A program made the translations under genes and the position numbers. The notes under the pieces were generated by a model. It saw nothing but the letters and a program-made list of their open reading frames with translations. It ran no database searches and was not told the DNA's origin. This document shows, one piece after another, positions 1 through 64,000 of a stretch of DNA of 64,000 nt; position 1 is the first letter of the stretch, and each line of letters begins with the position of its first letter. Source of the DNA: Priestia megaterium NBRC 15308 = ATCC 14581 (GTDB lineage Bacteria > Bacillota > Bacilli > Bacillales > Bacillaceae_H); the NCBI RefSeq assembly GCF_000832985.1, contig NZ_CP009920.1, positions 372,001-436,000 on the forward strand, read 5' to 3'.

Positions 1-91
1 ATGATAGCGTTTTACTAAAAAATTATACATGTTAAGATAATGTAGTTGTTTTAACTCAACCAATGTATTCAACTTTTTGCTTGAATAGAGC

Positions 92-129
92 AAGCTACCT
101 TTTTCCTATTTTGGGGTAGCCCTTTTTTT
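92..129 (+). terminator. Rho-independent terminator of an upstream gene outside the window
   Basis: Arms GCTACC (94-99) and GGTAGC (115-120) are followed by CC and seven T. It would end a rightward transcript entering from the left edge. The gene it serves is not in the window. Confidence 0.6.
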
Positions 130-189
130 ATCGTGATAAAATAAAATGTTGTTTTGGATCTATTCCTTCCTACCCTCGGTTTACATTCG

Positions 190-450
190 TTATTTACGAA
201 TCTGTTCAATCTCTTCTTCTGTAAGCTCCGTTAATTCAGATATTGTTTGATTATCCATACCTTTTTGCAGCATTCTTAATGCTACTCTCTTAATAGCTCT
301 TTTTCCCCCTTGCTTTTCAGCTTTTTTTAATGTCAATTTTTCATCTACTTGGAATTCCTGGTTTACTTCATAAGTCATTAACATTTGGGGATCCTCAGTT
401 ACACGTGCCCATTCATTCATCGCGTTTTTCAACGTTTGATCTTTCTCCAT
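190..450 (-). pseudogene. C-terminal remnant of Rpn/TIGR01784-type PD-(D/E)XK nuclease family protein
   Basis: The 86-residue product is charged and helical. It ends in a short helix-turn-helix-like tail (GMDNQTISELTELTEEEI), typical of the C-terminus of the large family once annotated as putative transposases and now grouped with Rpn recombination-promoting nucleases. The family's N-terminal nuclease core is absent, so this is probably a stub. The stub has its own GGAGG 8 bases before ATG at 450, which is why I prefer that start to the TTG at 465, so a small protein may still be made. It stands alone. The family assignment rests on pattern memory of the tail only. Confidence 0.5.
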
Positions 451-806
451 TACAACTTCCTCCAAAAATGAGTAAAATCTTCATCTCTTGACACTTTAAA
501 CAACAGTAATTGTTTTACTAATTATGTGTCTCTTTTACGATACTATTCTCACCTATTCCAAAATCAAATTAATCCCATAAAGCTTGTCCGTTCACCCTAA
601 AACTAAAAAAGAGTAATTACTGCATTAGGGGAGGTGTAGGTAGTAATGTAAGATGTGCTCGGTTGTTTATATGCCGAGGTTAGCTTGGTGATAAATAGGG
701 TTTTGATTCAGAAGCAACTAACAAATTATTTATTTAATTTATATGTTTTTTCTTATAGTTGCACATATTAAAAACAATACTAAATGAAAGCGAGATGAGA
801 TAAGTA
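451..806. other. Intergenic stretch, no gene seen
   Basis: AT-rich sequence between a leftward remnant and a rightward small gene. I see no open frame with a ribosome binding site and no strong hairpin. It presumably holds promoters for both neighbours. Confidence 0.5.
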
Positions 807-962
807 ATGTCAAAACAAGGGATACAGAAAAAGAATCAGACAAGAGAGCAAGTAGAGAAGCAAGATAAAAGAAATGATGTCGAATTAGGCAATGAATTTC
901 AAACTGGCAACACAAGTTCTCAGAGCCAGAAAAAAAGTGGACGCCAAGTAAATAAAAAATAA
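807..962 (+). CDS. Small hydrophilic protein, 51 aa, possibly spore-associated
   Basis: The product starts MSKQGIQKKN and is rich in Gln, Lys, Asn and Ser with no hydrophobic segment. The composition, and an ELGNEF-like stretch in a Q/N-rich context, recall gamma-type small acid-soluble spore proteins, but the repeats of SspE are missing, so the link is only suggestive. A weak GAGATGAG lies 8-10 bases before the ATG. A strong terminator follows 23 bases after the stop, which supports a real monocistronic gene. Confidence 0.5.
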   Translation: MSKQGIQKKNQTREQVEKQDKRNDVELGNEFQTGNTSSQSQKKSGRQVNKK

Positions 963-984
963 ATTTAACCTTTCAAAGATAATA

Positions 985-1029
985 AGAAACCTCAGTTCAA
1001 ATTTATGACTTGAACCGAGGTTTCTTTTA
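985..1029 (+). terminator. Rho-independent terminator of the 51-aa gene
   Basis: A 15-bp stem, GAAACCTC-A-GTTCAA against TTGAACCGAGGTTTC, has one mismatch and is followed by TTTTA. Confidence 0.85.
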
Positions 1030-1167
1030 TAGAGTGAAGAAGAATTATACGAAAAACAGGCACCAAGCTAAAGAGAATTTGAATTCTATTATGGAAACAG
1101 AATTCAAATAAAAAAGTGTAACTTAACATAACCACTCTTTTCGAAACTTATAATAAAAACGACCTTT

Positions 1168-2172
1168 TTATGAATACGATATTATCTTATATCTCTTTTT
1201 ATATTTACCCTCAAATTTTCTAACCTGATTCTCTGTATAAAAGTGTGCTACTTTATATTCGTCGTTATTATAGGCTTCTGCGATTCTAAGAGGTTGTTTA
1301 ACATCTTTTGGATAGTAAGTCGGCATTATGGTCGATATACGATTATAAGTCAGAACACCTGTATTTTTGCTTTTTTCACGATTTAGTAGATAAAGTCCTT
1401 TAAATATTGCTTCAAATCGTCCCGAAGAGGTTTTTGCATATGCGAATAGCGCGATCTTCTGATTCAGCTGATACATTCTTTTTTGAAAGTAGGTTTCGTT
1501 CTCTTCTGGAATTGTATTATATTCAATAAATATTTCCTCATTTTCAAGAAGTTGATTGTTCCACGTTTCATTAGGGAAAAATTTTAATCTTTTAATATCT
1601 GTATCTTCTTCAAACTTGTGCGGCGCGCCGCTTTTTTGAATCCCGTGAGCATAGCCAGCTCCGAACACATTGCAACAGTCTGCAACTAACCGTAAAGAAA
1701 CATTGTCATCAGCATCTATATATCCTTGTTCAATATAAGTATTTGGATCATATTCCTTCTCCAAATCCCATGGAATAAACCATTTCTCCTTTGTTAGCAG
1801 ATTAATTTTTTCTACTACCTGGTCGATCTTTTCGTGAATCTTTTCAAGAGATTGAGTAGCATCTATTCTGATAAATTCACAATCTAACGCATTCACAATA
1901 TCGTTTTTTCTAATTTCATCCAGTGTTTGATTTATATCATTCTTATGATGGGCTTCATCAATTTCAACCGCCAAATTAAACTGCGGAAAATACAAATCAA
2001 TTAATCCGTATTCAGCCTTTTGGTTTTTATTTGATCGTACTACATACTGTTGAGTATTTATTTTTATATCGTAATTATCAAGCAAATGCCAGATCCTTGT
2101 AATGATATAATTTTCATCGTTTTTTTTATTCGTTTTCGCTAATTGTCTTTTAATATAATCATACTTGTTCAT
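1168..2172 (-). CDS. AbaSI/PvuRts1I-like modification-dependent restriction endonuclease
   Basis: The 334-residue product has an N-terminal Vsr-like PD-(D/E)XK nuclease: LIDLYFPQFNLAVEIDE gives Asp59, Glu70 and Asp72, followed by His75-His76. A linker with PWDLEKEYDPNTYIEQGYID (about 136-155) leads into a C-terminal region of the size expected for an SRA-like base-flipping domain. This order matches AbaSI, which cuts DNA near 5-hydroxymethylcytosine or its glucosylated form and so restricts T-even-like phages. Many motifs (TRIWHLLD, QQYVVR, DLYFP, PNTYI) match my memory of AbaSI. No methyltransferase adjoins it, as expected for a modification-dependent enzyme. I chose ATG at 2172, with AGAGGA 12 bases upstream, over the GTG at 2211. 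Modified-base preference is unknown. Confidence 0.75.
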   Translation of the reverse strand: MNKYDYIKRQLAKTNKKNDENYIITRIWHLLDNYDIKINTQQYVVRSNKNQKAEYGLIDLYFPQFNLAVEIDEAHHKNDINQTLDEIRKNDIVNALDCEFIRIDATQSLEKIHEKIDQVVEKINLLTKEKWFIPWDLEKEYDPNTYIEQGYIDADDNVSLRLVADCCNVFGAGYAHGIQKSGAPHKFEEDTDIKRLKFFPNETWNNQLLENEEIFIEYNTIPEENETYFQKRMYQLNQKIALFAYAKTSSGRFEAIFKGLYLLNREKSKNTGVLTYNRISTIMPTYYPKDVKQPLRIAEAYNNDEYKVAHFYTENQVRKFEGKYKKRYKIISYS

Positions 2173-2534
2173 TACTTTTCTAGATCCTCTCTTTTTCCTC
2201 TGCTGTAGCACTATAAAAATGAATGCCTAAATAACCATATCCAAACGGTGAAGGCAGTGCAACTCTTTTGATGAACTGTCTACTGGACCTTGCCTTTACG
2301 ATTCCTCCCTCTTGTTGCTATAAGTTTCTGCTAGTTATTTTGAGGTACATACTCACATACTATTTCCAACATTTATATATTGGTAAAATAAATAATATAT
2401 ACTAAAATTAACCGCAACAAACATATCGAGACTTAATTTCAAGATAATAAGTCCCTATTAGTGTATATTAAGCAGTTTGATCTAACCTATTATTAAAATA
2501 AGGAAATTTAATATTGTAATATAACTATATATAT
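2173..2534. other. Intergenic stretch between divergent genes
   Basis: AT-rich sequence with no supported open frame. It must contain the promoters for the leftward nuclease and the rightward DUF4352 gene; neither core promoter is unambiguous. Confidence 0.5.
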
Positions 2535-2594
2535 GTAAACATTAAACATGTATTTTAAATACATAATAAATGCATGTTTAATGTTTACAGGAGG
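2535..2594 (+). promoter_or_regulatory. Perfect 16-bp inverted repeat abutting a ribosome binding site
   Basis: GTAAACATTAAACATG (2535-2550) is repeated exactly inverted at 2573-2588, with a 22-base spacer. AGGAGG follows with no gap at 2589-2594. If transcribed, it forms a leader hairpin stacked against the Shine-Dalgarno sequence; as DNA it could be an operator. There is no T-tract, so it is not a terminator. Confidence 0.65.
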
Positions 2595-2606
2595 AAATGT
2601 ACTGAA

Positions 2607-3158
2607 ATGAAAAAGTTTTTTAAGATTGGCTGTTTAGGATTTATCATTCTTATTGCACTTATTGTAGTAATTGCTGTCGTAGCATCAGGTGGAGACGATA
2701 GTGGTTCTGGATCTAGTTCTAACTCTTCAAAATCAGAAGAACAAAAAGCTCATAAAGTGGGAGACACTTTTACAGTAGATAATAAAGCGGAAGTTTCTGT
2801 AACAAAAGTAGAGGAAAGAGAACAAGTTGGAAACCAATATGCAAACAAAAAAGCTTCTGAAGGCGGTACACTTGTTGCTATTCAATGGGCTGTTAAAAAC
2901 ATCTCTGACAAACCATTAGGTGCTTTTTCAACCCCAACAATTAACCTCGTTGATGAAAAAGGTACAAAATATGACGCTGATATTGATGCAACATCAAATT
3001 ATGCAGTTGAAACTAACATTGATGACTCTAAGATTGCAAGTGATTTAAATCCGGGTATCAAAGTTACGGATGTTGACGTATTTGAGGTTTCAAAAGATAG
3101 CTATGCAAAAGGTACATGGTATATTGAAATAAACGGAAGTAAAGTTCAAATTAAATAA
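2607..3158 (+). CDS. DUF4352 domain-containing surface protein
   Basis: The 183-residue product begins with a basic N-terminus (MKKFFKIG) and one long hydrophobic segment (about 8-28), then a low-complexity Gly/Ser/Asp linker. After it comes a beta-rich domain of the DUF4352/MPT63-like immunoglobulin fold (VGDTFTVDNKAEVSVTKVE, then LVAIQWAVKNISDKPL). No lipobox follows the hydrophobic segment, so it is probably an extracellular domain on a single membrane anchor. ATG at 2607 lies 12 bases from AGGAGG; the longer frame starting at 2574 would begin inside the inverted repeat and is unlikely. The gene is monocistronic, with a strong terminator after it. Function of this family is generally unknown. 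Confidence 0.8.
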   Translation: MKKFFKIGCLGFIILIALIVVIAVVASGGDDSGSGSSSNSSKSEEQKAHKVGDTFTVDNKAEVSVTKVEEREQVGNQYANKKASEGGTLVAIQWAVKNISDKPLGAFSTPTINLVDEKGTKYDADIDATSNYAVETNIDDSKIASDLNPGIKVTDVDVFEVSKDSYAKGTWYIEINGSKVQIK

Positions 3159-3176
3159 TATTTTTCCATAGAGTAA

Positions 3177-3213
3177 AAAGCTCACTAAACGTTCAACGTT
3201 TAGTGAGCTTTAT
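3177..3213 (+). terminator. Strong terminator after the DUF4352 gene
   Basis: AAGCTCACTAAACGTT pairs perfectly with AACGTTTAGTGAGCTT, followed by TATTATATTT. The symmetry lets it work in both directions. Confidence 0.85.
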
Positions 3214-3342
3214 TATATTTATACTATTATCTATACCTGTGAGAGAGTATATGGGGAAACGGTCTTTTTTTCTGCAGAGAATGTGGAATAGTAGCGGGAT
3301 ACTATATACTTATTTCAAACAAATTCAATTTACGCACCAAAA

Positions 3343-3957
3343 TTATAAATAGAGTCCCTTAATGTAAATTGATGCGATATTCTTAGCAATTTGTTCTACA
3401 GGATGCTTATATTCATTACGAACAATTTCCCAAAGGTACATTTCATTAGTGAAAAACCACCCTCTTGCTACTAGCTCGTTATGTACATCTTTACGTGCTA
3501 ATCCATTGCGCTGCGCATAGGCAATGTCTTCTGAAATTCGTTGAATAAACTTTTCCCGAATGTTCTTCCATTTCTCTGAAACGAGAGGAGAAATACCAAT
3601 AGCCTGCTCAAACACTTGCAGCATTTTTTGTTCATCCTCAGCCATTTTTAAAAACTCGTTCGTTTGTTTATGAATCATTTCTTCTGCTTCATTTACAGAT
3701 GCGGGTAAAAATGCAGCCTCGGCAATTTCATAAAATTTCTCCATAACATTCTCCATTAATACAACTAAAAAGTCTTCTTTTCCTTCGAAATGAACGTATG
3801 CAGTACCATACCCAACCTTTGCCTTTTTTATTATTTGAGTGATAGTCGCTTTGTGAAAACCTTCTTGTATAAATACTTCTCTTGCAGCTTCTAATAATTT
3901 TTGTCGAGTCTTTATTGAACGTAAATGCCGTTTATCTTCAATGTTATTCTCATTCAT
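3343..3957 (-). CDS. TetR/AcrR-family regulator, likely controls the kynurenine operon
   Basis: The 204-residue product has a TetR N-terminal DNA-binding domain: TRQKLLEAAREVFIQEGFHKATITQIIKKAKVGYGTAYVHFEGKEDF in full covers about residues 15-60, with the helix-turn-helix at about 36-55. An all-helical ligand-binding domain follows. ATG at 3957 is preceded by GGGAGGAAGG; the frame upstream of it is hydrophobic and lacks a ribosome binding site. The gene is divergent from kynU, and a 13-bp palindrome overlaps the kynU -35 box, so it probably represses kynU and itself. The inducer is probably a tryptophan catabolite, which is an inference from position only. Confidence 0.85.
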   Translation of the reverse strand: MNENNIEDKRHLRSIKTRQKLLEAAREVFIQEGFHKATITQIIKKAKVGYGTAYVHFEGKEDFLVVLMENVMEKFYEIAEAAFLPASVNEAEEMIHKQTNEFLKMAEDEQKMLQVFEQAIGISPLVSEKWKNIREKFIQRISEDIAYAQRNGLARKDVHNELVARGWFFTNEMYLWEIVRNEYKHPVEQIAKNIASIYIKGLYL

Positions 3958-4075
3958 TAAGGTTCCTTCCTCCCTATCCGTTTTACTCTCTAGGATATAG
4001 AAGTTTTCACAAAACGAAAAGAAATAAAGATAATTTATTACAAAAATTATTTTTTTAATTTTCAAAATTATATTA

Positions 4076-4105
4076 TTGACACTGTGTCATATTCTTTGTT
4101 ACGAT
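4076..4105 (+). promoter_or_regulatory. kyn operon promoter with overlapping palindromic operator
   Basis: The -35 TTGACA (4076-4081) and -10 TACGAT (4100-4105) are separated by 18 bases. TGACACTGTGTCA (4077-4089) is a perfect 13-bp palindrome lying across the -35, a typical TetR-family operator position. The start codon of kynU is 41 bases after the -10. Confidence 0.65.
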
Positions 4106-4146
4106 TCTTCTAGGATACATATTAAGTAATGCAGAGGAGGAAAATT

Positions 4147-5433
4147 ATGCAATTAAATACCTTTAAACCCACATTAGAGTACGCCAAACAGTTAGATCAA
4201 GAAGACTCCCTTTCAAGTTTTCGTGACGAATTTTATTTAAAGCCTGATTCCATATATATGGATGGAAACTCATTGGGGCTTCTTTCTAAAAGAGCTGAAC
4301 GCAGACTTATAGAAGTGTTAAATGATTGGAAAGAACAAGGAATTGATGGATGGACTCAAGGGAAACACCCATGGTTCTCCTTGTCCGAAAAATTAGGTGA
4401 AATGAGTGCGCCGTTAGTTGGGGCTTCTAGCGAAGAAGTGATTGTAACCGGTTCGACAACAGTTAACCTTCATCAGCTTGTAGCTACTTTCTACAGTCCA
4501 AAAGGAACGCGCACAAAGATTTTAGCTGATGAATTGACCTTCCCATCTGATATTTATGCGCTTCAAAGTCAGCTGCGAACCCATGGATACAATCCAGATA
4601 CTCATCTTATACGTGTAAAAAGCCGCGATGGCCGTTTTTTAGAAGAAGATGACATTATTGAGGCTATGACCGATGAGATTGCTTTAATTATCTTACCGAC
4701 TGTACTCTATCGCAGCGGCCAAATATTAGATATGGAACGATTGACGGCTGAAGCACACAAGCGTGGAATTTTGATTGGATTTGATGGCTGCCACTCTATT
4801 GGTGCGATCCCTCACTCCTTTAGTAAATGGGATGTTGATTTTGCATATTGGTGTAATTATAAGCACTTAAACGGTGGACCTGGCTGTGTAGGCGGTTTAT
4901 ATGTAAATAAAAAACATTTTGGAACAGCACCTGGTTTAGCAGGATGGTTTAGTTCAAAAAAAGAAAAGCAGTTTGATATGAAGCACATATTAACACCTGC
5001 TGATTCAGCCGGTGCTTATCAAATTGGAACACCCCATGTTTTAAGTCTTGCTCCTTTAATTGGATCGCTAGAAATTTTCACTGAGGCTGGTATAGATAAT
5101 ATTCGAGCTAAATCTCTTAAAATCAATCATTATTTAATGTATTTATTAGAAAAAGAGCTGAGTGACTTCAAATTTACCATTGGAAGCCCTAGAGAAGATA
5201 AAAAGCGCGGAGGGCACGTAAGTCTTGAACATAAGGAAGCAGCGCGCATTTGTAAAGCATTAAAAGAGAATGGTATCATTCCAGATTTTCGCGCTCCCAA
5301 TATTATTCGTCTGGCTCCTGTTTCTCTTTATACTTCTTATACAGAAGTTTGGGAAGTAGTACAAACTTTGAAGAAAATTATGAACGATAAAGAATATGAA
5401 AAATTTAAAAATGAACGTGAAGTAGTGGCGTAA
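4147..5433 (+). CDS. kynU: Kynureninase
   Basis: This PLP enzyme splits L-kynurenine into anthranilate and L-alanine. The 428-residue length is normal for bacterial kynureninase. Visible signatures are [12 protein letters not shown] near the N-terminus, the cofactor pocket FDGCHSIGA, and [14 protein letters not shown] carrying the Schiff-base lysine (Lys239). ATG at 4147 follows AGAGGAGG by 7 bases and is preferred to the ATG at 4129, which precedes the ribosome binding site. It is first in a rightward operon with a permease, kynA and kynB. Here it comes before the enzymes acting earlier in the pathway. Confidence 0.97.
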
Positions 5434-5464
5434 AACCTAAACTACTTGTTTTTTTAACAAGAAA

Positions 5465-5478
5465 AGTAAGCGCTTTCT
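5465..5478. promoter_or_regulatory. Possible CcpA cre-like site between kynU and the permease
   Basis: AGTAAGCGCTTTCT matches the core of the catabolite-responsive element (TGNAARCGNWWWCA) except at the outer positions. It is 118 bases into the intergenic gap and could act as a roadblock in the operon. A better site lies at 19023. Confidence 0.4.
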
Positions 5479-5550
5479 AAAACTTAAGGAAGCTATTTGA
5501 CGTAGATATGCAGCCAAACCATTATTTTGAAACTATGAGGGAGATGAAAT

Positions 5551-6993
5551 ATGAAAACCCACAATACTCAATTGCCAAACAAAGATGACGCAGAAAAGGG
5601 ATTGAAACGAAATCTAAAAACAAGTCAATTGACAATGATTTCGATGGGCTGTGCAATTGGAACTGGACTTTTCTTAGGCAGTGGACTTGCGATTCAAACA
5701 GCTGGACCTAGTGTATTGGTTAGTTATGCTTTAGGAGCTTTTGTTGTATTACTTTTAATGGGGTGTCTGGCAGAAATGACAGTGGCCCACCCTACTTCTG
5801 GATCGTTTGGAACAATTTCCGAAAAATATGTACATCCCCTGGCAGGCTTTTTGGTTCGCTATTCATACTGGATAGCCAACGTTCTCGCCGTTGGAGTAGA
5901 AGTAAGTGCAATAGCCGTGTATATGAAGTACTGGTTTCCAAGCGTTCCGGGTATTGTCTGGATTTTAGTGTTTGCTACCATATTAATCTATGTAAACGCA
6001 ACCAGTGTTAATACGTTTGCTACTTTTGAGTATTGGTTTTCTATGATAAAAATTAGTGCGATTGTGGGCTTTATTCTTTTAGGGTCCTATGTTCTGTATG
6101 GAACAGATGCACGTCCTAATATGGGTACAGGTAATTTTGTAAATGATGGTGGATTCCTTCCTTTCGGGTGGTGGGGAATGTGGGTAGCTGTCTTTATTTC
6201 CCTCTTTAGTTTCTTAGGAACCGAAATGATTGCAGTTACAGCTGGAGAAGCAAAAGAGCCTGATATAGCCGTTCCGAAGGCTTTAAAAGCAACTGTGTTT
6301 CGTTTAACTACTTTTTACGTTTTGACTATAGGCATCATGTTAATGATTGTTCCATGGAAGTCAGCTCAAGTTGATAAAAGTCCATTTGTGAAAGTAATGG
6401 AAATTCTGAATATCCCTGCTGCCTCTGGAATTATGAATTTTATTATTTTAACGGCTGCTTTATCAGCTATGAATAGTCAGTTATATGCTTCCACACGTAT
6501 GATGTTCTCCCTCTCTCAAAGTAAATATGCACCAGCTTTTTTAGGGAGACTAAGCAAAAAAGGTGTACCGCTATGGGCCCTTGCTGTATCAACCCTGGGC
6601 ATTTTTCTTGCGGCAGCAGTTAATGGACTGCTCCCAAGCTCTTCGTATGCCTTTATGATGGGTATTTCAATGTTCGGAGCTATGTTCACATGGCTTATGA
6701 TATTTGTTTCTCACCTCTACTTCCGAAAAAAATGGGAGAAATCTGGCGGAAGAAAATTACCGGTAAGAATGCTTGGCTTCCCCTATTTTACGATTTTAGG
6801 AGCCATCTTATTACTCGGTTTAATGATTACCACTTGGTTTACAGATTTTAAAATTATGCTTCAGTTTGGAATTCCTTGGTTAGCTTTCTTATCCATTGCT
6901 TATTTTATCTCTAAGAAAAGAAAAGTTAACCATCATTTTGCAGAAGATATGGCTAATAGCAGCTTAAAAGAAGAATTAAAGGAATTACGTTAA
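5551..6993 (+). CDS. APC-family amino acid permease, probable tryptophan or kynurenine importer
   Basis: The 480-residue membrane protein has about twelve hydrophobic segments. It has the amino acid-polyamine-organocation signature at the start: LKTSQLTMISMGCAIGTGLFLGSG (about 22-45), followed by AGPSVLVSYALGAFVVLLLMGCLAEM. The family imports amino acids by proton symport. A GAGGGAGATG ribosome binding site precedes ATG. Position between kynU and kynA in a tryptophan-catabolic operon suggests tryptophan or kynurenine as substrate; the sequence itself does not prove specificity, and close relatives carry GABA, proline or aromatic amino acids. Confidence 0.85.
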   Translation: MKTHNTQLPNKDDAEKGLKRNLKTSQLTMISMGCAIGTGLFLGSGLAIQTAGPSVLVSYALGAFVVLLLMGCLAEMTVAHPTSGSFGTISEKYVHPLAGFLVRYSYWIANVLAVGVEVSAIAVYMKYWFPSVPGIVWILVFATILIYVNATSVNTFATFEYWFSMIKISAIVGFILLGSYVLYGTDARPNMGTGNFVNDGGFLPFGWWGMWVAVFISLFSFLGTEMIAVTAGEAKEPDIAVPKALKATVFRLTTFYVLTIGIMLMIVPWKSAQVDKSPFVKVMEILNIPAASGIMNFIILTAALSAMNSQLYASTRMMFSLSQSKYAPAFLGRLSKKGVPLWALAVSTLGIFLAAAVNGLLPSSSYAFMMGISMFGAMFTWLMIFVSHLYFRKKWEKSGGRKLPVRMLGFPYFTILGAILLLGLMITTWFTDFKIMLQFGIPWLAFLSIAYFISKKRKVNHHFAEDMANSSLKEELKELR

Positions 6994-7032
6994 CGTTCAA
7001 GTTATTTTACATAAAAACAAGGGGGATACAAA

Positions 7033-7887
7033 ATGAAAACGACAAATAATAAGGCACCAAATGCAGTTGAACTAGAGAAAGAACTTCAAACGGACTTTCA
7101 GAAATCTATGTCGTATGGAGACTACCTGCACCTTGATAAAATATTATCTAGTCAGCATAGACTTTCTAATCACCATGATGAAATGCTGTTTATTGTCATC
7201 CATCAAGCTAGTGAACTATGGATGAAATTAATTTTACATGAGGTAACAGCTGCTATTCAGTGCATCCGTGGTAATAACCTGGAACCTTCATTTAAAATGT
7301 TATCACGCGTTTCAAGAATTCAGCAGCAGCTAATTCAATCTTGGAGTGTTCTCTCTACGCTAACACCAGCAGAGTACATGGAATTTAGAGATAAATTAGG
7401 TCAATCTTCTGGCTTTCAATCTTATCAAAATCGCCTGATAGAATTTGCTTTAGGAAATAAAAATGTCCATACACTCTCTGTTTACCAGCATGACGCGGAT
7501 TTGTATCAAAAAATGCAAACGGCTCTTCATGAGCCTAGTATCTATGATGCTGCTGTTCATGCTCTTATGAAACGCGGATTGCAGGTAGATCAAGAGGTCT
7601 TACAAAGAGATTGTTCACAGCCTTACGAACCGAATGCCAGCGTAGAGGATGCGTGGCTTACTGTATACCGTAACGTTGATCAGTATTGGGACTTATACGA
7701 ATTAGCAGAAAAATTAGTTGATATCGGAAATCAACAGCAAATGTGGCGATTTAGTCATATGAGTACAGTAGAAAGAATTATTGGAAACAAACAAGGTACA
7801 GGCGGATCTTCTGGAGTGAATTACTTAAAGAGAGCTCTGGATCAGCACTTCTTCCCAGAACTATGGAGCCTGCGAACGAAGCTATAA
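7033..7887 (+). CDS. kynA: Tryptophan 2,3-dioxygenase
   Basis: This haem enzyme opens the indole ring of L-tryptophan to give N-formylkynurenine. The 284 residues match bacterial TDO. Seen are [15 protein letters not shown] and [19 protein letters not shown] (substrate pocket) and [14 protein letters not shown], which holds the proximal haem-ligand histidine of the family. The C-terminus [19 protein letters not shown] is typical. AGGGGG precedes the ATG. It is third in the operon, 32 bases before kynB. Confidence 0.97.
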
Positions 7888-7919
7888 ATATTCTATAAAA
7901 AGATAGAGAGGTAGTAAGA

Positions 7920-8570
7920 ATGAGCAAATGGATTGATATTTCACAGCCTCTAGACGACAAAATAGCAAGATGGCCTGGTGATACTCCCTTTTCTTATGAA
8001 GTGAATTGGAGTAAAGAAGAGACCGGTTCTGTAAATGTTGGAAAAATAACAATGAGTATCCATACCGGTACTCATATCGATGCACCTTTTCATTTTGATA
8101 GTGATGGAAAAAAGGTTATTGATTTAGACTTAGATTTATATATTGGACGTACAAAAGTTGTCCATATCCCAGCTAATAAAAGCATTGGAATAAATGAATT
8201 GTCAGATGTTAATTTAAAAAGTGTTACACGCTTATTGATTCGAACAGACGCGTGGCAAGACCGAAGTGTTTTCCCGGAAACCATTCCTTACATTGAACCA
8301 AGCTTAGCTTCTTACTTAGCTAAGTTTGGCATTCGCCTGCTAGGCATTGATCTGCCTTCAGTAGATCCACTCGATAGTAAAGAACTAGCGGCTCACCATG
8401 AACTTGCATACCATAAAATTCACATTTTAGAAGGTGTTTTACTAGATAAAATCCCTTCAGGAGACTATGAACTAATCGCAGCTCCTCTTCCTTTAGTTGA
8501 AGCTGATGGAAGTCCTGTGCGCGCGCTGCTGAAAAAAGCGACTATTAAAAGAGCAATTCTTTTCCCTTAG
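7920..8570 (+). CDS. kynB: Kynurenine formamidase (arylformamidase), cyclase family
   Basis: The enzyme hydrolyses N-formylkynurenine to kynurenine and formate. The 216-residue length and the metal-binding motif HTGTHIDAPFHF (about 52-63), plus LGIDLPSVDPLDS and HHELAYHKIHILEG, identify the KynB metal-dependent type. It has its own GAGAGG site 8 bases before ATG. It closes the rightward operon and is followed within 20 bases by a bidirectional terminator. Confidence 0.96.
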   Translation: MSKWIDISQPLDDKIARWPGDTPFSYEVNWSKEETGSVNVGKITMSIHTGTHIDAPFHFDSDGKKVIDLDLDLYIGRTKVVHIPANKSIGINELSDVNLKSVTRLLIRTDAWQDRSVFPETIPYIEPSLASYLAKFGIRLLGIDLPSVDPLDSKELAAHHELAYHKIHILEGVLLDKIPSGDYELIAAPLPLVEADGSPVRALLKKATIKRAILFP

Positions 8571-8588
8571 ATAGTTTCCGATGTATAC

Positions 8589-8623
8589 AAAAAAGAGCGG
8601 TATATAAATATACCGCTCTTTTA
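8589..8623. terminator. Bidirectional terminator between the convergent tryptophan operons
   Basis: AAAAGAGCGGTATA pairs with TATACCGCTCTTTT, giving A- and T-tracts on both sides. It can stop kynB transcripts and those of the leftward anthranilate operon. Confidence 0.9.
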
Positions 8624-8648
8624 TTATAGCTATTCAAATTTTTTCAAC

Positions 8649-8849
8649 TTATTTCTTATTCATATCTATTTCTTTCCTTGATACTCCTGCAATTCCCCAG
8701 TGCGAAGATGGAACCTCGTTGACAATGATCCTTACTCTCTCCTTTTCAATGTCAAAGCTGTTAGAAATTGCTTCGGTTACTTCTACTAACATGTTTTTAA
8801 TGTCTTTTTCTTCTCTTCCTTCCAAAAGGTGAACTTGTACAATCGGCAT
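8649..8849 (-). CDS. 4-oxalocrotonate tautomerase family protein
   Basis: The 66-residue protein starts MPIVQVHLLEGREE, so Pro1 after Met removal is the catalytic base of the tautomerase superfamily. VRIIVNEVPSSHWGIAG supplies the usual arginine and tryptophan of the active site. ATG at 8849, not the upstream TTG at 8867, is required to expose Pro1. The expected role is ketonisation of 2-hydroxymuconate (oxalocrotonate) before decarboxylation. It is the last gene of the leftward operon, 78 bases after the decarboxylase. Confidence 0.9.
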   Translation of the reverse strand: MPIVQVHLLEGREEKDIKNMLVEVTEAISNSFDIEKERVRIIVNEVPSSHWGIAGVSRKEIDMNKK

Positions 8850-8927
8850 ACTATCGACTTCCCTCAAAGTTTTCTATACAACAAAAGGTCTTTATATTCA
8901 GATGAAATAATTATTAAAAAATTCTAG

Positions 8928-9716
8928 TTAGCTGCAGCTGAAGGATACGCTGCCTAAATCAGCGAACTGTGCGTGGATACTATCACCTGGTCTAAAAGAA
9001 ATGGCTTCCGATACCGCTCCAGTTAATACGATATCCCCTTTTTTCAACCCTTCTTTATGTTCACCTAGTTTATTAATCGCCCAGGCGACAGCTTTGGCAG
9101 GGTGTCCTAATACGGCAGCACCCGCCCCTACGGTAGCAACCTCTCCGTTTTTAGACATTACCATTCCGATATTAGCTAGATTCACTTGGTCAGGCTTTAT
9201 CCAATTGCTCCCTACAATAAAACGTGAAGACGAACAGTTATCAGCTACTACATCAGGAAGAATAAATTTAAAATCCAAGTAACGGCTGTCGATAATTTCA
9301 AGAGCTGGTGCAACATATTTTACTGCTTTTAAAACATCTTCTTCAGTTAAGTTGGTTCCACAGAGGTCTTCCCCCATTAAAAAAGCAATTTCAGGCTCAG
9401 CTTTTGGGTGGATCAGCTGATTAAATGCTATAGGTTCCCATTCAAATCCCAGCATGTCGCTTGTTAAGTATCCATAAATCGCTTCATGTACCCCCATCAT
9501 TTCCTGCTTAGCTTTACTTGTTAAACCAAGCTTTACACCTACTCGTTTTACACCATCTTGTACTTTTCGTTGTATCAATTGTCTTTGCAAGCTGTAAGCG
9601 TCATCAATTGTCAAATCAGGGTAGCGTTCCGTCACTCTTATTACTTCATACCCTTCTCTTTCTGCAGATAAAAGATAGTCAACGATTTCTAAATTTCCGC
9701 TTTTCGTTAAAGGCAT
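8928..9716 (-). CDS. 4-oxalocrotonate (2-oxo-3-hexenedioate) decarboxylase
   Basis: The product (262 aa from ATG at 9716; GTG at 9722 is an alternative) belongs to the hydratase/decarboxylase (FAH-related) family. VGVKLGLTSKAK, AIYGYLTSDM and IHPKAEPEIAFLMG follow the DmpH/NbaG decarboxylase pattern (IWG-LT, HPK-EPEIAF) rather than that of the hydratase. It removes CO2 from oxalocrotonate to give 2-oxopent-4-enoate. The AAAGGTGG ribosome binding site sits inside the end of the aldolase gene, so the two are translationally close. A second paralogue at 11675 has hydratase-type motifs. Confidence 0.88.
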   Translation of the reverse strand: MPLTKSGNLEIVDYLLSAEREGYEVIRVTERYPDLTIDDAYSLQRQLIQRKVQDGVKRVGVKLGLTSKAKQEMMGVHEAIYGYLTSDMLGFEWEPIAFNQLIHPKAEPEIAFLMGEDLCGTNLTEEDVLKAVKYVAPALEIIDSRYLDFKFILPDVVADNCSSSRFIVGSNWIKPDQVNLANIGMVMSKNGEVATVGAGAAVLGHPAKAVAWAINKLGEHKEGLKKGDIVLTGAVSEAISFRPGDSIHAQFADLGSVSFSCS

Positions 9717-9718
9717 GA

Positions 9719-10744
9719 TCACATTTCCACCTTTCTTTGAGCTAACTCAGCAGCCACGTCTAGAATCATATCTTCTTGACCGCCGACTGCTTTTCTTTTA
9801 CCAAGTTCAAGTAAAATATCACGTGAATCCAAATTAAAACGCTTTGCAGCACGCTCTGCATGAAGTAAGAAACTGGAATACACGCCTGCATAACCCATTG
9901 CGAGGCTGCCTTTTCGAATCTCTTGAGATCCTGGCAGGATAGGTCCTACTACTTCTTCAGCTAGATCCATTATTTTATACAAATCAATACCTATATCTAT
10001 TCCTAAACGGTTTAACACGGCTATCAATGCTTCAGTTTGAGTGTTACCTGCTCCGGCTCCTAAACAGCGAACGCTTCCGTCTATTCTAGTGGCGCCTTCT
10101 TCAATAGCAGCAAGCGTATTTGCAACAGCTAACGAAAGATTATTATGAGCGTGAAAACCTACTTCAACTTGAAGAGATTGACGAAGTGCTCTAACACGTT
10201 CACGAACTTCATGAGGCAAAAGAGCTCCTGCTGAATCAGTTATGTAAACTCCTTGTGCTCCATAGCTTTCCATTTGCTTTGCTTGCTCCACAAGCTTTTC
10301 TACGGGTGCTGAATGGGCCATCATTAGAAAACCGAAAGTTTCCATCCCTAGTTTCCGAGCATATTCAATGTGCTGAGCAGAAACATCTGCTTCCGTCACA
10401 TGGGTAGCTACTCGGACTAAGCCTGCCCCAAGGCTATTTGCTTGCTTCAGCTCATGTACCGTTCCAATTCCCGGAATTAAAAGAACAGCAATGGTGGCTT
10501 GTTTCGCTTCTTCTACCGCAGCCTCAATTAATTTCATTTCGTCAACGAGAGACTTTCCGTATTGCAGCGTCGAGCCTCCTAACCCGTCTCCGTGACTAAC
10601 CTCGATATAGTGCATCCCTGCATCGTCCAGCGTCTTCGCTACACTTTTTACTTGTGCTTCTGTGAATTGATGTTTGACTACGTGACTTCCATCTCTGAGG
10701 CTGACCTCTGTAATCTTAATAGGCTTATCACTGTTACGTTTCAT
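9719..10744 (-). CDS. mhpE: 4-hydroxy-2-oxovalerate aldolase
   Basis: The enzyme cleaves 4-hydroxy-2-oxovalerate to pyruvate and acetaldehyde. The 341-residue TIM-barrel protein shows [15 protein letters not shown] (about 13-27; divalent-metal Asp and catalytic Arg) and [14 protein letters not shown] (about 198-211; metal-binding HxH). The C-terminal helical domain that channels acetaldehyde to its dehydrogenase is present. The start overlaps the dehydrogenase gene by 11 bases, matching the known DmpG-DmpF complex. Confidence 0.95.
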
Positions 10745-11651
10745 TCGTCATAGCCCTCTCTTTCTTTATTCCTCTATATAAGCTCTCTTCGAGTTTGTAG
10801 CGGGCATAATCTTCCGCAACCTTCGCTGCAGCAGCCGTCATAATATCTAAGTTACCGGCATAAGAAGGAAAATAATCTCCGGCTCCAGTTACCTCTAAAA
10901 AGACTGTTACTTGATCACTATCAAATAATGGTTCTTGCTTTAAATTATAGCCCGGTACATATTCTTGTACTTTTTTGACCATATCTTTGATAGCCTTTTG
11001 GATAGCTTCCTTATTCATATTTTTCACTTTACAATAAATTGTATCGCGCATTAAGATAGGTGGATCAGCCGGATTTAAGAGAATAATAGCTTTTCCGCAG
11101 TCTGCACCGCCTACTTTTTCAATAGCTTTCCTTGTGGTAACAGTAAACTCATCAATATTTGCTCGTGTTCCTGGTCCAGCGCTTAGGCTAGAAATAGTAG
11201 CTACAATTTCTCCATATGTTACATCTGCAACTTGGTTGATGGCATAGATGATAGGAATCGTCGCTTGTCCGCCGCATGTAATCATGTTTACATTTTCTGA
11301 TTCAAGATTTTCTCCAAGATTAACGGGAGGACACACGAAAGGTCCTTTGGCAGCAGGAGTTAAGTCAACAACCATTTTTCCTAAGTCTTTTAAAATCTTT
11401 GCATGTCTAACGTGAGCCTTAGCCGATGTAGCATCAAAAATAATTTCCGCCAGATCTGGATTTTCAGCAAGGGCTTTTATACCATTACTGTATGTTTGAT
11501 ATCCTGCTTCTCTCGCTCTTTTTAGACCATCTGAATCCGGATCAATTCCAAGAACAGCTGTTAACTCGATAAATTCGCTGCGCTGAAGCTTATACATCAA
11601 ATCGGTCCCAATATTTCCTGAGCCAATAATTGCGGCTTTCACTTTTTCCAC
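10734..11651 (-). CDS. mhpF: Acetaldehyde dehydrogenase (acylating)
   Basis: The 305-residue enzyme oxidises acetaldehyde with CoA and NAD to acetyl-CoA. The Rossmann fold starts at [15 protein letters not shown], and [16 protein letters not shown] carries the nucleophilic cysteine. [18 protein letters not shown] is typical of the DmpF/MhpF family. The start is GTG at 11651, preceded by AAGGTGAAGA. It overlaps the aldolase gene, consistent with the bifunctional channelling complex. Confidence 0.95.
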
Positions 11652-11674
11652 TACTCTTCACCTTCTTTCCAGTA

Positions 11675-12454
11675 TTATTCAAAACGTACGGATACTGAAC
11701 CAAGAGAGCCGAATTCTGCTTTTACTACATCCCCGCTCGCAACTGGTACGGCTGCAGATAGAGCCCCTGGTAAGATTAATTCGCCGGCTTTTAGACAAAT
11801 ATCGAAATCGGATAGCTTATTTGCCAGCCATGCAACCGCATGTGCCGGATGTCCAAGGGCAGCTGCCCCAGCTCCTGTTGCGACAAGCTCTTTATTTTTA
11901 TAGAGAATCATACTAGTCGTACGTAAATCGGCTTGCTCAATTGTGGAATATTTATTCCCTACCACTACTTTGGCAGAAGAGCCATTGTCTGCAACCGTAT
12001 CGACTAATTTGATTTTCCAATCGGCAATGCGACTATCAATGACTTCGATGGTCGGCACCACGTATTTCGTTGCCATTAAGACATCTAAATAGGTAATGTT
12101 GGGCCCTTTTAAATCTTCTTCTAGAATAAATCCGATTTCCGCTTCAATTTTTGGAGCCACCATTGAATGAATGTTGATTATTTCATTATCCGTTACTTTC
12201 ATATCATCAAATAAGTGTCCATAATCAGGCTCACTAACTCCTAACATATCTTGCATGGCTTTACTGGTTAGACCAACTTTTTTACCAATAATCTTTTTTC
12301 CTTCTTCCAGCTTTCTTTTTACAATCTCTAATTGAATATGGTAAGAATCAGCTACTGATAAAGCAGCATGTCGTTCTGTAATAGGAGAAATTGGCTGATT
12401 CGTCTTTTCTGCTTCTAAAAGTTCTTCTGCAAGCTCACTAATAAGTGTACGCAT
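11675..12454 (-). CDS. mhpD: 2-oxopent-4-enoate hydratase
   Basis: The 259-residue enzyme adds water to 2-oxopent-4-enoate (2-hydroxypenta-2,4-dienoate), giving 4-hydroxy-2-oxovalerate. It is a paralogue of the decarboxylase at 8928. IGKKVGLTSKAMQ, EPDYGHLFDDM and APKIEAEIGFILEEDL follow the MhpD/DmpE pattern (DYG-LF-DM, PKIEAEI). GAGGTGATT precedes ATG. In the operon it comes directly before the dehydrogenase-aldolase pair that uses its product. Confidence 0.88.
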   Translation of the reverse strand: MRTLISELAEELLEAEKTNQPISPITERHAALSVADSYHIQLEIVKRKLEEGKKIIGKKVGLTSKAMQDMLGVSEPDYGHLFDDMKVTDNEIINIHSMVAPKIEAEIGFILEEDLKGPNITYLDVLMATKYVVPTIEVIDSRIADWKIKLVDTVADNGSSAKVVVGNKYSTIEQADLRTTSMILYKNKELVATGAGAAALGHPAHAVAWLANKLSDFDICLKAGELILPGALSAAVPVASGDVVKAEFGSLGSVSVRFE

Positions 12455-12478
12455 CCGTTAATCACCTCTTTTATAGAG

Positions 12479-13948
12479 TTAAAGTTTCATCGTAATTGTT
12501 TTGGCTTCGGTATAAAATTCAAAGCTGTGCCGACCGCCTTCACGACCAATTCCACTTGCTTTTGCTCCGCCAAACGGCGTTCTTAAATCACGAATATACC
12601 AGCAGTTGATCCAAAGTAATCCAGCAGTAACTCCAGAAGCAACGCGTTGTGCTCTTCGTAAATCATTTGTCCAGACAACCCCTGCTAATCCATAAATAGA
12701 ATCATTGGCAATTTGAATTGCTTCCTCTTCCGTTTTAAATGGAATAACAACAAGTACAGGTCCAAAAATTTCTTCTTGAGCTACACGCATTTTGTTATCT
12801 ACGTCGTAAAGAACAGTCGGCTCATAAAAATTTCCTGTTTCTAAACCTTCTGCTCTTTTTCCTCCGCATGCCAGCTTAGCTCCTTCCGCCAAACCAATTC
12901 GGACATATTCATCGACCGTTTCTAAGTGACTTTGTGATACAAGTGCTCCCATGTTTGTCTCTTCACTCAGAGGATCGCCTACTTTAATATTTCTTACCGC
13001 TGCTGTGAACTTTTCAAGAAACTGCTTATAAATGCTTTCTTGTACAAGTAAACGAGAACCTGCTAAGCATATCTCTCCTTGATTTCGATAGATTGCTTCG
13101 ATAGATCCTTTTACTGCTTCATCCAAATCCGCATCTTCAAATACAATATTGGCCGATTTTCCTCCAAGCTCTAACGAAACAGGAATTAGGTTTTCTGCTG
13201 CATTTCGCATGACCGTTTTTCCTGTATTACTTTCCCCTACAAATGAAATACGGCGAACGGACGGATGAGTAGACATAATAGTCCCTACCGTATTACCTGG
13301 ACCTGTAATAATATTCAATACACCAGGAGGCAATCCAGCCTCATTAGCAATTTCTCCAAGCATCACTGCACTTAACGGTGTATAAGAAGCGGGCTTAATA
13401 ACCACTGTATTGCCAGATGCCAAAGCAGCTGAAGCTTTCCATGTCATCTGCATAAAGGGTAGATTCCAAGGGATAATGAGGCTTGTAACTCCCGCTGGTG
13501 AATACTTGGCATAGGACATGACATTATGCTTTTCGTAATGCTCATGTACCATATATTTAGCCATCTCGGCAAAGAAACGAAAGTTTTGAGCTGCTCGTGG
13601 AATATCAAACTCTCGACTTTCTTTAATAGGTTTTCCTACATCTAGCGTTTCTAAATAAGCTAGTTCATCTACTTTTTCCATAATTAAGTCAGCCATTTTA
13701 CAAAGGATGGCAGAGCGCTCTTCAACAGGCATCTTGCTCCAAATACCGCTTTCAAATGCACGCTGAGCTGCGTCGATAGCGCGCTTTGCATCTTCTGTGC
13801 CACCATTAGCTACAGAAGCTAATTTCTCATTCGTTGCTGGATTAAAGGTATCAAAGGTTTGACCGGATAGAGCGTCTACGTATTCTCCATTAATAAAAAG
13901 CTTTGCATCTTTTACCGTCATTTTTTCAATAACTGCCTCTTTACTCAT
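12479..13948 (-). CDS. nbaE: 2-aminomuconate 6-semialdehyde dehydrogenase
   Basis: This 489-residue NAD-dependent aldehyde dehydrogenase has PWNLPFMQMTWKASAALASGN, SLELGGKSANIVFEDAD (general-base Glu) and NQGEICLAGSRLLV (nucleophile Cys). Context decides the substrate: it lies between the 2-aminomuconate deaminase and hydratase genes downstream of ACMS decarboxylase, so it oxidises 2-aminomuconate semialdehyde to 2-aminomuconate. Family members also act on 2-hydroxymuconic semialdehyde. GAGGAGG precedes ATG, which overlaps the deaminase stop by 4 bases. Confidence 0.92.
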   Translation of the reverse strand: MSKEAVIEKMTVKDAKLFINGEYVDALSGQTFDTFNPATNEKLASVANGGTEDAKRAIDAAQRAFESGIWSKMPVEERSAILCKMADLIMEKVDELAYLETLDVGKPIKESREFDIPRAAQNFRFFAEMAKYMVHEHYEKHNVMSYAKYSPAGVTSLIIPWNLPFMQMTWKASAALASGNTVVIKPASYTPLSAVMLGEIANEAGLPPGVLNIITGPGNTVGTIMSTHPSVRRISFVGESNTGKTVMRNAAENLIPVSLELGGKSANIVFEDADLDEAVKGSIEAIYRNQGEICLAGSRLLVQESIYKQFLEKFTAAVRNIKVGDPLSEETNMGALVSQSHLETVDEYVRIGLAEGAKLACGGKRAEGLETGNFYEPTVLYDVDNKMRVAQEEIFGPVLVVIPFKTEEEAIQIANDSIYGLAGVVWTNDLRRAQRVASGVTAGLLWINCWYIRDLRTPFGGAKASGIGREGGRHSFEFYTEAKTITMKL

Positions 13949-14418
13949 CGGATATCCTCCTCATCCTCAATCTCTAAAACCATTTCAATTTCTACAGCTG
14001 TGTTATTGGGGAGCTGAGCCATTCCTACAGCTGAACGGGCGTGTTTCCCTTTATCCCCAAATACTTTTACGAGCAAGTCTGAAGCGCCATCCATTACTTT
14101 AGGCTGGTCCGTAAAGTCCTCTGTACTATTTACAAAACCAAGAATTTTAACGACACGCTTCACTTTGCTTAACCCTTCTAACTCGTAACTTACCGCACTC
14201 AATAAATTCAGCATGGATTGCTGAGCAGCCTTATATCCCTCTTCAATTGTTAAATCCTTGCCTAACTTGCCGTGATATTGATCTACACCTTGGCCAGCAG
14301 TAAACAATAAATTACCTGTTCGTACACAGCTGACGTAGTTTCCTACTGAAGGACGAACCTTTGACAGCGTTAAGCCAAGTTCTTGTAATCTATTCTCTAG
14401 TGTTTGTACTGTTGGCAT
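13945..14418 (-). CDS. nbaF: 2-aminomuconate deaminase, RidA-like
   Basis: The 157-residue RidA/YjgF-fold protein (LENRLQELGLTL, GNLLFTAGQG, ARSAVGMAQLPNNTAVEIEMV) is of the longer NbaF-type. In this setting it deaminates 2-aminomuconate to 4-oxalocrotonate plus ammonia. ATG at 14418 has AAAGGAG 8 bases upstream and is favoured over the GTG at 14427. It overlaps the ACMSD gene and the dehydrogenase gene at either end. Without the operon it could only be called a RidA-family enamine deaminase. Confidence 0.88.
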   Translation of the reverse strand: MPTVQTLENRLQELGLTLSKVRPSVGNYVSCVRTGNLLFTAGQGVDQYHGKLGKDLTIEEGYKAAQQSMLNLLSAVSYELEGLSKVKRVVKILGFVNSTEDFTDQPKVMDGASDLLVKVFGDKGKHARSAVGMAQLPNNTAVEIEMVLEIEDEEDIR

Positions 14419-15433
14419 AAATGTCACTCCTTTTCTCTTGCCCGATGTTTAAAAACTTCGCGGCATTTCCACCTAACATATCTAATCTTTGTTGCTCAGT
14501 TAAATCCAGCGTTTCATCCAGAACTTTTCCCGGAACAACTTCACGCAGTAAAAATGGATAATCCGATCCCATAAAGATTTTTTCATGTCCAAAACGTTCA
14601 ATCATGTACTTTATGTTCAGTGGATCGTAGTTTAACGAATCAAAATAAAATTGCTTTGCATAGTAACTAGGAGGATGTGTTGTCTGTCTAAGGTGCGGCC
14701 ATACTTCCCACCCTTTATCTAATCTAGGAAGAATATAAGGGAAAGATCCTCCTCCATGTGCAAAACAGACTTTTAATTTAGGGAATTTCTCCATAATGCC
14801 GCTCCATAGAAGAGTTGCAGCCGCTAGTGCTGTTTCACTTGGCATTCCTACCGTATACATAAAGTTATGGTTTGGCATTCGATCGCGGCCTAACGTTTCC
14901 CACGGGTGAATGAAAATGGGCACTTCCCACCTTTCAGCCATTTGAAAAAACTCAATGAAAGATGGATGGTCTAAATTTTGGCCATTGACGTTTGTCCCAA
15001 TTTCAATTCCATGCAGTTTTAATTCATTCACGCATCGTTCCATTTCTTTAATAGCCGTAGGACCGTCTTGCATAGGAACCGTCCCTAAACCAACAAAGCG
15101 ATCAGGGTACTTAGCAACTGTTTCTGCAATAAAATCATTTTGGATTTTAGCCATTTCTAATGCATGTTCGGGCTGAGCCCAATAAGAGAAAGTAACAGGG
15201 ATAGGAGATAACACTTGAATATCTACTCCTTCTTTATCCATGTCAGCTATACGTTTTTCAGGGCTCCATACTTGGTCCGTTACGTCTCTGAAGTTTTTCC
15301 CTCCGACCATAATCGATGCTCCGCATGTACATGTACGTTCTAGCACGGGCCAGCGCTCACCGCCATATTTTTGAGCAAAATCAGGGAAACTTTCCGGAAT
15401 GATATGTGTGTGAAAATCTATTCGCATTTCCAT
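14390..15433 (-). CDS. nbaD: 2-amino-3-carboxymuconate 6-semialdehyde decarboxylase (ACMSD)
   Basis: The 347-residue zinc amidohydrolase-fold decarboxylase has DFHTHIIPE (metal HxH), FIHPWETLGRDRM, VCFAHGGGSFPY (metal His) and FMGSDYPF (metal Asp). It removes the carboxylate of ACMS, steering carbon away from spontaneous quinolinate formation and into catabolism. It overlaps nbaC by 16 bases and nbaF by 29 bases, indicating tight translational coupling. The N-terminal start ATGGAAATG lies within the nbaC end. Confidence 0.95.
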   Translation of the reverse strand: MEMRIDFHTHIIPESFPDFAQKYGGERWPVLERTCTCGASIMVGGKNFRDVTDQVWSPEKRIADMDKEGVDIQVLSPIPVTFSYWAQPEHALEMAKIQNDFIAETVAKYPDRFVGLGTVPMQDGPTAIKEMERCVNELKLHGIEIGTNVNGQNLDHPSFIEFFQMAERWEVPIFIHPWETLGRDRMPNHNFMYTVGMPSETALAAATLLWSGIMEKFPKLKVCFAHGGGSFPYILPRLDKGWEVWPHLRQTTHPPSYYAKQFYFDSLNYDPLNIKYMIERFGHEKIFMGSDYPFLLREVVPGKVLDETLDLTEQQRLDMLGGNAAKFLNIGQEKRSDIYANSTNTRE

Positions 15434-15966
15434 TCACTCGCTTCCGGTACCATAACATGATTACACTTTTTACATGTGCGTAATTCTAAGCTGCTGTTGA
15501 ACTCCTGAATGGCTTCTTTTACTTGAACTTCAATATTGGTTAGCTGAACTTTCACCCGATGCATCTCGGCATCACATTCATCACAGAACCATACAAAGTC
15601 TTCTAACTCCCCTTCACTTCTGTTTCGCTCGATAACAATACCGATTGTATCCGCTACACGATGTGGAGAATGCGGAACGTTCGGAGGAAGTAAATACACT
15701 TCGCCTTCTTTCACCGTTACAACTTCGCGCTTGCCTTCTTCATTAATGATTTCAACATAGCAATCACCTTTTAATTGATAAAAGATCTCTTCAGAAGGAT
15801 CTACGTGGAAGTCACGGCGTTTATTGGGTCCTCCCAAAACCATAAACATCAATTCTGAGTCTTTCCATACTACTTTATTGTTTACGGGTGGTTTTAATTG
15901 ATCTTTATGCTCTTCGATAAACTTCCAAAGATTTAATGGTTTAGATGATTGAATAGTATTTGTCAT
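15418..15966 (-). CDS. nbaC: 3-hydroxyanthranilate 3,4-dioxygenase
   Basis: The 182-residue cupin opens 3-hydroxyanthranilate to ACMS. Iron ligands are visible as His54 and Glu60 in DFHVDPSEEIFYQ and His99 in PPNVPHSPHR. The C-terminal rubredoxin-like site, CDECD then CKKCNH and a last Cys, is the second metal site of bacterial HAO. TAAAAGGAGC precedes ATG. It lies 88 bases after the flavin reductase, likely in the same transcript. Confidence 0.96.
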   Translation of the reverse strand: MTNTIQSSKPLNLWKFIEEHKDQLKPPVNNKVVWKDSELMFMVLGGPNKRRDFHVDPSEEIFYQLKGDCYVEIINEEGKREVVTVKEGEVYLLPPNVPHSPHRVADTIGIVIERNRSEGELEDFVWFCDECDAEMHRVKVQLTNIEVQVKEAIQEFNSSLELRTCKKCNHVMVPEASEWKCE

Positions 15967-16054
15967 TGAGATAAGCTCCTTTTAATAAATTTTAATTTTC
16001 AAAAAATAATGGTTGGTTTGATTGCACTTAAAATACTAAGATCTTAAAATATGA

Positions 16055-16612
16055 CTAATTCAGGATTTCCAGCTCGCTTACTTGTAGCTTTTTCTGCATG
16101 TAGACAACTTCGTTTGCTAAATTCTTAATGCGACCTAACACTTCCGGATCGGCTACCTCATTCTTTTGATTAAAGTGAGTCGTATGAGCGTATACATAAC
16201 TCGGTGCCACAAAGGCACGAAAGTAACCCGCAATAGGCTTTAACTGATTTTCAATGACTAAATAATGCTGATACGTCCCGCCTGTGGCGATGAACCCCAT
16301 TACTTTATTTCGAAAAACCTGTGGATGTATTAAATCAAATACATTCTTAAGAGCACCCGTGATTGATCCTTGGAAGATAGGTGAACCAATTACATAAAAA
16401 TCAGCGCTAGAAATAATTTCAATGACTTTTTTAGTACCTTCTGAATAAGCAGAGGGATCGCGGCCATCACAAAATTGGATAGTGTAATCTCGTAAATCTA
16501 AAAATTCAATTTCGATATCTGGATGCTGCAATTTAGCTTCTTCAAGTACTTGTTGAACAACAGCGCCTGTTTTAGAACCTATAATCGTGCCTGATATGCC
16601 TAGTAATTTCAT
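16055..16612 (-). CDS. NAD(P)H-dependent flavin reductase, partner of the oxygenase
   Basis: The 185-residue flavodoxin-like protein (LLGISGTIIGSKTGAVVQQV, then FYVIGSPIFQGSITGALKNVFDLI) belongs to the NADPH-dependent FMN reductase family (SsuE/MsuE-like). It probably delivers FADH2 to the HpaB-type oxygenase encoded two genes upstream. ATG at 16612 has AGGAGG 9 bases upstream; the GTG at 16618 is too close. This trio matches the anthranilate hydroxylase reported from Geobacillus thermodenitrificans as I recall it. Confidence 0.85.
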   Translation of the reverse strand: MKLLGISGTIIGSKTGAVVQQVLEEAKLQHPDIEIEFLDLRDYTIQFCDGRDPSAYSEGTKKVIEIISSADFYVIGSPIFQGSITGALKNVFDLIHPQVFRNKVMGFIATGGTYQHYLVIENQLKPIAGYFRAFVAPSYVYAHTTHFNQKNEVADPEVLGRIKNLANEVVYMQKKLQVSELEILN

Positions 16613-16667
16613 TTTCACTTTCCTCCTTTTAAAAAAGTTCCATACTTATCTTCAAACACTCATTTTT

Positions 16668-17213
16668 TTATACATATTCCTTTTGTAAAGACCAGCCTAA
16701 TAAATCATTTGATTGGTCAATTGCGCCTTGCTGGATTAGCTGGCGAATTCTAGTAGAAGAAATTCTTGTTCCTTCTGCACAACAGACAGGCGGGATGATA
16801 TCTACGAGAAAGTGCTTTGCTAGCAGTTTAATATCTCCTTCTCTATTCCGGCCGAAACGAAAATCGTTGCCTACTATGATCTCCGATGGATTAAGCTTTT
16901 TTAAGTTACTGATAAAATCGATTGATGGGCGCTTAGCGTATAATTCATCAAAATGGATAATAACTGCGTAGTCTACTCCTAACTCTGCTATCAGATTTAC
17001 CTTTTGATCAATGGGCGTTAACACTTGATCTTGTTGAAAATGAAAACGAGGAGGAGGATCAAATGTATAAACAACGCTAGGTACCTTTAAAGCTTTGCTT
17101 CGAGTTACAGCTTGCTTAATCACTGCTTGATGTCCTTGATGCACGCCATCAAATGCACCTATAGCTATTACTGATGCTGGTAAAGTTAGTATTCCGTCCT
17201 CATACCTTTGCAT
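16668..17213 (-). CDS. Stand-alone FAD synthetase (RibF N-terminal domain only)
   Basis: The 181-residue product contains the FMN adenylyltransferase domain of RibF: GAFDGVHQGHQ (about 18-28, HxGH nucleotide-binding motif), IIVGNDFRFGRNREGD and ISSTRIRQLI. It ends where the riboflavin kinase domain would begin; RibF is about 310 residues. It could therefore make FAD from FMN but not FMN from riboflavin. Sitting between oxygenase and reductase, it probably supplies FAD locally for the hydroxylase. GGGAGGTG precedes ATG. The truncation looks like a stable short form, not a decaying gene. Confidence 0.88.
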   Translation of the reverse strand: MQRYEDGILTLPASVIAIGAFDGVHQGHQAVIKQAVTRSKALKVPSVVYTFDPPPRFHFQQDQVLTPIDQKVNLIAELGVDYAVIIHFDELYAKRPSIDFISNLKKLNPSEIIVGNDFRFGRNREGDIKLLAKHFLVDIIPPVCCAEGTRISSTRIRQLIQQGAIDQSNDLLGWSLQKEYV

Positions 17214-17300
17214 CTTTACACCTCCCTTATTAAGAACGTGAGGAACCTAGACCCTGTATCTATTAATAAAGTTCATTTTTAGATAAAAGGAGTATGGGTA

Positions 17301-18779
17301 TCAGCTATTTGTTACTTCTTTCTTTTTAACTTCTGTATTTAAAGCAGCATCTACCATGGCAAATGAATGGCTGCGCTTATAGCTATTGTAGAAAATAGCT
17401 CTTTTACGGATTGGATCTCCTGTATAGTATCGCTCGTATTGAAGTAACCTTTGGCCAAATGCTTCTCCACATAGGTCCCACGCTAATTTAAATAATTGAA
17501 CACGATCTATAGCAGGCACTCCTTCTCGGCCTCCATAATAACGATTTAAATCCTCTCTTAATTCAAGATTTTCAAAATCTGCTCCTGTAGGAGACATCAG
17601 CAAACCGCCTGCACCAATTGTTTGCATCACTTCAATAGCACGAGGGTACATTGTAGGAAGCAATCCACGAATTGTTTCTAAAGCCGTTTCGTTTGGAAGA
17701 GCTTCTCCTTTTTCATTAATCATATACTCATACTCTGATGTTCGAAGCAAAGCCCTAATGGATTCTACTGACTGTATCAACTCCCCTAAGCTCTCTTGAA
17801 CGTTTAGATATCCGTCTACACCAATTGCATCCGCTACTTTACAAGCTACTTCCGTTGCAAATTGAAGTTTAACTAATCCTCTTACGCCAGATTGATGTGC
17901 CGGTTGCTGAGCGATTCCTGTTTTAGGATAAAGAAGATTGGCAGCTTCAATATTGTTATATAAAAACACTCGGTTCCAAGGAATCAGCACATCGTTAAAA
18001 ATCAAGACTGCATCCATCTCTTCAAATCGAGAGGCTAGCGGATGATCAAACACTGATCTTGTTCCGTCTTGCATAGCTTCTCGGCAAAGGATTCGAAGTC
18101 CCGGTGTATCAATCGGCAGCGCGAAAGCAAGTGCATAACGTTCATCGCCAGGTTTAAACCCTGGGAATGAATAAACAATCACTTCATCGGTAATAGGTGA
18201 AAGTGTAGCTAGCATTTTAGCTCCTTTTACAACAAGTCCATCCGGTGTTTCTTTGACAGCACCTAAATGAGTAAAGAGATCTTGCTGTTCATGGGAGGCT
18301 TTGCTTCGGTCATTCTGCGGGTTGATAATAGCATGAGTTAAAAACAAGTCATTATCACGAATATAACGGTAATAATCTCTTATATTTTTGCCCCACTGTT
18401 CATTGTAATGATCTAGGAAACTAGCATTATGAAATAAAGAGGTGACTACAACATTTAAGAAATCCGGTGTTCGTCCCATCAGTCCAAAGGTAGCTTTTGC
18501 AAATGCTTCAAACACTTCTCTGCGAGCTACTAAGTCTTCGTAGCTTTTAGGAATTAAGAATGCATTTGATATTCTTTCTCCCGTTTCTTCGCAAATATGA
18601 GTAATTTTCTCTTGGTAAGCCGGGTCATGCTGCATATCGTACAACTTCGCAATTTCTAAAATAGGCTGTTGAAACACCTTTTCTTCAAATACATTTGTAA
18701 TTTTTCTGCCTCCTAACCAAATTTCTGGCTGGCGTGATTTTAATGCATCAATATATTGAGCACCTGTACGAATCCCCAT
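17301..18779 (-). CDS. HpaB-type FADH2-dependent monooxygenase, probable anthranilate 3-hydroxylase
   Basis: The 492-residue protein belongs to the 4-hydroxyphenylacetate 3-hydroxylase oxygenase family (acyl-CoA dehydrogenase fold). It starts [20 protein letters not shown], and includes [29 protein letters not shown] and [19 protein letters not shown]. By context it hydroxylates anthranilate to 3-hydroxyanthranilate: it heads an operon with flavin reductase, FAD synthetase and 3-hydroxyanthranilate dioxygenase, and kynureninase supplies anthranilate. No kynurenine 3-monooxygenase is present, which fits a route through anthranilate. AAGGGGATG precedes ATG. Direct kynurenine hydroxylation cannot be excluded by sequence. 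Confidence 0.87.
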
Positions 18780-18818
18780 ATTTGTTCATCCCCTTAAGGT
18801 TTAATAGTAATTAATTGA

Positions 18819-18861
18819 ATTATAGTATTTGAATTTTTTCAGGGGTGTAGCCTCGTTAACA
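18819..18861 (-). promoter_or_regulatory. Promoter of the anthranilate operon with a Crp/Fnr-like box at -41.5
   Basis: On the minus strand TATAAT (18824-18819) has no recognisable -35. Instead TGTTAACGAGGCTACA (18861-18846), of the form TGTNA-N6-NNACA, ends 21 bases before the -10. This puts its centre at about -41.5, the class II activator position for Crp/Fnr proteins. Two Crp/Fnr-family genes are encoded just across the gap. Confidence 0.55.
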
Positions 18862-19022
18862 TTTTTTTAGAGTTTTTTATTTTTGGAATAGACGGAGTAG
18901 CTCGAATAAGAAATTTATATTATTGCATTTACGCATTTTTCGCTTTAAGATATTGTAGAGAGCGTAACGTTTTTATAAAAATATTAGCTTATTAAAAAAG
19001 AGAGCAAATAAAGCGCATATTG

Positions 19023-19038
19023 TTGTAAGCGCTTACTT
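19023..19038. promoter_or_regulatory. CcpA cre-like site
   Basis: TTGTAAGCGCTTACTT contains the 12-bp palindrome GTAAGCGCTTAC and matches the cre consensus (TGNAARCGNWWWCA) at all but the last base. It lies in the shared gap of the anthranilate operon and the Crp/Fnr genes, about 120 bases before the latter, so carbon catabolite control could act on either side. Confidence 0.65.
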
Positions 19039-19157
19039 ATTTTATTTTTTATAGCAACGTAAATAAAATATCCTACCCTCTAGTGTGTTACTTGATCTTA
19101 CAATTGTCTTTTCAATTTTTTAGGCGTATCTTATATTTTGATTAAGGAGTGAGTATG

Positions 19158-19784
19158 ATGGCTATTCTCTTCAATCATGAAAATAATTTCAAAAACTACT
19201 TAATGTACGGAAAAAGGCAATATATGAAACAAAAAAATGTGGTATATGAACAAGGAGACATAGGAAAAGGATTTTATTACTTGGACAGTGGATTAATTAA
19301 AGTCCACACCTCTACCCCATTAGGAAAAGAACGCGTATTAAACATTGTATTGCCAGGTCAATTATTGGGAGTCCAAGCAATGGACCAGCAAGCTCATTTC
19401 ACTACTGCTACTACGGTAAAAGATTCTGTCCTATATTATTTTAGTTATGACGATTTTAAAAAGCTTATAACTATTCACCCGCCCATACTAAACCTTATTA
19501 CAAAGAGTATTATTCAAAAAATGCATATCTTAGCTGAACAAATTAATTTACATACGTTAACTACCGAGCAGCAAATCGCCACTGTGCTTTTAAACATCTA
19601 TCATGACTTTAAAAGCTATGAAATTCCTTTAACACAAAAGGACCTAGCAACGTGTACCGGTTTAACAAGGATTACAGTTTATAAAACGTTAAAAAAATGG
19701 AAAGAGAAAAAACTAATAGATAGTAAAAATAAAAGATTTCTAATTAAGAACCCGGATCTGTTAAAAAACTATCTCTTTCAGTGA
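19158..19784 (+). CDS. Crp/Fnr-family transcriptional regulator 1
   Basis: The roughly 208-residue protein has a cyclic-nucleotide-binding-like beta roll (VVYEQGDIGKGFYYLDSGLIKV, about 30-50). A long dimerisation helix and a winged helix with LTQKDLATCTGLTRITVYKTLKKW (recognition helix about 170-185) follow. No cysteine cluster for an Fe-S centre is seen, so it is not FNR itself. AAGGAG lies 8 bases before ATG at 19158. It is divergent from the anthranilate operon and is a candidate activator of it. A second, related gene follows. Confidence 0.85.
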   Translation: MAILFNHENNFKNYLMYGKRQYMKQKNVVYEQGDIGKGFYYLDSGLIKVHTSTPLGKERVLNIVLPGQLLGVQAMDQQAHFTTATTVKDSVLYYFSYDDFKKLITIHPPILNLITKSIIQKMHILAEQINLHTLTTEQQIATVLLNIYHDFKSYEIPLTQKDLATCTGLTRITVYKTLKKWKEKKLIDSKNKRFLIKNPDLLKNYLFQ

Positions 19785-19880
19785 TAAACGCTTTGGTCAC
19801 GTTATCAAAGTAAGGAATAATGCTCGATGCAGTAAATGTTTCTGTACGCTTAAAATACACGTTTATAGAAAGGTGATTAA

Positions 19881-20540
19881 ATGGTAAACCTTCGATACAT
19901 ATGGCGTCCCTTTTTAAAGTATGGACAGATGATAAAATTAGAAGAAAACACCACAATATATTATCAAGGAGAAGTTGGTAAAGGATTTTATTATTTAGAT
20001 AAAGGCAGTGTAAAGATTACTCTCTTAACTGAGAAGGGAGCAGAACGTACGGTTAACTATGTTCCTGAAGGGATGTTATTAGGGGAAAACGGTATTAATA
20101 AAGAGCCTTATTTAACAACGGCCGTAACCACAGCTCCATCCGTTTTATATTATTTTACTAATGAAACAACGTTAAAAATATACGAGGAGGAACCGAAAGC
20201 AGTCATTCTCTTTACAAATTCTCTTCTCTATAAGTTTAGATTACTAGCAGAAATTATTACGTTTCTTAATCTCCCCGTTGAACAACAGATGGCTCATTAT
20301 TTAGTAAAGCTTATAAAAGAAAATGAGGAATTTCCCTTTAATCAAACATCCTTTGCCCGCTACGTTGGGACTTCCCGCATTACCGTGAATAAAATCATTC
20401 AAAAATGGAGTAAAGAAAAATTGATTGAGCTGTCTAATCAAAATATTTATATTAAAAACATCAGTAAACTTAAAGAAATAAGAGATCAAAACAGCAAAAA
20501 TATAGGCGATTTAGATATGCTAATGCTGCCAGTAATTTGA
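19881..20540 (+). CDS. Crp/Fnr-family transcriptional regulator 2
   Basis: The 219-residue paralogue of the preceding gene shares the NNTTIYYQGEVGKGFYYLDKGSVKI-type beta roll and a C-terminal helix-turn-helix, FNQTSFARYVGTSRITVNKIIQKW. AGAAAGGTG precedes ATG, and 96 bases separate it from gene 1, so they are probably cotranscribed. Tandem paralogues next to one target operon suggest sensing of two signals, or heterodimers; neither can be shown here. A terminator follows at 20622. Confidence 0.85.
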   Translation: MVNLRYIWRPFLKYGQMIKLEENTTIYYQGEVGKGFYYLDKGSVKITLLTEKGAERTVNYVPEGMLLGENGINKEPYLTTAVTTAPSVLYYFTNETTLKIYEEEPKAVILFTNSLLYKFRLLAEIITFLNLPVEQQMAHYLVKLIKENEEFPFNQTSFARYVGTSRITVNKIIQKWSKEKLIELSNQNIYIKNISKLKEIRDQNSKNIGDLDMLMLPVI

Positions 20541-20621
20541 TTATAAATACACTTATGATACTGTTTCGCACATAGAAGGTATGGAGGAAATCCAGCATAA
20601 GTGAAAATATAATTAAATAAA

Positions 20622-20652
20622 AAAAGAAGTTACCTTGTGGTAGCTTCTTTCA
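20622..20652 (+). terminator. Terminator after the Crp/Fnr pair
   Basis: AGAAGTTACC pairs with GGTAGCTTCT across a TTGT loop, with a T-tract after and an A-tract before it. Confidence 0.8.
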
Positions 20653-20804
20653 CTAAAAAAGGAGTATATTCATTCTAAGGTTAACCTTATACCATAAATC
20701 GTGTTTTTCAGAGTACTACTACGATTTATTGTGTTTATCCTAATCAAGACGTACCTCTGTTTAAAAGTTCAATTAAAATCGACTTGCCTTATACACATAT
20801 GCCT

Positions 20805-21194
20805 TTATTTCAAAGTTACGGTTAATTCTCTTTCTGTAAAAACTTGTTTAGCAATAAAAATAGCATTTAACGCTCTAGGAAAGCCAGTGTATGGAATACA
20901 GTGAGTAATGGCTTCTACTATTTCATGTGGTGTGAGACCTACATTAAGCGCAGCATTAATATGAACATTTAATTGTGGTTCACACCCTCCTTGTGTCGTA
21001 AGCGCGCTTATTGTAACTAGTTGTTTTTGCTGTAGGTTAAGTCCTTCTCTTGTATAAATATCTCCGAAGGCAAATTCAATGACATATTTCCCAATGTCAG
21101 GAGCGATGTCTTTTAATGATTCAATTACTCGTTTTCCACCCTCTCCATCTACTTCCATTAACGTTTTCCAACCATTTTCGTAACGTTCATTCAT
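20805..21194 (-). CDS. Carboxymuconolactone decarboxylase (CMD) family protein
   Basis: The roughly 129-residue protein shows GDIYTREGLNLQQKQLVTISA, GCEPQLNVHINAALNVGLTPHEIVEAI and YTGFPRALNA, the usual conserved helices of the AhpD/CMD superfamily. No CxxC is present, so it is not an AhpD peroxidase. In many Gram-positives such genes pair with MerR regulators and act in thiol or aldehyde stress, but the substrate is unknown. It starts at ATG 21194, or TTG 21197, both within range of AAGGAG. It is divergent from a MerR gene across a MerR-type promoter. Confidence 0.85.
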   Translation of the reverse strand: MNERYENGWKTLMEVDGEGGKRVIESLKDIAPDIGKYVIEFAFGDIYTREGLNLQQKQLVTISALTTQGGCEPQLNVHINAALNVGLTPHEIVEAITHCIPYTGFPRALNAIFIAKQVFTERELTVTLK

Positions 21195-21240
21195 CAACTG
21201 AATCTCTCCTTACAACTGAGTTATTTTATTTACAAGTTAG

Positions 21241-21271
21241 ATATTACGCTTTAGAGCGCGCTCTAAAGCAA
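21241..21271 (-). promoter_or_regulatory. MerR-type promoter with 22-bp perfect palindrome
   Basis: On the minus strand TTGCTT (21271-21266) and TAATAT (21246-21241) are separated by 19 bases, the long spacer typical of MerR targets. A perfect 22-bp palindrome (21248-21269, half-site GCTTTAGAGCG) fills it. It drives the CMD-family gene. Confidence 0.8.
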
Positions 21272-21302
21272 GCATTTTATTTCTCATGTTATAATAATAA
21301 AT

Positions 21303-21686
21303 ATGGAAAATTTATTCAGTATTCAACAAGTAGCAAGTATGACCGGTCTTTCTACACATACTTTGCGTTATTACGAAAAAATTGGATTAATAAAAAATGT
21401 ACAAAGAGACCAAACCGGATATCGGCAATATACAGATTTTGATCTAGCTTGGATTCAGTTTTTAATTCGGTTACGTGTTACAGGAATGCCTATGCTTAAA
21501 ATGAAGCAGTTTTCTGATTTGCGACAGAAAGGAGATTCTACTATTACTGCAAGAAAGGAATTGTTAGAAGAACATTATAAAGATGTCTTAGGCAAGATAG
21601 AGGAACTAGAGTTAAATTCGCAGAGAATTGAAGAAAAAATTGCGCACTATAAAAAATTAGAGACAGTGGAAAACCAACAATCTTAA
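21303..21686 (+). CDS. MerR-family regulator
   Basis: The 127-residue protein has the winged helix FSIQQVASMTGLSTHTLRYYEKIGLI (about 5-30), a second wing segment GYRQYTDFDLAWIQFL, and a C-terminal coiled coil. It lacks metal-binding cysteines and resembles AdhR/YraB-type aldehyde or thiol-stress regulators. The start is unusual: TATAAT at 21290 lies only 7 bases before ATG and no ribosome binding site is visible, so the transcript may be leaderless. It controls the divergent CMD gene by the 19-bp-spacer promoter. Confidence 0.85.
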   Translation: MENLFSIQQVASMTGLSTHTLRYYEKIGLIKNVQRDQTGYRQYTDFDLAWIQFLIRLRVTGMPMLKMKQFSDLRQKGDSTITARKELLEEHYKDVLGKIEELELNSQRIEEKIAHYKKLETVENQQS

Positions 21687-21696
21687 TAAATATAAA

Positions 21697-21730
21697 AAAG
21701 AACTTGAAACACATTTTTCAAGTTCTTTTC
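21697..21730. terminator. Terminator after the MerR gene
   Basis: AAAGAACTTGAAA pairs with TTTCAAGTTCTTTT. The hairpin can act in both directions. Confidence 0.85.
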
Positions 21731-21768
21731 ATAGTACCTAGGCTAACATCAAATAGAAGGTGCTGAAT

Positions 21769-21946
21769 TTATATATTTAATAGAGACCCACCTAATACTC
21801 TATCTATAACTTCTTGACTAGATGTATGACGCTTAACAGCCTGTAGATGTAAATATCGATCTCCATATGGAAAATCTGAACTAAATTAACGTTCTCTGAG
21901 GTATTTCTTTTATAGCCAAAGACAAGGCGTATATTGTATAAAATGG
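21769..21946 (-). pseudogene. C-terminal remnant of an amidohydrolase, paralogous to 37238-38029
   Basis: Translated leftward with one frameshift, the stretch reads FYTIYALSLAIKEIPQRTL, then FSSDFPYGDRYLHLQAVK and RHTSSQEVIDRVLGG. This matches nearly residue for residue the last 58 residues of the intact amidohydrolase at 37238. The N-terminal 200 residues are missing and an extra base near ACTAAATTAACG breaks the frame. It is a decayed duplicate. A CMD-family gene lies near both copies. Confidence 0.85.
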
Positions 21947-22006
21947 CTTTGCTATAGGACTAATATAAAATGATGTCTAGTTATTGTATTATTACCGCTA
22001 GGCTGT

Positions 22007-22987
22007 TTATACACTAGTAATTTCTATTTCTTCAATATTTGGCAGTGCTTCAATTGCTCCTATCTTTGTACATACCAGCGCTCCAACTCGGTTTGCAAAT
22101 GCAATAATGTCGAGTAGCTGCTCGAAATCATTTTTAATGGATTTGATATTCTGTGTATTAGCTAATTTGAACAACGTTGCACCTACAAAAGCATCCCCAG
22201 CTCCTGTAGAGTCAATTGACTTAATAGGAATACTCTTCACTAGTTCTTTTTTTCTACTATTAGATATCAATGTTCCCCTTTTTCCAAGAGTAACTGCTAC
22301 AATTTTAGCTCCCATTTTATGTAGGGTATCAACACCTACTTCATGATTCTTAATGCCTGTGATAATCTCTAATTCTTCATCACTTACTTTTACAAAATCA
22401 CTTAAAGCAATAGCTTTCTTTGCGATTGAGATGAAATCAATTAATCTTCCTTTCCATAAATCTCTTCGATAGTTAGGATCAAAAGAAATAAACTTTCCTT
22501 CCTCTTTAGCACTAGAGATAAGGCTTAAATAAGTTTCACGGAATGGAGAAGTTAACATGGCCGTGGCTGAACCAAAATGAAGGATTCTAGCTTTATTTAT
22601 TTCATTTAGGTTAATGTCCTCCATTGTCATTAAAGCGTCAGCTCCCCTATGAAATACAAAGTCTCGCTCACCATTTTCTTGTAGAGACACAAAAGCTAGG
22701 GTAGTTGCTACCTTTTCATCCCAAGCAAGCATCGAAGTATCTACGTTTAATGAATTTAAGGTTTCTTCTAAAAAGTAACCGAATGGGTCTTTACCTACTT
22801 TACCACTAAATGATGCATTACCGCCTAGTTTCGCTATGGTTGCGCATACATTTGCTGGTGCTCCACCGGCATTTTTTAAAAATTGGCGTCCCTCTATTAA
22901 ATTGGAATTAATATTGCTACAAAAGAAATCAATTAATAATTCTCCTACACAAACAACTGGAGCATTTTCACTTATGCTATTTTGCAC
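22007..22987 (-). CDS. fruC: Fructokinase of the glucitol operon (PfkB family)
   Basis: The 326-residue ribokinase/PfkB protein shows [27 protein letters not shown] (substrate site) and [15 protein letters not shown] with the catalytic Asp. It phosphorylates fructose formed from glucitol by GutB. The start is GTG at 22987, 15 bases after gutP, with a weak GAGTG site. The set fructokinase, GPH symporter, sorbitol dehydrogenase and divergent STAND regulator matches the Bacillus subtilis gut locus. Confidence 0.85.
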
Positions 22988-23002
22988 TTATATCACACTC
23001 AT

Positions 23003-24397
23003 TTACTTAGATTTTTTCTCTAAATCCAAAATCATTTGATTATATGTTTTTTCAGTTAAAGGATAAAAGCAGATTATTAATACAGAAAGTAAAATGAAAA
23101 TTCCTGGCACTAGAGCATTCATATTTTTTATAGCATTTAAGGAAGCTACGGTTTGTTCTGCATTAGCTACATAGCCTGCTATCCCCAAATAGATGGCTGA
23201 GAATGATCCAGCAAGTGCAACCCCTAACTTATTAGTAAAACTCATTAAGGAAATAACAACACCATCTGCTCGAACTCCAGTTTTCCATTCAGCATAATCT
23301 ACACAATCGGCAACCATCCCCCAAGCTAGTGTGTTTAGTGGAGTGGTAAAGAATCCCGAAGCAAACAGCCAAAATAAAATTAAAGCAATTGAATCAAAAG
23401 AAGTAAATTGGAGTCCTATATATGAAATAAGAGATACTGTAGCTGATACAATCATTACACTCTTTCTACCCCATTTATCAGAGAATAAAGGAATAAATAA
23501 GTTACTAATTAGCGCAGCTCCAAAAAATAAAACAGTGCCCCAAAATACTAATTCCTTTTGATGAACATTGTAAGTAAAATAGTAAACCATTGTACTAAGT
23601 TTAATATTAAAACCAATAGCAAATGCCAAGAAAGACGAAACTAGTACTAGTAGTGGTTTGTTTTTAAACAAAACAGATAAAGTTACTTTAAGCCCATGTT
23701 TTTTACTCTTTTTAGGAGCAATGCGCTCGCGTACTGTAAAGAAGCTAAACAGATTTAAAATGATACTTACAGCAGCATAGACTAGAGCAGTCATCTGAAA
23801 TCCAAATTCTTGATTTTTGCCTCCAATAGCTGTTACAAGAGGGGTTGCGCATGAAATGGAAAGGAGGATTCCTACATAAACCAATATCATACGAGTAGTT
23901 GTTAAAACTGTGCGTTCCTGAACATTATTAGTAATTCGTCCTGTTAAGCTATTAACTGGAATCGTTTGCATACTAAACGTCATCCCTAATAAGATATAGG
24001 TAATATACATATATATAATATTTCCAGTTGACCCTAAGTGAGGATTGGTAAAACATAGGATAGTGAAGAAAGCAAAAGGAAGTGAGACCCATAACAAATA
24101 TGGTCTTGCTTTTCCCCAACGTGTATTAGTTTTATCTAAAATAACTCCCATTATAGGGTCGCAAATAGCATCTAGAACTCGTACTACTAAAAATAGCGTT
24201 GCAACAGCTGCAGGATGGATACCTCCGACATCAGTATAATAAAAAAGTAGATAGGCATTAACGAATTGAAAAACAATATTATATGCCATGTCTCCCGATC
24301 CATATCCAAACCGTTCTAACCAGGATAACCTAGGAATAGAATTAGGTTTACCTTTACTTTCAGCCTCTAATATTTGTGATTGTTCTGCGTTTAACAT
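23003..24397 (-). CDS. gutP: Glucitol permease, GPH-family sugar:cation symporter
   Basis: The 464-residue membrane protein has twelve hydrophobic segments and the glycoside-pentoside-hexuronide signature: [20 protein letters not shown] near the start, then [29 protein letters not shown] carriers use Na+ or H+ symport. GGAGG lies 8 bases before ATG. Glucitol as substrate is inferred from the neighbouring sorbitol dehydrogenase, fructokinase and GutR-like activator. Confidence 0.85.
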
Positions 24398-24469
24398 AGG
24401 TAATACCTCCAGAATGCGTTTTCAAAAATATGTTAAGAAAGCTAGTCGTATTATAAACATTTACCTTAA

Positions 24470-24526
24470 AGAAAAAACAGATGCGGTTTAGTTGCAAATG
24501 TCTTATTTTAACTCCGCATCTGAAAA
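24470..24526 (-). terminator. Possible attenuating terminator between gutB and gutP
   Basis: Read leftward, CAGATGCGG pairs with CCGCATCTG across a loop of about 30 bases, followed directly by TTTTTTC. It lies in the 192-base gap after gutB and could lower gutP-fruC expression relative to gutB. The long loop makes efficiency uncertain. Confidence 0.5.
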
Positions 24527-24589
24527 TTAAAAGTTCAAGAATCTCGTCATAAATATCAACTAGAAATCTAGCTTTCAAGTATAATGTTT

Positions 24590-25651
24590 TTATTCGTTTG
24601 GATACACTATAATTTTTAAACATTCGTTTTTAAAATTTAGTGCTCGCTCCATCGCTTCACGTGTGCCGGCTAACGGATATCTATCTGTTACAAGATTCTT
24701 TGTGTCAATTGCACCGGAAGTAAGAAATTTAATTCCTTTTGGATAAGTATTGGCATAGCGGAAAATACCATATATATCAATCTCATTATCAGCAATAAAT
24801 GGTACATCGAGTGGAATATCGCTTTGAGAAGGTAAACCTACGATTGCTAATTTTCCACCACGACGAATTGAAGATAGTGAAGATTGTAATGCTTTTGGAT
24901 TCCCTGCAGTCTCCCATGCAACGTCAACGCCTACGTTTTCAGTAATATTTTTAATTTCATTAAGAGGATCTTGCTCTCTGATATTAATAACGTGAGTTGC
25001 CCCCATTCGTTTTGCTGCTTCAAGACGCAATGGTTCTAAGTCTGTTGCTATTATTGTACTTGCTCCAAATGCTTTCGCTGCTGCTACAGCCATTAACCCT
25101 ACCGGTCCCATTCCCATAATCGCAATCGTTGACCCAGGCTGAAGTTTTGTTCTCGTGGCTGCATGGATACCAACTGAAAAAGGCTCTATTAAGGCAGCAT
25201 CTTCATAGGAAAGGGAATCCGGGATTAAAAAGACAAAATCCTGACGCATTTTTATATATTGAACAAAGGCACCATCAACTGGTGGTGTTGCTAAGAATTG
25301 AACATCTGGACAAAGGTTGTACCTTCCCTCTTTGCATGCTTCACAATGTCCACAGGTTACTCCTGGTTCAACGGCTACGCGATCCCCTACTCTAAATCTT
25401 TCAACAGCTGATCCAATAGCTACAACCTCACCTGAGCACTCATGTCCAAGGATAAATGGTTTTTCTACTTTGTATTTACCAATTCTACCCTTGGTATAAT
25501 AATGTAAGTCTGAGCCACAAATTCCTACAGCCATTACTTTAATTAAAACTTCATTTTCATCAATTTGTGGTATAGGCAATGTTTCAATACTGATTTCTCT
25601 TGTGCCGTGCATGACAGCTGCTTTCATAGTTTTAGGTAAGTTGTTATTCAT
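24590..25651 (-). CDS. gutB: Sorbitol (glucitol) dehydrogenase
   Basis: The 353-residue zinc medium-chain dehydrogenase oxidises D-glucitol to fructose with NAD. VGICGSDLHYY carries the catalytic-zinc Cys, GHECSGEVVAIG the His-Glu pair, and CGHCEACKEGRYNLC the four structural-zinc cysteines. GMGPVGLMAVAAAKAFGA is the NAD-binding Rossmann motif. ATG at 25651 after GAAAGGA is preferred to TTG at 25654. It is first in the leftward operon and divergent from gutR. Xylitol or other polyols could also be substrates. Confidence 0.88.
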   Translation of the reverse strand: MNNNLPKTMKAAVMHGTREISIETLPIPQIDENEVLIKVMAVGICGSDLHYYTKGRIGKYKVEKPFILGHECSGEVVAIGSAVERFRVGDRVAVEPGVTCGHCEACKEGRYNLCPDVQFLATPPVDGAFVQYIKMRQDFVFLIPDSLSYEDAALIEPFSVGIHAATRTKLQPGSTIAIMGMGPVGLMAVAAAKAFGASTIIATDLEPLRLEAAKRMGATHVINIREQDPLNEIKNITENVGVDVAWETAGNPKALQSSLSSIRRGGKLAIVGLPSQSDIPLDVPFIADNEIDIYGIFRYANTYPKGIKFLTSGAIDTKNLVTDRYPLAGTREAMERALNFKNECLKIIVYPNE

Positions 25652-25738
25652 CAATAATTTTCCTTTCTTTAATAGAAATTCTATATAAATCCATAACGTA
25701 AAAATAAATATGAATTTACTTTCAACTCATAAATTTCT

Positions 25739-25789
25739 AATGCACTTGACTGTTCCTTAAATATATTTTTATTATTATGTAAGTGCATA
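25739..25789. promoter_or_regulatory. Inverted repeat in the gutB-gutR gap, candidate GutR operator
   Basis: AATGCACTTGAC (about 25739-25750) and GTAAGTGCATAC (25779-25790) form separated inverted half-sites sharing AAGTGCAT. They lie 90-140 bases upstream of gutB, where an activator of the STAND class could bind. The link to GutR is positional. Confidence 0.45.
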
Positions 25790-25864
25790 CATTTTAGAGT
25801 TTTTTATTACATGAGCTAATTTTACCTGCTAACATCACACCATTAATAGCCTTTTATACTGTCT

Positions 25865-25895
25865 AAAAGTACAGTAACACTGTACTTTTCTTTTT
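25865..25895 (+). promoter_or_regulatory. Terminator-like hairpin in the gutR leader
   Basis: AAAAGTACAGT (25865-25875) pairs perfectly with ACTGTACTTTT (25879-25889) across AAC, followed by CTTTTT. It sits about 60 bases before gutR, where no upstream rightward gene exists, so it is either an attenuator of gutR or a symmetric operator. Confidence 0.5.
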
Positions 25896-25951
25896 ATATA
25901 CATACAAAGATATAGCGTTAAAATAAAGCTAATAGGAGGTGTAAGATTCTC

Positions 25952-28486
25952 ATGGCTGAAATTGAAGATCGGGAAACATTTGCAGAACTGTTATCTTTGG
26001 GTGTTAAAGAACTAAAACTTCACCCTGATTATAAGATTAAAAGGAAAAAAGGCGAAGATAGCTCACTAGGACAATCTTATATAGCTAATATCGCAAATGA
26101 ACTAGGTGTATCTCCCAATACAATTAAAAGTTGGATAGGTCAGATGGGATTAAAATATATTCCTGGTCGTATTGACGATGGAAAGCTCTTCGGCATCATA
26201 TGGATAATATTAAAAAAAACGGATATAGATATCAGTTGGTTCTCAAAGCTGATGGAAACAACTTCTATACCCACTCTTAAACCTGCTTTACCAGCTTGGG
26301 TATCTTCGTGTCTGGAAAAGGCAAAAATATTAGGGGCAGACAACTCATTTGGTGCACCCCTTAATAAAGATATTGAGGAAGTAGTAAAAAAAATATTTCA
26401 TAATAAACTTCAGACTGAAGCTGCTACTCCAAAGGAACATTTTACAATACATAACTTACCAGCACGCTGGTCAGGAGTTTTTATTGGAAGACACTTTGAC
26501 CTGGAGGCAATTCGTCAGTGGGTAACTTCCCCTTCTCCATTATGTTTAATTTCCGGATGGGCTGGTATTGGAAAAACAACTCTTGCTCTTGAAGTAGCAT
26601 ATGCGTGTATTCAGAAGAATTATAGGGAAACAGAAAGCCTTGAGATGGATTGGCCAAACCTCAATTCTATAGTATGGTTTAGTGCTGACTGGAAGGGACT
26701 AACCTTTAGTGATTTTCTAAATACAATTGCTTACCAACTTGGACGGATAGAGCAAATCAACCGATCCATTGACGAGAAACGTTTTGTGGTTCGCAATGCA
26801 TTAGCTAATTATGCAAAAGAAAAACCTGTATTACTTGTGATTGATAGCATCGATACAGCTGAAAGTGAAATTTATGAATTTATTACTAATCTTCCACAAG
26901 GCGTTAAAGTATTACTCACATCTCGCGAGAATCTACAGCAAAAATATAGAAACAACTTTAGAGATATAATAACCATTCAACTAAAGGGACTGGAAAAGGA
27001 CGATGCTCTTAACTATCTTTCTTACGAAGTAAAACAACATATGAAAATGTCTAATTCATCGAATAAACAAGAACAAATGAAACAGTTATTAAATAGCCCT
27101 CTTGAAACTCGTGAACAACTCATTTCAGCTACTGCTGGAAATCCTAAAGCTATCGCTCTTAGTATAGCTTACATTGCAGATGATGACATTCCTGCTCAGC
27201 AACTTATTCAGGAACTAGGAAAAGCCGGTTACTCACTGTTGGAATTATTTGATTTTCTTTTCGGACGCACATGGGAGAAATGTAATGAAGATACTTTACA
27301 TCTTTGGAAAGTGTTATGCTTTTTCAGCAAACCTCCTGACGAGAAAAGTTGGGCAACAGCGGCTGGACTAGACGCTCGAAAATTCCATTTTGCTGTTGAT
27401 CAAATGAAATTATTTGCGCTTATCCAAGGAGAACGTATAGAAGGAAAAATCCATTATCTAGGTCATCAAACCGTAGTAACATATGGTGAACAACGATTGT
27501 TAGAAGATAAACAATTTGAAAATGTAGCACGTAAGCGTTGGAGCCAATACTATATCCAATATTTAGACAACTATTTAAAACGGGATCTTCCGGATTCGAT
27601 TTATTGGAGTTATTTGCTTGGTCGTGATTTAGAGGAAATTAAGAAAGAATGGCCAAATATACTCAAGGTTATAAAATGGGCAAACGAATCCGATCAAAAA
27701 GAGCTTTTGATTGAACTGGTATTTCGCATAAGCCATTTTCTAAGTCGAATTAATTTACCATTAAGGATTAAATATGGAAAAATAGCAGCTGATTATGCAA
27801 AACAACTTAGAAAACATACCTATGAGGCATTTTTTAGAATTGATACATTGGGTTGGGCATTGATGGAGGTCAATAACCTAGATGGTTCCCTACTACAAAT
27901 AGATTCCGGTCTAAAGACACTAGATCAGTTAAGCTCAGATAGGTCTGATGTTTACGATTTGAAAGCTTGGGGACTTGCCTTAAAAGCAAGGCTCTTGTTG
28001 AAGAAAAATAATCCTAACAAAGCAGAATGTATTCTTGAAGAAGTTAGGGAGGTCTTCACTACACCGGTGATTCAACATAGAATTTCATTAGTGCGAGGTG
28101 ATCTATGTATGGTCTATAAAAATTATGGAGCAGCAATCCGATTATATGAAGAAGCTAATGAAATCAGTTTAATATATGGAGGAGAAAAGACCATTGAAGC
28201 TTACTTTAATTTAGGTGTAGCTTATGTCATTTGTGATATGCTTGAGGAAGCAGAAAAATGCTTTAATAGCCTTCTTTATCAGAAAGACAAAGCCAACCAA
28301 ATTGAATTAATATACTATCACTACGGGATGGCCCAATTGCTATTACGAAAAGGAGAGAATATAGAGGCATTACATTCTATCCAAGAAGCTATAAACCTTA
28401 TCGATTCTTGGGGACCAACCATTAGTATTCGAAAAGAAGTAGAAGAATTCAATGAAGTTATTAAACATAATATTAGAGAGAATTAA
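25952..28486 (+). CDS. gutR: STAND-family transcriptional activator GutR
   Basis: The 844-residue protein begins with a helix-turn-helix region (IANELGVSPNTIKSWIGQMGL, about 47-67). It continues with an NB-ARC-type NTPase (Walker A GWAGIGKTTLA at about 205-215; Walker B LLVIDSID at about 290-297) and ends in TPR-like helical repeats (about 630-840). B. subtilis GutR has the same order, a length near 830 and the same divergent gutB neighbour; it activates the gut genes upon glucitol and nucleotide binding. AGGAGGTG precedes ATG. The NB-ARC/TPR layout also occurs in defence STANDs, but the locus argues for sugar regulation. Confidence 0.87.
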   Translation: MAEIEDRETFAELLSLGVKELKLHPDYKIKRKKGEDSSLGQSYIANIANELGVSPNTIKSWIGQMGLKYIPGRIDDGKLFGIIWIILKKTDIDISWFSKLMETTSIPTLKPALPAWVSSCLEKAKILGADNSFGAPLNKDIEEVVKKIFHNKLQTEAATPKEHFTIHNLPARWSGVFIGRHFDLEAIRQWVTSPSPLCLISGWAGIGKTTLALEVAYACIQKNYRETESLEMDWPNLNSIVWFSADWKGLTFSDFLNTIAYQLGRIEQINRSIDEKRFVVRNALANYAKEKPVLLVIDSIDTAESEIYEFITNLPQGVKVLLTSRENLQQKYRNNFRDIITIQLKGLEKDDALNYLSYEVKQHMKMSNSSNKQEQMKQLLNSPLETREQLISATAGNPKAIALSIAYIADDDIPAQQLIQELGKAGYSLLELFDFLFGRTWEKCNEDTLHLWKVLCFFSKPPDEKSWATAAGLDARKFHFAVDQMKLFALIQGERIEGKIHYLGHQTVVTYGEQRLLEDKQFENVARKRWSQYYIQYLDNYLKRDLPDSIYWSYLLGRDLEEIKKEWPNILKVIKWANESDQKELLIELVFRISHFLSRINLPLRIKYGKIAADYAKQLRKHTYEAFFRIDTLGWALMEVNNLDGSLLQIDSGLKTLDQLSSDRSDVYDLKAWGLALKARLLLKKNNPNKAECILEEVREVFTTPVIQHRISLVRGDLCMVYKNYGAAIRLYEEANEISLIYGGEKTIEAYFNLGVAYVICDMLEEAEKCFNSLLYQKDKANQIELIYYHYGMAQLLLRKGENIEALHSIQEAINLIDSWGPTISIRKEVEEFNEVIKHNIREN

Positions 28487-28487
28487 G

Positions 28488-28524
28488 TAAAACAGCCACT
28501 TGTATGAAACAAGTGGCTGTTTGT
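28488..28524 (+). terminator. Terminator after gutR
   Basis: AACAGCCACTTGT pairs with ACAAGTGGCTGTT and is followed by TGTTTG. Confidence 0.85.
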
Positions 28525-28766
28525 TTGAATGTAGTGCTTCAATTAGGTTGAAATTTATCTGGCCTCTTATTTCTTCCAAGTTGATCACTCTTTTCTATTT
28601 GGCTTTTATTAGACTAACGCAATTACATCTATATAAAAGGATTATGTTAAAATTACTCTGGTTTCTCCACTAGTTGCATCTGAAAAATTTGAGTTGCTTG
28701 AATACCTCTTAAATTTGCTCGTGGTCATACTTATAGAATTAGTTACACTTTTTTGATATATATAGC

Positions 28767-28994
28767 TTAATTAACGGCTTCAAGGGCTTGTTTCAAATAA
28801 TCCATTTCAGAGGTTATATCATCTATCTGTTGGTTTAACTGACTTACTTTATCAAGAGTATTCCGTGCATCCAATAAATTAATTTCTAACATCAAACGGC
28901 TTGCTTCACTCTCAAGTTCCAATCTCTTTGCAAATAATACCTCATGCTTTTTTATAATTTCGGATTTTAAATTTTTAATATTGTTTTCTTCCAT
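28767..28994 (-). CDS. Small coiled-coil hypothetical protein, 75 aa
   Basis: The product is charged and entirely helical with heptad-like leucine spacing (LEINLLDARNTLDKVSQLNQQ), so a short coiled coil is likely. GTGAGGT precedes ATG at 28994. I do not recognise the family, and neighbours give no clue. Confidence 0.6.
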   Translation of the reverse strand: MEENNIKNLKSEIIKKHEVLFAKRLELESEASRLMLEINLLDARNTLDKVSQLNQQIDDITSEMDYLKQALEAVN

Positions 28995-29508
28995 ACTTCT
29001 ACCTCACTAACTTGTAATAACAGTATTTTATTGAAATGTAAATTCCCCTATATAATTTAATAATTACCTACAGGGAGGTTTATATAGCATGGTTAAAATC
29101 CCCTTTTTCACTTACAGGAAAACCACATTTATTTCGCATTTACATAAGCTAAATAATAAGAACCAATTAAAATAAATTCCATTATTCACTTTCCTCGGAT
29201 GGTGTTCATAAGTTCTTGGTGTTGACATTCAGATACATACTGAGCACTCAAAAGCTTCTCTAACTGTTAAAAACAAATACAACATTCCAAAATAAGGGAA
29301 AATTTAAATCGTTTTGTTTTTTTTGCAGGAAAAGAAAGCGCAGTATATAAAGATAACAGTAGGCATCAAAAAGTGTTGAGAACATTTTATCATCATTTTC
29401 TATCAGCACGAGAGCAATAATTTGAGAAAAGAGCTTATATCAGTCCGTGTCTTAAGTATGCCTATTATATAGAATGGGTTACTTAGTAAATAAGGGAAGG
29501 TGATTTAT
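28995..29508. other. Intergenic stretch with one doubtful 28-aa frame
   Basis: No convincing gene. One short frame at 29089-29175 (MVKIPFFTYRKTTF...) has AGGGAGGT 8 bases upstream and TTATTG-17-TATAAT before that, so a leader peptide or small protein is possible but unproven. Confidence 0.4.
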
Positions 29509-29697
29509 ATGTTAGGGGAAGAAGATTTAAAAGTAAATTGTATATCAGCTGCTATAGGTTTACTCATCCAACATAATATCATCACTCACCAGGAACTGGA
29601 CAAACTAACTAAAACGAATTATCACGTTTTTTATCATTTTCTAATGGATAAGCTAATTGAAGAAGAGTTTAGTAAAGATAGAGTGGTACAAACATAA
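29509..29697 (+). CDS. Small hypothetical protein, 62 aa
   Basis: The product starts MLGEEDLKVNCISAAIGLL and looks like two to three amphipathic helices. GGGAAGGTGA lies 7 bases upstream of ATG at 29509; the GTG at 29500 falls inside this site. A hairpin terminator follows at 29765. Family not recognised. Confidence 0.6.
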   Translation: MLGEEDLKVNCISAAIGLLIQHNIITHQELDKLTKTNYHVFYHFLMDKLIEEEFSKDRVVQT

Positions 29698-29764
29698 GTA
29701 CTTCAACAAAACAAAAACCGCAAGATTAAAAGAAAAGATCTCCTATTTTAAATGTGATTCTTAT

Positions 29765-29812
29765 AAGGCTCCTTACATATTAGACATATATAATATGTAA
29801 GGGCTTTCTTGT
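29765..29812 (+). terminator. Terminator after the 62-aa gene
   Basis: AGGCTCCTTACATATTA pairs with TAATATGTAAGGGCTT (one mismatch), followed by TCTTG. The T-tract is weak. Confidence 0.6.
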
Positions 29813-29962
29813 TAAACAAACGCCCCCTATAGTTTAAATGTATTTCTTCACAATCTATAATTTTTAAAAGTCATTTTATCACAGGAAGCCTGCCAGTATT
29901 GTTACAAAAAAAGTCCTCTTCTCTTTTCAGGAAAGGAACTTATATTCAACGAATTTTATAAG

Positions 29963-30448
29963 CTACTTCCAAGTCTGATCTAGTTTATCTGAATAGAAAT
30001 GTAAGGCTTTTTTATAACTTAGTATTTCATTGTCATTTGTCGTATTTAGTAAGCATTTCAGTAACAGTTCCATCGCTTTGCTATGTTCTTTTAAATTGTA
30101 TAAGGTCATGGAATAAAACACTTTAATTACATGATTATCTGGGAACAATTCCATTCCTTTTAAAAATATATCTTTTGACTTTTCATATTCCCCCAAGGCT
30201 CTATATGTGCTGCCCAATCCCAATATTGCCCCTTCCATATCCTTAGAAGGTAATCCTATCTTTATGGCATTTTCGTAAAAGGGTACTGCCTTTTCTTCTT
30301 CTCCTAATATGTCGAAGCTCCAAGCACATTGATAATTATATAAACCATCGTCTGGAAATTCCTTAACTAATTCACTTAGCAATTCGTTAGATTCTTTGTG
30401 ATTTCCATTCTTTCGTAACGCTAATGCTTTATCTAATTTGTTATTCAA
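29963..30448 (-). CDS. TPR-repeat protein, 161 aa
   Basis: The product consists of tetratricopeptide-like helical pairs: NKLDKALALRKNGNHKESNELLSEL, AVPFYENAIKIGLP, YEKSKDIFLKGMELFPDN and HSKAMELLLKCLL fall at about 34-residue spacing. Such Bacillus proteins are common and mostly uncharacterised. It likely mediates protein-protein contacts in the cytosol. The ribosome binding site is weak (GAAGGGTTGGAG well upstream). Confidence 0.75.
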   Translation of the reverse strand: MNNKLDKALALRKNGNHKESNELLSELVKEFPDDGLYNYQCAWSFDILGEEEKAVPFYENAIKIGLPSKDMEGAILGLGSTYRALGEYEKSKDIFLKGMELFPDNHVIKVFYSMTLYNLKEHSKAMELLLKCLLNTTNDNEILSYKKALHFYSDKLDQTWK

Positions 30449-30569
30449 CTTAAATCTCCAACCCTTCTTTTTCCCACTACTTATCTCTTAACATCCTTCC
30501 ATATCCAGAAATTGAGCGTATTCGTACACTTTATCCAGATCTATTTCTTGCTTTAACTATCCTTAATGT

Positions 30570-30863
30570 TTAATTTTTAAAGGCTAACCCATTGGCCTGC
30601 AAAGCTGTTCTAAGTTTAGGTAAAGAAGCCGGCCCCATACCATGAAATTGTAATATCTCTTTTTCACTAAATTTTGATAGCTGCTGCAAAGAAGTTATCT
30701 CGTTGCTTTCCAATGCTCGTCTTGCTGGTGCTGATAGCACTGAAAGAAATCCATTGTCAGGTTTGCGTTCTTGCTCACAGGTTGGGCAGGTCGGACAGTT
30801 ACTGCTTTTATAATATTTGTGTCCTTTATGACAGATTCTTAGATTTCCCTTTTGAGTTTTCAT
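30570..30863 (-). CDS. Small zinc-ribbon plus RNA polymerase alpha-CTD-like protein
   Basis: The 97-residue product has an N-terminal zinc-ribbon-like part (RICHKGHKYYKSSNCPTCPTC, about 8-28). A C-terminal helix-hairpin-helix domain follows: ALESNEITSLQQLSKFSEKEI, then FHGMGPASLPKLRTALQ. This is the fold of the RNA polymerase alpha C-terminal domain, which binds DNA without sequence specificity. Such small stand-alone proteins occur in Bacillus; the role is unknown. AAAGGAGAG precedes ATG. Confidence 0.8.
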   Translation of the reverse strand: MKTQKGNLRICHKGHKYYKSSNCPTCPTCEQERKPDNGFLSVLSAPARRALESNEITSLQQLSKFSEKEILQFHGMGPASLPKLRTALQANGLAFKN

Positions 30864-31025
30864 TTTTAATCTCTCCTTTTCTCAAGAATTTTTTAGCTTT
30901 TATCCCCTGTCACTTCTCCAATGGATGGTTTATGAAGGTACAACACATGCTACGTATAGTAAGCTCATTACCATTAAATACGTATGAGTCTCGTTTCAGA
31001 TAGTGCAGCTCCATTACAAATCATG

Positions 31026-31733
31026 CTAACACCTTACATGTTTGCGTTTGAAACCAAGCCGTCCTCTATCTATATCCTTTTGAATGTTTTCGGAAGCAAG
31101 AAGAATACTACTTTTTTTCTTATCCTTCTTAACTTCGACTGGACCTACTGCCTTTGCCGTTTCAAGCGCCTTCTCATGAAGTGGCAAATATGAAACACCG
31201 ACTGTATAGATAAAATTATTCATAGCCGATTTCGCTCGATCTGGAGAATCGTGAATCGTGTTTTCCACTTGATTAAGCATATCGGCAATCTTGCTTGTGC
31301 TAAATTCATCGTCAGGACGATTACCTAAAAGCCAGCAGTAACAACTCCAACCTGCCGACATTTTAAGTTCTTCACCGCTTGCCACCCATTTATCAGCAAC
31401 AACTTGCGCAAAATCGGTTTCTGACAAAGTGACTGCAACTACATAATCGGATAGCATGTAAAAATACGCTTTATCAATCCAACGCTCAAAATCCTCCGCA
31501 GTCATCTCTGTTGGGTCTGCAATGATACCAGCAAAATACATAGCATCGTAATTGCCAGAAGCGTAAAGCTGCTCAGCTAAAGCCTGGTTTTTCTTGATTT
31601 TCTTTGCAATCGGCTTCATTTTTCCTGTTGCCACTCCAAAAAGCGGATCGTGTGCACCATTGTTTATGTAAGTCTTTTTAATTCGTTCCGTACCAAGCGC
31701 TTCTAGTTCTTTCATAACCATTTCAAAATCCAT
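31026..31733 (-). CDS. AlkD-like DNA alkylation repair protein (HEAT-like)
   Basis: The 235-residue helical protein (MDFEMVMKELEALGTERIKK, PLFGVATGKMKPIAKKIKKNQALAEQLYASGNYDAMYFAGII) belongs to the ALK/HEAT-repeat family of AlkC/AlkD DNA glycosylases. These remove alkylated purines without base flipping. ATG at 31733 has AAGGAGG 10 bases upstream; the longer frame to 31775 reads into what seems to be a decayed tail. Some members of this subgroup are structural only, so enzymatic activity is inferred. Confidence 0.8.
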   Translation of the reverse strand: MDFEMVMKELEALGTERIKKTYINNGAHDPLFGVATGKMKPIAKKIKKNQALAEQLYASGNYDAMYFAGIIADPTEMTAEDFERWIDKAYFYMLSDYVVAVTLSETDFAQVVADKWVASGEELKMSAGWSCYCWLLGNRPDDEFSTSKIADMLNQVENTIHDSPDRAKSAMNNFIYTVGVSYLPLHEKALETAKAVGPVEVKKDKKKSSILLASENIQKDIDRGRLGFKRKHVRC

Positions 31734-31734
31734 C

Positions 31735-31855
31735 GTTCTGTACCCTCCTTCTTCTCCATTCGTAAACTGGATCATCTTTTCTTTTTAGTTCAGCTTCCAA
31801 TTTATCCTGTAATTCCTAAGCTGCTTGGGGATCAGTTCACCTTTCATAATCTGCT
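31735..31855 (-). pseudogene. Possible decayed C-terminal coding tail
   Basis: Between the DUF1801 gene and the alkD-like gene, one minus-strand frame reads ELQDKLEAELKRKDDPVYEW followed by basic residues and ends just past the alkD start. It is preceded by in-frame stops at about 31828 and 31849. The composition looks protein-coding. I cannot name the parent gene. Confidence 0.25.
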
Positions 31856-31857
31856 TT

Positions 31858-32229
31858 TTATTTCCGCCAAAAAGTTGAACAGTCTTTCTTATCTAACATA
31901 TTAAACTCAATTATTTTTTTAAGTAATTCATAGTTTACTGGCTCAGTCCATAGAATTCGAAATAGGCCTTTGGTAGCGCTGTATCCAGCCTGGGCAATGT
32001 CATCATTAAAGTGCGCAATCCCTGTTTCTTCAGGTGAAACGCTCAAATGATGTTTCGCTGAGGCAAAGCCGATGATGAATGTTCCATGATCAGTAAACAT
32101 TGGCGTATTCCATTTGATTTGTGGTTCCAAATTCGGGAAAGTATTAGCAATCCAAGCCAAAACTTCCTCTGTTCGATCACGGTGGTCAGGGCTATCTATA
32201 CGCGCTAAATATTCTGCAAAAACTTCCAT
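31858..32229 (-). CDS. DUF1801 / YdhG-like iron chaperone-fold protein
   Basis: The 123-residue protein has the DUF1801 pattern [20 protein letters not shown], then [35 protein letters not shown]. This is a frataxin-like fold found in YdhG-type proteins of Bacillus. GGAGAAAATGCT precedes ATG at 32229. A second protein of similar domain content (YdeI-like) lies upstream on the same strand but is frameshifted. Confidence 0.8.
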
Positions 32230-32368
32230 AGCATTTTCTCCTCAAATAATTTTTTTAATCTACTCTACTTTTATACAAATGGAACATCAGTCAGTTCACT
32301 TAACCTTATTTCATTTTTAACTCAAATACATTAACAATTTATATTAGCCATGTTTTAAATAAAATGTA

Positions 32369-32961
32369 CTAATCATTTAATCCTTTTCCATTAAGAATGT
32401 TCGGAATGCATTTTTCAACTCTTGATGCTCGAGTCTTAGATTGTTTGGCCGCAGAAAAATAAAGAATATATGCTCTTTGCCGTCCTGGAGTCAATGTAGT
32501 AAAAGCATCTTTTAGAGCAGGTATTTCATCAAATTTATGCTGTAGCTCTTCAGGAATAATGAGTTCTTCATGCTTTTTGACTTTGACTTTTAATCCGGCT
32601 TTTTCCACCTCAATGGCCTCATCAATATAAGCTTTCAAGATGGCTTCCTTTTCAGCTATTTCTTGCACATTGGTAAACCGAATTTGTCGCGCGCCTTGTA
32701 CATTCTCTGTTTGTTGAATTAGAATACTATGAGAATCTTGTAACAGAGCACCTTTAGGAAACAGTAGCGCACAGTATTCTTTGAATCCATGTATTAAAAC
32801 AATGTTTTTTTCTCAAACGTGTAACAAGGGTTCATCCATTTATAATCTTCGGTCAACTCACAGTCAAGAACAATCTTTCTCAACGTCTCATATTCTTCTT
32901 TCCACTTTTTAGCTTTACTTAAAAACTCATCGACCTTAGGATGCATTTTACTATTTGTCAT
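32369..32961 (-). pseudogene. Frameshifted YdeI-like (DUF1801/YdeI family) gene
   Basis: A gene starts at ATG 32961 with TAGGAGTG upstream and reads MTNSKMHPKVDEFLSKAKKW, later CELTEDYKWMNPCYTFEKK. In a run of seven A (plus-strand T 32805-32811) the frame shifts. One more A would restore NIVLIHGFKEYCALLFPKGA and run on without a stop to the open C-terminal half ending at 32369 (PNILNGKGLND). The full product would be about 197 residues. A single-base loss in a homopolymer may be a recent mutation or a sequencing error. The domain is shared with YdhG-like proteins. Confidence 0.85.
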
Positions 32962-33134
32962 CAAGGAACACTCCTATTCAATTTTTTAATCTGTCTCTCT
33001 CGCAATCATACAGTCAACCTTCAATTCATTTAATGGTGTTACTATTCTTCAAATGTAGGAAATGCCCTTCTACAATTGACTTGATAGTTATTAAAATTAT
33101 AAACATTTTAACTTTATAAGAAAGAGGCTTTCGT

Positions 33135-34244
33135 TTATTTATCAAGCGTTACCCTTTCACCAGTCTCTGCAGATATTCGAACCGCATCTAATAATTGATG
33201 AAGTTTAACAGCATCGTGGAAGTTTGGAATTTGACTTTTATGTTCAAATATATCTTTTGCCAACACCTTATAAGCCTTTTCAACGTAATCTTTTGGATGA
33301 TTATCTTTTGCTGAAGATACGTTTATCTCTTCAACATACACACTTTCAGTACTTAATAAATAAGTAGGATACTTAACCTTCTCTACTTTGAGATTACCAA
33401 ATTGCACGTGACCGGATGAAGAATTCTGGGTTAAGCAAAAAACACCTTTTTCTCCTCTAATCTCTAATTGAAAAGCAGGATAAACTCCGCCTTGAATATG
33501 AACAGCAGCTGAAATATCGCCGTTGAGTGTTCCCTGTATTAAGATTTGATCCGCTGTATCCTTTGACACCGTAACTTTTGTTCCTTGTATGAGAGCTTCT
33601 GTATAATGCGTATTCATTATCGACGATAACTCTTTAAAATCACCTAAGATGTAGCACAGAACATCAAGCGAGTGTCCACCGTTGATTGTAAGAAGGTTCG
33701 CTCCATTTTCTTTTTTTAAGATATAGCTGTTTGCTTCATCTGTTATTCCACCCTTTCCTTGTGTCGCTACCTGCATGGTACAGGAGATAATTCTTCCAAT
33801 TTCCCCTTGGTTAATAGCCTGCTTTACATAATTCACCTCGGGAGATTGTCTTGCTTGTAACCCAATCGCATGGTGAATGTCCACCTTATCCGCTAACTTT
33901 GCCAGTTTAATTGCTTGCTTAGTATCTACACCTAAAGGCCACTCGCAATAAATATGTTTCTTTTCCTCTATTGCTGCAATTGAAGCTTCGTAATGAAACG
34001 GAACTTTTACACTAACTACTACTAAATCAACATCTTTAGATTGCGCTAGTCCCTTATAATCTGTAAAGCTATGGCAAGCATTAAGTACTCTCGCACTTTC
34101 CTTGGCGGTTTCTGCTTTTGATGTTCCAATTGCGGTTATTCGATAAAAAGGGCTTTCTTTCAGTACTGGAATATGTGTTTTGCTCGCCCATTGATTATTT
34201 AAAGATCCCCCTATAATTCCTACTTTTATTAATTTCTCCTTCAT
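33135..34244 (-). CDS. Gfo/Idh/MocA-family oxidoreductase
   Basis: The 369-residue protein starts with a Rossmann motif (VGIIGGSLNNQWASKTHIPVL) and has EKKHIYCEWPLGVDTKQAIKLA, the family's E-K/C-x-P segment. GLQARQSPEVNYVKQAINQGEIGRI follows it. NAD(P)-dependent sugar or inositol-type dehydrogenases share this fold; fungal Gal80-like regulators do too, and the GLQARQ stretch recalls that branch. ATG at 34244 has GGGAGG 8 bases upstream. It is divergent from a LysR gene that likely controls it. Substrate unknown. Confidence 0.85.
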   Translation of the reverse strand: MKEKLIKVGIIGGSLNNQWASKTHIPVLKESPFYRITAIGTSKAETAKESARVLNACHSFTDYKGLAQSKDVDLVVVSVKVPFHYEASIAAIEEKKHIYCEWPLGVDTKQAIKLAKLADKVDIHHAIGLQARQSPEVNYVKQAINQGEIGRIISCTMQVATQGKGGITDEANSYILKKENGANLLTINGGHSLDVLCYILGDFKELSSIMNTHYTEALIQGTKVTVSKDTADQILIQGTLNGDISAAVHIQGGVYPAFQLEIRGEKGVFCLTQNSSSGHVQFGNLKVEKVKYPTYLLSTESVYVEEINVSSAKDNHPKDYVEKAYKVLAKDIFEHKSQIPNFHDAVKLHQLLDAVRISAETGERVTLDK

Positions 34245-34305
34245 TAGACATTCCTCCCACATTTTGTAGAAAATATTACCTTTTAATCAAGTATAATTAA
34301 AATGA

Positions 34306-34333
34306 ATCATTATTTTAAATGTTAAAATATGAT
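34306..34333. promoter_or_regulatory. Near-palindrome between the oxidoreductase and LysR genes
   Basis: ATCATTATTTTA and TTAAAATATGAT form almost perfect arms around AATG, midway in the 125-base gap. This is the expected place for a LysR-type operator. Confidence 0.5.
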
Positions 34334-34369
34334 AGCTATATCACTTTTTTTGATGGAGGGTGAATATGA

Positions 34370-35242
34370 ATGGATATTGAAAATATGAAAGCTTTTGTTT
34401 CAGTGGCCGAATTAAGAAATATATCTGCGGCTGCAATGAAATTGAACCACCTTCAATCTAATATGACCGCCAAAATAAAGAAAATAGAAAGCTATTATAA
34501 TCAAGAACTGTTTATTAGAAACTCAAAGGGCGTTAAATTAACCAAGCAAGGAGAAAAATTGTATCACCAATTTAAAAAAATATTGCTTCTTTGGGAAGAA
34601 ACTGAAAATAAAATGAAGAAACAAGATGAAAAACTCCGTATTGGCACCATGATATCAGTTGGGGGCACTCAATTCTCAAGCGCTTTAAACAAACTTTACA
34701 ACACCTATCCAGATCTAGCAGTAACACTAAAAACGGGTTCAACCGAATATATCGAAAATCAAATTCTACTTGGACAAATCGATGTAGCTTATACAATTGG
34801 ATCATTAAACAACCAAAAGATAAAATATAAAAAAGTAGGCGTAGAAGAAATGGTTGTCATTGGTCGCGATATTGATCAACACACGATATTTGATGACTAT
34901 GTAAGACAAAAAAATATACTGGTACTTTCAGATAAGTGCTTGTACATGACAATATTACATACTATTTATGCCAGCTTACATATTGAACAAGGTGACATGA
35001 TCGAAGTCAGCGATCCAGAAACATTAGTACAATTTGCGTTAATGGGCATGGGAATTTCCTTAATATCTAAGCGTATCGCAAATCGTTATAACATCCATAA
35101 TTTTTTAGAAGTTCCACCACCTTATCGGTACACTGACTTTTATCTCATTTCCCGGCTAAATTATGAATTTACCCCTATCGAAAAACAGTTTATTGAATTG
35201 AATAACTTCCTCGGGGACACTTTTAGAAGAGTAGAAGTTTAA
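34370..35242 (+). CDS. LysR-family transcriptional regulator
   Basis: The 290-residue protein has the LysR helix-turn-helix MDIENMKAFVSVAELRNISA with AAMKLNHLQSNMTAKIKKIE (about 1-40) and a periplasmic-binding-like effector domain. GGAGG precedes ATG by 10 bases. It is divergent from the Gfo/Idh/MocA oxidoreductase, the classic arrangement for a regulator and its target. Effector unknown. A terminator follows at 35248. Confidence 0.9.
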   Translation: MDIENMKAFVSVAELRNISAAAMKLNHLQSNMTAKIKKIESYYNQELFIRNSKGVKLTKQGEKLYHQFKKILLLWEETENKMKKQDEKLRIGTMISVGGTQFSSALNKLYNTYPDLAVTLKTGSTEYIENQILLGQIDVAYTIGSLNNQKIKYKKVGVEEMVVIGRDIDQHTIFDDYVRQKNILVLSDKCLYMTILHTIYASLHIEQGDMIEVSDPETLVQFALMGMGISLISKRIANRYNIHNFLEVPPPYRYTDFYLISRLNYEFTPIEKQFIELNNFLGDTFRRVEV

Positions 35243-35247
35243 TATTG

Positions 35248-35277
35248 AGGTTACAGTTTTTTCTGTAACCCTTTTTG
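35248..35277 (+). terminator. Terminator after the LysR gene
   Basis: GGTTACAG pairs with CTGTAACC across a T-rich loop, followed by CTTTTTG. Confidence 0.85.
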
Positions 35278-35349
35278 TGATTTCTTGGCTATCATTGTTT
35301 TTTATATAGGTACAGTGAAAGATTTTTTCGCTTTACATAAAGCGTATTC

Positions 35350-35550
35350 TTAGCAGCCATTTATAAAAAAGAGTAAATCAATGTTTGATTGGCTCTTTTT
35401 TAATCTTCCCTCATATAAAAGAAGAGATATAGTACAAGTAAAGTTGATTATCCATTTTTTATTTCTATGAGCTTGAAGACTTTTTTCAAGCAGCTGCTTT
35501 TGTCCTTCTTCCCTTTTTATATCTTCTGAATTATTGAGTGTAGAGTTCAA
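35350..35550 (-). CDS. Possible small protein with TTG start, 66 aa
   Basis: AAGGAG lies 8 bases before TTG at 35550, and the first half (MNSTLNNSEDIKREEGQKQ) looks like a real hydrophilic N-terminus followed by a hydrophobic segment. The frame then runs into a hairpin (AAAGAG-TAAATCAA against TTGATT-GGCTCTTT, 35367-35401) that looks like its own terminator. The true C-terminus may therefore differ by a frameshift. Family not recognised. Confidence 0.35.
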   Translation of the reverse strand: MNSTLNNSEDIKREEGQKQLLEKSLQAHRNKKWIINFTCTISLLLYEGRLKKSQSNIDLLFFINGC

Positions 35551-36081
35551 TGTTATTTCTCCTTAGAAAACTAATTTTTTATACTTTATATATTGGTTAT
35601 CTTTTCTCTTTAAGATGATAGTATAGTGGGATGTTCTTAAAGAGAAAGCCAAATTTAATTAATCGTTTTGGCAAGCGCATAGGCTGCTTTTACGCTGATT
35701 ACAATATCCTCCAACAAGCTCATTTTCTCCTCTTCTTCAACGTTTGCGTTTAATAGAAAAAATAAAGCATGGAATACCTTGATGTCGGTGCATATAATGA
35801 CTCTGTTTGGCAGCAGCTCTTAATCGACCCAAAAAAGAACATTCGTTCCCTACATTATACAAGAACACATGTTCCGTTTTCAATAAAAACTCTAAAGTTT
35901 TCCGAATTATTCCTATGAATAGCGTCAAATTTATTATTAAAAAAGAAATACTTTATATACCTAAAGAAAGATATTAAGATAATGAAAATAAAAAACTATG
36001 AGAAAATGTTCTCCAAAGCAAAATTTCGGAATGAAATAATCAACAAAATTTGCAATAATAAGTGAAGTAAGGAGGTGTATT
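35551..36081. other. Intergenic stretch, possible decayed frame
   Basis: No gene with convincing signals. A minus-strand frame ending at 35658 reads NANVEEEEKMSLLEDIVISV and KAAYALAKTIN, preceded by a stop at about 35822. It may be the tail of a lost gene, or a 22-aa peptide starting at the ATG at 35724 behind GAGGAG. The right part holds the promoter of the EamA gene. Confidence 0.35.
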
Positions 36082-36990
36082 ATGTTTCGATTGTATGGAG
36101 CCTTAATTGGGCTTAGTTTAATTTGGGGTTTATCTTTTGTATTTATGAAGTGGCTGCTTCCCTCAGCTGGTATATGGGGAATTGTATTTTTTCGTTGTTT
36201 AGCAGGTGCAATCATCTTGCTCCCGTTTTTATGGTGGAAGCGTAGAAAAGTTAAAGAGAAACTCCCCTGGAAGGCGTTGATTGTTGTTGGTATATTTAAC
36301 TGTGGTTTGGCGTGGGGATTAATTTCCTTAAGCGAAACTGAGATAAACAGTACAACTGCCTCTATTCTAAATGCGACCACTCCAATCTGGACAGGTCTTA
36401 TCGGATTTATTCTTTTTTCTTATCGACTTACCCGACGTCAGTGGATCGGTATTCTTATCGGGTTTTTCGGGATACTCGTCCTTATGGATTTTCAATTTGG
36501 TCAGATTTTCGGGAAAGGGTTTGTCGGAATTGGAACAATGCTTGTTGCTTGTATCTGCTATGGGCTTGCTGGGCAGTTAACAAAACGGTTTTTGTCTGAG
36601 GTGAGCGTACTAACTATAACAACCTTCACCTTACTAACAGGTTCTATCATCGGTTTAGTTGGGATGCTGATTACCGAACCCTTCAAATCAGATTTGTTGA
36701 TTCATCCACTTCCGATTCTGGCAATTGTGGGTCTCGGTTGTTTTGGCTCAGGACTGGGTCAGTTAATCTATTTTTATATCAATAAAAATGGTGGCCCTGA
36801 ATTAGCAGCGACGGTTACTTACCTGATCCCTGCCTCAGCCATGGTATGGGGTTATGTACTACTGGGAGAGACAATTACTCCAAACGTAGTCGTTGGACTA
36901 CTTATTATCTTTACTGGCGTTTATCTTTCATCTAGGAAATCAAAAGGGAAAACTTCGCATGTCACTCTTGTTAGCAATAAACAAAATTAA
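36082..36990 (+). CDS. EamA/DMT-family transporter
   Basis: The 302-residue membrane protein has ten hydrophobic segments in two EamA repeats (LIGLSLIWGLSFVFMKWLLP, then GIGTMLVACICYGLAGQLTK). The drug/metabolite transporter superfamily exports amino acids or metabolites. AAGGAGGTG precedes ATG by 6 bases. It is monocistronic, with a terminator at 37131. Substrate unknown. Confidence 0.88.
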   Translation: MFRLYGALIGLSLIWGLSFVFMKWLLPSAGIWGIVFFRCLAGAIILLPFLWWKRRKVKEKLPWKALIVVGIFNCGLAWGLISLSETEINSTTASILNATTPIWTGLIGFILFSYRLTRRQWIGILIGFFGILVLMDFQFGQIFGKGFVGIGTMLVACICYGLAGQLTKRFLSEVSVLTITTFTLLTGSIIGLVGMLITEPFKSDLLIHPLPILAIVGLGCFGSGLGQLIYFYINKNGGPELAATVTYLIPASAMVWGYVLLGETITPNVVVGLLIIFTGVYLSSRKSKGKTSHVTLVSNKQN

Positions 36991-37087
36991 GTAAGTAGAT
37001 TTTATAATGTGAGTCTTTAAAGGTATCTCCGAGAGAGGAATTAAGAAACTGAAGGATTACAGAATATGATATATTTCAAATGGAATT

Positions 37088-37128
37088 CATCATATATGAT
37101 GATAAAACGAAATTCTAGAATTTCGTTT
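37088..37128. repeat. Two adjacent perfect palindromes
   Basis: A 14-bp palindrome (CATCATATATGATG, 37088-37101) is followed 3 bases later by a perfect 24-bp palindrome (37105-37128, half-site AAACGAAATTCT). Both lie between the EamA stop and its terminator. Confidence 0.7.
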
Positions 37129-37129
37129 A

Positions 37130-37162
37130 AAAGGCAGCCCTCTATTTGGCTGCCTTTTTTAT
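37130..37162 (+). terminator. Terminator after the EamA transporter
   Basis: AAGGCAGCC pairs with GGCTGCCTT, followed by TTTTAT. Confidence 0.88.
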
Positions 37163-37237
37163 TTCAAGGCAGAAAATAATTTTAAAATTCACTGCTAGCT
37201 ATCCCGTACAACACAACATCAAACAAAAACGCTGAAT

Positions 37238-38029
37238 TTATATATGTAACAGATTTGAGATATTTCCACCCAACACTCTGTCTGCAACTTCTCCACTAGA
37301 TGTATGACGCTTAACGGCCTGTAGATTTAAATATGGATCTCCATATGGAAAGTCCGAACTAAATAACGTTCTTTCAGGTATTTCTTTTATAGCTAAAGAC
37401 AAGGCGTATGTTGTATAAAATGCAGATATATCTAAGTAAGCATTTTTAGTGTCTTTTATCATTTCTATCGTTTGTAGCCAATGAATTCCGCCCATATGCC
37501 CGTATATAACCGGAACATTTTCATATTTTTGAGTGAGAAGAAATAACTCTTGAATATCCTTTAAGTTCAAAGGATAAAAAGTATGTACCCAGATAGGCAA
37601 AGACGTATAGTCACTTGCTGCTTTAAATATAGGTTCTAACAATGGAATTTGACCTGGGCCAAGAGTAAATTCTCCGAGACCTTTCATCCTTTGCTCTTTG
37701 ACAAGCTTCTCTACCCAATCGTTTAGAGTGACATCACCAGAAGAAAAAGAAAGTGGAACCGAACCAAATCCAACAAACCGATTCGGGTGCTGCTTAATCG
37801 CAACGATTACTTCTTCTAGCGCCTTTAAGCGTGCTTGTACGGGATTCACCTCATTATTTAGAATTTGATTTAGTTTGTTCATTTCCGTGGTGAATTCTTT
37901 AACGTTGCTGCTTTTTTCTGGATGAACAAGAGTAGAAAACAATACGGTTTTATCTATTCCACTTTCATCCATCATTTTAATATGATTCTCTATAGGTAAA
38001 ACCACATGTGCGTGACTATCAATAATCAT
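37238..38029 (-). CDS. Amidohydrolase (TIM-barrel, ACMSD-like superfamily)
   Basis: The 263-residue metal-dependent hydrolase or decarboxylase has DSHAHVVLP (metal HxH), PIWVHTFYPL, VIYGHMGGIHW (metal His) and LFSSDFPYGDP (metal Asp). It belongs to the amidohydrolase_2 family that includes ACMSD and related decarboxylases. ATG at 38029, with AAAAGGAG 7 bases upstream, overlaps the CMD stop. It is the third gene of a leftward MFS-CMD-amidohydrolase operon. Substrate unknown, probably a cyclic or aromatic acid. Confidence 0.85.
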   Translation of the reverse strand: MIIDSHAHVVLPIENHIKMMDESGIDKTVLFSTLVHPEKSSNVKEFTTEMNKLNQILNNEVNPVQARLKALEEVIVAIKQHPNRFVGFGSVPLSFSSGDVTLNDWVEKLVKEQRMKGLGEFTLGPGQIPLLEPIFKAASDYTSLPIWVHTFYPLNLKDIQELFLLTQKYENVPVIYGHMGGIHWLQTIEMIKDTKNAYLDISAFYTTYALSLAIKEIPERTLFSSDFPYGDPYLNLQAVKRHTSSGEVADRVLGGNISNLLHI

Positions 38030-38435
38030 TTTGTTTCTCCTTTTTGTTTCTTTCTGTTCTTTCAGAAAAGACTTCATTGGCTACTGTTAAAATCGTATTT
38101 AAAGCTACAGGGAATCCAGCATAAATGACCATTTGTAACATTGCTTCTAAAATTTCTTCCTGTGTCCACCCACCATTCAAAGCCCCGTTTATGTAAAATT
38201 TCAGCTGTTTCGTATTGCCTAATGCAGTTAGGCCAGCCACTGCGGCAAGAAGGCGTGACTTTAAGTCTAAGCCTGGTCTCGAGAAAATTTGTCCATAATT
38301 AAACTCTACAGCTAACGTTCCTAAATCAGGGAGAGCTGACTGTTCAAAGCCAGCCATTATGTCCTTATAGTTCTCTGGATCAATCTTAGCTAATATATCT
38401 AATCCTCGTTGAAAGTTATCTGTGTGTGTTCTCAT
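38019..38435 (-). CDS. CMD-family protein of the uncharacterised operon
   Basis: The 138-residue protein has the carboxymuconolactone decarboxylase helices: GQIFSRPGLDLKSRLLAAVAG, LKFYINGALNGGWTQEEILEAM and IYAGFPVALNTI. No CxxC is present. It starts in a TAATG overlap with the MFS stop and ends overlapping the amidohydrolase start, so translation is coupled. A paralogue lies at 20805. Confidence 0.88.
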   Translation of the reverse strand: MRTHTDNFQRGLDILAKIDPENYKDIMAGFEQSALPDLGTLAVEFNYGQIFSRPGLDLKSRLLAAVAGLTALGNTKQLKFYINGALNGGWTQEEILEAMLQMVIYAGFPVALNTILTVANEVFSERTERNKKEKQNDY

Positions 38436-39661
38436 TACGTATTACTTCCTTTCTTATTCATGAAATTCCCTATCGTTTTTTTAGGGATGCTTATTGGAAT
38501 TAAAGAACAAAAGCTAATGGCTATCATCAATATGGCTATGGCACACACTCCATGCCACTCCCATTTACTCCATGCAAGTAAACCCACATAAGATCCTAGG
38601 GACCCTCCTAAAAATGTGGAAACCATATATAATCCATTTAATCGACTTCTTTTTTCTTCTCCTAATTGGAAAATAGTAAACTGACAGGCAACTTGGTTTG
38701 CTTGAGTTCCTATCGTTATGAGAAGAGCTCCTAAAATTAACCCAGGCAACCAGTACCCTCCCCTTATAAGACCTATAAAGGCAAGTAAAGATATGGACAT
38801 ACACAAAAGACTTGCAAACTTTGCCCCTTTTGTATCAATTAAACGTCCGATAATCGGCGTAGCAAACGCTCCCGCTATCCCGACTAACCCTATTACCCCC
38901 ACCATGTCACTTCCATAGAAATAGGGATCTGTATCTAATAAAAAGACAAGCGTGGTCCAAAATGCACTAAAAGAAGCAAACATCATTCCCTGACTTACGC
39001 ATGCTTGTTGCAGGGCTCTTTCTTTTATAAACAGCGGACCTAACGACATGATTAAGTGTTTATAACTGGGTGCATTCGCTCCCTTACTTTTTGGAAAATA
39101 GACGTAAACTAACAAAATCATAAAAAGTGTAGCCACAGCAGACGTCCAATACACCATTCGCCACCCAAAATGAACATCAATAAAACCACTAACAAGTCGA
39201 GCGCCTAAAATACCACAAATTAATCCAATGGCGACATTTCCTAAAACTTTTCCTCTATTATGACCTGAAGCTATATTCGCAGCCAACGGAACAATAATTT
39301 GAGGAACAACCGTTACAATTCCTAAAGCTAAACTTGTAACCAGCATCCACGTTTTGTTGATAGATAAAGCGTTTAAAGCGAGAACGATACATATAGCGAA
39401 TAATAAAAACAAAATCAATTTTTTTCGTTCAAAGATGTCTCCCAACGGTACTATCAAAAGATTTCCTAGTGCGTATCCAATTTGAGCTAAAGTAGCTATA
39501 ATGCCTATGCTGGCCGCTGAAACATGAAAACTGGCGGACATGCTTACTAAAAGGGTTTGGTTCAAGTAGACGTTAGCCACTGTAAACCCGCAAACTGTAG
39601 CCATTAAAAGAACTAATCCTTTTGATATATCAGACGTCTTTTCGCTATCTTTTACTATCAT
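38435..39661 (-). CDS. MFS transporter (AraJ/YdeR-like)
   Basis: The 408-residue protein has twelve membrane segments and the MFS loop motif GYALGNLLIVPLGDIFERKK. It resembles Bacillus YdeR/AraJ-type exporters. ATG at 39661 has GGGAGG 8 bases upstream, so the GTG at 39670 is less likely. It is first in the operon and divergent from an XRE regulator. It may import the substrate of the downstream enzymes or export a toxic product. Confidence 0.87.
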   Translation of the reverse strand: MIVKDSEKTSDISKGLVLLMATVCGFTVANVYLNQTLLVSMSASFHVSAASIGIIATLAQIGYALGNLLIVPLGDIFERKKLILFLLFAICIVLALNALSINKTWMLVTSLALGIVTVVPQIIVPLAANIASGHNRGKVLGNVAIGLICGILGARLVSGFIDVHFGWRMVYWTSAVATLFMILLVYVYFPKSKGANAPSYKHLIMSLGPLFIKERALQQACVSQGMMFASFSAFWTTLVFLLDTDPYFYGSDMVGVIGLVGIAGAFATPIIGRLIDTKGAKFASLLCMSISLLAFIGLIRGGYWLPGLILGALLITIGTQANQVACQFTIFQLGEEKRSRLNGLYMVSTFLGGSLGSYVGLLAWSKWEWHGVCAIAILMIAISFCSLIPISIPKKTIGNFMNKKGSNT

Positions 39662-39699
39662 CTGTTTCACCTCCCTTACCTAGATCATAAAATAAGGAT

Positions 39700-39730
39700 T
39701 ATAATGGTAATAGGAGTCTAGTTATACTAG
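39700..39730 (+). promoter_or_regulatory. XRE gene promoter with palindromic operator
   Basis: TATAAT (39700-39705) is followed at +6 to +18 by the 13-bp palindrome CTAGTTATACTAG (39718-39730). Position suggests autorepression and control of the divergent MFS operon. Confidence 0.5.
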
Positions 39731-39765
39731 CAGTAAAAGTACTACCTACACAAAGGAGTAAAATC

Positions 39766-40602
39766 ATGGTAAGCGATAAAGAAAGAAGAAAAGAATTAGG
39801 AGATTTTCTAAAGATAAGACGAGAACGATTGTCTCCAAAAGATTTTAATTTGCCTATTGGACCGAGGAGAAGAGCTAAAGGATTACGCAGAGAAGAAGTG
39901 TCTCAACTAGCAGGAGTCGGCATAACTTGGTATACGTGGCTAGAACAAGGACGAGATATACAAGTATCTTCCGAAGTATTAGAAGCCATATCTCGTATTT
40001 TTAAATTAAACAAAGAAGAAATGGAGCATTTATTTTCATTAGGCAATCAGCCGCTTCCGTCTGCAACCGTGCAGAATGAAAGAGAAAATATAGATCGTGT
40101 TATAAAAAACCTATTAAGTCAATTAGGTCACTGCCCTGCCTATGTAACAGATGAAAAACTTAATATCGTAGACTGGAATAAAGCTGCTGTGGTGGTATTT
40201 GGGGACTTTAACGAGATGGACGAGCGAAACCGCAATGCAGTGTGGCGCTGTTTTACTTCCAAAGAATATCAAAACCTTTTTCAAAATTGGGAAGATCATG
40301 CTCAACGACTAATTGCCCAATTTCGCCTAGCTTACACACGCTTTGTCGGAGATGAGTGGTTTAAAGCTATGATTAGTGAACTTAGCGAGAAAAGCCCTCA
40401 GTTTTACAAGTGGTGGTCTAATCATGAAGTTTTAGGTATGCCTTGTGGAAAGAAGACAATTATTCATCCTGTGGTAGGAGAAATGATTATGGATCATATC
40501 ACACTCCAAGTGTATGATGCACCTGAATTAAAAGTAACCATTTATCAACCTTGCCAAGAAAAAGAAACAGAAGAAAAGATGAAGCATTTACTGAGATCAT
40601 AA
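39766..40602 (+). CDS. XRE-family regulator with MmyB-like ligand domain
   Basis: The 278-residue protein begins with an XRE helix-turn-helix (RRKELGDFLKIRRERLSPKD, then RRAKGLRREEVSQLAGVGITWYTWLEQGRD, about 30-60). It continues with the MmyB-like PAS-type domain (CPAYVTDEKLNIVDWNKAAV). This family commonly represses the divergent MFS or oxidoreductase operon and binds a small ligand. AAGGAGTAAAATC precedes ATG. Confidence 0.88.
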   Translation: MVSDKERRKELGDFLKIRRERLSPKDFNLPIGPRRRAKGLRREEVSQLAGVGITWYTWLEQGRDIQVSSEVLEAISRIFKLNKEEMEHLFSLGNQPLPSATVQNERENIDRVIKNLLSQLGHCPAYVTDEKLNIVDWNKAAVVVFGDFNEMDERNRNAVWRCFTSKEYQNLFQNWEDHAQRLIAQFRLAYTRFVGDEWFKAMISELSEKSPQFYKWWSNHEVLGMPCGKKTIIHPVVGEMIMDHITLQVYDAPELKVTIYQPCQEKETEEKMKHLLRS

Positions 40603-40636
40603 TATTAGTACTATACGTATCATTAATGTTAATTAC

Positions 40637-40676
40637 TAGAAGCCTATGTAATCTTGATAAGTACATAGGCTTCTTT
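40637..40676 (+). terminator. Terminator after the XRE gene
   Basis: AGAAGCCTATGTA pairs with TACATAGGCTTCT, followed by TTGCGTTTTTC. Confidence 0.85.
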
Positions 40677-40938
40677 GCGTTTTTCTTCTAACTTATTTCA
40701 TCAAAAACGTTCGTAAAAGTATGTGTGTTTTAGAATACGTTCGTAATTAATTTCCGAACTTAAATGAACGGTAAAAATGATAGTTTTATTATCTAAATGA
40801 AAAGTCCGTAAAAGTATACTTTTACGGACTTTTATTGGTTCTTGTAATACTTATTATGGTAACTACGATTATATATGATGTTTACACTGATAAAATCTTA
40901 ATTTGTGGTAATATTTTCTATAAAGGAGGTTAGGTCAA
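40677..40938. repeat. Palindrome-rich leader before the racemase gene
   Basis: A perfect 34-bp palindrome spans 40800-40833 (half-site AAAAGTCCGTAAAAGTA). Related motifs precede it: CGTTCGTAAAAGTAT near 40705 and ACGTTCGTAATTA near 40736. ATTTCCGAACTTA at 40750 resembles a PurR box (AWWWCCGAACWWT). The palindrome is followed by TTTTATT and may serve as a bidirectional terminator. Confidence 0.55.
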
Positions 40939-41637
40939 TTGAAAACAATAGGCTTATTAGGTGGAATGAGTTGGGAATCATCAAGCGAGTATTACAGAAT
41001 TATCAATCAAACAGTAAATAGAAAGTTAGGAGGACATCACTCTGCTAAAAGTGTGATGTATTCTGTAGACTTTGAAGAAATAAAGAAATTGCAACATAGT
41101 GATAGATGGGATGAAGCAACAGAGTTAATGATTAAAGGAGCTCAATATATCGAAAAAGGTGGAGCCGACTTTTTAGTTATCTGTACAAACACTATGCATA
41201 AAATGGCAAGTGATATTCAGCAACACATTGGTATTCCTATTTTACATATTGCAGATGCCACAGCTAAGAAAATAAAAGACCAAGGGATTAATAGAGTCGG
41301 GTTGCTTGGCACGAAGTTTACGATGGAAGAGGATTTTTATAAAGGTCGACTTATGGCTAATCATAATCTTGAAGTTAATATCCCCAGCGAAAAAGAGCGC
41401 CAAATTGTACATGATATTATTTACAAAGAATTATGTTTAGGGAAGATTGACTTAGGTTCCAAAAGTGCATATCAAAAAATTATAAATGGTTTAATCAACG
41501 ATGGAATAGAAGGAGCTATATTAGGTTGTACTGAAATCTCCTTACTAATTAATCAGAATGATATCTGGATACCTATATTCGATACCACAGAAATACATGC
41601 ACAAACAGCAGTTGATTGGGCATTGGGGATCTCCTAA
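40939..41637 (+). CDS. Aspartate/glutamate racemase family protein
   Basis: The 232-residue protein starts MKTIGLLGGMSWESSSEYYR, the signature of the aspartate racemase branch. It has CTNTMHKMA (first catalytic Cys) and GAILGCTEISLLI (second Cys). It interconverts L- and D-amino acids, probably aspartate. The start is TTG, with AAAGGAGGT 8 bases upstream. It is monocistronic with two terminators downstream. Confidence 0.92.
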   Translation: MKTIGLLGGMSWESSSEYYRIINQTVNRKLGGHHSAKSVMYSVDFEEIKKLQHSDRWDEATELMIKGAQYIEKGGADFLVICTNTMHKMASDIQQHIGIPILHIADATAKKIKDQGINRVGLLGTKFTMEEDFYKGRLMANHNLEVNIPSEKERQIVHDIIYKELCLGKIDLGSKSAYQKIINGLINDGIEGAILGCTEISLLINQNDIWIPIFDTTEIHAQTAVDWALGIS

Positions 41638-41745
41638 GAAAATAAGTAGATGAAAAAGAGACTAAGTACCATATTCCTCAGAACAAAGGCTTCCTAGAAA
41701 ATCACATTATGTAAACTTACTTGTAATAAATTACGATTAATAACA

Positions 41746-41782
41746 AAAAGAATCCTTTGCTTCTATCAGCAAAGGATTTTGA
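41746..41782 (+). terminator. Terminator after the racemase gene
   Basis: GAATCCTTTGC pairs with GCAAAGGATTT, followed by TGAAATTT. Confidence 0.75.
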
Positions 41783-42050
41783 AATTTATTGGAATAGGGG
41801 GAATACTTTATTAGTCTGGCCAGATTTGTAGATTCATATACATATATCTTTAAAAATAAAGTCTGTATTTTATAATTCAATTTCCTCCTTTTGTAGTTAA
41901 TAAAAACAAACCATACCTACTTGGGTATGGTTTGTTTATTATTTACTTTCATTCTAGGAATATTTTCTAGTCAATCATAGAATATAAATAGGTAAAAAGG
42001 GTTGATTATAGATAAAAAGGGTACTTTTAAAGTAAAAGTGAGGGATAGTC
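41783..42050. other. Intergenic stretch with hairpin and paired direct repeats
   Basis: A second hairpin (AAACAAACCATACC against GGTATGGTTTGTTT, 41905-41938) lies here. TAGRTAAAAAGGGT occurs at 41989-42002 and again at 42009-42022, exactly 20 bases apart, 30-60 bases before the kinase gene. No gene is seen. Confidence 0.6.
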
Positions 42051-43094
42051 ATGGATATACGAATTCAGTCTACAGACATAGATTTTCAACAGTTAATTGA
42101 ATATTCCCTTAATTCTATTTTGATTATTGAAAAAGAAGGCCACATTCTTTACTGTAATAAGGTATGCTTGAATTTACTGAATGTAGCTACTCACGAGGAA
42201 GTCCTATATAAAAGTTGGTATCGTTTTTTACATCCTGACTTCCATGACGTGTTTAAAGAACGATTAAAAAGGGTTTTGGAGGAACAGGAAGCAGCAGAAC
42301 TCATAGAACAAAGAATAATAAGAAATGATGGAGAATTTATAGAGATCGAAGTCATGTCTGCTCCTTATTACTTAGGTGATGAAGTCTTTGCACAAGTCAT
42401 TATTCAAGATATTACCCATCGTAAATTAGCAGAGAAGCTTTTAAATGAAGGAGAAAAACTCTCGGCTATTGGTCAAATAGCAGCTAGTATTGCCCATGAA
42501 GTTAAAAATCCCCTTACAACAGTTAAAGGATTTTTACAGTTATTAAAAGAATCTCGCCCCCATTCCTATTTAGATATAATGGAAACTGAATTAGAAAAAG
42601 CATTTAACACTCTTCAAAATTTATTACAGGTATCCAAGCCGGACTTAGATGACGAACCTTTTGTTCCTATCGATATATGCAAAGAATTAGCATCTCTCTT
42701 ATTCCTCTTTCAAGGAAGACTTTACAACGTGGAAATAGAGATGGACGCAATAGATTCTAAGCGACTGATAATAGGAAAGCGAAATTTATTACTAAAAGCT
42801 CTTTTTAACCTGATTAAAAATGCATTAGAAGCTGTTGAAGATAAAGGGAAAATAAAGATTGAACATTACTTTGATGAGGGATACATTCATATAAAAGTGA
42901 GTGACACGGGAGTGGGAATTCCTGAAGAACAATTAAAACAACTGGGAAACCCGTTTTTTTCCACTAAAAATGAAGGAACGGGTCTAGGTCTTACTCAAGT
43001 ATTTGCCACTATACGTGAACACAGAGGAACTATCTCGGTTCAAAGTATTGTCGGGAAAGGAACCACTTTTCATATCAAACTTCCTCTTAACTAA
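42051..43094 (+). CDS. PAS-domain sensor histidine kinase, sporulation-kinase-like
   Basis: The 347-residue soluble kinase has one PAS domain (about 12-122), a HisKA domain with SIAHEVKNPLTTVKGFLQLL (phosphorylated His149), and a HATPase domain with NLIKNALEAVE (N box), DTGVGIPEEQ and GTGLGL. No membrane segment is present. HE-x-KNPLTTVKGFLQ is the pattern of KinA/KinE-type kinases that feed the Spo0F phosphorelay. GTGAGGG precedes ATG. No response regulator adjoins it, and an Sda-like kinase inhibitor is encoded 307 bases downstream, both as expected for a sporulation kinase. Confidence 0.87.
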   Translation: MDIRIQSTDIDFQQLIEYSLNSILIIEKEGHILYCNKVCLNLLNVATHEEVLYKSWYRFLHPDFHDVFKERLKRVLEEQEAAELIEQRIIRNDGEFIEIEVMSAPYYLGDEVFAQVIIQDITHRKLAEKLLNEGEKLSAIGQIAASIAHEVKNPLTTVKGFLQLLKESRPHSYLDIMETELEKAFNTLQNLLQVSKPDLDDEPFVPIDICKELASLLFLFQGRLYNVEIEMDAIDSKRLIIGKRNLLLKALFNLIKNALEAVEDKGKIKIEHYFDEGYIHIKVSDTGVGIPEEQLKQLGNPFFSTKNEGTGLGLTQVFATIREHRGTISVQSIVGKGTTFHIKLPLN

Positions 43095-43400
43095 ATTATT
43101 TTGAAATGCTGTTGTGAGCGTGTTCAAGTTACAGTTCCTTTAACGTATTCTTTTAGAGAAGAAAAGGGATCAAAGCAAACGTATGCGGGATTTGGTAGTT
43201 GACGATAAAGATGTACCAAATTCCGTGTCATACTGACATATCAAATATTGTTTATTCCTTTTACTTACTTAACAGGGGAACCTTGTATCAATAGTAATTC
43301 TCTTTTATGCTGGTTTTTAAAAAGTTATATCTACATTATTAAAACTCAAAAGGATATTCGTTAATGTTGAGTCATTAATGAATGTTCTCAAGCCATTATC
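43095..43400. other. Intergenic stretch with an imperfect hairpin
   Basis: GGATTTGGTA (about 43189) and TACCAAATTCC (about 43215) form an inverted repeat without a T-tract. No open frame with a ribosome binding site is seen. Confidence 0.45.
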
Positions 43401-43553
43401 TCATTCCATATAATATTTGATTAAGGTACTTGTCAGAGGCAAACCTCTTCTTTTTATTTCTTTTTCAAGAATGAGAATGAACTCTCTTTCTAAGTTTAAT
43501 TTTATAGCCTTATCATAGGATGTTAGTAAAAGTTCATCGACCAAATTTTCCAT
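43401..43553 (-). CDS. sda: Sda-like sporulation kinase inhibitor
   Basis: The 50-residue product reads MENLVDELLLTSYDKAIKLN, then LEREFILILEKEIKRRGLPL. It matches the helical-hairpin pattern of B. subtilis Sda (LSDELL-SY-KA-E-NLNRDFI-LIENEIKRRSL), which binds the HisKA domain of KinA and blocks autophosphorylation upon replication stress. AAAGGGG lies 8 bases before ATG. It is convergent with the PAS kinase, a natural target. The C-terminal tail is longer than in Sda of B. subtilis. Confidence 0.85.
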   Translation of the reverse strand: MENLVDELLLTSYDKAIKLNLEREFILILEKEIKRRGLPLTSTLIKYYME

Positions 43554-43737
43554 GTTATTACCCCTTTCCTGTAAAAGTAATACATATTTTCGAAAAATTC
43601 TTAATGAATTCCGATTTACAAATAACCCCTAATTTATATCTATTTTGTTCCCTCTCTTTTTTTTAGCAAACTTTGTTTTAGAAGGTAATTTTGTATAAAT
43701 TCCACCCAAATTCGACAGGAAATCTCCCTTATTTCTA

Positions 43738-43743
43738 TTTATT
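43738..43743. repeat. Left target duplication of the IS21-family element
   Basis: TTTATT at 43738-43743 is repeated at 49629-49634, directly outside the element ends. A 6-bp duplication is within the IS21 range. Confidence 0.8.
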
Positions 43744-43763
43744 TGTGACTGCTAAAATAGCAT

Positions 43764-45446
43764 GGCTCTTTCTCACTTTTGGTGAAGGTAAACGTCGCTA
43801 TATGTCAAAGACATGCATTATTTTTTCAGAAAAACAACTCTACCTATAATAATGGTATGAGCACTCGTTTTTTCAACAGCTCATCACTTGCCCGACCATA
43901 CATCATACGTTTTAACATCTTCACACGATGTATATGTCCTTCAGATAGCCCATTACTTAAAGGATCAACACAAGCAGCCATTACCCCTTGTAAATCTTTT
44001 TCTATATAGGTTATAAAGGTATCGAGAGCTGGAAACGAATACATTTTACATGTTTCAATCCAACCAGGTATGCCTTGATTACTACGTTTACTCACGATGT
44101 TTCTAAATTTACGTGTCACTTCAAATAATTGTGGTATTAATGGAAACTCTTTTAAACATGCCGAAGGTAATGAATCTAACCAGTTTCTATTCTTTTCACT
44201 CCATATTTTCCACAGTAGGGAAGCTCTAGACAAAGAATGCGTTGTGGCACTGGCTCTATATTCATGACGAATTCTCGAAACGGCTTCATTTAAAGTAGAG
44301 CGACATCCTGTATAGCCTATCTTTTTAAGTTCTGCCTCCATACGACTCGTCGTCCACCCAGATAGGTTCCATTGACGTAATTGATTTAGGAATGGATCTA
44401 ATAGTCTTACACGACTAATAGGCTCTTTTTTCTTGCGTCTTAAATCTTTATAGACTGTATTACGTGAAATATGCATTTGACGCGAAATCCAAGCAATGGA
44501 TTTCCCTTTTTCTTTCCACTCTTTCACTTCTAAGGCGCGTTGCCAAACTTGCTCAGCATACTGATGGCGTTGAACATCTGTCTTGCGGATAATAAGTGGT
44601 TCTGTTGTAGGATTTTTATATTCTGTTTTTCTCCATATAGATGGAAAAGATTGTTGTAAGGTCTCTCGAATTGCTGTAAATAAACCTTTCAGAATATGCC
44701 AACGGTCCGTAATCTGATAAGCATGAGGCAGCGCTTGAGAGATAGCCTTAGCGTATGTGAAAGAACCATCACGAGTCACCGTTTGAATCGTTGGATGCTG
44801 TTCGAGCCATTTTACGACTGTTTCTTTATCTCTCCCATTTAAAATAGCGATGGGTCTTCGGGTTTCTTGATTGATAATAATCGTACCGTAACGACAACGC
44901 TTCTTAAATGCAAAGTCATCAATCCCAATATGAACCGGCGGTTCATAAGAAGGCAGCTTCAATTTATGAAGCAGGCGTAAAAGCGTATGATGACTGGTTA
45001 CAATACCTAGATGCTTAGACAGCCGAGATGCTACTTTGCAGCTCGTAGATAGTGCGATTGACTTTAACATCTCTTGTAAACGTTTGGTTTTGCGTTGATA
45101 GGTCCCTAACCACGTAAATCTTTCTGTAAAAATAGCTTGTGGGCAACTACAGTCATCGCAAAAAAACTTACGTGTTTGTATCTTTATATATGTTGTTTTA
45201 CCATACGCCGGTACATCCTGAAGGGATCGAACATATTGGCTATGAATACGGTGAGATAGAGTATGACAAGACGGACATATACAAGAGGAATGTTTAGATT
45301 TTACTAGATACATATAAGATTGATCTTCTTGTATAACTCGTAAGCATTCTATATTAGTGAAAGAAGAAAAAGGCATGTTGAGATTCGCTCCTTTTTATTT
45401 CACTATATCATCTATAAAGCACCTTCACCAAAAGTGAGAAAGAGCC
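43764..45446 (-). mobile_element. ISL3-family insertion sequence, copy 1
   Basis: This 1683-bp element has perfect 26-bp terminal inverted repeats (GGCTCTTTCTCACTTTTGGT...). It is flanked by the 8-bp duplication AATAGCAT (43756-43763 and 45447-45454), the size usual for ISL3. It sits inside the left terminal repeat of the IS21 element after its 20th base. Confidence 0.95.
43844..45376 (-). CDS. ISL3-family transposase, copy 1
   Basis: The 510-residue transposase has the N-terminal ISL3 zinc finger (CICPSCHTLSHR, later FFCDDCSCP), a helix-turn-helix (HLGIVTSHHTLLRLLHKL) and the DDE-type core beginning HIGIDDFAFKKR. AAAGGAG lies 12 bases before ATG. It is intact and identical in protein sequence to copy 2. 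Confidence 0.95.
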   Translation of the reverse strand: MPFSSFTNIECLRVIQEDQSYMYLVKSKHSSCICPSCHTLSHRIHSQYVRSLQDVPAYGKTTYIKIQTRKFFCDDCSCPQAIFTERFTWLGTYQRKTKRLQEMLKSIALSTSCKVASRLSKHLGIVTSHHTLLRLLHKLKLPSYEPPVHIGIDDFAFKKRCRYGTIIINQETRRPIAILNGRDKETVVKWLEQHPTIQTVTRDGSFTYAKAISQALPHAYQITDRWHILKGLFTAIRETLQQSFPSIWRKTEYKNPTTEPLIIRKTDVQRHQYAEQVWQRALEVKEWKEKGKSIAWISRQMHISRNTVYKDLRRKKKEPISRVRLLDPFLNQLRQWNLSGWTTSRMEAELKKIGYTGCRSTLNEAVSRIRHEYRASATTHSLSRASLLWKIWSEKNRNWLDSLPSACLKEFPLIPQLFEVTRKFRNIVSKRSNQGIPGWIETCKMYSFPALDTFITYIEKDLQGVMAACVDPLSNGLSEGHIHRVKMLKRMMYGRASDELLKKRVLIPLL

Positions 45447-45571
45447 AATAGCATTAACACTACACGCTCGAATAGCGTGAACAAAAATGCTGAAATTCGT
45501 GAACACTTCCTTAAACAATAATCTATCACGTAAGATAAAGATACGATATTTACGTGATGGAGGATGGAAAG

Positions 45572-47143
45572 GTGGATAAATGGAACGTGTACATGAATAT
45601 TAAACGCTTAAGAAAACAAGGATTCACAATTACTCAGGTAGCTAGAAAATTAGGCATTTCGAGGAATACCGTGTATAAATACATGAAAAAAGATCCTGAG
45701 GAAATGGCCTTATGGATGGCTAGTTCTCATAAAAAAAGTAGAAAGTTAGATAGATATAAAGAGGTTATTTTAGGTTGGCTGGAAAAGCATTCAGACTTAA
45801 CAGCTGCACAAATTCAAGACTGGTTAAAAGAACAGTATCCCGACGTCAAAGTTGGTGATAGCACAGTGCGAATGTATGTCGCATCCCTTCGGGATGAATA
45901 CGGTATTTCCCGAACCGTGCCTACGCGACAATATGAAGCCATTCCAGATCCCCCGATGGGACAGCAAGCACAAGTTGATTTTGGAACATGTAAAGTACGA
46001 AAAGGAGAAAAAACAACAGAGATACGTTTATGGTTCATCACATTCGTATTGTCACACTCTCGTTTTAAATATGTGGAATGGTTAGACAGGCCCTTCACAA
46101 CAAAGGATGTCATTAACGCACATGAACGAGCCTTTGAATATTTTGGAGGAATGCCGAAGGAAATTGTGTACGACCAAGATATCTTAATCTCGGTGAATGA
46201 AAATGGGGGAGATATTCAGCTAACAGAAGCGTTTCAAGGATATGTCACCTATCGGAAATTCAAGGTCCATCTATGTAGAAAAGCAGATCCTGAAAGCAAA
46301 GGGAAAATTGAGAACGTCGTTGGATATATTAAAAAGAACTTTGCCAAACACCGCCCTTTTTATAACTTAGAAAAATGGAACGAAAAAAGCCTGGGATGGT
46401 TAGAGCGTACAGCCAATCGAAACATTCATAATACAACAAAAAAGAGACCTATTGAGGTACACCAACTCGAAAAGGAACACCTTCAATCGATCTCTTTCAT
46501 TCAGAACAATCTTAGTATAACAAGGATTGTACGTAAGGACAATACCATTCGATTTCGTTCAAATCGTTATTCAGTTCCGATTGGAACATACAAACCTACA
46601 GAAGAAACCACTGTATACCTTACGGTCACAGCAGAACAAGAGTTGATTATACAAAAACAGAGCTCAAGTGATATCATTCTTGCCAGGCACCCACTTTCAC
46701 TAGACAAAGGGAAGCTTATTCAACACCGAAACCATAGGAGAGATTGGAGTAAAGGCATACCCGAATGGATTGATAAGATGAGCCAACAATTTGAAGATTC
46801 CACTCAAGCCTATGAATATCTAGAGAAAGTTCGTCAGAACTATCCGAGATACATCCGGGATCAGCTTCAAATTATAGAAAATATCCGTACAAATTATCCT
46901 ACAACTATCCTTACACAAGCATTAGATCTTTGTATGCGTAAAAAGCTTTATAGTGCAAATGACTTTCGTGATGTGATTCAGGTACTCACCCAGAGAAACC
47001 CTCAACAATTACCATCTAAAGATACTTTTTACACACCACCATCGATTGAAACACAAGTCCATTCATCTATAAAAGCAGACACAAGACCTCTGGACATGTA
47101 TGTATCCATATTGAAAGGAGACGACGAATCGTCATGCGTATAA
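45572..47143 (+). CDS. istA: IS21-family transposase IstA
   Basis: The 523-residue protein has a helix-turn-helix at the start (FTITQVARKLGISRNTVYKY) and a DDE integrase core (QAQVDFGTCKVRKGEK, later DPESKGKIENVVGYIKKNFA with the catalytic Glu). I chose GTG at 45572, since GGAGG lies 8 bases upstream and the product then begins MDKWNVYM as in other IstA; the longer frame from 45554 overlaps the ribosome binding site. Confidence 0.93.
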   Translation: MDKWNVYMNIKRLRKQGFTITQVARKLGISRNTVYKYMKKDPEEMALWMASSHKKSRKLDRYKEVILGWLEKHSDLTAAQIQDWLKEQYPDVKVGDSTVRMYVASLRDEYGISRTVPTRQYEAIPDPPMGQQAQVDFGTCKVRKGEKTTEIRLWFITFVLSHSRFKYVEWLDRPFTTKDVINAHERAFEYFGGMPKEIVYDQDILISVNENGGDIQLTEAFQGYVTYRKFKVHLCRKADPESKGKIENVVGYIKKNFAKHRPFYNLEKWNEKSLGWLERTANRNIHNTTKKRPIEVHQLEKEHLQSISFIQNNLSITRIVRKDNTIRFRSNRYSVPIGTYKPTEETTVYLTVTAEQELIIQKQSSSDIILARHPLSLDKGKLIQHRNHRRDWSKGIPEWIDKMSQQFEDSTQAYEYLEKVRQNYPRYIRDQLQIIENIRTNYPTTILTQALDLCMRKKLYSANDFRDVIQVLTQRNPQQLPSKDTFYTPPSIETQVHSSIKADTRPLDMYVSILKGDDESSCV

Positions 47144-47901
47144 CAAATGAGATGGTGCAGCAAAAACTAGCAGAGTTACAGTTTAAAGAGGTCTCAGTTT
47201 CTCTTTCGGAATTTATTCATACGTCTGAAAAAGAACAAGATTCATATCAAGCTTTTTTATATCGTATTTTATCTTTTGAAACTAAGCGCCGAGAGGATAA
47301 CAAAGTACTAAAACGTTTAAAACTAGCCTCTTTTCCCTATCAGAAGACATTAGAAGACTTTCGAATAGAGGAACAACAGTCATTAAGTACCAAGCAATTA
47401 AATCAGCTGCGAGAGCTTACTTGGCTAGAACAAGCATATAATCTTATCCTTTTAGGTCCGCCAGGTGTTGGGAAAACTCACCTGGCAATCGGATTAGGAA
47501 TAGAAGCTATTTACCGAGGATATAAAGTGATGTTTTTAGCAATGGGTGCGCTCGTACGAGCGCTAAATACACAGGATATTACGAGAAAATCACAAACAAT
47601 AGTAAAACGTCTTTTAAACGCAGACTTAGTCATCATTGATGACATCATGTATATGGCGATGGATCAACAAGAAGCGAATCTCTTTTTTCATTTTATTAAT
47701 CAACTGTATGACCGAACCTCTATTGTGTTTACATCCAATAAAGGACCAGAGGAATGGGGAGAACTGATTGGCGATCCGGGTATTACAACAGCTATATTGG
47801 ATAGGATTATCCACCGAGTAGAAGTCATTCATTTAAATGGAGACAGTTATCGCATGAAAAATCGTTCTACTATCTTTGGATCAATAAGTGTTCATGAATA
47901 A
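47134..47901 (+). CDS. istB: IS21-family helper ATPase IstB
   Basis: The 255-residue AAA+ ATPase has Walker A GPPGVGKTHLA (about 109-119) and Walker B LVIIDDI. It assists IstA in target selection. Its start overlaps istA by 10 bases, as usual for this family. AAAGGAG lies in the istA end. Confidence 0.94.
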   Translation: MRITNEMVQQKLAELQFKEVSVSLSEFIHTSEKEQDSYQAFLYRILSFETKRREDNKVLKRLKLASFPYQKTLEDFRIEEQQSLSTKQLNQLRELTWLEQAYNLILLGPPGVGKTHLAIGLGIEAIYRGYKVMFLAMGALVRALNTQDITRKSQTIVKRLLNADLVIIDDIMYMAMDQQEANLFFHFINQLYDRTSIVFTSNKGPEEWGELIGDPGITTAILDRIIHRVEVIHLNGDSYRMKNRSTIFGSISVHE

Positions 47902-47925
47902 TTAGCACGGAGTGTTCACGAAGTC

Positions 47926-49608
47926 GGCTCTTTCTCACTTTTGGTGAAGGTAAACGTCGCTATATGTCAAAGACATGCATTATTTTTTCAGAAAAACAAC
48001 TCTACCTATAATAATGGTATGAGCACTCGTTTTTTCAACAGCTCATCACTTGCCCGACCATACATCATACGTTTTAACATCTTCACACGATGTATATGTC
48101 CTTCAGATAGCCCATTACTTAAAGGATCAACACAAGCAGCCATTACCCCTTGTAAATCTTTTTCTATATAGGTTATAAAGGTATCGAGAGCTGGAAACGA
48201 ATACATTTTACATGTTTCAATCCAACCAGGTATGCCTTGATTACTACGTTTACTCACGATGTTTCTAAATTTACGTGTCACTTCAAATAATTGTGGTATT
48301 AATGGAAACTCTTTTAAACATGCCGAAGGTAATGAATCTAACCAGTTTCTATTCTTTTCACTCCATATTTTCCACAGTAGGGAAGCTCTAGACAAAGAAT
48401 GCGTTGTGGCACTGGCTCTATATTCATGACGAATTCTCGAAACGGCTTCATTTAAAGTAGAGCGACATCCTGTATAGCCTATCTTTTTAAGTTCTGCCTC
48501 CATACGACTCGTCGTCCACCCAGATAGGTTCCATTGACGTAATTGATTTAGGAATGGATCTAATAGTCTTACACGACTAATAGGCTCTTTTTTCTTGCGT
48601 CTTAAATCTTTATAGACCGTATTACGTGAAATATGCATTTGACGCGAAATCCAAGCAATGGATTTCCCTTTTTCTTTCCACTCTTTCACTTCTAAGGCGC
48701 GTTGCCAAACTTGCTCAGCATACTGATGGCGTTGAACATCTGTCTTGCGGATAATAAGTGGTTCTGTTGTAGGATTTTTATATTCTGTTTTTCTCCATAT
48801 AGATGGAAAAGATTGTTGTAAGGTCTCTCGAATTGCTGTAAATAAACCTTTCAGAATATGCCAACGGTCCGTAATCTGATAAGCATGAGGCAGCGCTTGA
48901 GAGATAGCCTTAGCGTATGTGAAAGAACCATCACGAGTCACCGTTTGAATCGTTGGATGCTGTTCGAGCCATTTTACGACTGTTTCTTTATCTCTCCCAT
49001 TTAAAATAGCGATGGGTCTTCGGGTTTCTTGATTGATAATAATCGTACCGTAACGACAACGCTTCTTAAATGCAAAGTCATCAATCCCAATATGAACCGG
49101 CGGTTCATAAGAAGGCAGCTTCAATTTATGAAGCAGGCGTAAAAGCGTATGATGACTGGTTACAATACCTAGATGCTTAGACAGCCGAGATGCTACTTTG
49201 CAGCTCGTAGATAGTGCGATTGACTTTAACATCTCTTGTAAACGTTTGGTTTTGCGTTGATAGGTCCCTAACCACGTAAATCTTTCTGTAAAAATAGCTT
49301 GTGGGCAACTACAGTCATCGCAAAAAAACTTACGTGTTTGTATCTTTATATATGTTGTTTTACCATACGCCGGTACATCCTGAAGGGATCGAACATATTG
49401 GCTATGAATACGGTGAGATAGAGTATGACAAGACGGACATATACAAGAGGAATGTTTAGATTTTACTAGATACATATAAGATTGATCTTCTTGTATAACT
49501 CGTAAGCATTCTATATTAGTGAAAGAAGAAAAAGGCATGTTGAGATTCGCTCCTTTTTATTTCACTATATCATCTATAAAGCACCTTCACCAAAAGTGAG
49601 AAAGAGCC
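47926..49608 (-). mobile_element. ISL3-family insertion sequence, copy 2
   Basis: The copy is again 1683 bp, in the same orientation as copy 1, with perfect 26-bp inverted repeats. It is flanked by a different 8-bp duplication, ACGAAGTC (47918-47925 and 49609-49616). I see one silent difference from copy 1 (T at 44456, C at 48618). It lies in the right terminal repeat of the IS21 element at the same offset as copy 1 in the left. Confidence 0.95.
48006..49538 (-). CDS. ISL3-family transposase, copy 2
   Basis: The 510-residue product is identical to that of copy 1, with the same zinc finger, helix-turn-helix and catalytic core. Both copies look functional. Confidence 0.95.
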   Translation of the reverse strand: MPFSSFTNIECLRVIQEDQSYMYLVKSKHSSCICPSCHTLSHRIHSQYVRSLQDVPAYGKTTYIKIQTRKFFCDDCSCPQAIFTERFTWLGTYQRKTKRLQEMLKSIALSTSCKVASRLSKHLGIVTSHHTLLRLLHKLKLPSYEPPVHIGIDDFAFKKRCRYGTIIINQETRRPIAILNGRDKETVVKWLEQHPTIQTVTRDGSFTYAKAISQALPHAYQITDRWHILKGLFTAIRETLQQSFPSIWRKTEYKNPTTEPLIIRKTDVQRHQYAEQVWQRALEVKEWKEKGKSIAWISRQMHISRNTVYKDLRRKKKEPISRVRLLDPFLNQLRQWNLSGWTTSRMEAELKKIGYTGCRSTLNEAVSRIRHEYRASATTHSLSRASLLWKIWSEKNRNWLDSLPSACLKEFPLIPQLFEVTRKFRNIVSKRSNQGIPGWIETCKMYSFPALDTFITYIEKDLQGVMAACVDPLSNGLSEGHIHRVKMLKRMMYGRASDELLKKRVLIPLL

Positions 49609-49795
49609 ACGAAGTCTTGACGGTCACATTTATTAAAGAGAAATACCTATAAATTTAAGATCAAAATGGAGAATAACAGAAAAAGGTGTAGAAAGAAATT
49701 TTCATTAAGCCAGGTGCAGTCTCCTTACTTCTCCAAGAATTCTTTTTTCAATTGGTTCCTGTAACAGTGATTATGTAAACTTTAAAAGTGGATTA

Positions 49796-50035
49796 CTACT
49801 CAGTGACTTCTTTTTCCACAGTACTTATTATTCTATACAAAGCTAAAGATGTAGTCTCCACATCCGGAAAATATTCAATATGGCCCGTTTCAATATTCTT
49901 CACTTGAAAATTCTTTAGTTCTTTAGAATAACTGAGAGAAAAGGTATGATTTCCACTACAAAAGGTATGAGTGATTTCACTATCTTCATATCGTAATAAC
50001 GTTTCTAACATTTCTTTGATTTTTATTATTGTCAT
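49796..50035 (-). CDS. Hypothetical protein, 79 aa
   Basis: The product starts MTIIKIKEMLETLLRYEDSE, continues with beta-like segments (HTFSLSYSKELKNFQVKNI) and ends in a helix. The ribosome binding site is weak (GGTG before GATAC). Composition is protein-like; I do not recognise the family. Confidence 0.6.
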   Translation of the reverse strand: MTIIKIKEMLETLLRYEDSEITHTFCSGNHTFSLSYSKELKNFQVKNIETGHIEYFPDVETTSLALYRIISTVEKEVTE

Positions 50036-50351
50036 GTATCACCAAACCCCTTTCTCACTATTTAAAGAAATTTTACAAATTAAAGTTTAATTCATTTTAA
50101 CATAGGGTATATATTCAGGTTATTACCTTCAATAATTGAAATAAAGATTTTAAAAATGAAATAAATTTGTAAAAAAAACAAAAAATGTAATGTTGTATTG
50201 AGATTAGGTGATATATGACAAATGCAACATAGTTTGAAACTACAGATAGATATGGTATAAAAGATGCAAATAAAATATATGTTTTAGGGGTAAAGATACA
50301 AAGAATCTTATTTAAAAATGACATTTTTGGGGAGGTAGGTGGTATCTGAAA

Positions 50352-50675
50352 TTGAGTAGTGCACCTAGATTCAAAATGCAAATATACAGTCCTCTGTCGG
50401 GATATAAGGACCTTTATCATTTTAAAAAAACAAAAGAGGGTTGGACGTTTGAAAACTATAGATATAAGGGTGAAGTAGATAAAGGTGGTAATCCTTTATT
50501 TTATAGATCCCTTATTACTGAATCCATTTCCTGTCCTGATCATCTAGAGGTTTATATTTCTAGTGCATGGGAGAATGTTGACACGTTAAATAAAGAACAA
50601 ATGCAGAACATTTTTGATGAACTATCTGAATGGATATCAGACAGTGGAAAAAATTCTATTGACCCTTTATCATAG
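50352..50675 (+). CDS. Hypothetical protein with TTG start, 107 aa
   Basis: AGGTGG lies 9 bases before TTG at 50352. The product starts MSSAPRFKMQIYSPLSGYKD and is an alpha/beta mixture with many aromatic residues and no membrane segment. The family is unknown to me. It is separated by 220 bases from the RsbR paralogue. Confidence 0.6.
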   Translation: MSSAPRFKMQIYSPLSGYKDLYHFKKTKEGWTFENYRYKGEVDKGGNPLFYRSLITESISCPDHLEVYISSAWENVDTLNKEQMQNIFDELSEWISDSGKNSIDPLS

Positions 50676-50895
50676 TGAAAGAAGTGGCACTACTATGGGT
50701 ATATCCAGGTTTGAAGATTCATTATAAGAGTTTTGTTATTTTCACCTAAAAACATATCTAGTGTCGTTAGCAAAAAGAAGAAGGCCTTTCCTTTATATAA
50801 AAAGACTAAAAATAACAATAGATAATAATTCATTTAGAGATATGGATTAATTAAGGATAATGATAATCAGCAAACAAATAAGGGGTGTATTCAAA

Positions 50896-51732
50896 ATGGA
50901 AGCTATTTATAATCAGAGAGAGAAAATGACTGATTTTATTAGAGATAATAAACAAAATTTCCAGGATAAACTCTTATCGGAGGCGGTTAATGTAGCCTCT
51001 AAAATTAACGACATTTTAGAAACTGGAAATATTGATCTTTTAAAAAATGCTCAAAAGTTATCTCTATATGTAGTGGAGCAAAAAGAAGAACAACTCATTG
51101 CTTTTGCTGAGCAAGAAGGTGTAGCTTGGGCGGAGCACGCTTTAACTCTTGCCTTCAAACTAGAATGGGTACAGGCCATTAGGCGAACATTGTGGCATTT
51201 TCTCTATCAATATGATCGAATAAATAACCATTTTAAGAGCCGTGAAGAATTTTATGCCTTAGAGAAGCGTATTAATGATAAGATTGATCAATTTCTTAAC
51301 ACTTTTCTCATTAGTTATTCCAAATATAAAGATGAATTAATTGCCTCCCAGAGGGACTTAGTTGAACATCTATCGGTACCCATTATACCACTTAGCCAAT
51401 CTGTAGCTGTATTACCATTGATCGGAAGGGTTGACACATATCGTATCCAAACGATTGAGGAGAAAGTACTGACAAGCATCTCAGATTTAAGGATTGAAAC
51501 ATTAATTATAGATCTTTCTGGAATTGCTAATATGGAGATGCATGTCATTGACCATTTTCAAAAAATATTAACTGGAATTTCAATGATGGGATGTAAGGCA
51601 ATTCTTACAGGTTTACGTGCTGACCTGGTGCGAACAATGATTCACTCAGGAATCTCCTTTGAAGACAAGGCAGAAACAAAAGGGACGTTACAGCAAACAT
51701 TAAAAGAATATCTAGAACTCCATCAAATGTAG
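50896..51732 (+). CDS. RsbR-family stressosome protein (STAS domain)
   Basis: The 278-residue protein has a helical, globin-like N-terminal sensor (about 1-150) and a C-terminal STAS domain (PIIPLSQSVAVLPLIGRVDT, then TLIIDLSGIANMEMHVIDHF, ILTGLRADLVRTMI). RsbR paralogues build the stressosome with RsbS and release RsbT to activate sigma-B. The usual DITG is DLSG here, so a serine replaces the threonine at the first phosphorylation position. ATG at 50896 has AAGGGGTG 8 bases upstream. No rsbS or rsbT is nearby, as for other orphan RsbR paralogues. Confidence 0.87.
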   Translation: MEAIYNQREKMTDFIRDNKQNFQDKLLSEAVNVASKINDILETGNIDLLKNAQKLSLYVVEQKEEQLIAFAEQEGVAWAEHALTLAFKLEWVQAIRRTLWHFLYQYDRINNHFKSREEFYALEKRINDKIDQFLNTFLISYSKYKDELIASQRDLVEHLSVPIIPLSQSVAVLPLIGRVDTYRIQTIEEKVLTSISDLRIETLIIDLSGIANMEMHVIDHFQKILTGISMMGCKAILTGLRADLVRTMIHSGISFEDKAETKGTLQQTLKEYLELHQM

Positions 51733-51819
51733 GAGGAATAGGTAAGTGTACTCTACACAAAGAAATGGAAATGAATTTATGAAATTAGAATCGTTTTTGA
51801 AAAAATAAATCAGTATTCA

Positions 51820-51866
51820 GAAAAGCATTATAGGAAGGGGTCAGTCCCAAGATATAATGCTTTTTG
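51820..51866 (+). terminator. Terminator after the RsbR-like gene
   Basis: AAAAGCATTATA pairs with TATAATGCTTTT across a longer loop, followed by TGCGCC. Confidence 0.75.
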
Positions 51867-51963
51867 CGCCTAGAAAAGCATTAAGGTAGCTAAAAATGTA
51901 GGGAGTATACAGCTTGAAAACAGAAAAACTACTGCTCCCACACATACAGTAGTTTTTCTGTTA
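51866..51963. repeat. Dispersed intergenic repeat, copy with long hairpin
   Basis: GCGCC, AAGGTAGCTAAAAATGTAGG and GTATACAGCTT precede a perfect 16-bp hairpin (AACAGAAAAACTACTG, 51919-51934, with its complement at 51947-51962). The same order recurs at 55096-55196. The hairpin can act as a terminator. Confidence 0.65.
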
Positions 51964-52052
51964 CACATATCTTAAGTTTAAGTACTGATGCCTCACGGCG
52001 TCTTAATTAGTTTTACGTATAGTTAAAACTTTATTCGTTTTATCCTCACGTA

Positions 52053-52526
52053 CTAAGATCTTTTTCTAGATAAAGTGTTATCTTTTACATACATTTCATA
52101 GTGTCCATTTATGTAACTAGACACCTTTAGATTAAGTAGAAGAGCTTTTAGGTTAACTATTTTTTCAGTATCTAATCCGCACTCTTTTGCTATATCTTCA
52201 ATTCCTTTTTTACTGATTTGTATATTATCTTCTAAATCGGTTACTGTTTCTTTACTGTACTGGAAAGGAACTTCATCTATAACTTCTGTAATTAATTGAT
52301 CCTGCCCTTCACACTCTAGTCTCCCTTTGACTGCAGCGTGTTTTCCAATTAATACAGCCTGCTCTTTTATATCCGATAAAAGAATCATTAATCTAATTCG
52401 TTGATTCATTAGAATATGGTGATTATCAAAAATAGAGACAATTTCGGTTTGATAATCATCCATGGTTGTGTGAAGTTGATGTTTTGCTTCTCTTATTACT
52501 TCTTCGCTATTTTTAATAAGTATCAT
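52053..52526 (-). CDS. Hypothetical helical protein, about 158 aa
   Basis: The product starts MILIKNSEEVIREAKHQLHT and is helical, with no membrane segment. The frame is open to 52580. AAGGAGAG lies about 19 bases before ATG 52526, so the start is uncertain. A ribosome binding site for the longer form is not evident. I do not recognise the family. Confidence 0.55.
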   Translation of the reverse strand: MILIKNSEEVIREAKHQLHTTMDDYQTEIVSIFDNHHILMNQRIRLMILLSDIKEQAVLIGKHAAVKGRLECEGQDQLITEVIDEVPFQYSKETVTDLEDNIQISKKGIEDIAKECGLDTEKIVNLKALLLNLKVSSYINGHYEMYVKDNTLSRKRS

Positions 52527-52716
52527 ACTTAAATTCTCTGCCCTCTCCTTATCATATATACTTTTATTATAACAAATCATAAAAAGGGGACGTCATTTTT
52601 CACTAGCTATCACGATAAATAATGTATATAAACAAATATTATCCTGGATTCATTAATCACTAACATTAATTGCGGGGAAATATACCGGCTCATATTTTTA
52701 AAAGATTTACCCCAAT

Positions 52717-52765
52717 AATAAGCGACCTCATTAATTTCAATTAGAATTATAAGGTCGCTTATAAG
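52717..52765. terminator. Hairpin between convergent small genes
   Basis: ATAAGCGACCT pairs with AGGTCGCTTAT across a 24-base loop. It is a possible terminator for the leftward glsB transcript. Confidence 0.45.
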
Positions 52766-52826
52766 ATATGCTGATTCAATTTTTATGTTTTTTCCGTTCT
52801 TTTATTGCAAAGCAATTGTTTTATCA

Positions 52827-52952
52827 TTAAACTCTCGTCTCATTTTCAACATCTTTATCCATTGTACTAAGCACATAAATAAGGTGAGAATTTAGTTTGA
52901 ATTGCTTCTCTTCAATAAAGTCAGATAACATTAGAATGGTATTATTAGTCAT
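52827..52952 (-). CDS. Possible 41-aa protein downstream of the YeaQ-like gene
   Basis: The frame reads MTNNTILMLSDFIEEKQFKL, then NSHLIYVLSTMDKDVENE, with protein-like composition. It begins 24 bases after the YeaQ-like stop on the same strand; only a weak GAGAAAGAGA is upstream. Confidence 0.3.
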   Translation of the reverse strand: MTNNTILMLSDFIEEKQFKLNSHLIYVLSTMDKDVENETRV

Positions 52953-52976
52953 TACAATTTACATTTTATCTCTTTC

Positions 52977-53249
52977 TCATGCATGATGACCATGATTATT
53001 CTTCTGTCCCATTTTGCGCATAATAAAGCTTACAATTAATACTAAAATAATCGATCCAATAATAGCTGGGATAATTGCAAATCCACCTACGACTGGTCCC
53101 CAATTACCTAAGATAAGTCCACCTAACCAGGCACCAATAAAACCAGCAATAATATTACCGATAATTCCACCAGGGACATCTCGGCCTGTAATTAAACTAG
53201 CAATCCAACCAATAATCCCTCCAACAATTAGCATCCATAGGATTTCCAT
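52977..53249 (-). CDS. GlsB/YeaQ/YmgE-family small membrane protein
   Basis: The 90-residue protein has three hydrophobic segments and the glycine-rich repeats WMLIVGGIIGWIASLITG, GGIIGNIIAGFIGAWLGGLI of the transglycosylase-associated (YeaQ/GlsB) family. Members are induced by general stress. The C-terminus is His-rich (NNHGHHA). AAGGAG lies 10 bases before ATG. Sigma-B control is plausible but no promoter match is claimed. Confidence 0.9.
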   Translation of the reverse strand: MEILWMLIVGGIIGWIASLITGRDVPGGIIGNIIAGFIGAWLGGLILGNWGPVVGGFAIIPAIIGSIILVLIVSFIMRKMGQKNNHGHHA

Positions 53250-53608
53250 TAAGAATCGTCTCCTTATTAAAAGATTTATTTGACTTTACCCCTAAATGAG
53301 ACGAATTAATCGTGGGATTTTTTTCTTGTTTAGAGGCTCTTCTCTCAATTACTTAGAAAATTCCACACAGATTTCTTTAAATAGTTACTAAGCGCTATTC
53401 CTATTCACCATGTGAGTTTCCTAAACAAAAATATGCCATATATCATAAATTTATTTGCTTCTATGGGTCGTGTAATTCGTTTTATGATATCTTAGTGATC
53501 TCCTTTTTATTTCATTCAAGTGATAAGAACCTATTCTTTTATATAAAAAAGAGAAAAACAATCCGATTTAGAGATCAATTGTTTTTCTCGACAAATATAT
53601 AGCTTCTA
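53250..53608. other. Intergenic stretch, terminator hairpin at its right end
   Basis: No gene is seen. GAGAAAAACAAT (53551-53562) pairs with ATTGTTTTTCTC (53578-53589), a terminator for the leftward small gene at 53609. Confidence 0.5.
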
Positions 53609-53821
53609 CTATCTAGATATTCTTTTTTTACATCCATATTTAAGTGTTTTTTTTAGAAATACTATCTGATTGTATAACTCGTTCTTAGTAGGTAGATGTC
53701 TACACTTCTCATAATCCGCAATTAAACATTTAATCTCCCTATGGAATAGGAAACGTTCATAGTTATCGAGTATGTCCTCCCCTCCTGATGTTATTTCTTT
53801 TACATTACCCCTTCGACACAT
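53609..53821 (-). CDS. Small hypothetical protein, up to 70 aa
   Basis: The frame includes NYERFLFHREIKCLIADYEK and CRHLPTKNELYNQIVFLKKT, which look protein-like and helical, and a terminator follows the stop. No ribosome binding site precedes ATG 53821, while AGGAGGGGAGG lies inside the frame near 53780 without a clear in-frame start. Start therefore uncertain; family unknown. Confidence 0.4.
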   Translation of the reverse strand: MCRRGNVKEITSGGEDILDNYERFLFHREIKCLIADYEKCRHLPTKNELYNQIVFLKKTLKYGCKKRISR

Positions 53822-53960
53822 AATGACACTTGATTTCTGATAATACCTGTTATGTCAACTAATTTTGCATATGGTATGCATTAAATTATAACGATTCACC
53901 CCTTTATTATAGTAATATTTAAAGTGATATTTTATATATTCTGGAAGGAGTTATATTTAA

Positions 53961-54701
53961 ATGAAAAAGGATTTAGAACGTGAGGAACTAGTTGATATAG
54001 GTAGTTTTCAAGTATATACAAAAATATTTGGAAGAGATGAAGGATCTCCAACAGTTATAATGGATGCAGGTTATGGTGATTATTCTAAAGCATGGACAGA
54101 AATAGCGCCATCAATTGCTAAATGTACAAGGGTTCTTATTTACGATCGAGCTGGCTTAGGAAAGAGCACTATAAGCTCTAATAAAAGAGTTAGTTCTGAA
54201 ATGGTTAAAGAATTAAGAATGCTACTAGGAAAATTGCATTTAACTCCTCCCTATATATTAGTTGGTCATTCTTTTGGTGGGGTAAATGTTCGATTGTATA
54301 CTTCTTTGTATCCCAATGAGGTGGCAGGTTTAATCCTTGTAGATTCAACTCCAGAGGATTATAGGCAGCGTTTCCTTCCAATCATGCCTTTAGAATTTCA
54401 GGAAGCTTATAATAAACAGTTTATCCATGAGGGTACCTATGACCAATTTATGGAGAGTTTAGAACAAGTAAAAATACATAGAAAAAAACTTATAGATACA
54501 CCCGTTATTATTCTTGCAGCAGGAAAAAAAGCTTTTTATTCGCCTGAGGCACAAGCTTTATGGCTGCGTATGCAGGAAGAATTATTGGACTTATCAACCT
54601 GCAGTTCGTTAGTTATAGCACCTAATAGTGGACACTATATTCAAAGAGATGAGCCGGATTATGTAATAAATGCAATTGAGAGGATTCTTCAAAATTCATA
54701 A
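53961..54701 (+). CDS. Alpha/beta hydrolase
   Basis: The 246-residue hydrolase has GHSFGGVNVRLY (nucleophile Ser in GxSxG), an early VIMDAGYGDYSKAW oxyanion region, DRAGLGKS, and a C-terminal SGHYIQRDEPDYV with the catalytic His. GGAAGGAG precedes ATG. It is probably an esterase or related cytosolic hydrolase; substrate unknown. It stands alone with a terminator following. Confidence 0.88.
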   Translation: MKKDLEREELVDIGSFQVYTKIFGRDEGSPTVIMDAGYGDYSKAWTEIAPSIAKCTRVLIYDRAGLGKSTISSNKRVSSEMVKELRMLLGKLHLTPPYILVGHSFGGVNVRLYTSLYPNEVAGLILVDSTPEDYRQRFLPIMPLEFQEAYNKQFIHEGTYDQFMESLEQVKIHRKKLIDTPVIILAAGKKAFYSPEAQALWLRMQEELLDLSTCSSLVIAPNSGHYIQRDEPDYVINAIERILQNS

Positions 54702-54720
54702 TCAGCTACCTATAAGGGGA

Positions 54721-54746
54721 GCATACCAGTACATTATGGTAACTAA
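54721..54746. repeat. Dispersed repeat core (ATTATGGTAACTAA type)
   Basis: GCATACCAGTACATTATGGT followed by AACTAA, similar to cores at 55096, 56609 and 58663. It is intergenic, just after the hydrolase stop. Confidence 0.5.
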
Positions 54747-54794
54747 TATAATGCTCGGGATAGGGGAAATTACTAGAGAAAAATAATCAACAAA

Positions 54795-54825
54795 AACACC
54801 GTTTCAAATAAACGGTGTAATAAAA
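54795..54825. terminator. Bidirectional terminator
   Basis: ACACCGTTT pairs with AAACGGTGT between convergent genes, with A-rich and T-rich flanks. Confidence 0.8.
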
Positions 54826-54842
54826 ATTCGTCCTAAAATAAT

Positions 54843-54998
54843 CTAGCTTGGATCATTTTCATCTAAAGAGAGAGTAGTTACGTTAGTATATTCTCCTTTA
54901 GAAATTTCCTCTGGGGTTGCATCTTTTTGCAATTCATCTTCAGTATTCATTCCTTCTGCAATTGTTGGTTTATCAGTTGAATTTTTTTGTTTTTTCAT
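54843..54998 (-). CDS. Small acidic hydrophilic protein, 51 aa
   Basis: The product starts MKKQKNSTDKPTIAEGMNTE and ends in TTLSLDENDPS. It is highly charged and without hydrophobic segments. AAAGGAGTG lies 9 bases before ATG 54998, so the longer frame from 55046 is unlikely. A terminator follows the stop. Similar small proteins are common in spore formers, but I assign no function. Confidence 0.65.
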   Translation of the reverse strand: MKKQKNSTDKPTIAEGMNTEDELQKDATPEEISKGEYTNVTTLSLDENDPS

Positions 54999-55095
54999 CC
55001 AGTACACTCCTTTCAGGTTTATTTTTCCCAACAATAAACCTTTCATCCTCTGGTTATAAATGAAAAGATTTTAAACACGCTACTTAGCATATAAT

Positions 55096-55196
55096 TTCCG
55101 ATAAGCGCCACTATGTTAACTAAAAATATATAGCGTATACAACTTAAAAACAAAAAAACTACTGCTCCTGAACAGTAGTTTTTTCTGTTTACACAT
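55096..55196. repeat. Dispersed intergenic repeat with hairpin, best copy
   Basis: TTCCGATAAGCGCCACTATG and TTAACTAA (55096-55123) are followed by GTATACAACTT and a hairpin (AAAAAACTACTG against CAGTAGTTTTTT) with a T-tract. The order matches the unit at 51866-51963. Confidence 0.65.
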
Positions 55197-55276
55197 AATT
55201 TTATACGGAATGATGATTTACATCATCTTTAGTAGTTTGCTCGAACTATTAAACATTATTCATTAAGAACGTTTGT

Positions 55277-56272
55277 CTAATGACCTAATCTTTTACGGTC
55301 ATCTGCTTGAGGTGGTTGCTCTAACCATTGATTATCAATCATTTCTTTCCCAATACGATTAAACATCCATAAACTAGTTAACGCAGCCTTTTCATTAATT
55401 ATTGCAATGTCGGCTCTCATACTTGAGATGAGAGCTGCGTTATAATAGGTTACTGCTACACCATAAAAAAATCCTGTTTGGAGAAGCATAAGCCTATCTG
55501 AAAATGGAGAAACAGTAGAATTTGTAACTTCTGTCTCAACTGATTTAGGTAGATGAATGTTCTCTTTGGTTAATAAAGATGATAAAGAAGTTATGTGATT
55601 GGTCGTAGTTTGTACACTTTTCTCTAGTAATGCTCGCACGTTTGGATTTTTTGAAACTTGTGTAAAACCAAAGATCATCGCTTTCGCAATCATTGCTTTG
55701 TTTAAATTAAAATAAGTATGTCCACTTTCTATTGCATTCATGGGTCTCTGCTTACCGAAAACATCGGTTACATAGCTGTATTTTTTAATCATTCCTACCT
55801 TATTAGGTGTTATATATATGGGTGGCTTCAGATAAAGTTGTTTTGAAATAAGAAGGTCCTTAGCTTTCTTATATATTTCCATCGCATCAAGATTACATTG
55901 GTAATAAAACTCGACAATATCTTTACGTATGGAAGTCGTAAAAGCTAAGCTCATTTCATTATGTCCGTGTGTGCTCATCATATAAAGGGATTTGAGACAC
56001 AAAACATCCGTAAATAGAGAAGGGGCTTCTAAGTTAAGATCCTCTTTTGTAAAACCATTAGGAATAGGAAACTTCTCTTTCTTAAATAACGCTTTTAAGG
56101 TATCTATATGGTTAAGTGAGTACTGAAGAGCTGTTTGAAAAAGGCTATGTATTTCAGAATCTTGGATCGTGTGAAGCATATATTTATTTACACAGACAGA
56201 TAATGTTTCACGTATATAGTGTGTCCATAAGTTTGCAATTTCAGGAGATGTTAATCGATTCTTTTCTTGCAA
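55277..56272 (-). CDS. DUF3231 family protein
   Basis: The 331-residue protein contains two similar helical four-helix halves, about 10-165 and 175-320: LTSPEIANLWTHYIRETLSV at the start of the first, GHTYFNLNKAMIAKAMIFGF in the second. This is the tandem DUF3231 architecture common in Bacillus and of ferritin-like appearance; function is unknown. The start is TTG at 56272 with GGAGG 9 bases upstream. Confidence 0.85.
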   Translation of the reverse strand: MQEKNRLTSPEIANLWTHYIRETLSVCVNKYMLHTIQDSEIHSLFQTALQYSLNHIDTLKALFKKEKFPIPNGFTKEDLNLEAPSLFTDVLCLKSLYMMSTHGHNEMSLAFTTSIRKDIVEFYYQCNLDAMEIYKKAKDLLISKQLYLKPPIYITPNKVGMIKKYSYVTDVFGKQRPMNAIESGHTYFNLNKAMIAKAMIFGFTQVSKNPNVRALLEKSVQTTTNHITSLSSLLTKENIHLPKSVETEVTNSTVSPFSDRLMLLQTGFFYGVAVTYYNAALISSMRADIAIINEKAALTSLWMFNRIGKEMIDNQWLEQPPQADDRKRLGH

Positions 56273-56440
56273 TTTTCTTTTCCTCCGTATAAAAAACTAA
56301 TTTTTTTTAGTTTTCCCTTTTTTTAGGCTTTCATACAAATTAGGTTTTCCTCATAATAGTGCCGATAATTAACATTATGGTACCTAAAACGAAATAGATA
56401 AACATATGTTCTAACATTGTTATGTATAGGGGTGTTAGAT

Positions 56441-56572
56441 ATGGGAGTCTCTTTTAATAATGGTGAAATATGTGTTGAAGAGATAATCTGCGGATCATTT
56501 ATAGAAATAGGAATTACCTTCATAGCTCTATTCGTTATATATGTCGGTTACGAAGTGATCTACAAGAAATAA
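56441..56572 (+). CDS. Small single-span membrane protein, 43 aa
   Basis: The product starts MGVSFNNGEICVEEIICGSF and ends in a hydrophobic helix (ITFIALFVIYVGYEVIYKK). AGGGGTG lies 6 bases before ATG. Too short for common annotation cut-offs. It lies divergent to the DUF3231 gene. Family not recognised. Confidence 0.55.
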   Translation: MGVSFNNGEICVEEIICGSFIEIGITFIALFVIYVGYEVIYKK

Positions 56573-56608
56573 ATAATCTATTCAAAAATAGTGCATTACT
56601 TATTTTTG

Positions 56609-56636
56609 TGCCGAAAACAAGTACTATGTTAATTAG
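56609..56636. repeat. Dispersed repeat core, degenerate copy
   Basis: TGCCGAAAACAAGTACTATG followed by TTAATTAG resembles the cores at 55096 and 58663. Confidence 0.4.
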
Positions 56637-56740
56637 AAACGTATGAAAAAAGCACTGGATTTTTATCAGTGTACAACCTTTTGTCCTCATTGGTTATACT
56701 TATTCTCAATGTTTAGAGCAATTAAGATTCCTTCTTTTAA

Positions 56741-56778
56741 GGAAAAAGGAATATAACGATGTCGTTATATTCCTTTTC
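56741..56778. terminator. Symmetric hairpin before the SASP gene
   Basis: AAAAGGAATATAACGA pairs with TCGTTATATTCCTTTT, flanked by A and T tracts. It may end a short leftward transcript. Confidence 0.6.
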
Positions 56779-56969
56779 ACACATGGCAAACATAAATTTT
56801 GAATCAACAAAGAGATGAAAGCACTGAATTTCGTTATTTCTTGATGAAAATTTTTTCTTTCAACAGGTTTATTATCACTGAATTCTATCTTATTATCCAT
56901 CCAATATTTACCTTGTATTCTTTTTTTGAACAAAAGGAATCTTAAAAGCATACAAGGAGGTGAATCAAC

Positions 56970-57200
56970 ATGTCAAACAACAACAGTGGTAGTCGTAATC
57001 AATTATTAGTACGTGGTGCTGAGCAAGCAATCGATCAATTGAAATATGAGATCGCTAGCGAATTTGGTGTAAACCTTGGTGCTGAAGCAACAGCTCGTGC
57101 AAATGGTTCAGTAGGTGGAGAAATCACAAAACGCCTTGTAGCAACTGCTCAACAACAATTAGCTGGTGGCTTTTCAGGACAATCTGGAACTTCTCGCTAA
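56970..57200 (+). CDS. Alpha/beta-type small acid-soluble spore protein
   Basis: The 76-residue protein coats and protects DNA in dormant spores. It contains the GPR protease site [12 protein letters not shown] (about 28-39) and the second conserved block [29 protein letters not shown] lies 8 bases before ATG. Expression is expected in the forespore under sigma-G. A strong terminator follows. Confidence 0.97.
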
Positions 57201-57251
57201 TAACTCGTGAAGAATTATAAAAGGTTAGATAATTAAATAGGTCTTGATGGC

Positions 57252-57290
57252 TTTGGCTACCTACATTTGTAGGTAGCCTTATTGTTTTTA
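57252..57290 (+). terminator. Terminator after the SASP gene
   Basis: GGCTACCTACA pairs with TGTAGGTAGCC, followed by TTATTGTTTTT. Confidence 0.9.
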
Positions 57291-57313
57291 AGAAAACATC
57301 TCTTCACACTTGA

Positions 57314-57418
57314 CGCCTTGGTTATAAAAACCTTTCTCATTTTAGCAGACAATTTAAAAGGTGGACTGGTTTAAGTCCTACAGAATTTCGGAAAAATTCT
57401 CTTCTGTATTTTTTCTAA
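57314..57418 (+). pseudogene. C-terminal helix-turn-helix remnant of an AraC-family regulator
   Basis: The frame reads RLGYKNLSHFSRQFKRWTGL, then SPTEFRKNS, the unmistakable second helix-turn-helix of an AraC regulator. The codon before it is a TGA stop and nothing upstream continues the protein. It is a decayed fragment. Confidence 0.8.
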
Positions 57419-57692
57419 TATTTAACAATTATCCATAAATCCGTATACTGGAAATTAGCTCTTTCTTTTAGAATAGGCATAATTCCTATTTCTAAAAAAG
57501 ATTGTAGCAATAAACAATAGAGAAAAGGAGTATGGAAAGTTCACTCTTTCTGAGCTTTCCATACTCCTTTCGTTATTTGTTGAAGTAAATCTAATAACTA
57601 ACTTTTAGTAATGTAGGTTCTCGTAATTATGCTTAATGATGACAAATAACGATTTTTTCTTCAACATAAACAGTAGTTAAAAAGTTTATCAT
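57419..57692. other. Intergenic stretch with a perfect 16-bp hairpin
   Basis: AAAGGAGTATGGAAAG (57524-57539) pairs perfectly with 57555-57570 across a 15-base loop. No gene is seen; it may be a bidirectional terminator. Confidence 0.6.
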
Positions 57693-58001
57693 TCAATTAA
57701 TGATATAAATTCTCCATATGTTCTTCCTTTTGCTATCTATAAAATTACCCCATCTTTCTCCTTGGCTAATATAATCATTAAACGTAGCATTCTTCATTAC
57801 AATATGACCTCCACATTTATCTGCCAATTGCTTAGCAGACTCTTCATCAATAGGAAATGCTAACGATTCATCATTAGTAAATTCGTAACTGGATACCTCT
57901 TTCTTTTTTACGTTCTTATACGAATGGTATACGTAATATAATTTACCTACCTTTATAAAATAGTATGGGTAATCTCTGTTAGGCAACTTACTTCCCTCCA
58001 T
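57693..58001 (-). CDS. Hypothetical protein, 102 aa
   Basis: The product starts MEGSKLPNRDYPYYFIKVGK and is rich in aromatic residues and lysine, with an alpha/beta pattern and no membrane segment. AAGGGG lies 5 bases before ATG. Family not recognised. Confidence 0.6.
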   Translation of the reverse strand: MEGSKLPNRDYPYYFIKVGKLYYVYHSYKNVKKKEVSSYEFTNDESLAFPIDEESAKQLADKCGGHIVMKNATFNDYISQGERWGNFIDSKRKNIWRIYIIN

Positions 58002-58055
58002 TCTATCCCCTTAAAGCCCCTATAATGGAATAACTGTAAAGATAATGAAGTTTTT

Positions 58056-58547
58056 TTAAAAGCTGCGTTTCCCTGCCCAAGCTCCCTGCATTTTACTTAG
58101 GAATACAATTTGCCCAATATGATATGCATTGTGCAGTGCTAAACTCTTCAGTTCAAGCACTAATGACCTTTCTCCAGGGATCTGTCTATATAAATCTTCA
58201 TGCTCTGATTTTGCTAGTATTTTTTCAAGTTCACGATGAACATAAAAGTATTCTTGCTTTGTTTCCTTCCAATTTTGAAACGTCTCAGTTGGTAATCGAA
58301 ATGTAGATTCATTATCTTCTGCCTGTGGTTCATTCGCTGTTTCACCATGAAATCGCATCAGAAGTCTCTTTTCATAGAAAAGTAAATGACAAACTAATTC
58401 CCAAATGGAATTCATTTCTCCATCAACTGGTTTCCAAATAGCCTGTTCAAGCGTAGTACCCTCTAGCACTTTTTCAAGTGGTGGAAACCAGTCCTCTTTA
58501 TCTAAGCAGCTTGCCCATTGTTGTAACAGAAGTATCTTTACATCCAT
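58056..58547 (-). CDS. DinB-family protein
   Basis: The 163-residue four-helix-bundle protein has metal-binding histidines in SIWELVCHLLFYEKRLLMRF and LALHNAYHIGQIVFLSKM, the DinB/YfiT pattern. Members are thiol transferases or damage-inducible proteins. GAGGGAAT precedes ATG. Function of this member unknown. Confidence 0.88.
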   Translation of the reverse strand: MDVKILLLQQWASCLDKEDWFPPLEKVLEGTTLEQAIWKPVDGEMNSIWELVCHLLFYEKRLLMRFHGETANEPQAEDNESTFRLPTETFQNWKETKQEYFYVHRELEKILAKSEHEDLYRQIPGERSLVLELKSLALHNAYHIGQIVFLSKMQGAWAGKRSF

Positions 58548-58662
58548 TTTCTATTCCCTCCATTTCTGAATCCTTCAATCGCTTTATAAGTCCCTATTAC
58601 TATCTTACATGGACTTAAAAAGATAAATTCCTTCTACGCCAAAGGGTTTCCTTTTTCATGTG

Positions 58663-58690
58663 TTCCGGAAAGCGAGATTATGGTAACTAA
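58663..58690. repeat. Dispersed repeat core
   Basis: TTCCGGAAAGCGAGATTATG followed by GTAACTAA aligns with the core at 55096. It lies upstream of the isochorismatase-family gene. Confidence 0.55.
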
Positions 58691-58832
58691 CAGTGTACGG
58701 GAGATACACTGTGCGTTGATTATCAAAAAGAGATAACAATTTAAATAAAAGGTTATCCCACGATTATAGAGAAAACCTTAATATGAAAAAGAATAGATAT
58801 AGAAATTATTTTTATATAAGGAGGATTTATCT

Positions 58833-59390
58833 ATGAAACAAGCTTTACTTATTATTGATGCTCAACAAGAATTAATTGATGGTAACAAAGAAGAGGATAA
58901 TGTTTTTGATAAAAAAACATTGTTGAACAACATTAACTTAACTATTGAAAAAGCACTAATCTCAAATTCAATGATTATTTTTATTCGGGATAAAGATGTT
59001 GCTTCTGGTCGAGGTGATGGATTTCAAATACACCAGGATATTAAGATACCTAATGAATCAAAAATATTTGATAAGGAAGCAACAAATTCATTCTATGGAA
59101 CTCCATTGTTGAGCTATTTAACAGAAAATGAAATAGAACATCTAGTTATTATGGGATGTCAAACAGAACAGTGTATCGACACAGCTGTAAGAACTGCCAC
59201 AATCAATGGTTTTGATGTCACTTTAGTTCGAGACGGACACTCCACAAAAGATTCCTCAACTTTATCTGCCCAACAGATCATTATGCATCATAATGAAATA
59301 CTTGATGGTCATTATAATGTTGAACATTTTTCTGATGTTAGGAGTGCTCAAGAGGACTTATTTCAACCACGGCATAATAATTACCGATAA
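58833..59390 (+). CDS. Isochorismatase-like cysteine hydrolase
   Basis: The 185-residue protein has QALLIIDAQQELIDG (catalytic Asp), a lysine in KIFDKEATNSFYGTPL, and VIMGCQTEQCIDTAVRTA with the nucleophilic Cys. It belongs to the isochorismatase/nicotinamidase superfamily. The substrate may be an amide such as a ureide or maleamate; not determined. AGGAGGATTT precedes ATG by 6 bases. Confidence 0.9.
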   Translation: MKQALLIIDAQQELIDGNKEEDNVFDKKTLLNNINLTIEKALISNSMIIFIRDKDVASGRGDGFQIHQDIKIPNESKIFDKEATNSFYGTPLLSYLTENEIEHLVIMGCQTEQCIDTAVRTATINGFDVTLVRDGHSTKDSSTLSAQQIIMHHNEILDGHYNVEHFSDVRSAQEDLFQPRHNNYR

Positions 59391-59440
59391 CACGTTTTAT
59401 GTAAAGTAGCTCTGTATATTAATTGTTTTTTTTCTTTCAA

Positions 59441-59504
59441 AAAGGGGAAGGACCAAATAAGATCATGTTAATTCTTAGAGTTAACAGTTTTCCCCTTTTT
59501 CAAC
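59441..59504 (+). terminator. Hairpin after the isochorismatase-like gene
   Basis: AAAAAGGGGAA pairs with TTCCCCTTTTT across a longer AT-rich loop. Confidence 0.6.
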
Positions 59505-59519
59505 CTATTTCGTTGGATA

Positions 59520-59550
59520 TAGGCGCCATAATAGGCGTCTTTTTTTTTGC
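59520..59550 (+). terminator. Second terminator with long T-tract
   Basis: GGCGCC-ATAATA-GGCGTC is followed by nine T. The short stem is imperfect. Confidence 0.6.
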
Positions 59551-59619
59551 ACAAAAAAGGCAATCTACTACGTTTTCATGAATATAGATAGAAGAATAAT
59601 GAAGAAAGGGAAGGTGTGA

Positions 59620-59757
59620 GTGATAAGAAAGTTATCTATTCCTATGTTAATCTTAATGATACTATGGACAATTATTCTTTGCCTAGAAAAACAAGTTACT
59701 GTGGCCTGTTTTCTATGGATCGTTTATAGCGCCTTACAGTTTTTTCGAAGGGCATAA
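59620..59757 (+). CDS. Small membrane protein with GTG start, 45 aa
   Basis: The product reads MIRKLSIPMLILMILWTIIL, then CLEKQVTVACFLWIVYSALQ, so two membrane helices are likely. GGGAAGG lies 5 bases before GTG. A bidirectional terminator follows at 59872. Not recognised. Confidence 0.5.
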   Translation: MIRKLSIPMLILMILWTIILCLEKQVTVACFLWIVYSALQFFRRA

Positions 59758-59871
59758 TTTTTATCTTCTAAATAAAGATTTTTAGGAAAGTATATGTATC
59801 GTACATAAGAGGATTTCTAATAGACTTTTGACTTCCTTTAGCCATACTACAAACTTAACCTCCTTACATAA

Positions 59872-59912
59872 ACAAAAGACACTGGCTCTTAACCAGTGTC
59901 TTTTGTTTATCA
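59872..59912. terminator. Bidirectional terminator
   Basis: AAAAGACACTGG pairs with CCAGTGTCTTTT between the small gene and the convergent FtsW-like gene. Confidence 0.88.
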
Positions 59913-59961
59913 TTTCATTTTATCCGCAATAATTTTATAGAAATGTCATTCGAGTAAATTA

Positions 59962-61152
59962 TTAGACGCTTTTCAGTTCCCTTGGATCTGTTACTTTATT
60001 TTTGTATTTCTTTTCATATTTATTAAACATGGATATATTCGCTAGTACTCCTACAGCAAACATAAGCAATGTAAGAGAAGAACCACCATAACTTACAAAA
60101 GGTAGCGTTACACCTGTGATAGGAAGAAGGCCAGTTACTGCTCCTAAGTTAACAAATGCTTGAATGCCAATCATGACCGAAATACCGATAGCTAATAAGG
60201 CACCAAAAGGATCGTTGCATCTTCTTGCTATTTTTAGGCCTTGCAAGATAATAAAAAATAGTAACCCTAATACAAGCAGTACTCCCCAAAAACCTAATTC
60301 CTCAGCAATTACCGCCATAATAAAATCTGTATGAGATTCAGGTAGATAACCGGCCTTTTGAATGCCTTGTCCTAACCCTTCACCTGATAGTCCCCCAGTT
60401 CCTATAGCCAGGTAGGAATTAACCAATTGGTATCCATCTCCTTGCTGATTCGCAAAAGGATGGAGAAAACCAGTAAAACGAGCTAAACGAACAGGAGAAA
60501 AAACAGTAGCCATCTGTCCTGTTACTAATAAAACGATTAGCATAATGATTACACCTATTACTCCCAATAAAGCAATCTTTAGCATGGATTTTCTAGAGAT
60601 ACCTGAACATAAGACAATAGCTGCAACTGTGCCTAAAATAAGAAGAATTCCACCGTAATCGGGTTGTAAAGCAATTAAGAAGCAAATAAAAAATACGATA
60701 AGGATAGGTGGAATAATAGCGCGCTTTAAATCGTTGATATACTCTTGTTTATTCGCAAAAACAGCCGATAAATATACAATAATCGTTAGTTTCGTAAATT
60801 CAAGTGGTTGTATTCTAATCGGACCTAGTATAAGCCAACTCTGTGCATTTCCCGCGGTATGGCCAAAAATAAGGACCAAAGCAAGAAGCGTAATTACTGT
60901 TATTAATAAGATTTTTAATACTTTTTTCTCTCGATAAATTTTATAGGGAATAAAGGCAGAAACACAGAAAAAGAAGAAGCCTGCTATCAGAGCAAGTTTT
61001 TGCTTTTGATAAAAATAATCCCCTTCAACACCGTAACGACTAACCGCCGTTACCATACTAGCACTGTAAACCATGACTAAGCCGATGAGACTTAGAACAA
61101 TTAGGGCTACAATAAATTTGTAATCATAACATTTTACTATTCTCTTAAACAT
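59962..61152 (-). CDS. FtsW/RodA/SpoVE-family cell wall polymerase
   Basis: The 396-residue membrane protein has about ten hydrophobic segments. SEDS-family motifs include LIGLVMVYSASM at the start, QPDYGGILLILGTVAAIVL, GLSGEGLGQGIQKAGYLPES and LPFVSYGGSSLTLLM. These enzymes polymerise glycan strands with a partner penicillin-binding protein at the septum, side wall or spore. Which of the three roles applies cannot be told; several paralogues per genome are usual. GAGGAGTTTTT precedes ATG. Confidence 0.93.
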   Translation of the reverse strand: MFKRIVKCYDYKFIVALIVLSLIGLVMVYSASMVTAVSRYGVEGDYFYQKQKLALIAGFFFFCVSAFIPYKIYREKKVLKILLITVITLLALVLIFGHTAGNAQSWLILGPIRIQPLEFTKLTIIVYLSAVFANKQEYINDLKRAIIPPILIVFFICFLIALQPDYGGILLILGTVAAIVLCSGISRKSMLKIALLGVIGVIIMLIVLLVTGQMATVFSPVRLARFTGFLHPFANQQGDGYQLVNSYLAIGTGGLSGEGLGQGIQKAGYLPESHTDFIMAVIAEELGFWGVLLVLGLLFFIILQGLKIARRCNDPFGALLAIGISVMIGIQAFVNLGAVTGLLPITGVTLPFVSYGGSSLTLLMFAVGVLANISMFNKYEKKYKNKVTDPRELKSV

Positions 61153-61194
61153 AAAAACTCCTCGTTCCTTGCAAGTATAACATTCTTATTTTCA

Positions 61195-61452
61195 TCATAA
61201 AAAAAAGATTCTTAGTAAATTATATAGAGTAAAAAGAACACTCAATAGTATAATAACAGTTCCTCGCGCTTTGTTCTTTCCGACGATATAATCATTTACA
61301 CCATGTAAGATAAAAGATACTGCAACCATAAGAACAGCTATATTGTACCAGTAATCGCTATCAAATAGCCAAGCTATACTCATACAAATAAGCAATACAA
61401 TCAACGTTGCATTTCGAATTCGACTATCAATAAAAATTTGTGCGTATTTCAT
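61195..61452 (-). CDS. Small membrane protein, 85 aa
   Basis: The product has three hydrophobic segments (ATLIVLLICMSIAWLF, WYNIAVLMVAVSFILHGV, TVIILLSVLFTLYNLL). AGGAG lies 7 bases before ATG. It is 42 bases upstream of the FtsW-like gene on the same strand, so cotranscription is likely. Family not recognised. Confidence 0.7.
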   Translation of the reverse strand: MKYAQIFIDSRIRNATLIVLLICMSIAWLFDSDYWYNIAVLMVAVSFILHGVNDYIVGKNKARGTVIILLSVLFTLYNLLRIFFL

Positions 61453-61808
61453 GAAAATCTCCTATTACTTTGTCTTTTATTATATATAGTTACCTTTTAT
61501 TCTTTCTTATCCGTCTCATCTTATTATCTTATATACTTCTTAGACGTTCCTGTTTTTAAGATTAATAATCCTCTTTCTTCCAAAAAGTTAGGAAATATAG
61601 AACATTTTGGTATATAATAAGTCGTTTTATATGTTTTAATTATAGACATTAGGATAAAGAAAACAATAAAAAACGAATCTTTTCTTTTTTATACAATTCG
61701 ATATTATACAGCTAAATTGATTTTAGTACTTTTTGTACCGGATTAAAATGTGAAGAGAGCCTTATTTAGTATTCTCTCACTTAAACGTGAGAAATAAGGA
61801 GAATTACT
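61453..61808. other. Intergenic stretch between divergent genes
   Basis: AT-rich promoter region; no gene or strong hairpin seen beyond a weak inverted repeat near 61770-61795 (TCTCACTTAAACGTGAGA). Confidence 0.5.
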
Positions 61809-62006
61809 ATGTCATTGACTATTACAGATAATTTCTTTCACTTCTTAATACTGGATATCATCCTCAGTTTCCTCCTCCTTTGTTTTATTATTTTTATAGA
61901 TAAATATTTTAGGAAAAGTAAAGATACAAGTGAAGAAAAGAGAAGAAAATATCAGAAAGATTTTATTGCCTTGTTAGCAGTGGGATTAATCGTTTATTTT
62001 ATGTAA
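61809..62006 (+). CDS. Small membrane protein, 65 aa
   Basis: The product has an N-terminal membrane helix (FHFLILDIILSFLLLCFIIF), a basic loop (KYFRKSKDTSEEKRRKYQKD) and a C-terminal helix (FIALLAVGLIVYFM). AAGGAGAATTACT precedes ATG. It lies 46 bases upstream of corA, possibly cotranscribed. Not recognised. Confidence 0.7.
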   Translation: MSLTITDNFFHFLILDIILSFLLLCFIIFIDKYFRKSKDTSEEKRRKYQKDFIALLAVGLIVYFM

Positions 62007-62052
62007 CATACTATACAATAGAGAAATATTAATCACATGAAGGAGCAGGATC

Positions 62053-63012
62053 ATGATTCGAACAATCGCTATTACACAAGACTTACACGTCAAAGAAGAT
62101 GTCCCCCTTGATCACTTATCTGATCCTTCAATTAAGTGGTTCTGGGTAGATCTTGCCTCTCCATCTGAAGAGGAAGCAAAAGTGTTAGAGACGTTTTTCC
62201 ACTTTCACCCTTTAGCTATCGAAGATTGTCTTCATTTATTACAACGTCCTAAACTTGATTATTATGAGGGTTACAGCTTTTTAGTTCTTCATTATTTAAA
62301 TAGCAACACGTTAGATGTTGAAGAAGTAGACTTATTTATTGGGGAAAATTATCTAGTGACCTTTCACTTTAAACCGGTACTCAGTATTGAAACAGTCCGA
62401 CAACGCCTTTTACAGCATCCTAGTGGATTTAATAAAGGAGTGTCCTATATTGCTTATGCGGTTCTAGACCAATTAGTGGATGATTACTTCCCAATCGTAT
62501 ATGAAATTGAGGATAAATTAAATGAAATTGAAAGCAGAGATGCCAAAAAATCAATTGCTTTACTAATGAATGATGTTTTTGATATCCGAAGTGATTTATT
62601 AAAGCTCAGAAAAACCATTCTTCCTATGCGTGATCTGCTATATCGAATTATTAATTCTGAACGTTTATATATACCTGCGGAGCAGAAAGCCTATTTCAAT
62701 GACATCTATGACCACTTGATAAAATTAACAAGCATGGTGGAAGCCAATCGAGATATGACATCTGATATGAGAGATAATTACCTTTCACTTAACGCCAATC
62801 GGATGAACTCCATTATGATGACATTAACGATTATTTCCTCTATTTTCATCCCCCTTACATTTGTCGTAGGGTTATATGGGATGAACTTTGATCATATGCC
62901 AGAACTTCACTGGCACTACGGGTATTATATTGTTTTAGGAATTATGGCTTTAATGACAATTGGCATGATTCTCTGGTTTAAACAAAAAGGCTGGTTTAAT
63001 GTAAATAAATAA
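62053..63012 (+). CDS. corA: CorA-family magnesium/divalent cation transporter
   Basis: The 319-residue protein has a large cytosolic N-terminal domain and two C-terminal membrane helices. The signature YGMNFDHMPELHW (GMN at about 277-279) follows the first. CorA pentamers import Mg2+ or Co2+. AAGGAGCAGG precedes ATG. YGMN and MPEL give high confidence. Confidence 0.96.
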   Translation: MIRTIAITQDLHVKEDVPLDHLSDPSIKWFWVDLASPSEEEAKVLETFFHFHPLAIEDCLHLLQRPKLDYYEGYSFLVLHYLNSNTLDVEEVDLFIGENYLVTFHFKPVLSIETVRQRLLQHPSGFNKGVSYIAYAVLDQLVDDYFPIVYEIEDKLNEIESRDAKKSIALLMNDVFDIRSDLLKLRKTILPMRDLLYRIINSERLYIPAEQKAYFNDIYDHLIKLTSMVEANRDMTSDMRDNYLSLNANRMNSIMMTLTIISSIFIPLTFVVGLYGMNFDHMPELHWHYGYYIVLGIMALMTIGMILWFKQKGWFNVNK

Positions 63013-63052
63013 CCTCAACAATATGCTGACGTATCTTCCAAAAATGCTTAGT

Positions 63053-63088
63053 TAAAAGCAGCCCTAAAGAATGGGGCTGCTTTTTAAG
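63053..63088 (+). terminator. Terminator after corA
   Basis: AAAAGCAGCCC pairs with GGGGCTGCTTTT and ends in T. Confidence 0.88.
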
Positions 63089-63140
63089 ATTTCCAATAAT
63101 TACGAATATATTGACCAAAGCATATATTTAAAATAGATTT

Positions 63141-64000
63141 TTAACCAATAAGAATCTTTTCTTCTGCATACCGAATTTTAGCTTGCTTATTTGAGCGAAT
63201 TGCAAGTACGAACCCAATAGTAAGAGGACCTACTCTACCAATAAACATCATAACCGTAATGAGAATTCGGCCGATAGGACTTAAGTCGCCTGTAAAGTTA
63301 GCACTTAATCCAACTGTTCCAGAAGCAGAAAACGTTTCAAACAAAAGAGTAGCCATATCTACACCTTTTTCTGTAATTGTAAGTAGAAAGAAAATAATAG
63401 AAACAAAAATAATTCCAGAAGTAGTAATAGAAAAAGCTCTATAAACAAGTGATTTAGGAATTCGGCGTCGAAAAACATTAATCTCTTCTTTATTTGTCAA
63501 TACTGACCATAAAGCAAACAATATTAAGACAAACGTCGTTATTTTGATTCCACCACCTGTCGAACCTGGCGCTGCTCCAATAAACATGAGCCCCATCATA
63601 TACACTTTTGAAGGTAATGTGAGCGCCCCAATATCCACGGTATTAAAACCAGCAGTACGAGGAACTACTCCCTGAAAGTATGCTGCCCACCATTTATCGC
63701 CCATGCTCAATTCACCTAAAGTATGAGGATTATGATATTCTAAAGCAAAAATAATCAGTGTGCTTACGACATTTAAGAGGATAGTTGAAACTAATACAAT
63801 TTTAGTGTGAAGAGAAAACTTCCTTATGTTTCGTTTTCGAAAAATATCTGCAATGACAAAAAATCCAGTCCCTCCTATTATGAAAAGTGACGTAATCATA
63901 ATATTTACGGTTGGATCTCCTACCCATTTACTTAAATTATCTGGTTCCAAACCAAATCCTGCATTGTTAAAAGCAGAGACAGAATGGAATATGCCATAAT
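63141..64000 (-). CDS. Ktr/Trk-type potassium transporter subunit, 5' end beyond the window
   Basis: The frame stays open to the window edge and reads GIFHSVSAFNNAGFG before LEPDNLSKWVGDPTVN, so the TTG at 63950 is internal. Selectivity-filter-like motifs SAFNNAGFG, VPRTAGFNTVDI, APGSTGGGIKITTF and SASGTVGLSANFT are typical of KtrB/KtrD, which take up K+ with a KtrA/KtrC regulatory subunit. The visible part has about 285 residues; the first 150 or so are missing. It is convergent with corA. Confidence 0.93.
   Translation of the reverse strand, partial: YGIFHSVSAFNNAGFGLEPDNLSKWVGDPTVNIMITSLFIIGGTGFFVIADIFRKRNIRKFSLHTKIVLVSTILLNVVSTLIIFALEYHNPHTLGELSMGDKWWAAYFQGVVPRTAGFNTVDIGALTLPSKVYMMGLMFIGAAPGSTGGGIKITTFVLILFALWSVLTNKEEINVFRRRIPKSLVYRAFSITTSGIIFVSIIFFLLTITEKGVDMATLLFETFSASGTVGLSANFTGDLSPIGRILITVMMFIGRVGPLTIGFVLAIRSNKQAKIRYAEEKILIG

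Follow-up and report, generated by a model that had tools for sequence, protein, structure and literature searches.

Long-form ISL3 elements with an IstA-like module insert at a fixed position in the terminal repeats of IS21-family elements

The window, a stretch of 64,000 nucleotides from the genome of Priestia megaterium NBRC 15308, holds one IS21-family element with an ISL3-family element inserted in each of its two terminal repeats (Table 1). The IS21 element encodes istA followed by istB, both scoring above their cut-offs, and has TGT...ACA ends, subterminal repeats (AATAGCATTAACA, AATAGCGTGAACA and AATTCGTGAACA) and a short target duplication. In the whole P. megaterium genome two IstB matches are strong, and three more pass the Pfam cut-off weakly, at 31-37 bits. 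The ISL3 transposase scores 279.8 bits against the ISL3 equivalog cut-off of 180, and the element has an 8-bp target duplication and terminal inverted repeats starting with GG, which in copy A are 26 bp and perfect (GGCTCTTTCTCACTTTTGGTGAAGGT). Bases 1-12 of the two IS21 ends are TGTGACTGCTAA and TGTGACCGTCAA and, counted inward, both ISL3 duplications occupy bases 13-20. The original prediction placed both copies after base 20 of the terminal repeat, and this was exact on re-reading. Its further claims also stand: the insertions were separate events, as the target site duplications (TSDs) differ between the two ends, and both copies of TTTATT still flank the IS21. Chance and wrong family calls were ruled out by the family scores and by the ISL3 copies at IS21-type ends in the same genome.

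Table 1. Features of the doubly occupied IS21 element, in positions of the window
Feature	Position	Strand	Remarks
IS21 element, whole span	43744-49628		sequence reading
TTTATT, IS21 target duplication, left copy	43738-43743		right copy 49629-49634
IS21 left end, outermost 20 bp	43744-43763	+	TGTGACTGCTAA + AATAGCAT; sequence
AATAGCAT, 8-bp duplication of ISL3 copy A	43756-43763		IS21 bases 13-20; second copy 45447-45454
ISL3 copy A, 1683 bp	43764-45446	-	
Transposase of ISL3 copy A, 510 aa	43844-45376	-	
IstA-like tandem helix-turn-helix, ISL3 copy A	44255-44527	-	transposase residues 284-374
IS21 body between ISL3 copies A and B	45455-47917	+	
istA, 529 aa	45554-47143	+	IstA 209 bits (cut-off 160)
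istB, 255 aa, IS21 helper ATPase	47134-47901	+	IstB 252 bits (cut-off 200)
ACGAAGTC, 8-bp duplication of ISL3 copy B	47918-47925		IS21 bases 13-20 from right end; second copy 49609-49616
ISL3 copy B, 1683 bp	47926-49608	-	
Transposase of ISL3 copy B, 510 aa	48006-49538	-	same protein as copy A
IstA-like tandem helix-turn-helix, ISL3 copy B	48417-48689	-	transposase residues 284-374
IS21 right end, outermost 20 bp	49609-49628	-	inward: TGTGACCGTCAA + GACTTCGT

The 510-aa ISL3 transposase, which we call the long form, has a tandem helix-turn-helix (HTH) inserted in its catalytic fold, as well as an N-terminal Zn ribbon. The window protein matches residues 10-106 of IstA from IS5376 (E 0.002), and in a single comparison the insert is 28% identical to the N-terminal HTH region of the window istA product (E 3e-6). 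The best PDB match of a profile of 14 ISL3 relatives is IstA (E 5e-16), spanning the whole tandem, with both HTHs and the linker aligned to IstA residues 10-110, and all 14 profile members match the NCBIfam IS21 model NF033546. The AlphaFold model of the transposase (pLDDT 87; a single-sequence model of the whole protein, pLDDT 36, was left out) has an RNase-H core that helices interrupt. Foldseek matches to the model include IstA chains (probability 1.00, approximately 99 columns, 28% identity, E 0.008; the aligned range is not displayed), and the whole model had no PDB match at E<=0.001, the top two rows being the Hermes and P-element transposases. At E<1e-3 the module was found in 60/60 long loci and 0/27 short loci; 50 of the 60 matches cover at least 80 of 114 positions, and 14 sequences of the long group had built the profile. 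According to parts of PMC10122671, HTH-2 of IstA binds the box CS1 and HTH-1 binds CS2, the boxes being about 10 AT-rich bp apart, and the ISL3 duplication thus falls between the boxes.

Ten ISL3-family copies are present in the 5.75 Mb P. megaterium genome, and eight of them adjoin the outermost 20 bp at ends of IS21 type. Six are clean insertions with a TSD at bases 13-20 (L002, L005, L006, L008, L003 and L155), and L001 and L009 have IS21 stubs on either side and no TSD. The remaining two lie beside partial look-alikes of IS21 ends, which are modest, their scores being reached by 0.1% and 2.3% of window 12-mers. Nine of the copies are near-identical and full-length, which suggests recent activity. 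The IS21 body of the window matches two IS21 copies, its own and one on a plasmid, and both ends of each are occupied. The plasmid IS21, with target duplication TTCTTT, was entered at the same base as the window IS21 at both ends; at the left end as at the right, its ISL3 has the opposite orientation, relative to the end, to that in the window, and the insertions are therefore independent. A gene-less IS21-type element, C7, of approximately 257 bp has ISL3 at both ends as well, the two copies being 232 bp apart. An exact search of the P. megaterium genome found no unoccupied ends of type TGTGACYGYYAA-N8-NWACA. Since most copies sit at IS21-type ends, both IS21 copies are doubly occupied and no free ends of the searched type were found, insertion at these ends goes beyond chance.

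Searching the genus, we found the ISL3 in its own genome alone (1 of 10 genomes), and at E<=1e-100 the order gave 2/397 genomes. We therefore used a profile search (1e-20; 36/397 genomes) and a genome contig scan (40 loci), and 14 plasmid records were hand-picked from listings. For the long form, 71 loci entered end-finding, after fragments, duplicates and contig-edge pieces were left out (L059, L064, L072, L075, L077-L082, L121-L125, L143, L152-L154 and L247-L249). Ends were found for 60 and not for 11 (L043, L046, L051, L073, L074, L128, L138, L144, L146, L148 and L151). Removing L069 (a duplicate of L068), L056-L058 (N-masked flanks) and L140 and L066 (ends not credible) left 54 loci. Twelve were added, L128, L146 and 10 of 13 plasmid loci (the ends of L251, L259 and L263 were not resolved), giving 66 long-form sites. 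L043 and L046, which have an IS21-type end on one side, stay outside this count, and L041 and L042 were omitted because they repeat own-genome sites. Among 54 copies of the short form, a GGNTC pattern gave ends for 27, and without L195, L216, L217 and L223 (not credible) 23 sites remained; end pairs that gave a TSD took precedence, so that two-stub sites are less likely to show in this set. An earlier inverted-flank measure (12 of 20 matches; 20/56 long and 0/23 short sites) also scored 7.7% of long sites when these were cross-paired, and it gave way to the tests of TGT and outer repeat reported below.

A survey of ISL3 sites relative to IS21-family ends had been set beforehand as the test of the suggestion that ISL3 recognises something at these ends, and it bears the suggestion out: counted from the ISL3 edge, a TGT stands at 20 or 21 bp in 47/66 long-form sites and in 1/23 sites of the short form, which has no module. 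Outside P. megaterium the count is 36/53. Other offset pairs reach at most 20/66 and 11/53 sites, with means of 5.1 and 4.0. The long-short difference has a Fisher p of 1e-8, a value that ignores kinship among sites; not only the module but also ancestry separates the two forms, and each set contains related sites. With a matrix from four Priestia ends, 13/43 other long-form sites and 0/23 short-form sites score at least 6 at the exact offset; elsewhere, long sites gave 2/43 at offset 9 and 1, 1 and 2 at offsets 15, 20 and 23, and short sites one each at offsets 13, 21 and 28. Other genera and phyla have ISL3s, approximately 30-45% identical, at the same offset, and for ISEc38 of E. coli we read IS100-type ends in 10/10 regions (five distinct places). 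Genes for istA/istB lie within 3.5 kb of only 14/60 long-form loci, compared with 2/27 short ones. The TGT at 20 or 21 is absent from 19/66 long-form sites. L054 has it at 23 and L256 adjoins istA/istB; three have an end-like GGCTCTGTTA in common, two of them with an IS1595 transposase 38 and approximately 600 bp away, and their ends are probably of IS1595 type. The rest show at most a loose similarity. Short-form sites have 8-bp duplications in 15/23 cases, at AT-rich places that are not IS21 ends.

The survey also revealed sites from which the IS21 is gone. In 20/66 long-form sites a single ISL3 lies between two outer IS21-type ends with no TSD, about as often as single-end insertions with a TSD (18/66); nine further sites have TGT on one side and no TSD. 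TGT on both sides was found in 0/29 long-form sites with a TSD, compared with 20/37 without. A two-sided set of 23 sites, which takes TGT at 20 to 23 and includes one TSD site (L127), retains direct repeats of 4-5 bp immediately beyond the IS ends in 7/23 cases (0.8% expected). At the plasmid site, the NBRC 15308 genome has ISL3-IS21-ISL3 and the DSM 32 record has a single ISL3 with the same flanks. The pattern thus goes beyond what had been predicted from the window: it belongs to a whole ISL3 branch and often ends with the IS21 removed.

The comparison gives a fixed position that recurs, in both orientations, a module that the targeting forms have and the short forms lack, and two-stub remnants. 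We think it likely that the long-form ISL3 elements parasitize the terminal repeats of the IS21 family in a sequence-specific way. In the mechanism that we propose from the sequences, the IstA-like HTH-1/linker/HTH-2 module inside the RNase-H catalytic domain would bind the outer box (CS1) and the inner box (CS2) of the IS21 repeat in the manner of IstA, leaving the 8 variable bp between the boxes to be cut by the catalytic domain, with ISL3 in either orientation. Insertion would split the terminal repeat that IstA requires. Once both ends are occupied, recombination between the two ISL3 copies would remove the IS21 and leave one ISL3 between two 20-bp stubs. The module would thus be the target reader with no need for bound IstA, and homologous recombination may lie behind most remnants. 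With somewhat less confidence, we favor the broader reading that this branch, which occurs at IS21-type ends in Bacillota, Pseudomonadota, one Streptomyces and perhaps Cyanobacteriota and Bacteroidota, consists of IS21 hyperparasites that would have taken the end-reading module of IstA, split the IS21 ends and erase IS21 by recombination.

The module could instead bind the ends of ISL3 itself, target choice coming from another part of the protein, from DNA bendability or from the AT content of the 8 bp. This would agree with IstA reading its own ends with the same fold and with the N-terminal Zn ribbon that ISL3 transposases also have. We nevertheless regard own-end binding as unlikely: the terminal 150 bp of ISL3 hold no good CS1-like site at either end (a matrix of 16 ends gives 3.4 at best, compared with 13.7-18.7 for the ends from which it was built), short forms without the module still give 8-bp duplications, and AT content by itself cannot set the position to a single base.

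It is similarly improbable that the two-stub sites were made in one step, in which an ISL3 complex would act on the two IS21 ends while they are synapsed and take the place of the element. Their frequency, close to that of the single-end insertions, would agree with this, but IS21 copies with each end separately occupied exist in the window and on the plasmid, and in the DSM 32 record one ISL3 stands in place of the plasmid copy, which is what recombination would give. The outer direct repeat is also missing from 16/23 two-sided sites, as would follow if ISL3 copies from separate locations had recombined.

That ISL3 recognises IstA already sitting on the IS21 ends, rather than the DNA, is more doubtful still. 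Every insertion falls inside the expected IstA footprint and several sites have IS21 genes in cis; on the other side, the ISL3 transposase has its own predicted DNA-binding module, and one ISL3 subgroup uses the probable IS1595-type ends. Among the options first put forward, the repeat sequence, its structure or bound transposase, we favor the repeat sequence because of this module, the occupation of the gene-less element at both ends, and the two own-genome and several other insertions outside recognised IS21, beside partial CS1 look-alikes; bound transposase is less favored, though IstA could act on the gene-less element in trans.

It is very hard to believe that the association descends from an ancestral insertion or two that spread along with IS21 or through duplication: L041 does share its site with a diverged own-genome ISL3 copy, L001 and L003 have 684 bp of right flank in common, and L036, from another genus and with an ISL3 92% identical, has the same gene-less element, base and orientation as L003 at a different place and may not be independent, but the TSDs differ at the two ends, the two own-genome IS21 copies were entered at the same base in opposite orientations, neither the IS21 sequences nor the outer flanks agree, and distant ISL3s in other genera and phyla keep the same offset.

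If long-form ISL3 elements do parasitize IS21 ends through this module, they would represent a natural arms race among insertion sequences, in which the attacker bears the recognition module of its victim and the footprints can be counted in any genome. ISL3 insertion sites are usually described as AT-rich; a concrete insertion-site rule would then hold for a large part of the family, and ISL3 copies seemingly without a target duplication would be explained. The transposase would also be a compact protein that may steer DDE transposition to one defined stretch of approximately 25-30 bp.

Elements aimed at transposon ends are already known, and a literature search (openly licensed papers, by title and abstract opening) found no report of ISL3 insertion at IS21 ends. 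In Bacillus thuringiensis, a related host, IS231A enters the terminal repeats of Tn4430. Partridge and Hall are said to have described in 2003 that IS4321/IS5075, of the IS1111 group, insert in Tn21-family terminal repeats; like the ISL3 elements, these target a different transposon at its ends. The IS1111/IS110 types rely on a DEDD enzyme together with a guide RNA (PMC11187229), whereas the window element, judged by its protein, has an ISL3 DDE transposase; it makes an 8-bp duplication, and readout is probably by protein. IS231A has some insertion specificity (parts of PMC2266710), but it belongs to the IS4 family and has a different target motif and longer duplications, those of the IS4 family being approximately 10 bp in the same parts of that source. 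With the ISL3 family (NCBIfam NF033550) the window element shares a DDE transposase above the cut-off, the Zn ribbon, GG...CC inverted repeats and the 8-bp target duplication; it differs in the IstA-like tandem HTH in the catalytic domain and in the insertion at IS21 ends, neither of which is found in the short-form copies examined. With the IS21 family, represented by IstA of IS5376 (PDB 8b4h and 8q4d), it shares the tandem HTH, whereas outside this HTH the protein is a DDE transposase of ISL3 type and the element has no istB and other ends; IS21 is here the victim.

The IS21 element of the window is bordered by its own duplication, TTTATT, and each of its terminal repeats is broken by one 1683-bp ISL3 copy. 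The 8-bp duplications of these copies, AATAGCAT and ACGAAGTC, occupy bases 13-20 counted from the two outer IS21 ends, exactly as the original prediction had read from the sequence. The products of the ISL3 transposase, istA and istB genes all exceed the NCBIfam cut-offs. The window ISL3 or its 88% relative was found in 11 plasmid records, all from Priestia.

The same genome holds nine full-length ISL3 copies and a diverged, internally shortened one; these ten account for all 20 of its ISL3 Pfam matches. Six of the ten sites are clean insertions into an IS21-type end, whose bases 13-20 form the 8-bp target duplication. The window IS21 and a second IS21, on the plasmid contig C5, hold two each; the other two are in an IS21-type element on contig C7 that has no genes and measures about 257 bp. 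The C5 element has a separate duplication of its own, TTCTTT, and is oriented opposite to the window IS21 relative to its two ISL3 copies. Thus, each IS21 end has been entered in both ISL3 orientations, by independent insertions, and the orientation of ISL3 is irrelevant to insertion.

On C7 the diverged ISL3 sits at the left end and a recent copy at the right end of the gene-less element, with 232 bp between them. The same element occurs at another place in locus L036, which comes from a different genus within the family; there it is entered at the same base and in the same orientation, and its left end is free. This element (TGTGACCGCCAA ... TTAGCAGTCACA), present in two genera at different places, is apparently a miniature IS21. 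Contig C7 itself (301264 bp) is almost as long as two ISL3-bearing plasmid records, NZ_CP120604 and NZ_CP120606, taken together (157530 + 143742), which may reflect either a cointegrate formed through ISL3 or a choice made in assembly.

Of the other four sites, L001 and L009 have the outer IS21 20-mer at both sides and no target duplication, and L004 and L007 have the duplication and no IS21. At the position that corresponds to the inner portion of IS21 bases 1-12, L007 has GACGGCCAA, a fairly good look-alike whose score is reached by 0.1% of window 12-mers, and L004 has CTGCCAA, with a weak score reached by 2.3%. No unoccupied end matching TGTGACYGYYAA-N8-NWACA turned up in an exact search of this genome. 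Its two strong IstB matches (234 bits) come from the two IS21 copies occupied at both ends; three others score 31-37 bits.

Coordinates of the features described, by record or locus
Feature	Record or locus	Coordinates
IS21 element	window	43744-49628
Gene-less IS21-type element	C7	about 20500-23990
Gene-less IS21-type element	L036	left of ISL3
IS21-family element within long-form ISL3	L129	4450-8550
ISL3 transposase fragment joined to istB fragment	L075	1184-2305
Transposase frame overlap with CCCTTT	L044, L046-L052, L054	about 6280-6450 in each
Circular record equal to one long-form ISL3	L261 (NZ_CP069417.1)	1-1680

ISL3 transposases occur in a long form, with an IstA-like tandem helix-turn-helix module inserted in the catalytic domain, and a short form without it. 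Long-form relatives were gathered blind to their flanks from three sources: a scan of genome contigs (40 loci), profile matches within the order (36 of 397 genomes) and 14 plasmid records, mostly of other phyla, picked from listings. As control we used 54 short-form copies from a class-wide family search (matches in 61 of 250 genomes). ISL3 ends were placed by their inverted repeats.

The original prediction had proposed such a survey of ISL3 sites relative to IS21 ends, and the outcome favours its view that ISL3 recognises something there: at a distance of 20 or 21 bp from the edge of ISL3, TGT is present in 47/66 long-form sites (36/53 outside P. megaterium) against 1/23 short-form sites (Fisher p 1e-8, sites treated regardless of relatedness). 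Other offset pairs gave means of 5.1 of 66 and 4.0 of 53, with maxima of 20 and 11. With a matrix built from four Priestia ends, 13 of 43 other long-form sites reached a score of 6 or more at the exact offset, two did so at the next offset and none at offsets 0-7 or 10-14; at the exact offset, 0/23 short-form sites reached this score. TGT stands on one side in 18 of the 29 long-form sites with a target duplication, and on both sides in none; the 37 without a duplication have it on both sides (20), one side (9) or neither (8). Genes istA or istB lie within 3.5 kb of 14/60 long and 2/27 short loci; the istB 50 bp from short-form L214 is taken as chance.

The module was matched in 60/60 long and 0/27 short loci. 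Based on its similarity, its position and its absence from short forms, we suggest that it may read the target. Short-form copies L202-L205, of one genome, have a different target habit: they lie in T- or A-rich stretches, some directly after hairpins that by eye resemble terminators. In each of the nine long-form relatives examined for this, two overlapping frames encode the transposase and the break is at the same place; translation likely uses a programmed +1 frameshift at CCC-U. One P. megaterium strain has a circular 'plasmid' of 1680 bp that is made up of a single long-form ISL3 carrying the IS21-like module; it is perhaps a transposition circle, although the expected second inverted repeat was not seen at the end of the record.

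ISEc38 of E. coli is also a long-form ISL3. We inspected it in one plasmid record and in nine stretches of genomes, the latter chosen among 50 listed of 3764 records. On one side, TGTCAACGACGGA-TGAAAAGT or a one-base variant was present in 10/10 regions (five distinct places), and on the other side TGTCACGAAC[AG]GT-GCAA[AT]AGT in nine; in the tenth (L269) the ISL3 is placed one repeat further inward. In an element annotated IS100/IS100kyp, which is of the IS21 family, these motifs form the right and the left end, respectively.

Among the 23 two-sided sites, those with an IS21-type outer end on each side of a single ISL3, seven keep a direct repeat of 4-5 bp beyond the IS ends (0.8% expected by cross-pairing). 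A whole IS21-type element must therefore once have been there, with a single ISL3 now in its place. The C5 locus has IS21 between two ISL3 copies, whereas in the plasmid record of DSM 32, another stock of the same strain, the same flanks enclose just one ISL3; the pair likely shows the step by which ISL3 replaces IS21. The remaining two-sided sites have no outer repeat, as would be expected if ISL3 copies from different places had recombined. Loci L001 and L003 share 684 bp of right flank. In L129 the two kinds of element have hit each other in turn: a long-form ISL3 occupies an IS21-type end and has an IS21-family element nested inside it. In L075 a fragment of an ISL3 transposase is joined directly to an istB fragment (71-74% identical), a chimaeric remnant.

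No TGT at 20/21 was found in 19/66 long-form sites. L054 has it at 23, and L256 lies next to istA/istB at a different spacing. Three share GGCTCTGTTA; a transposase of the IS1595 family lies 38 bp from one and about 600 bp from another, and the third has neither. On the opposite strand this end reads TCAACA-N8-TAACAG, which appears loosely similar to GTCAA-N8-CAACAG of the IS21 end entered by the closely related L050. The Lachnospiraceae/Clostridium relatives L056, L060 and L062 share TCCGG near the junction, at both sides in L060 and L062.

Insertion into transposon ends is known for IS4321/IS5075 and for IS231A. A search of the open-licence literature gave no earlier description of ISL3 insertion at IS21 ends. 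We therefore assign the window ISL3 to the ISL3 family and regard its targeting of IS21 ends as a new form of a known habit, insertion into transposon ends.
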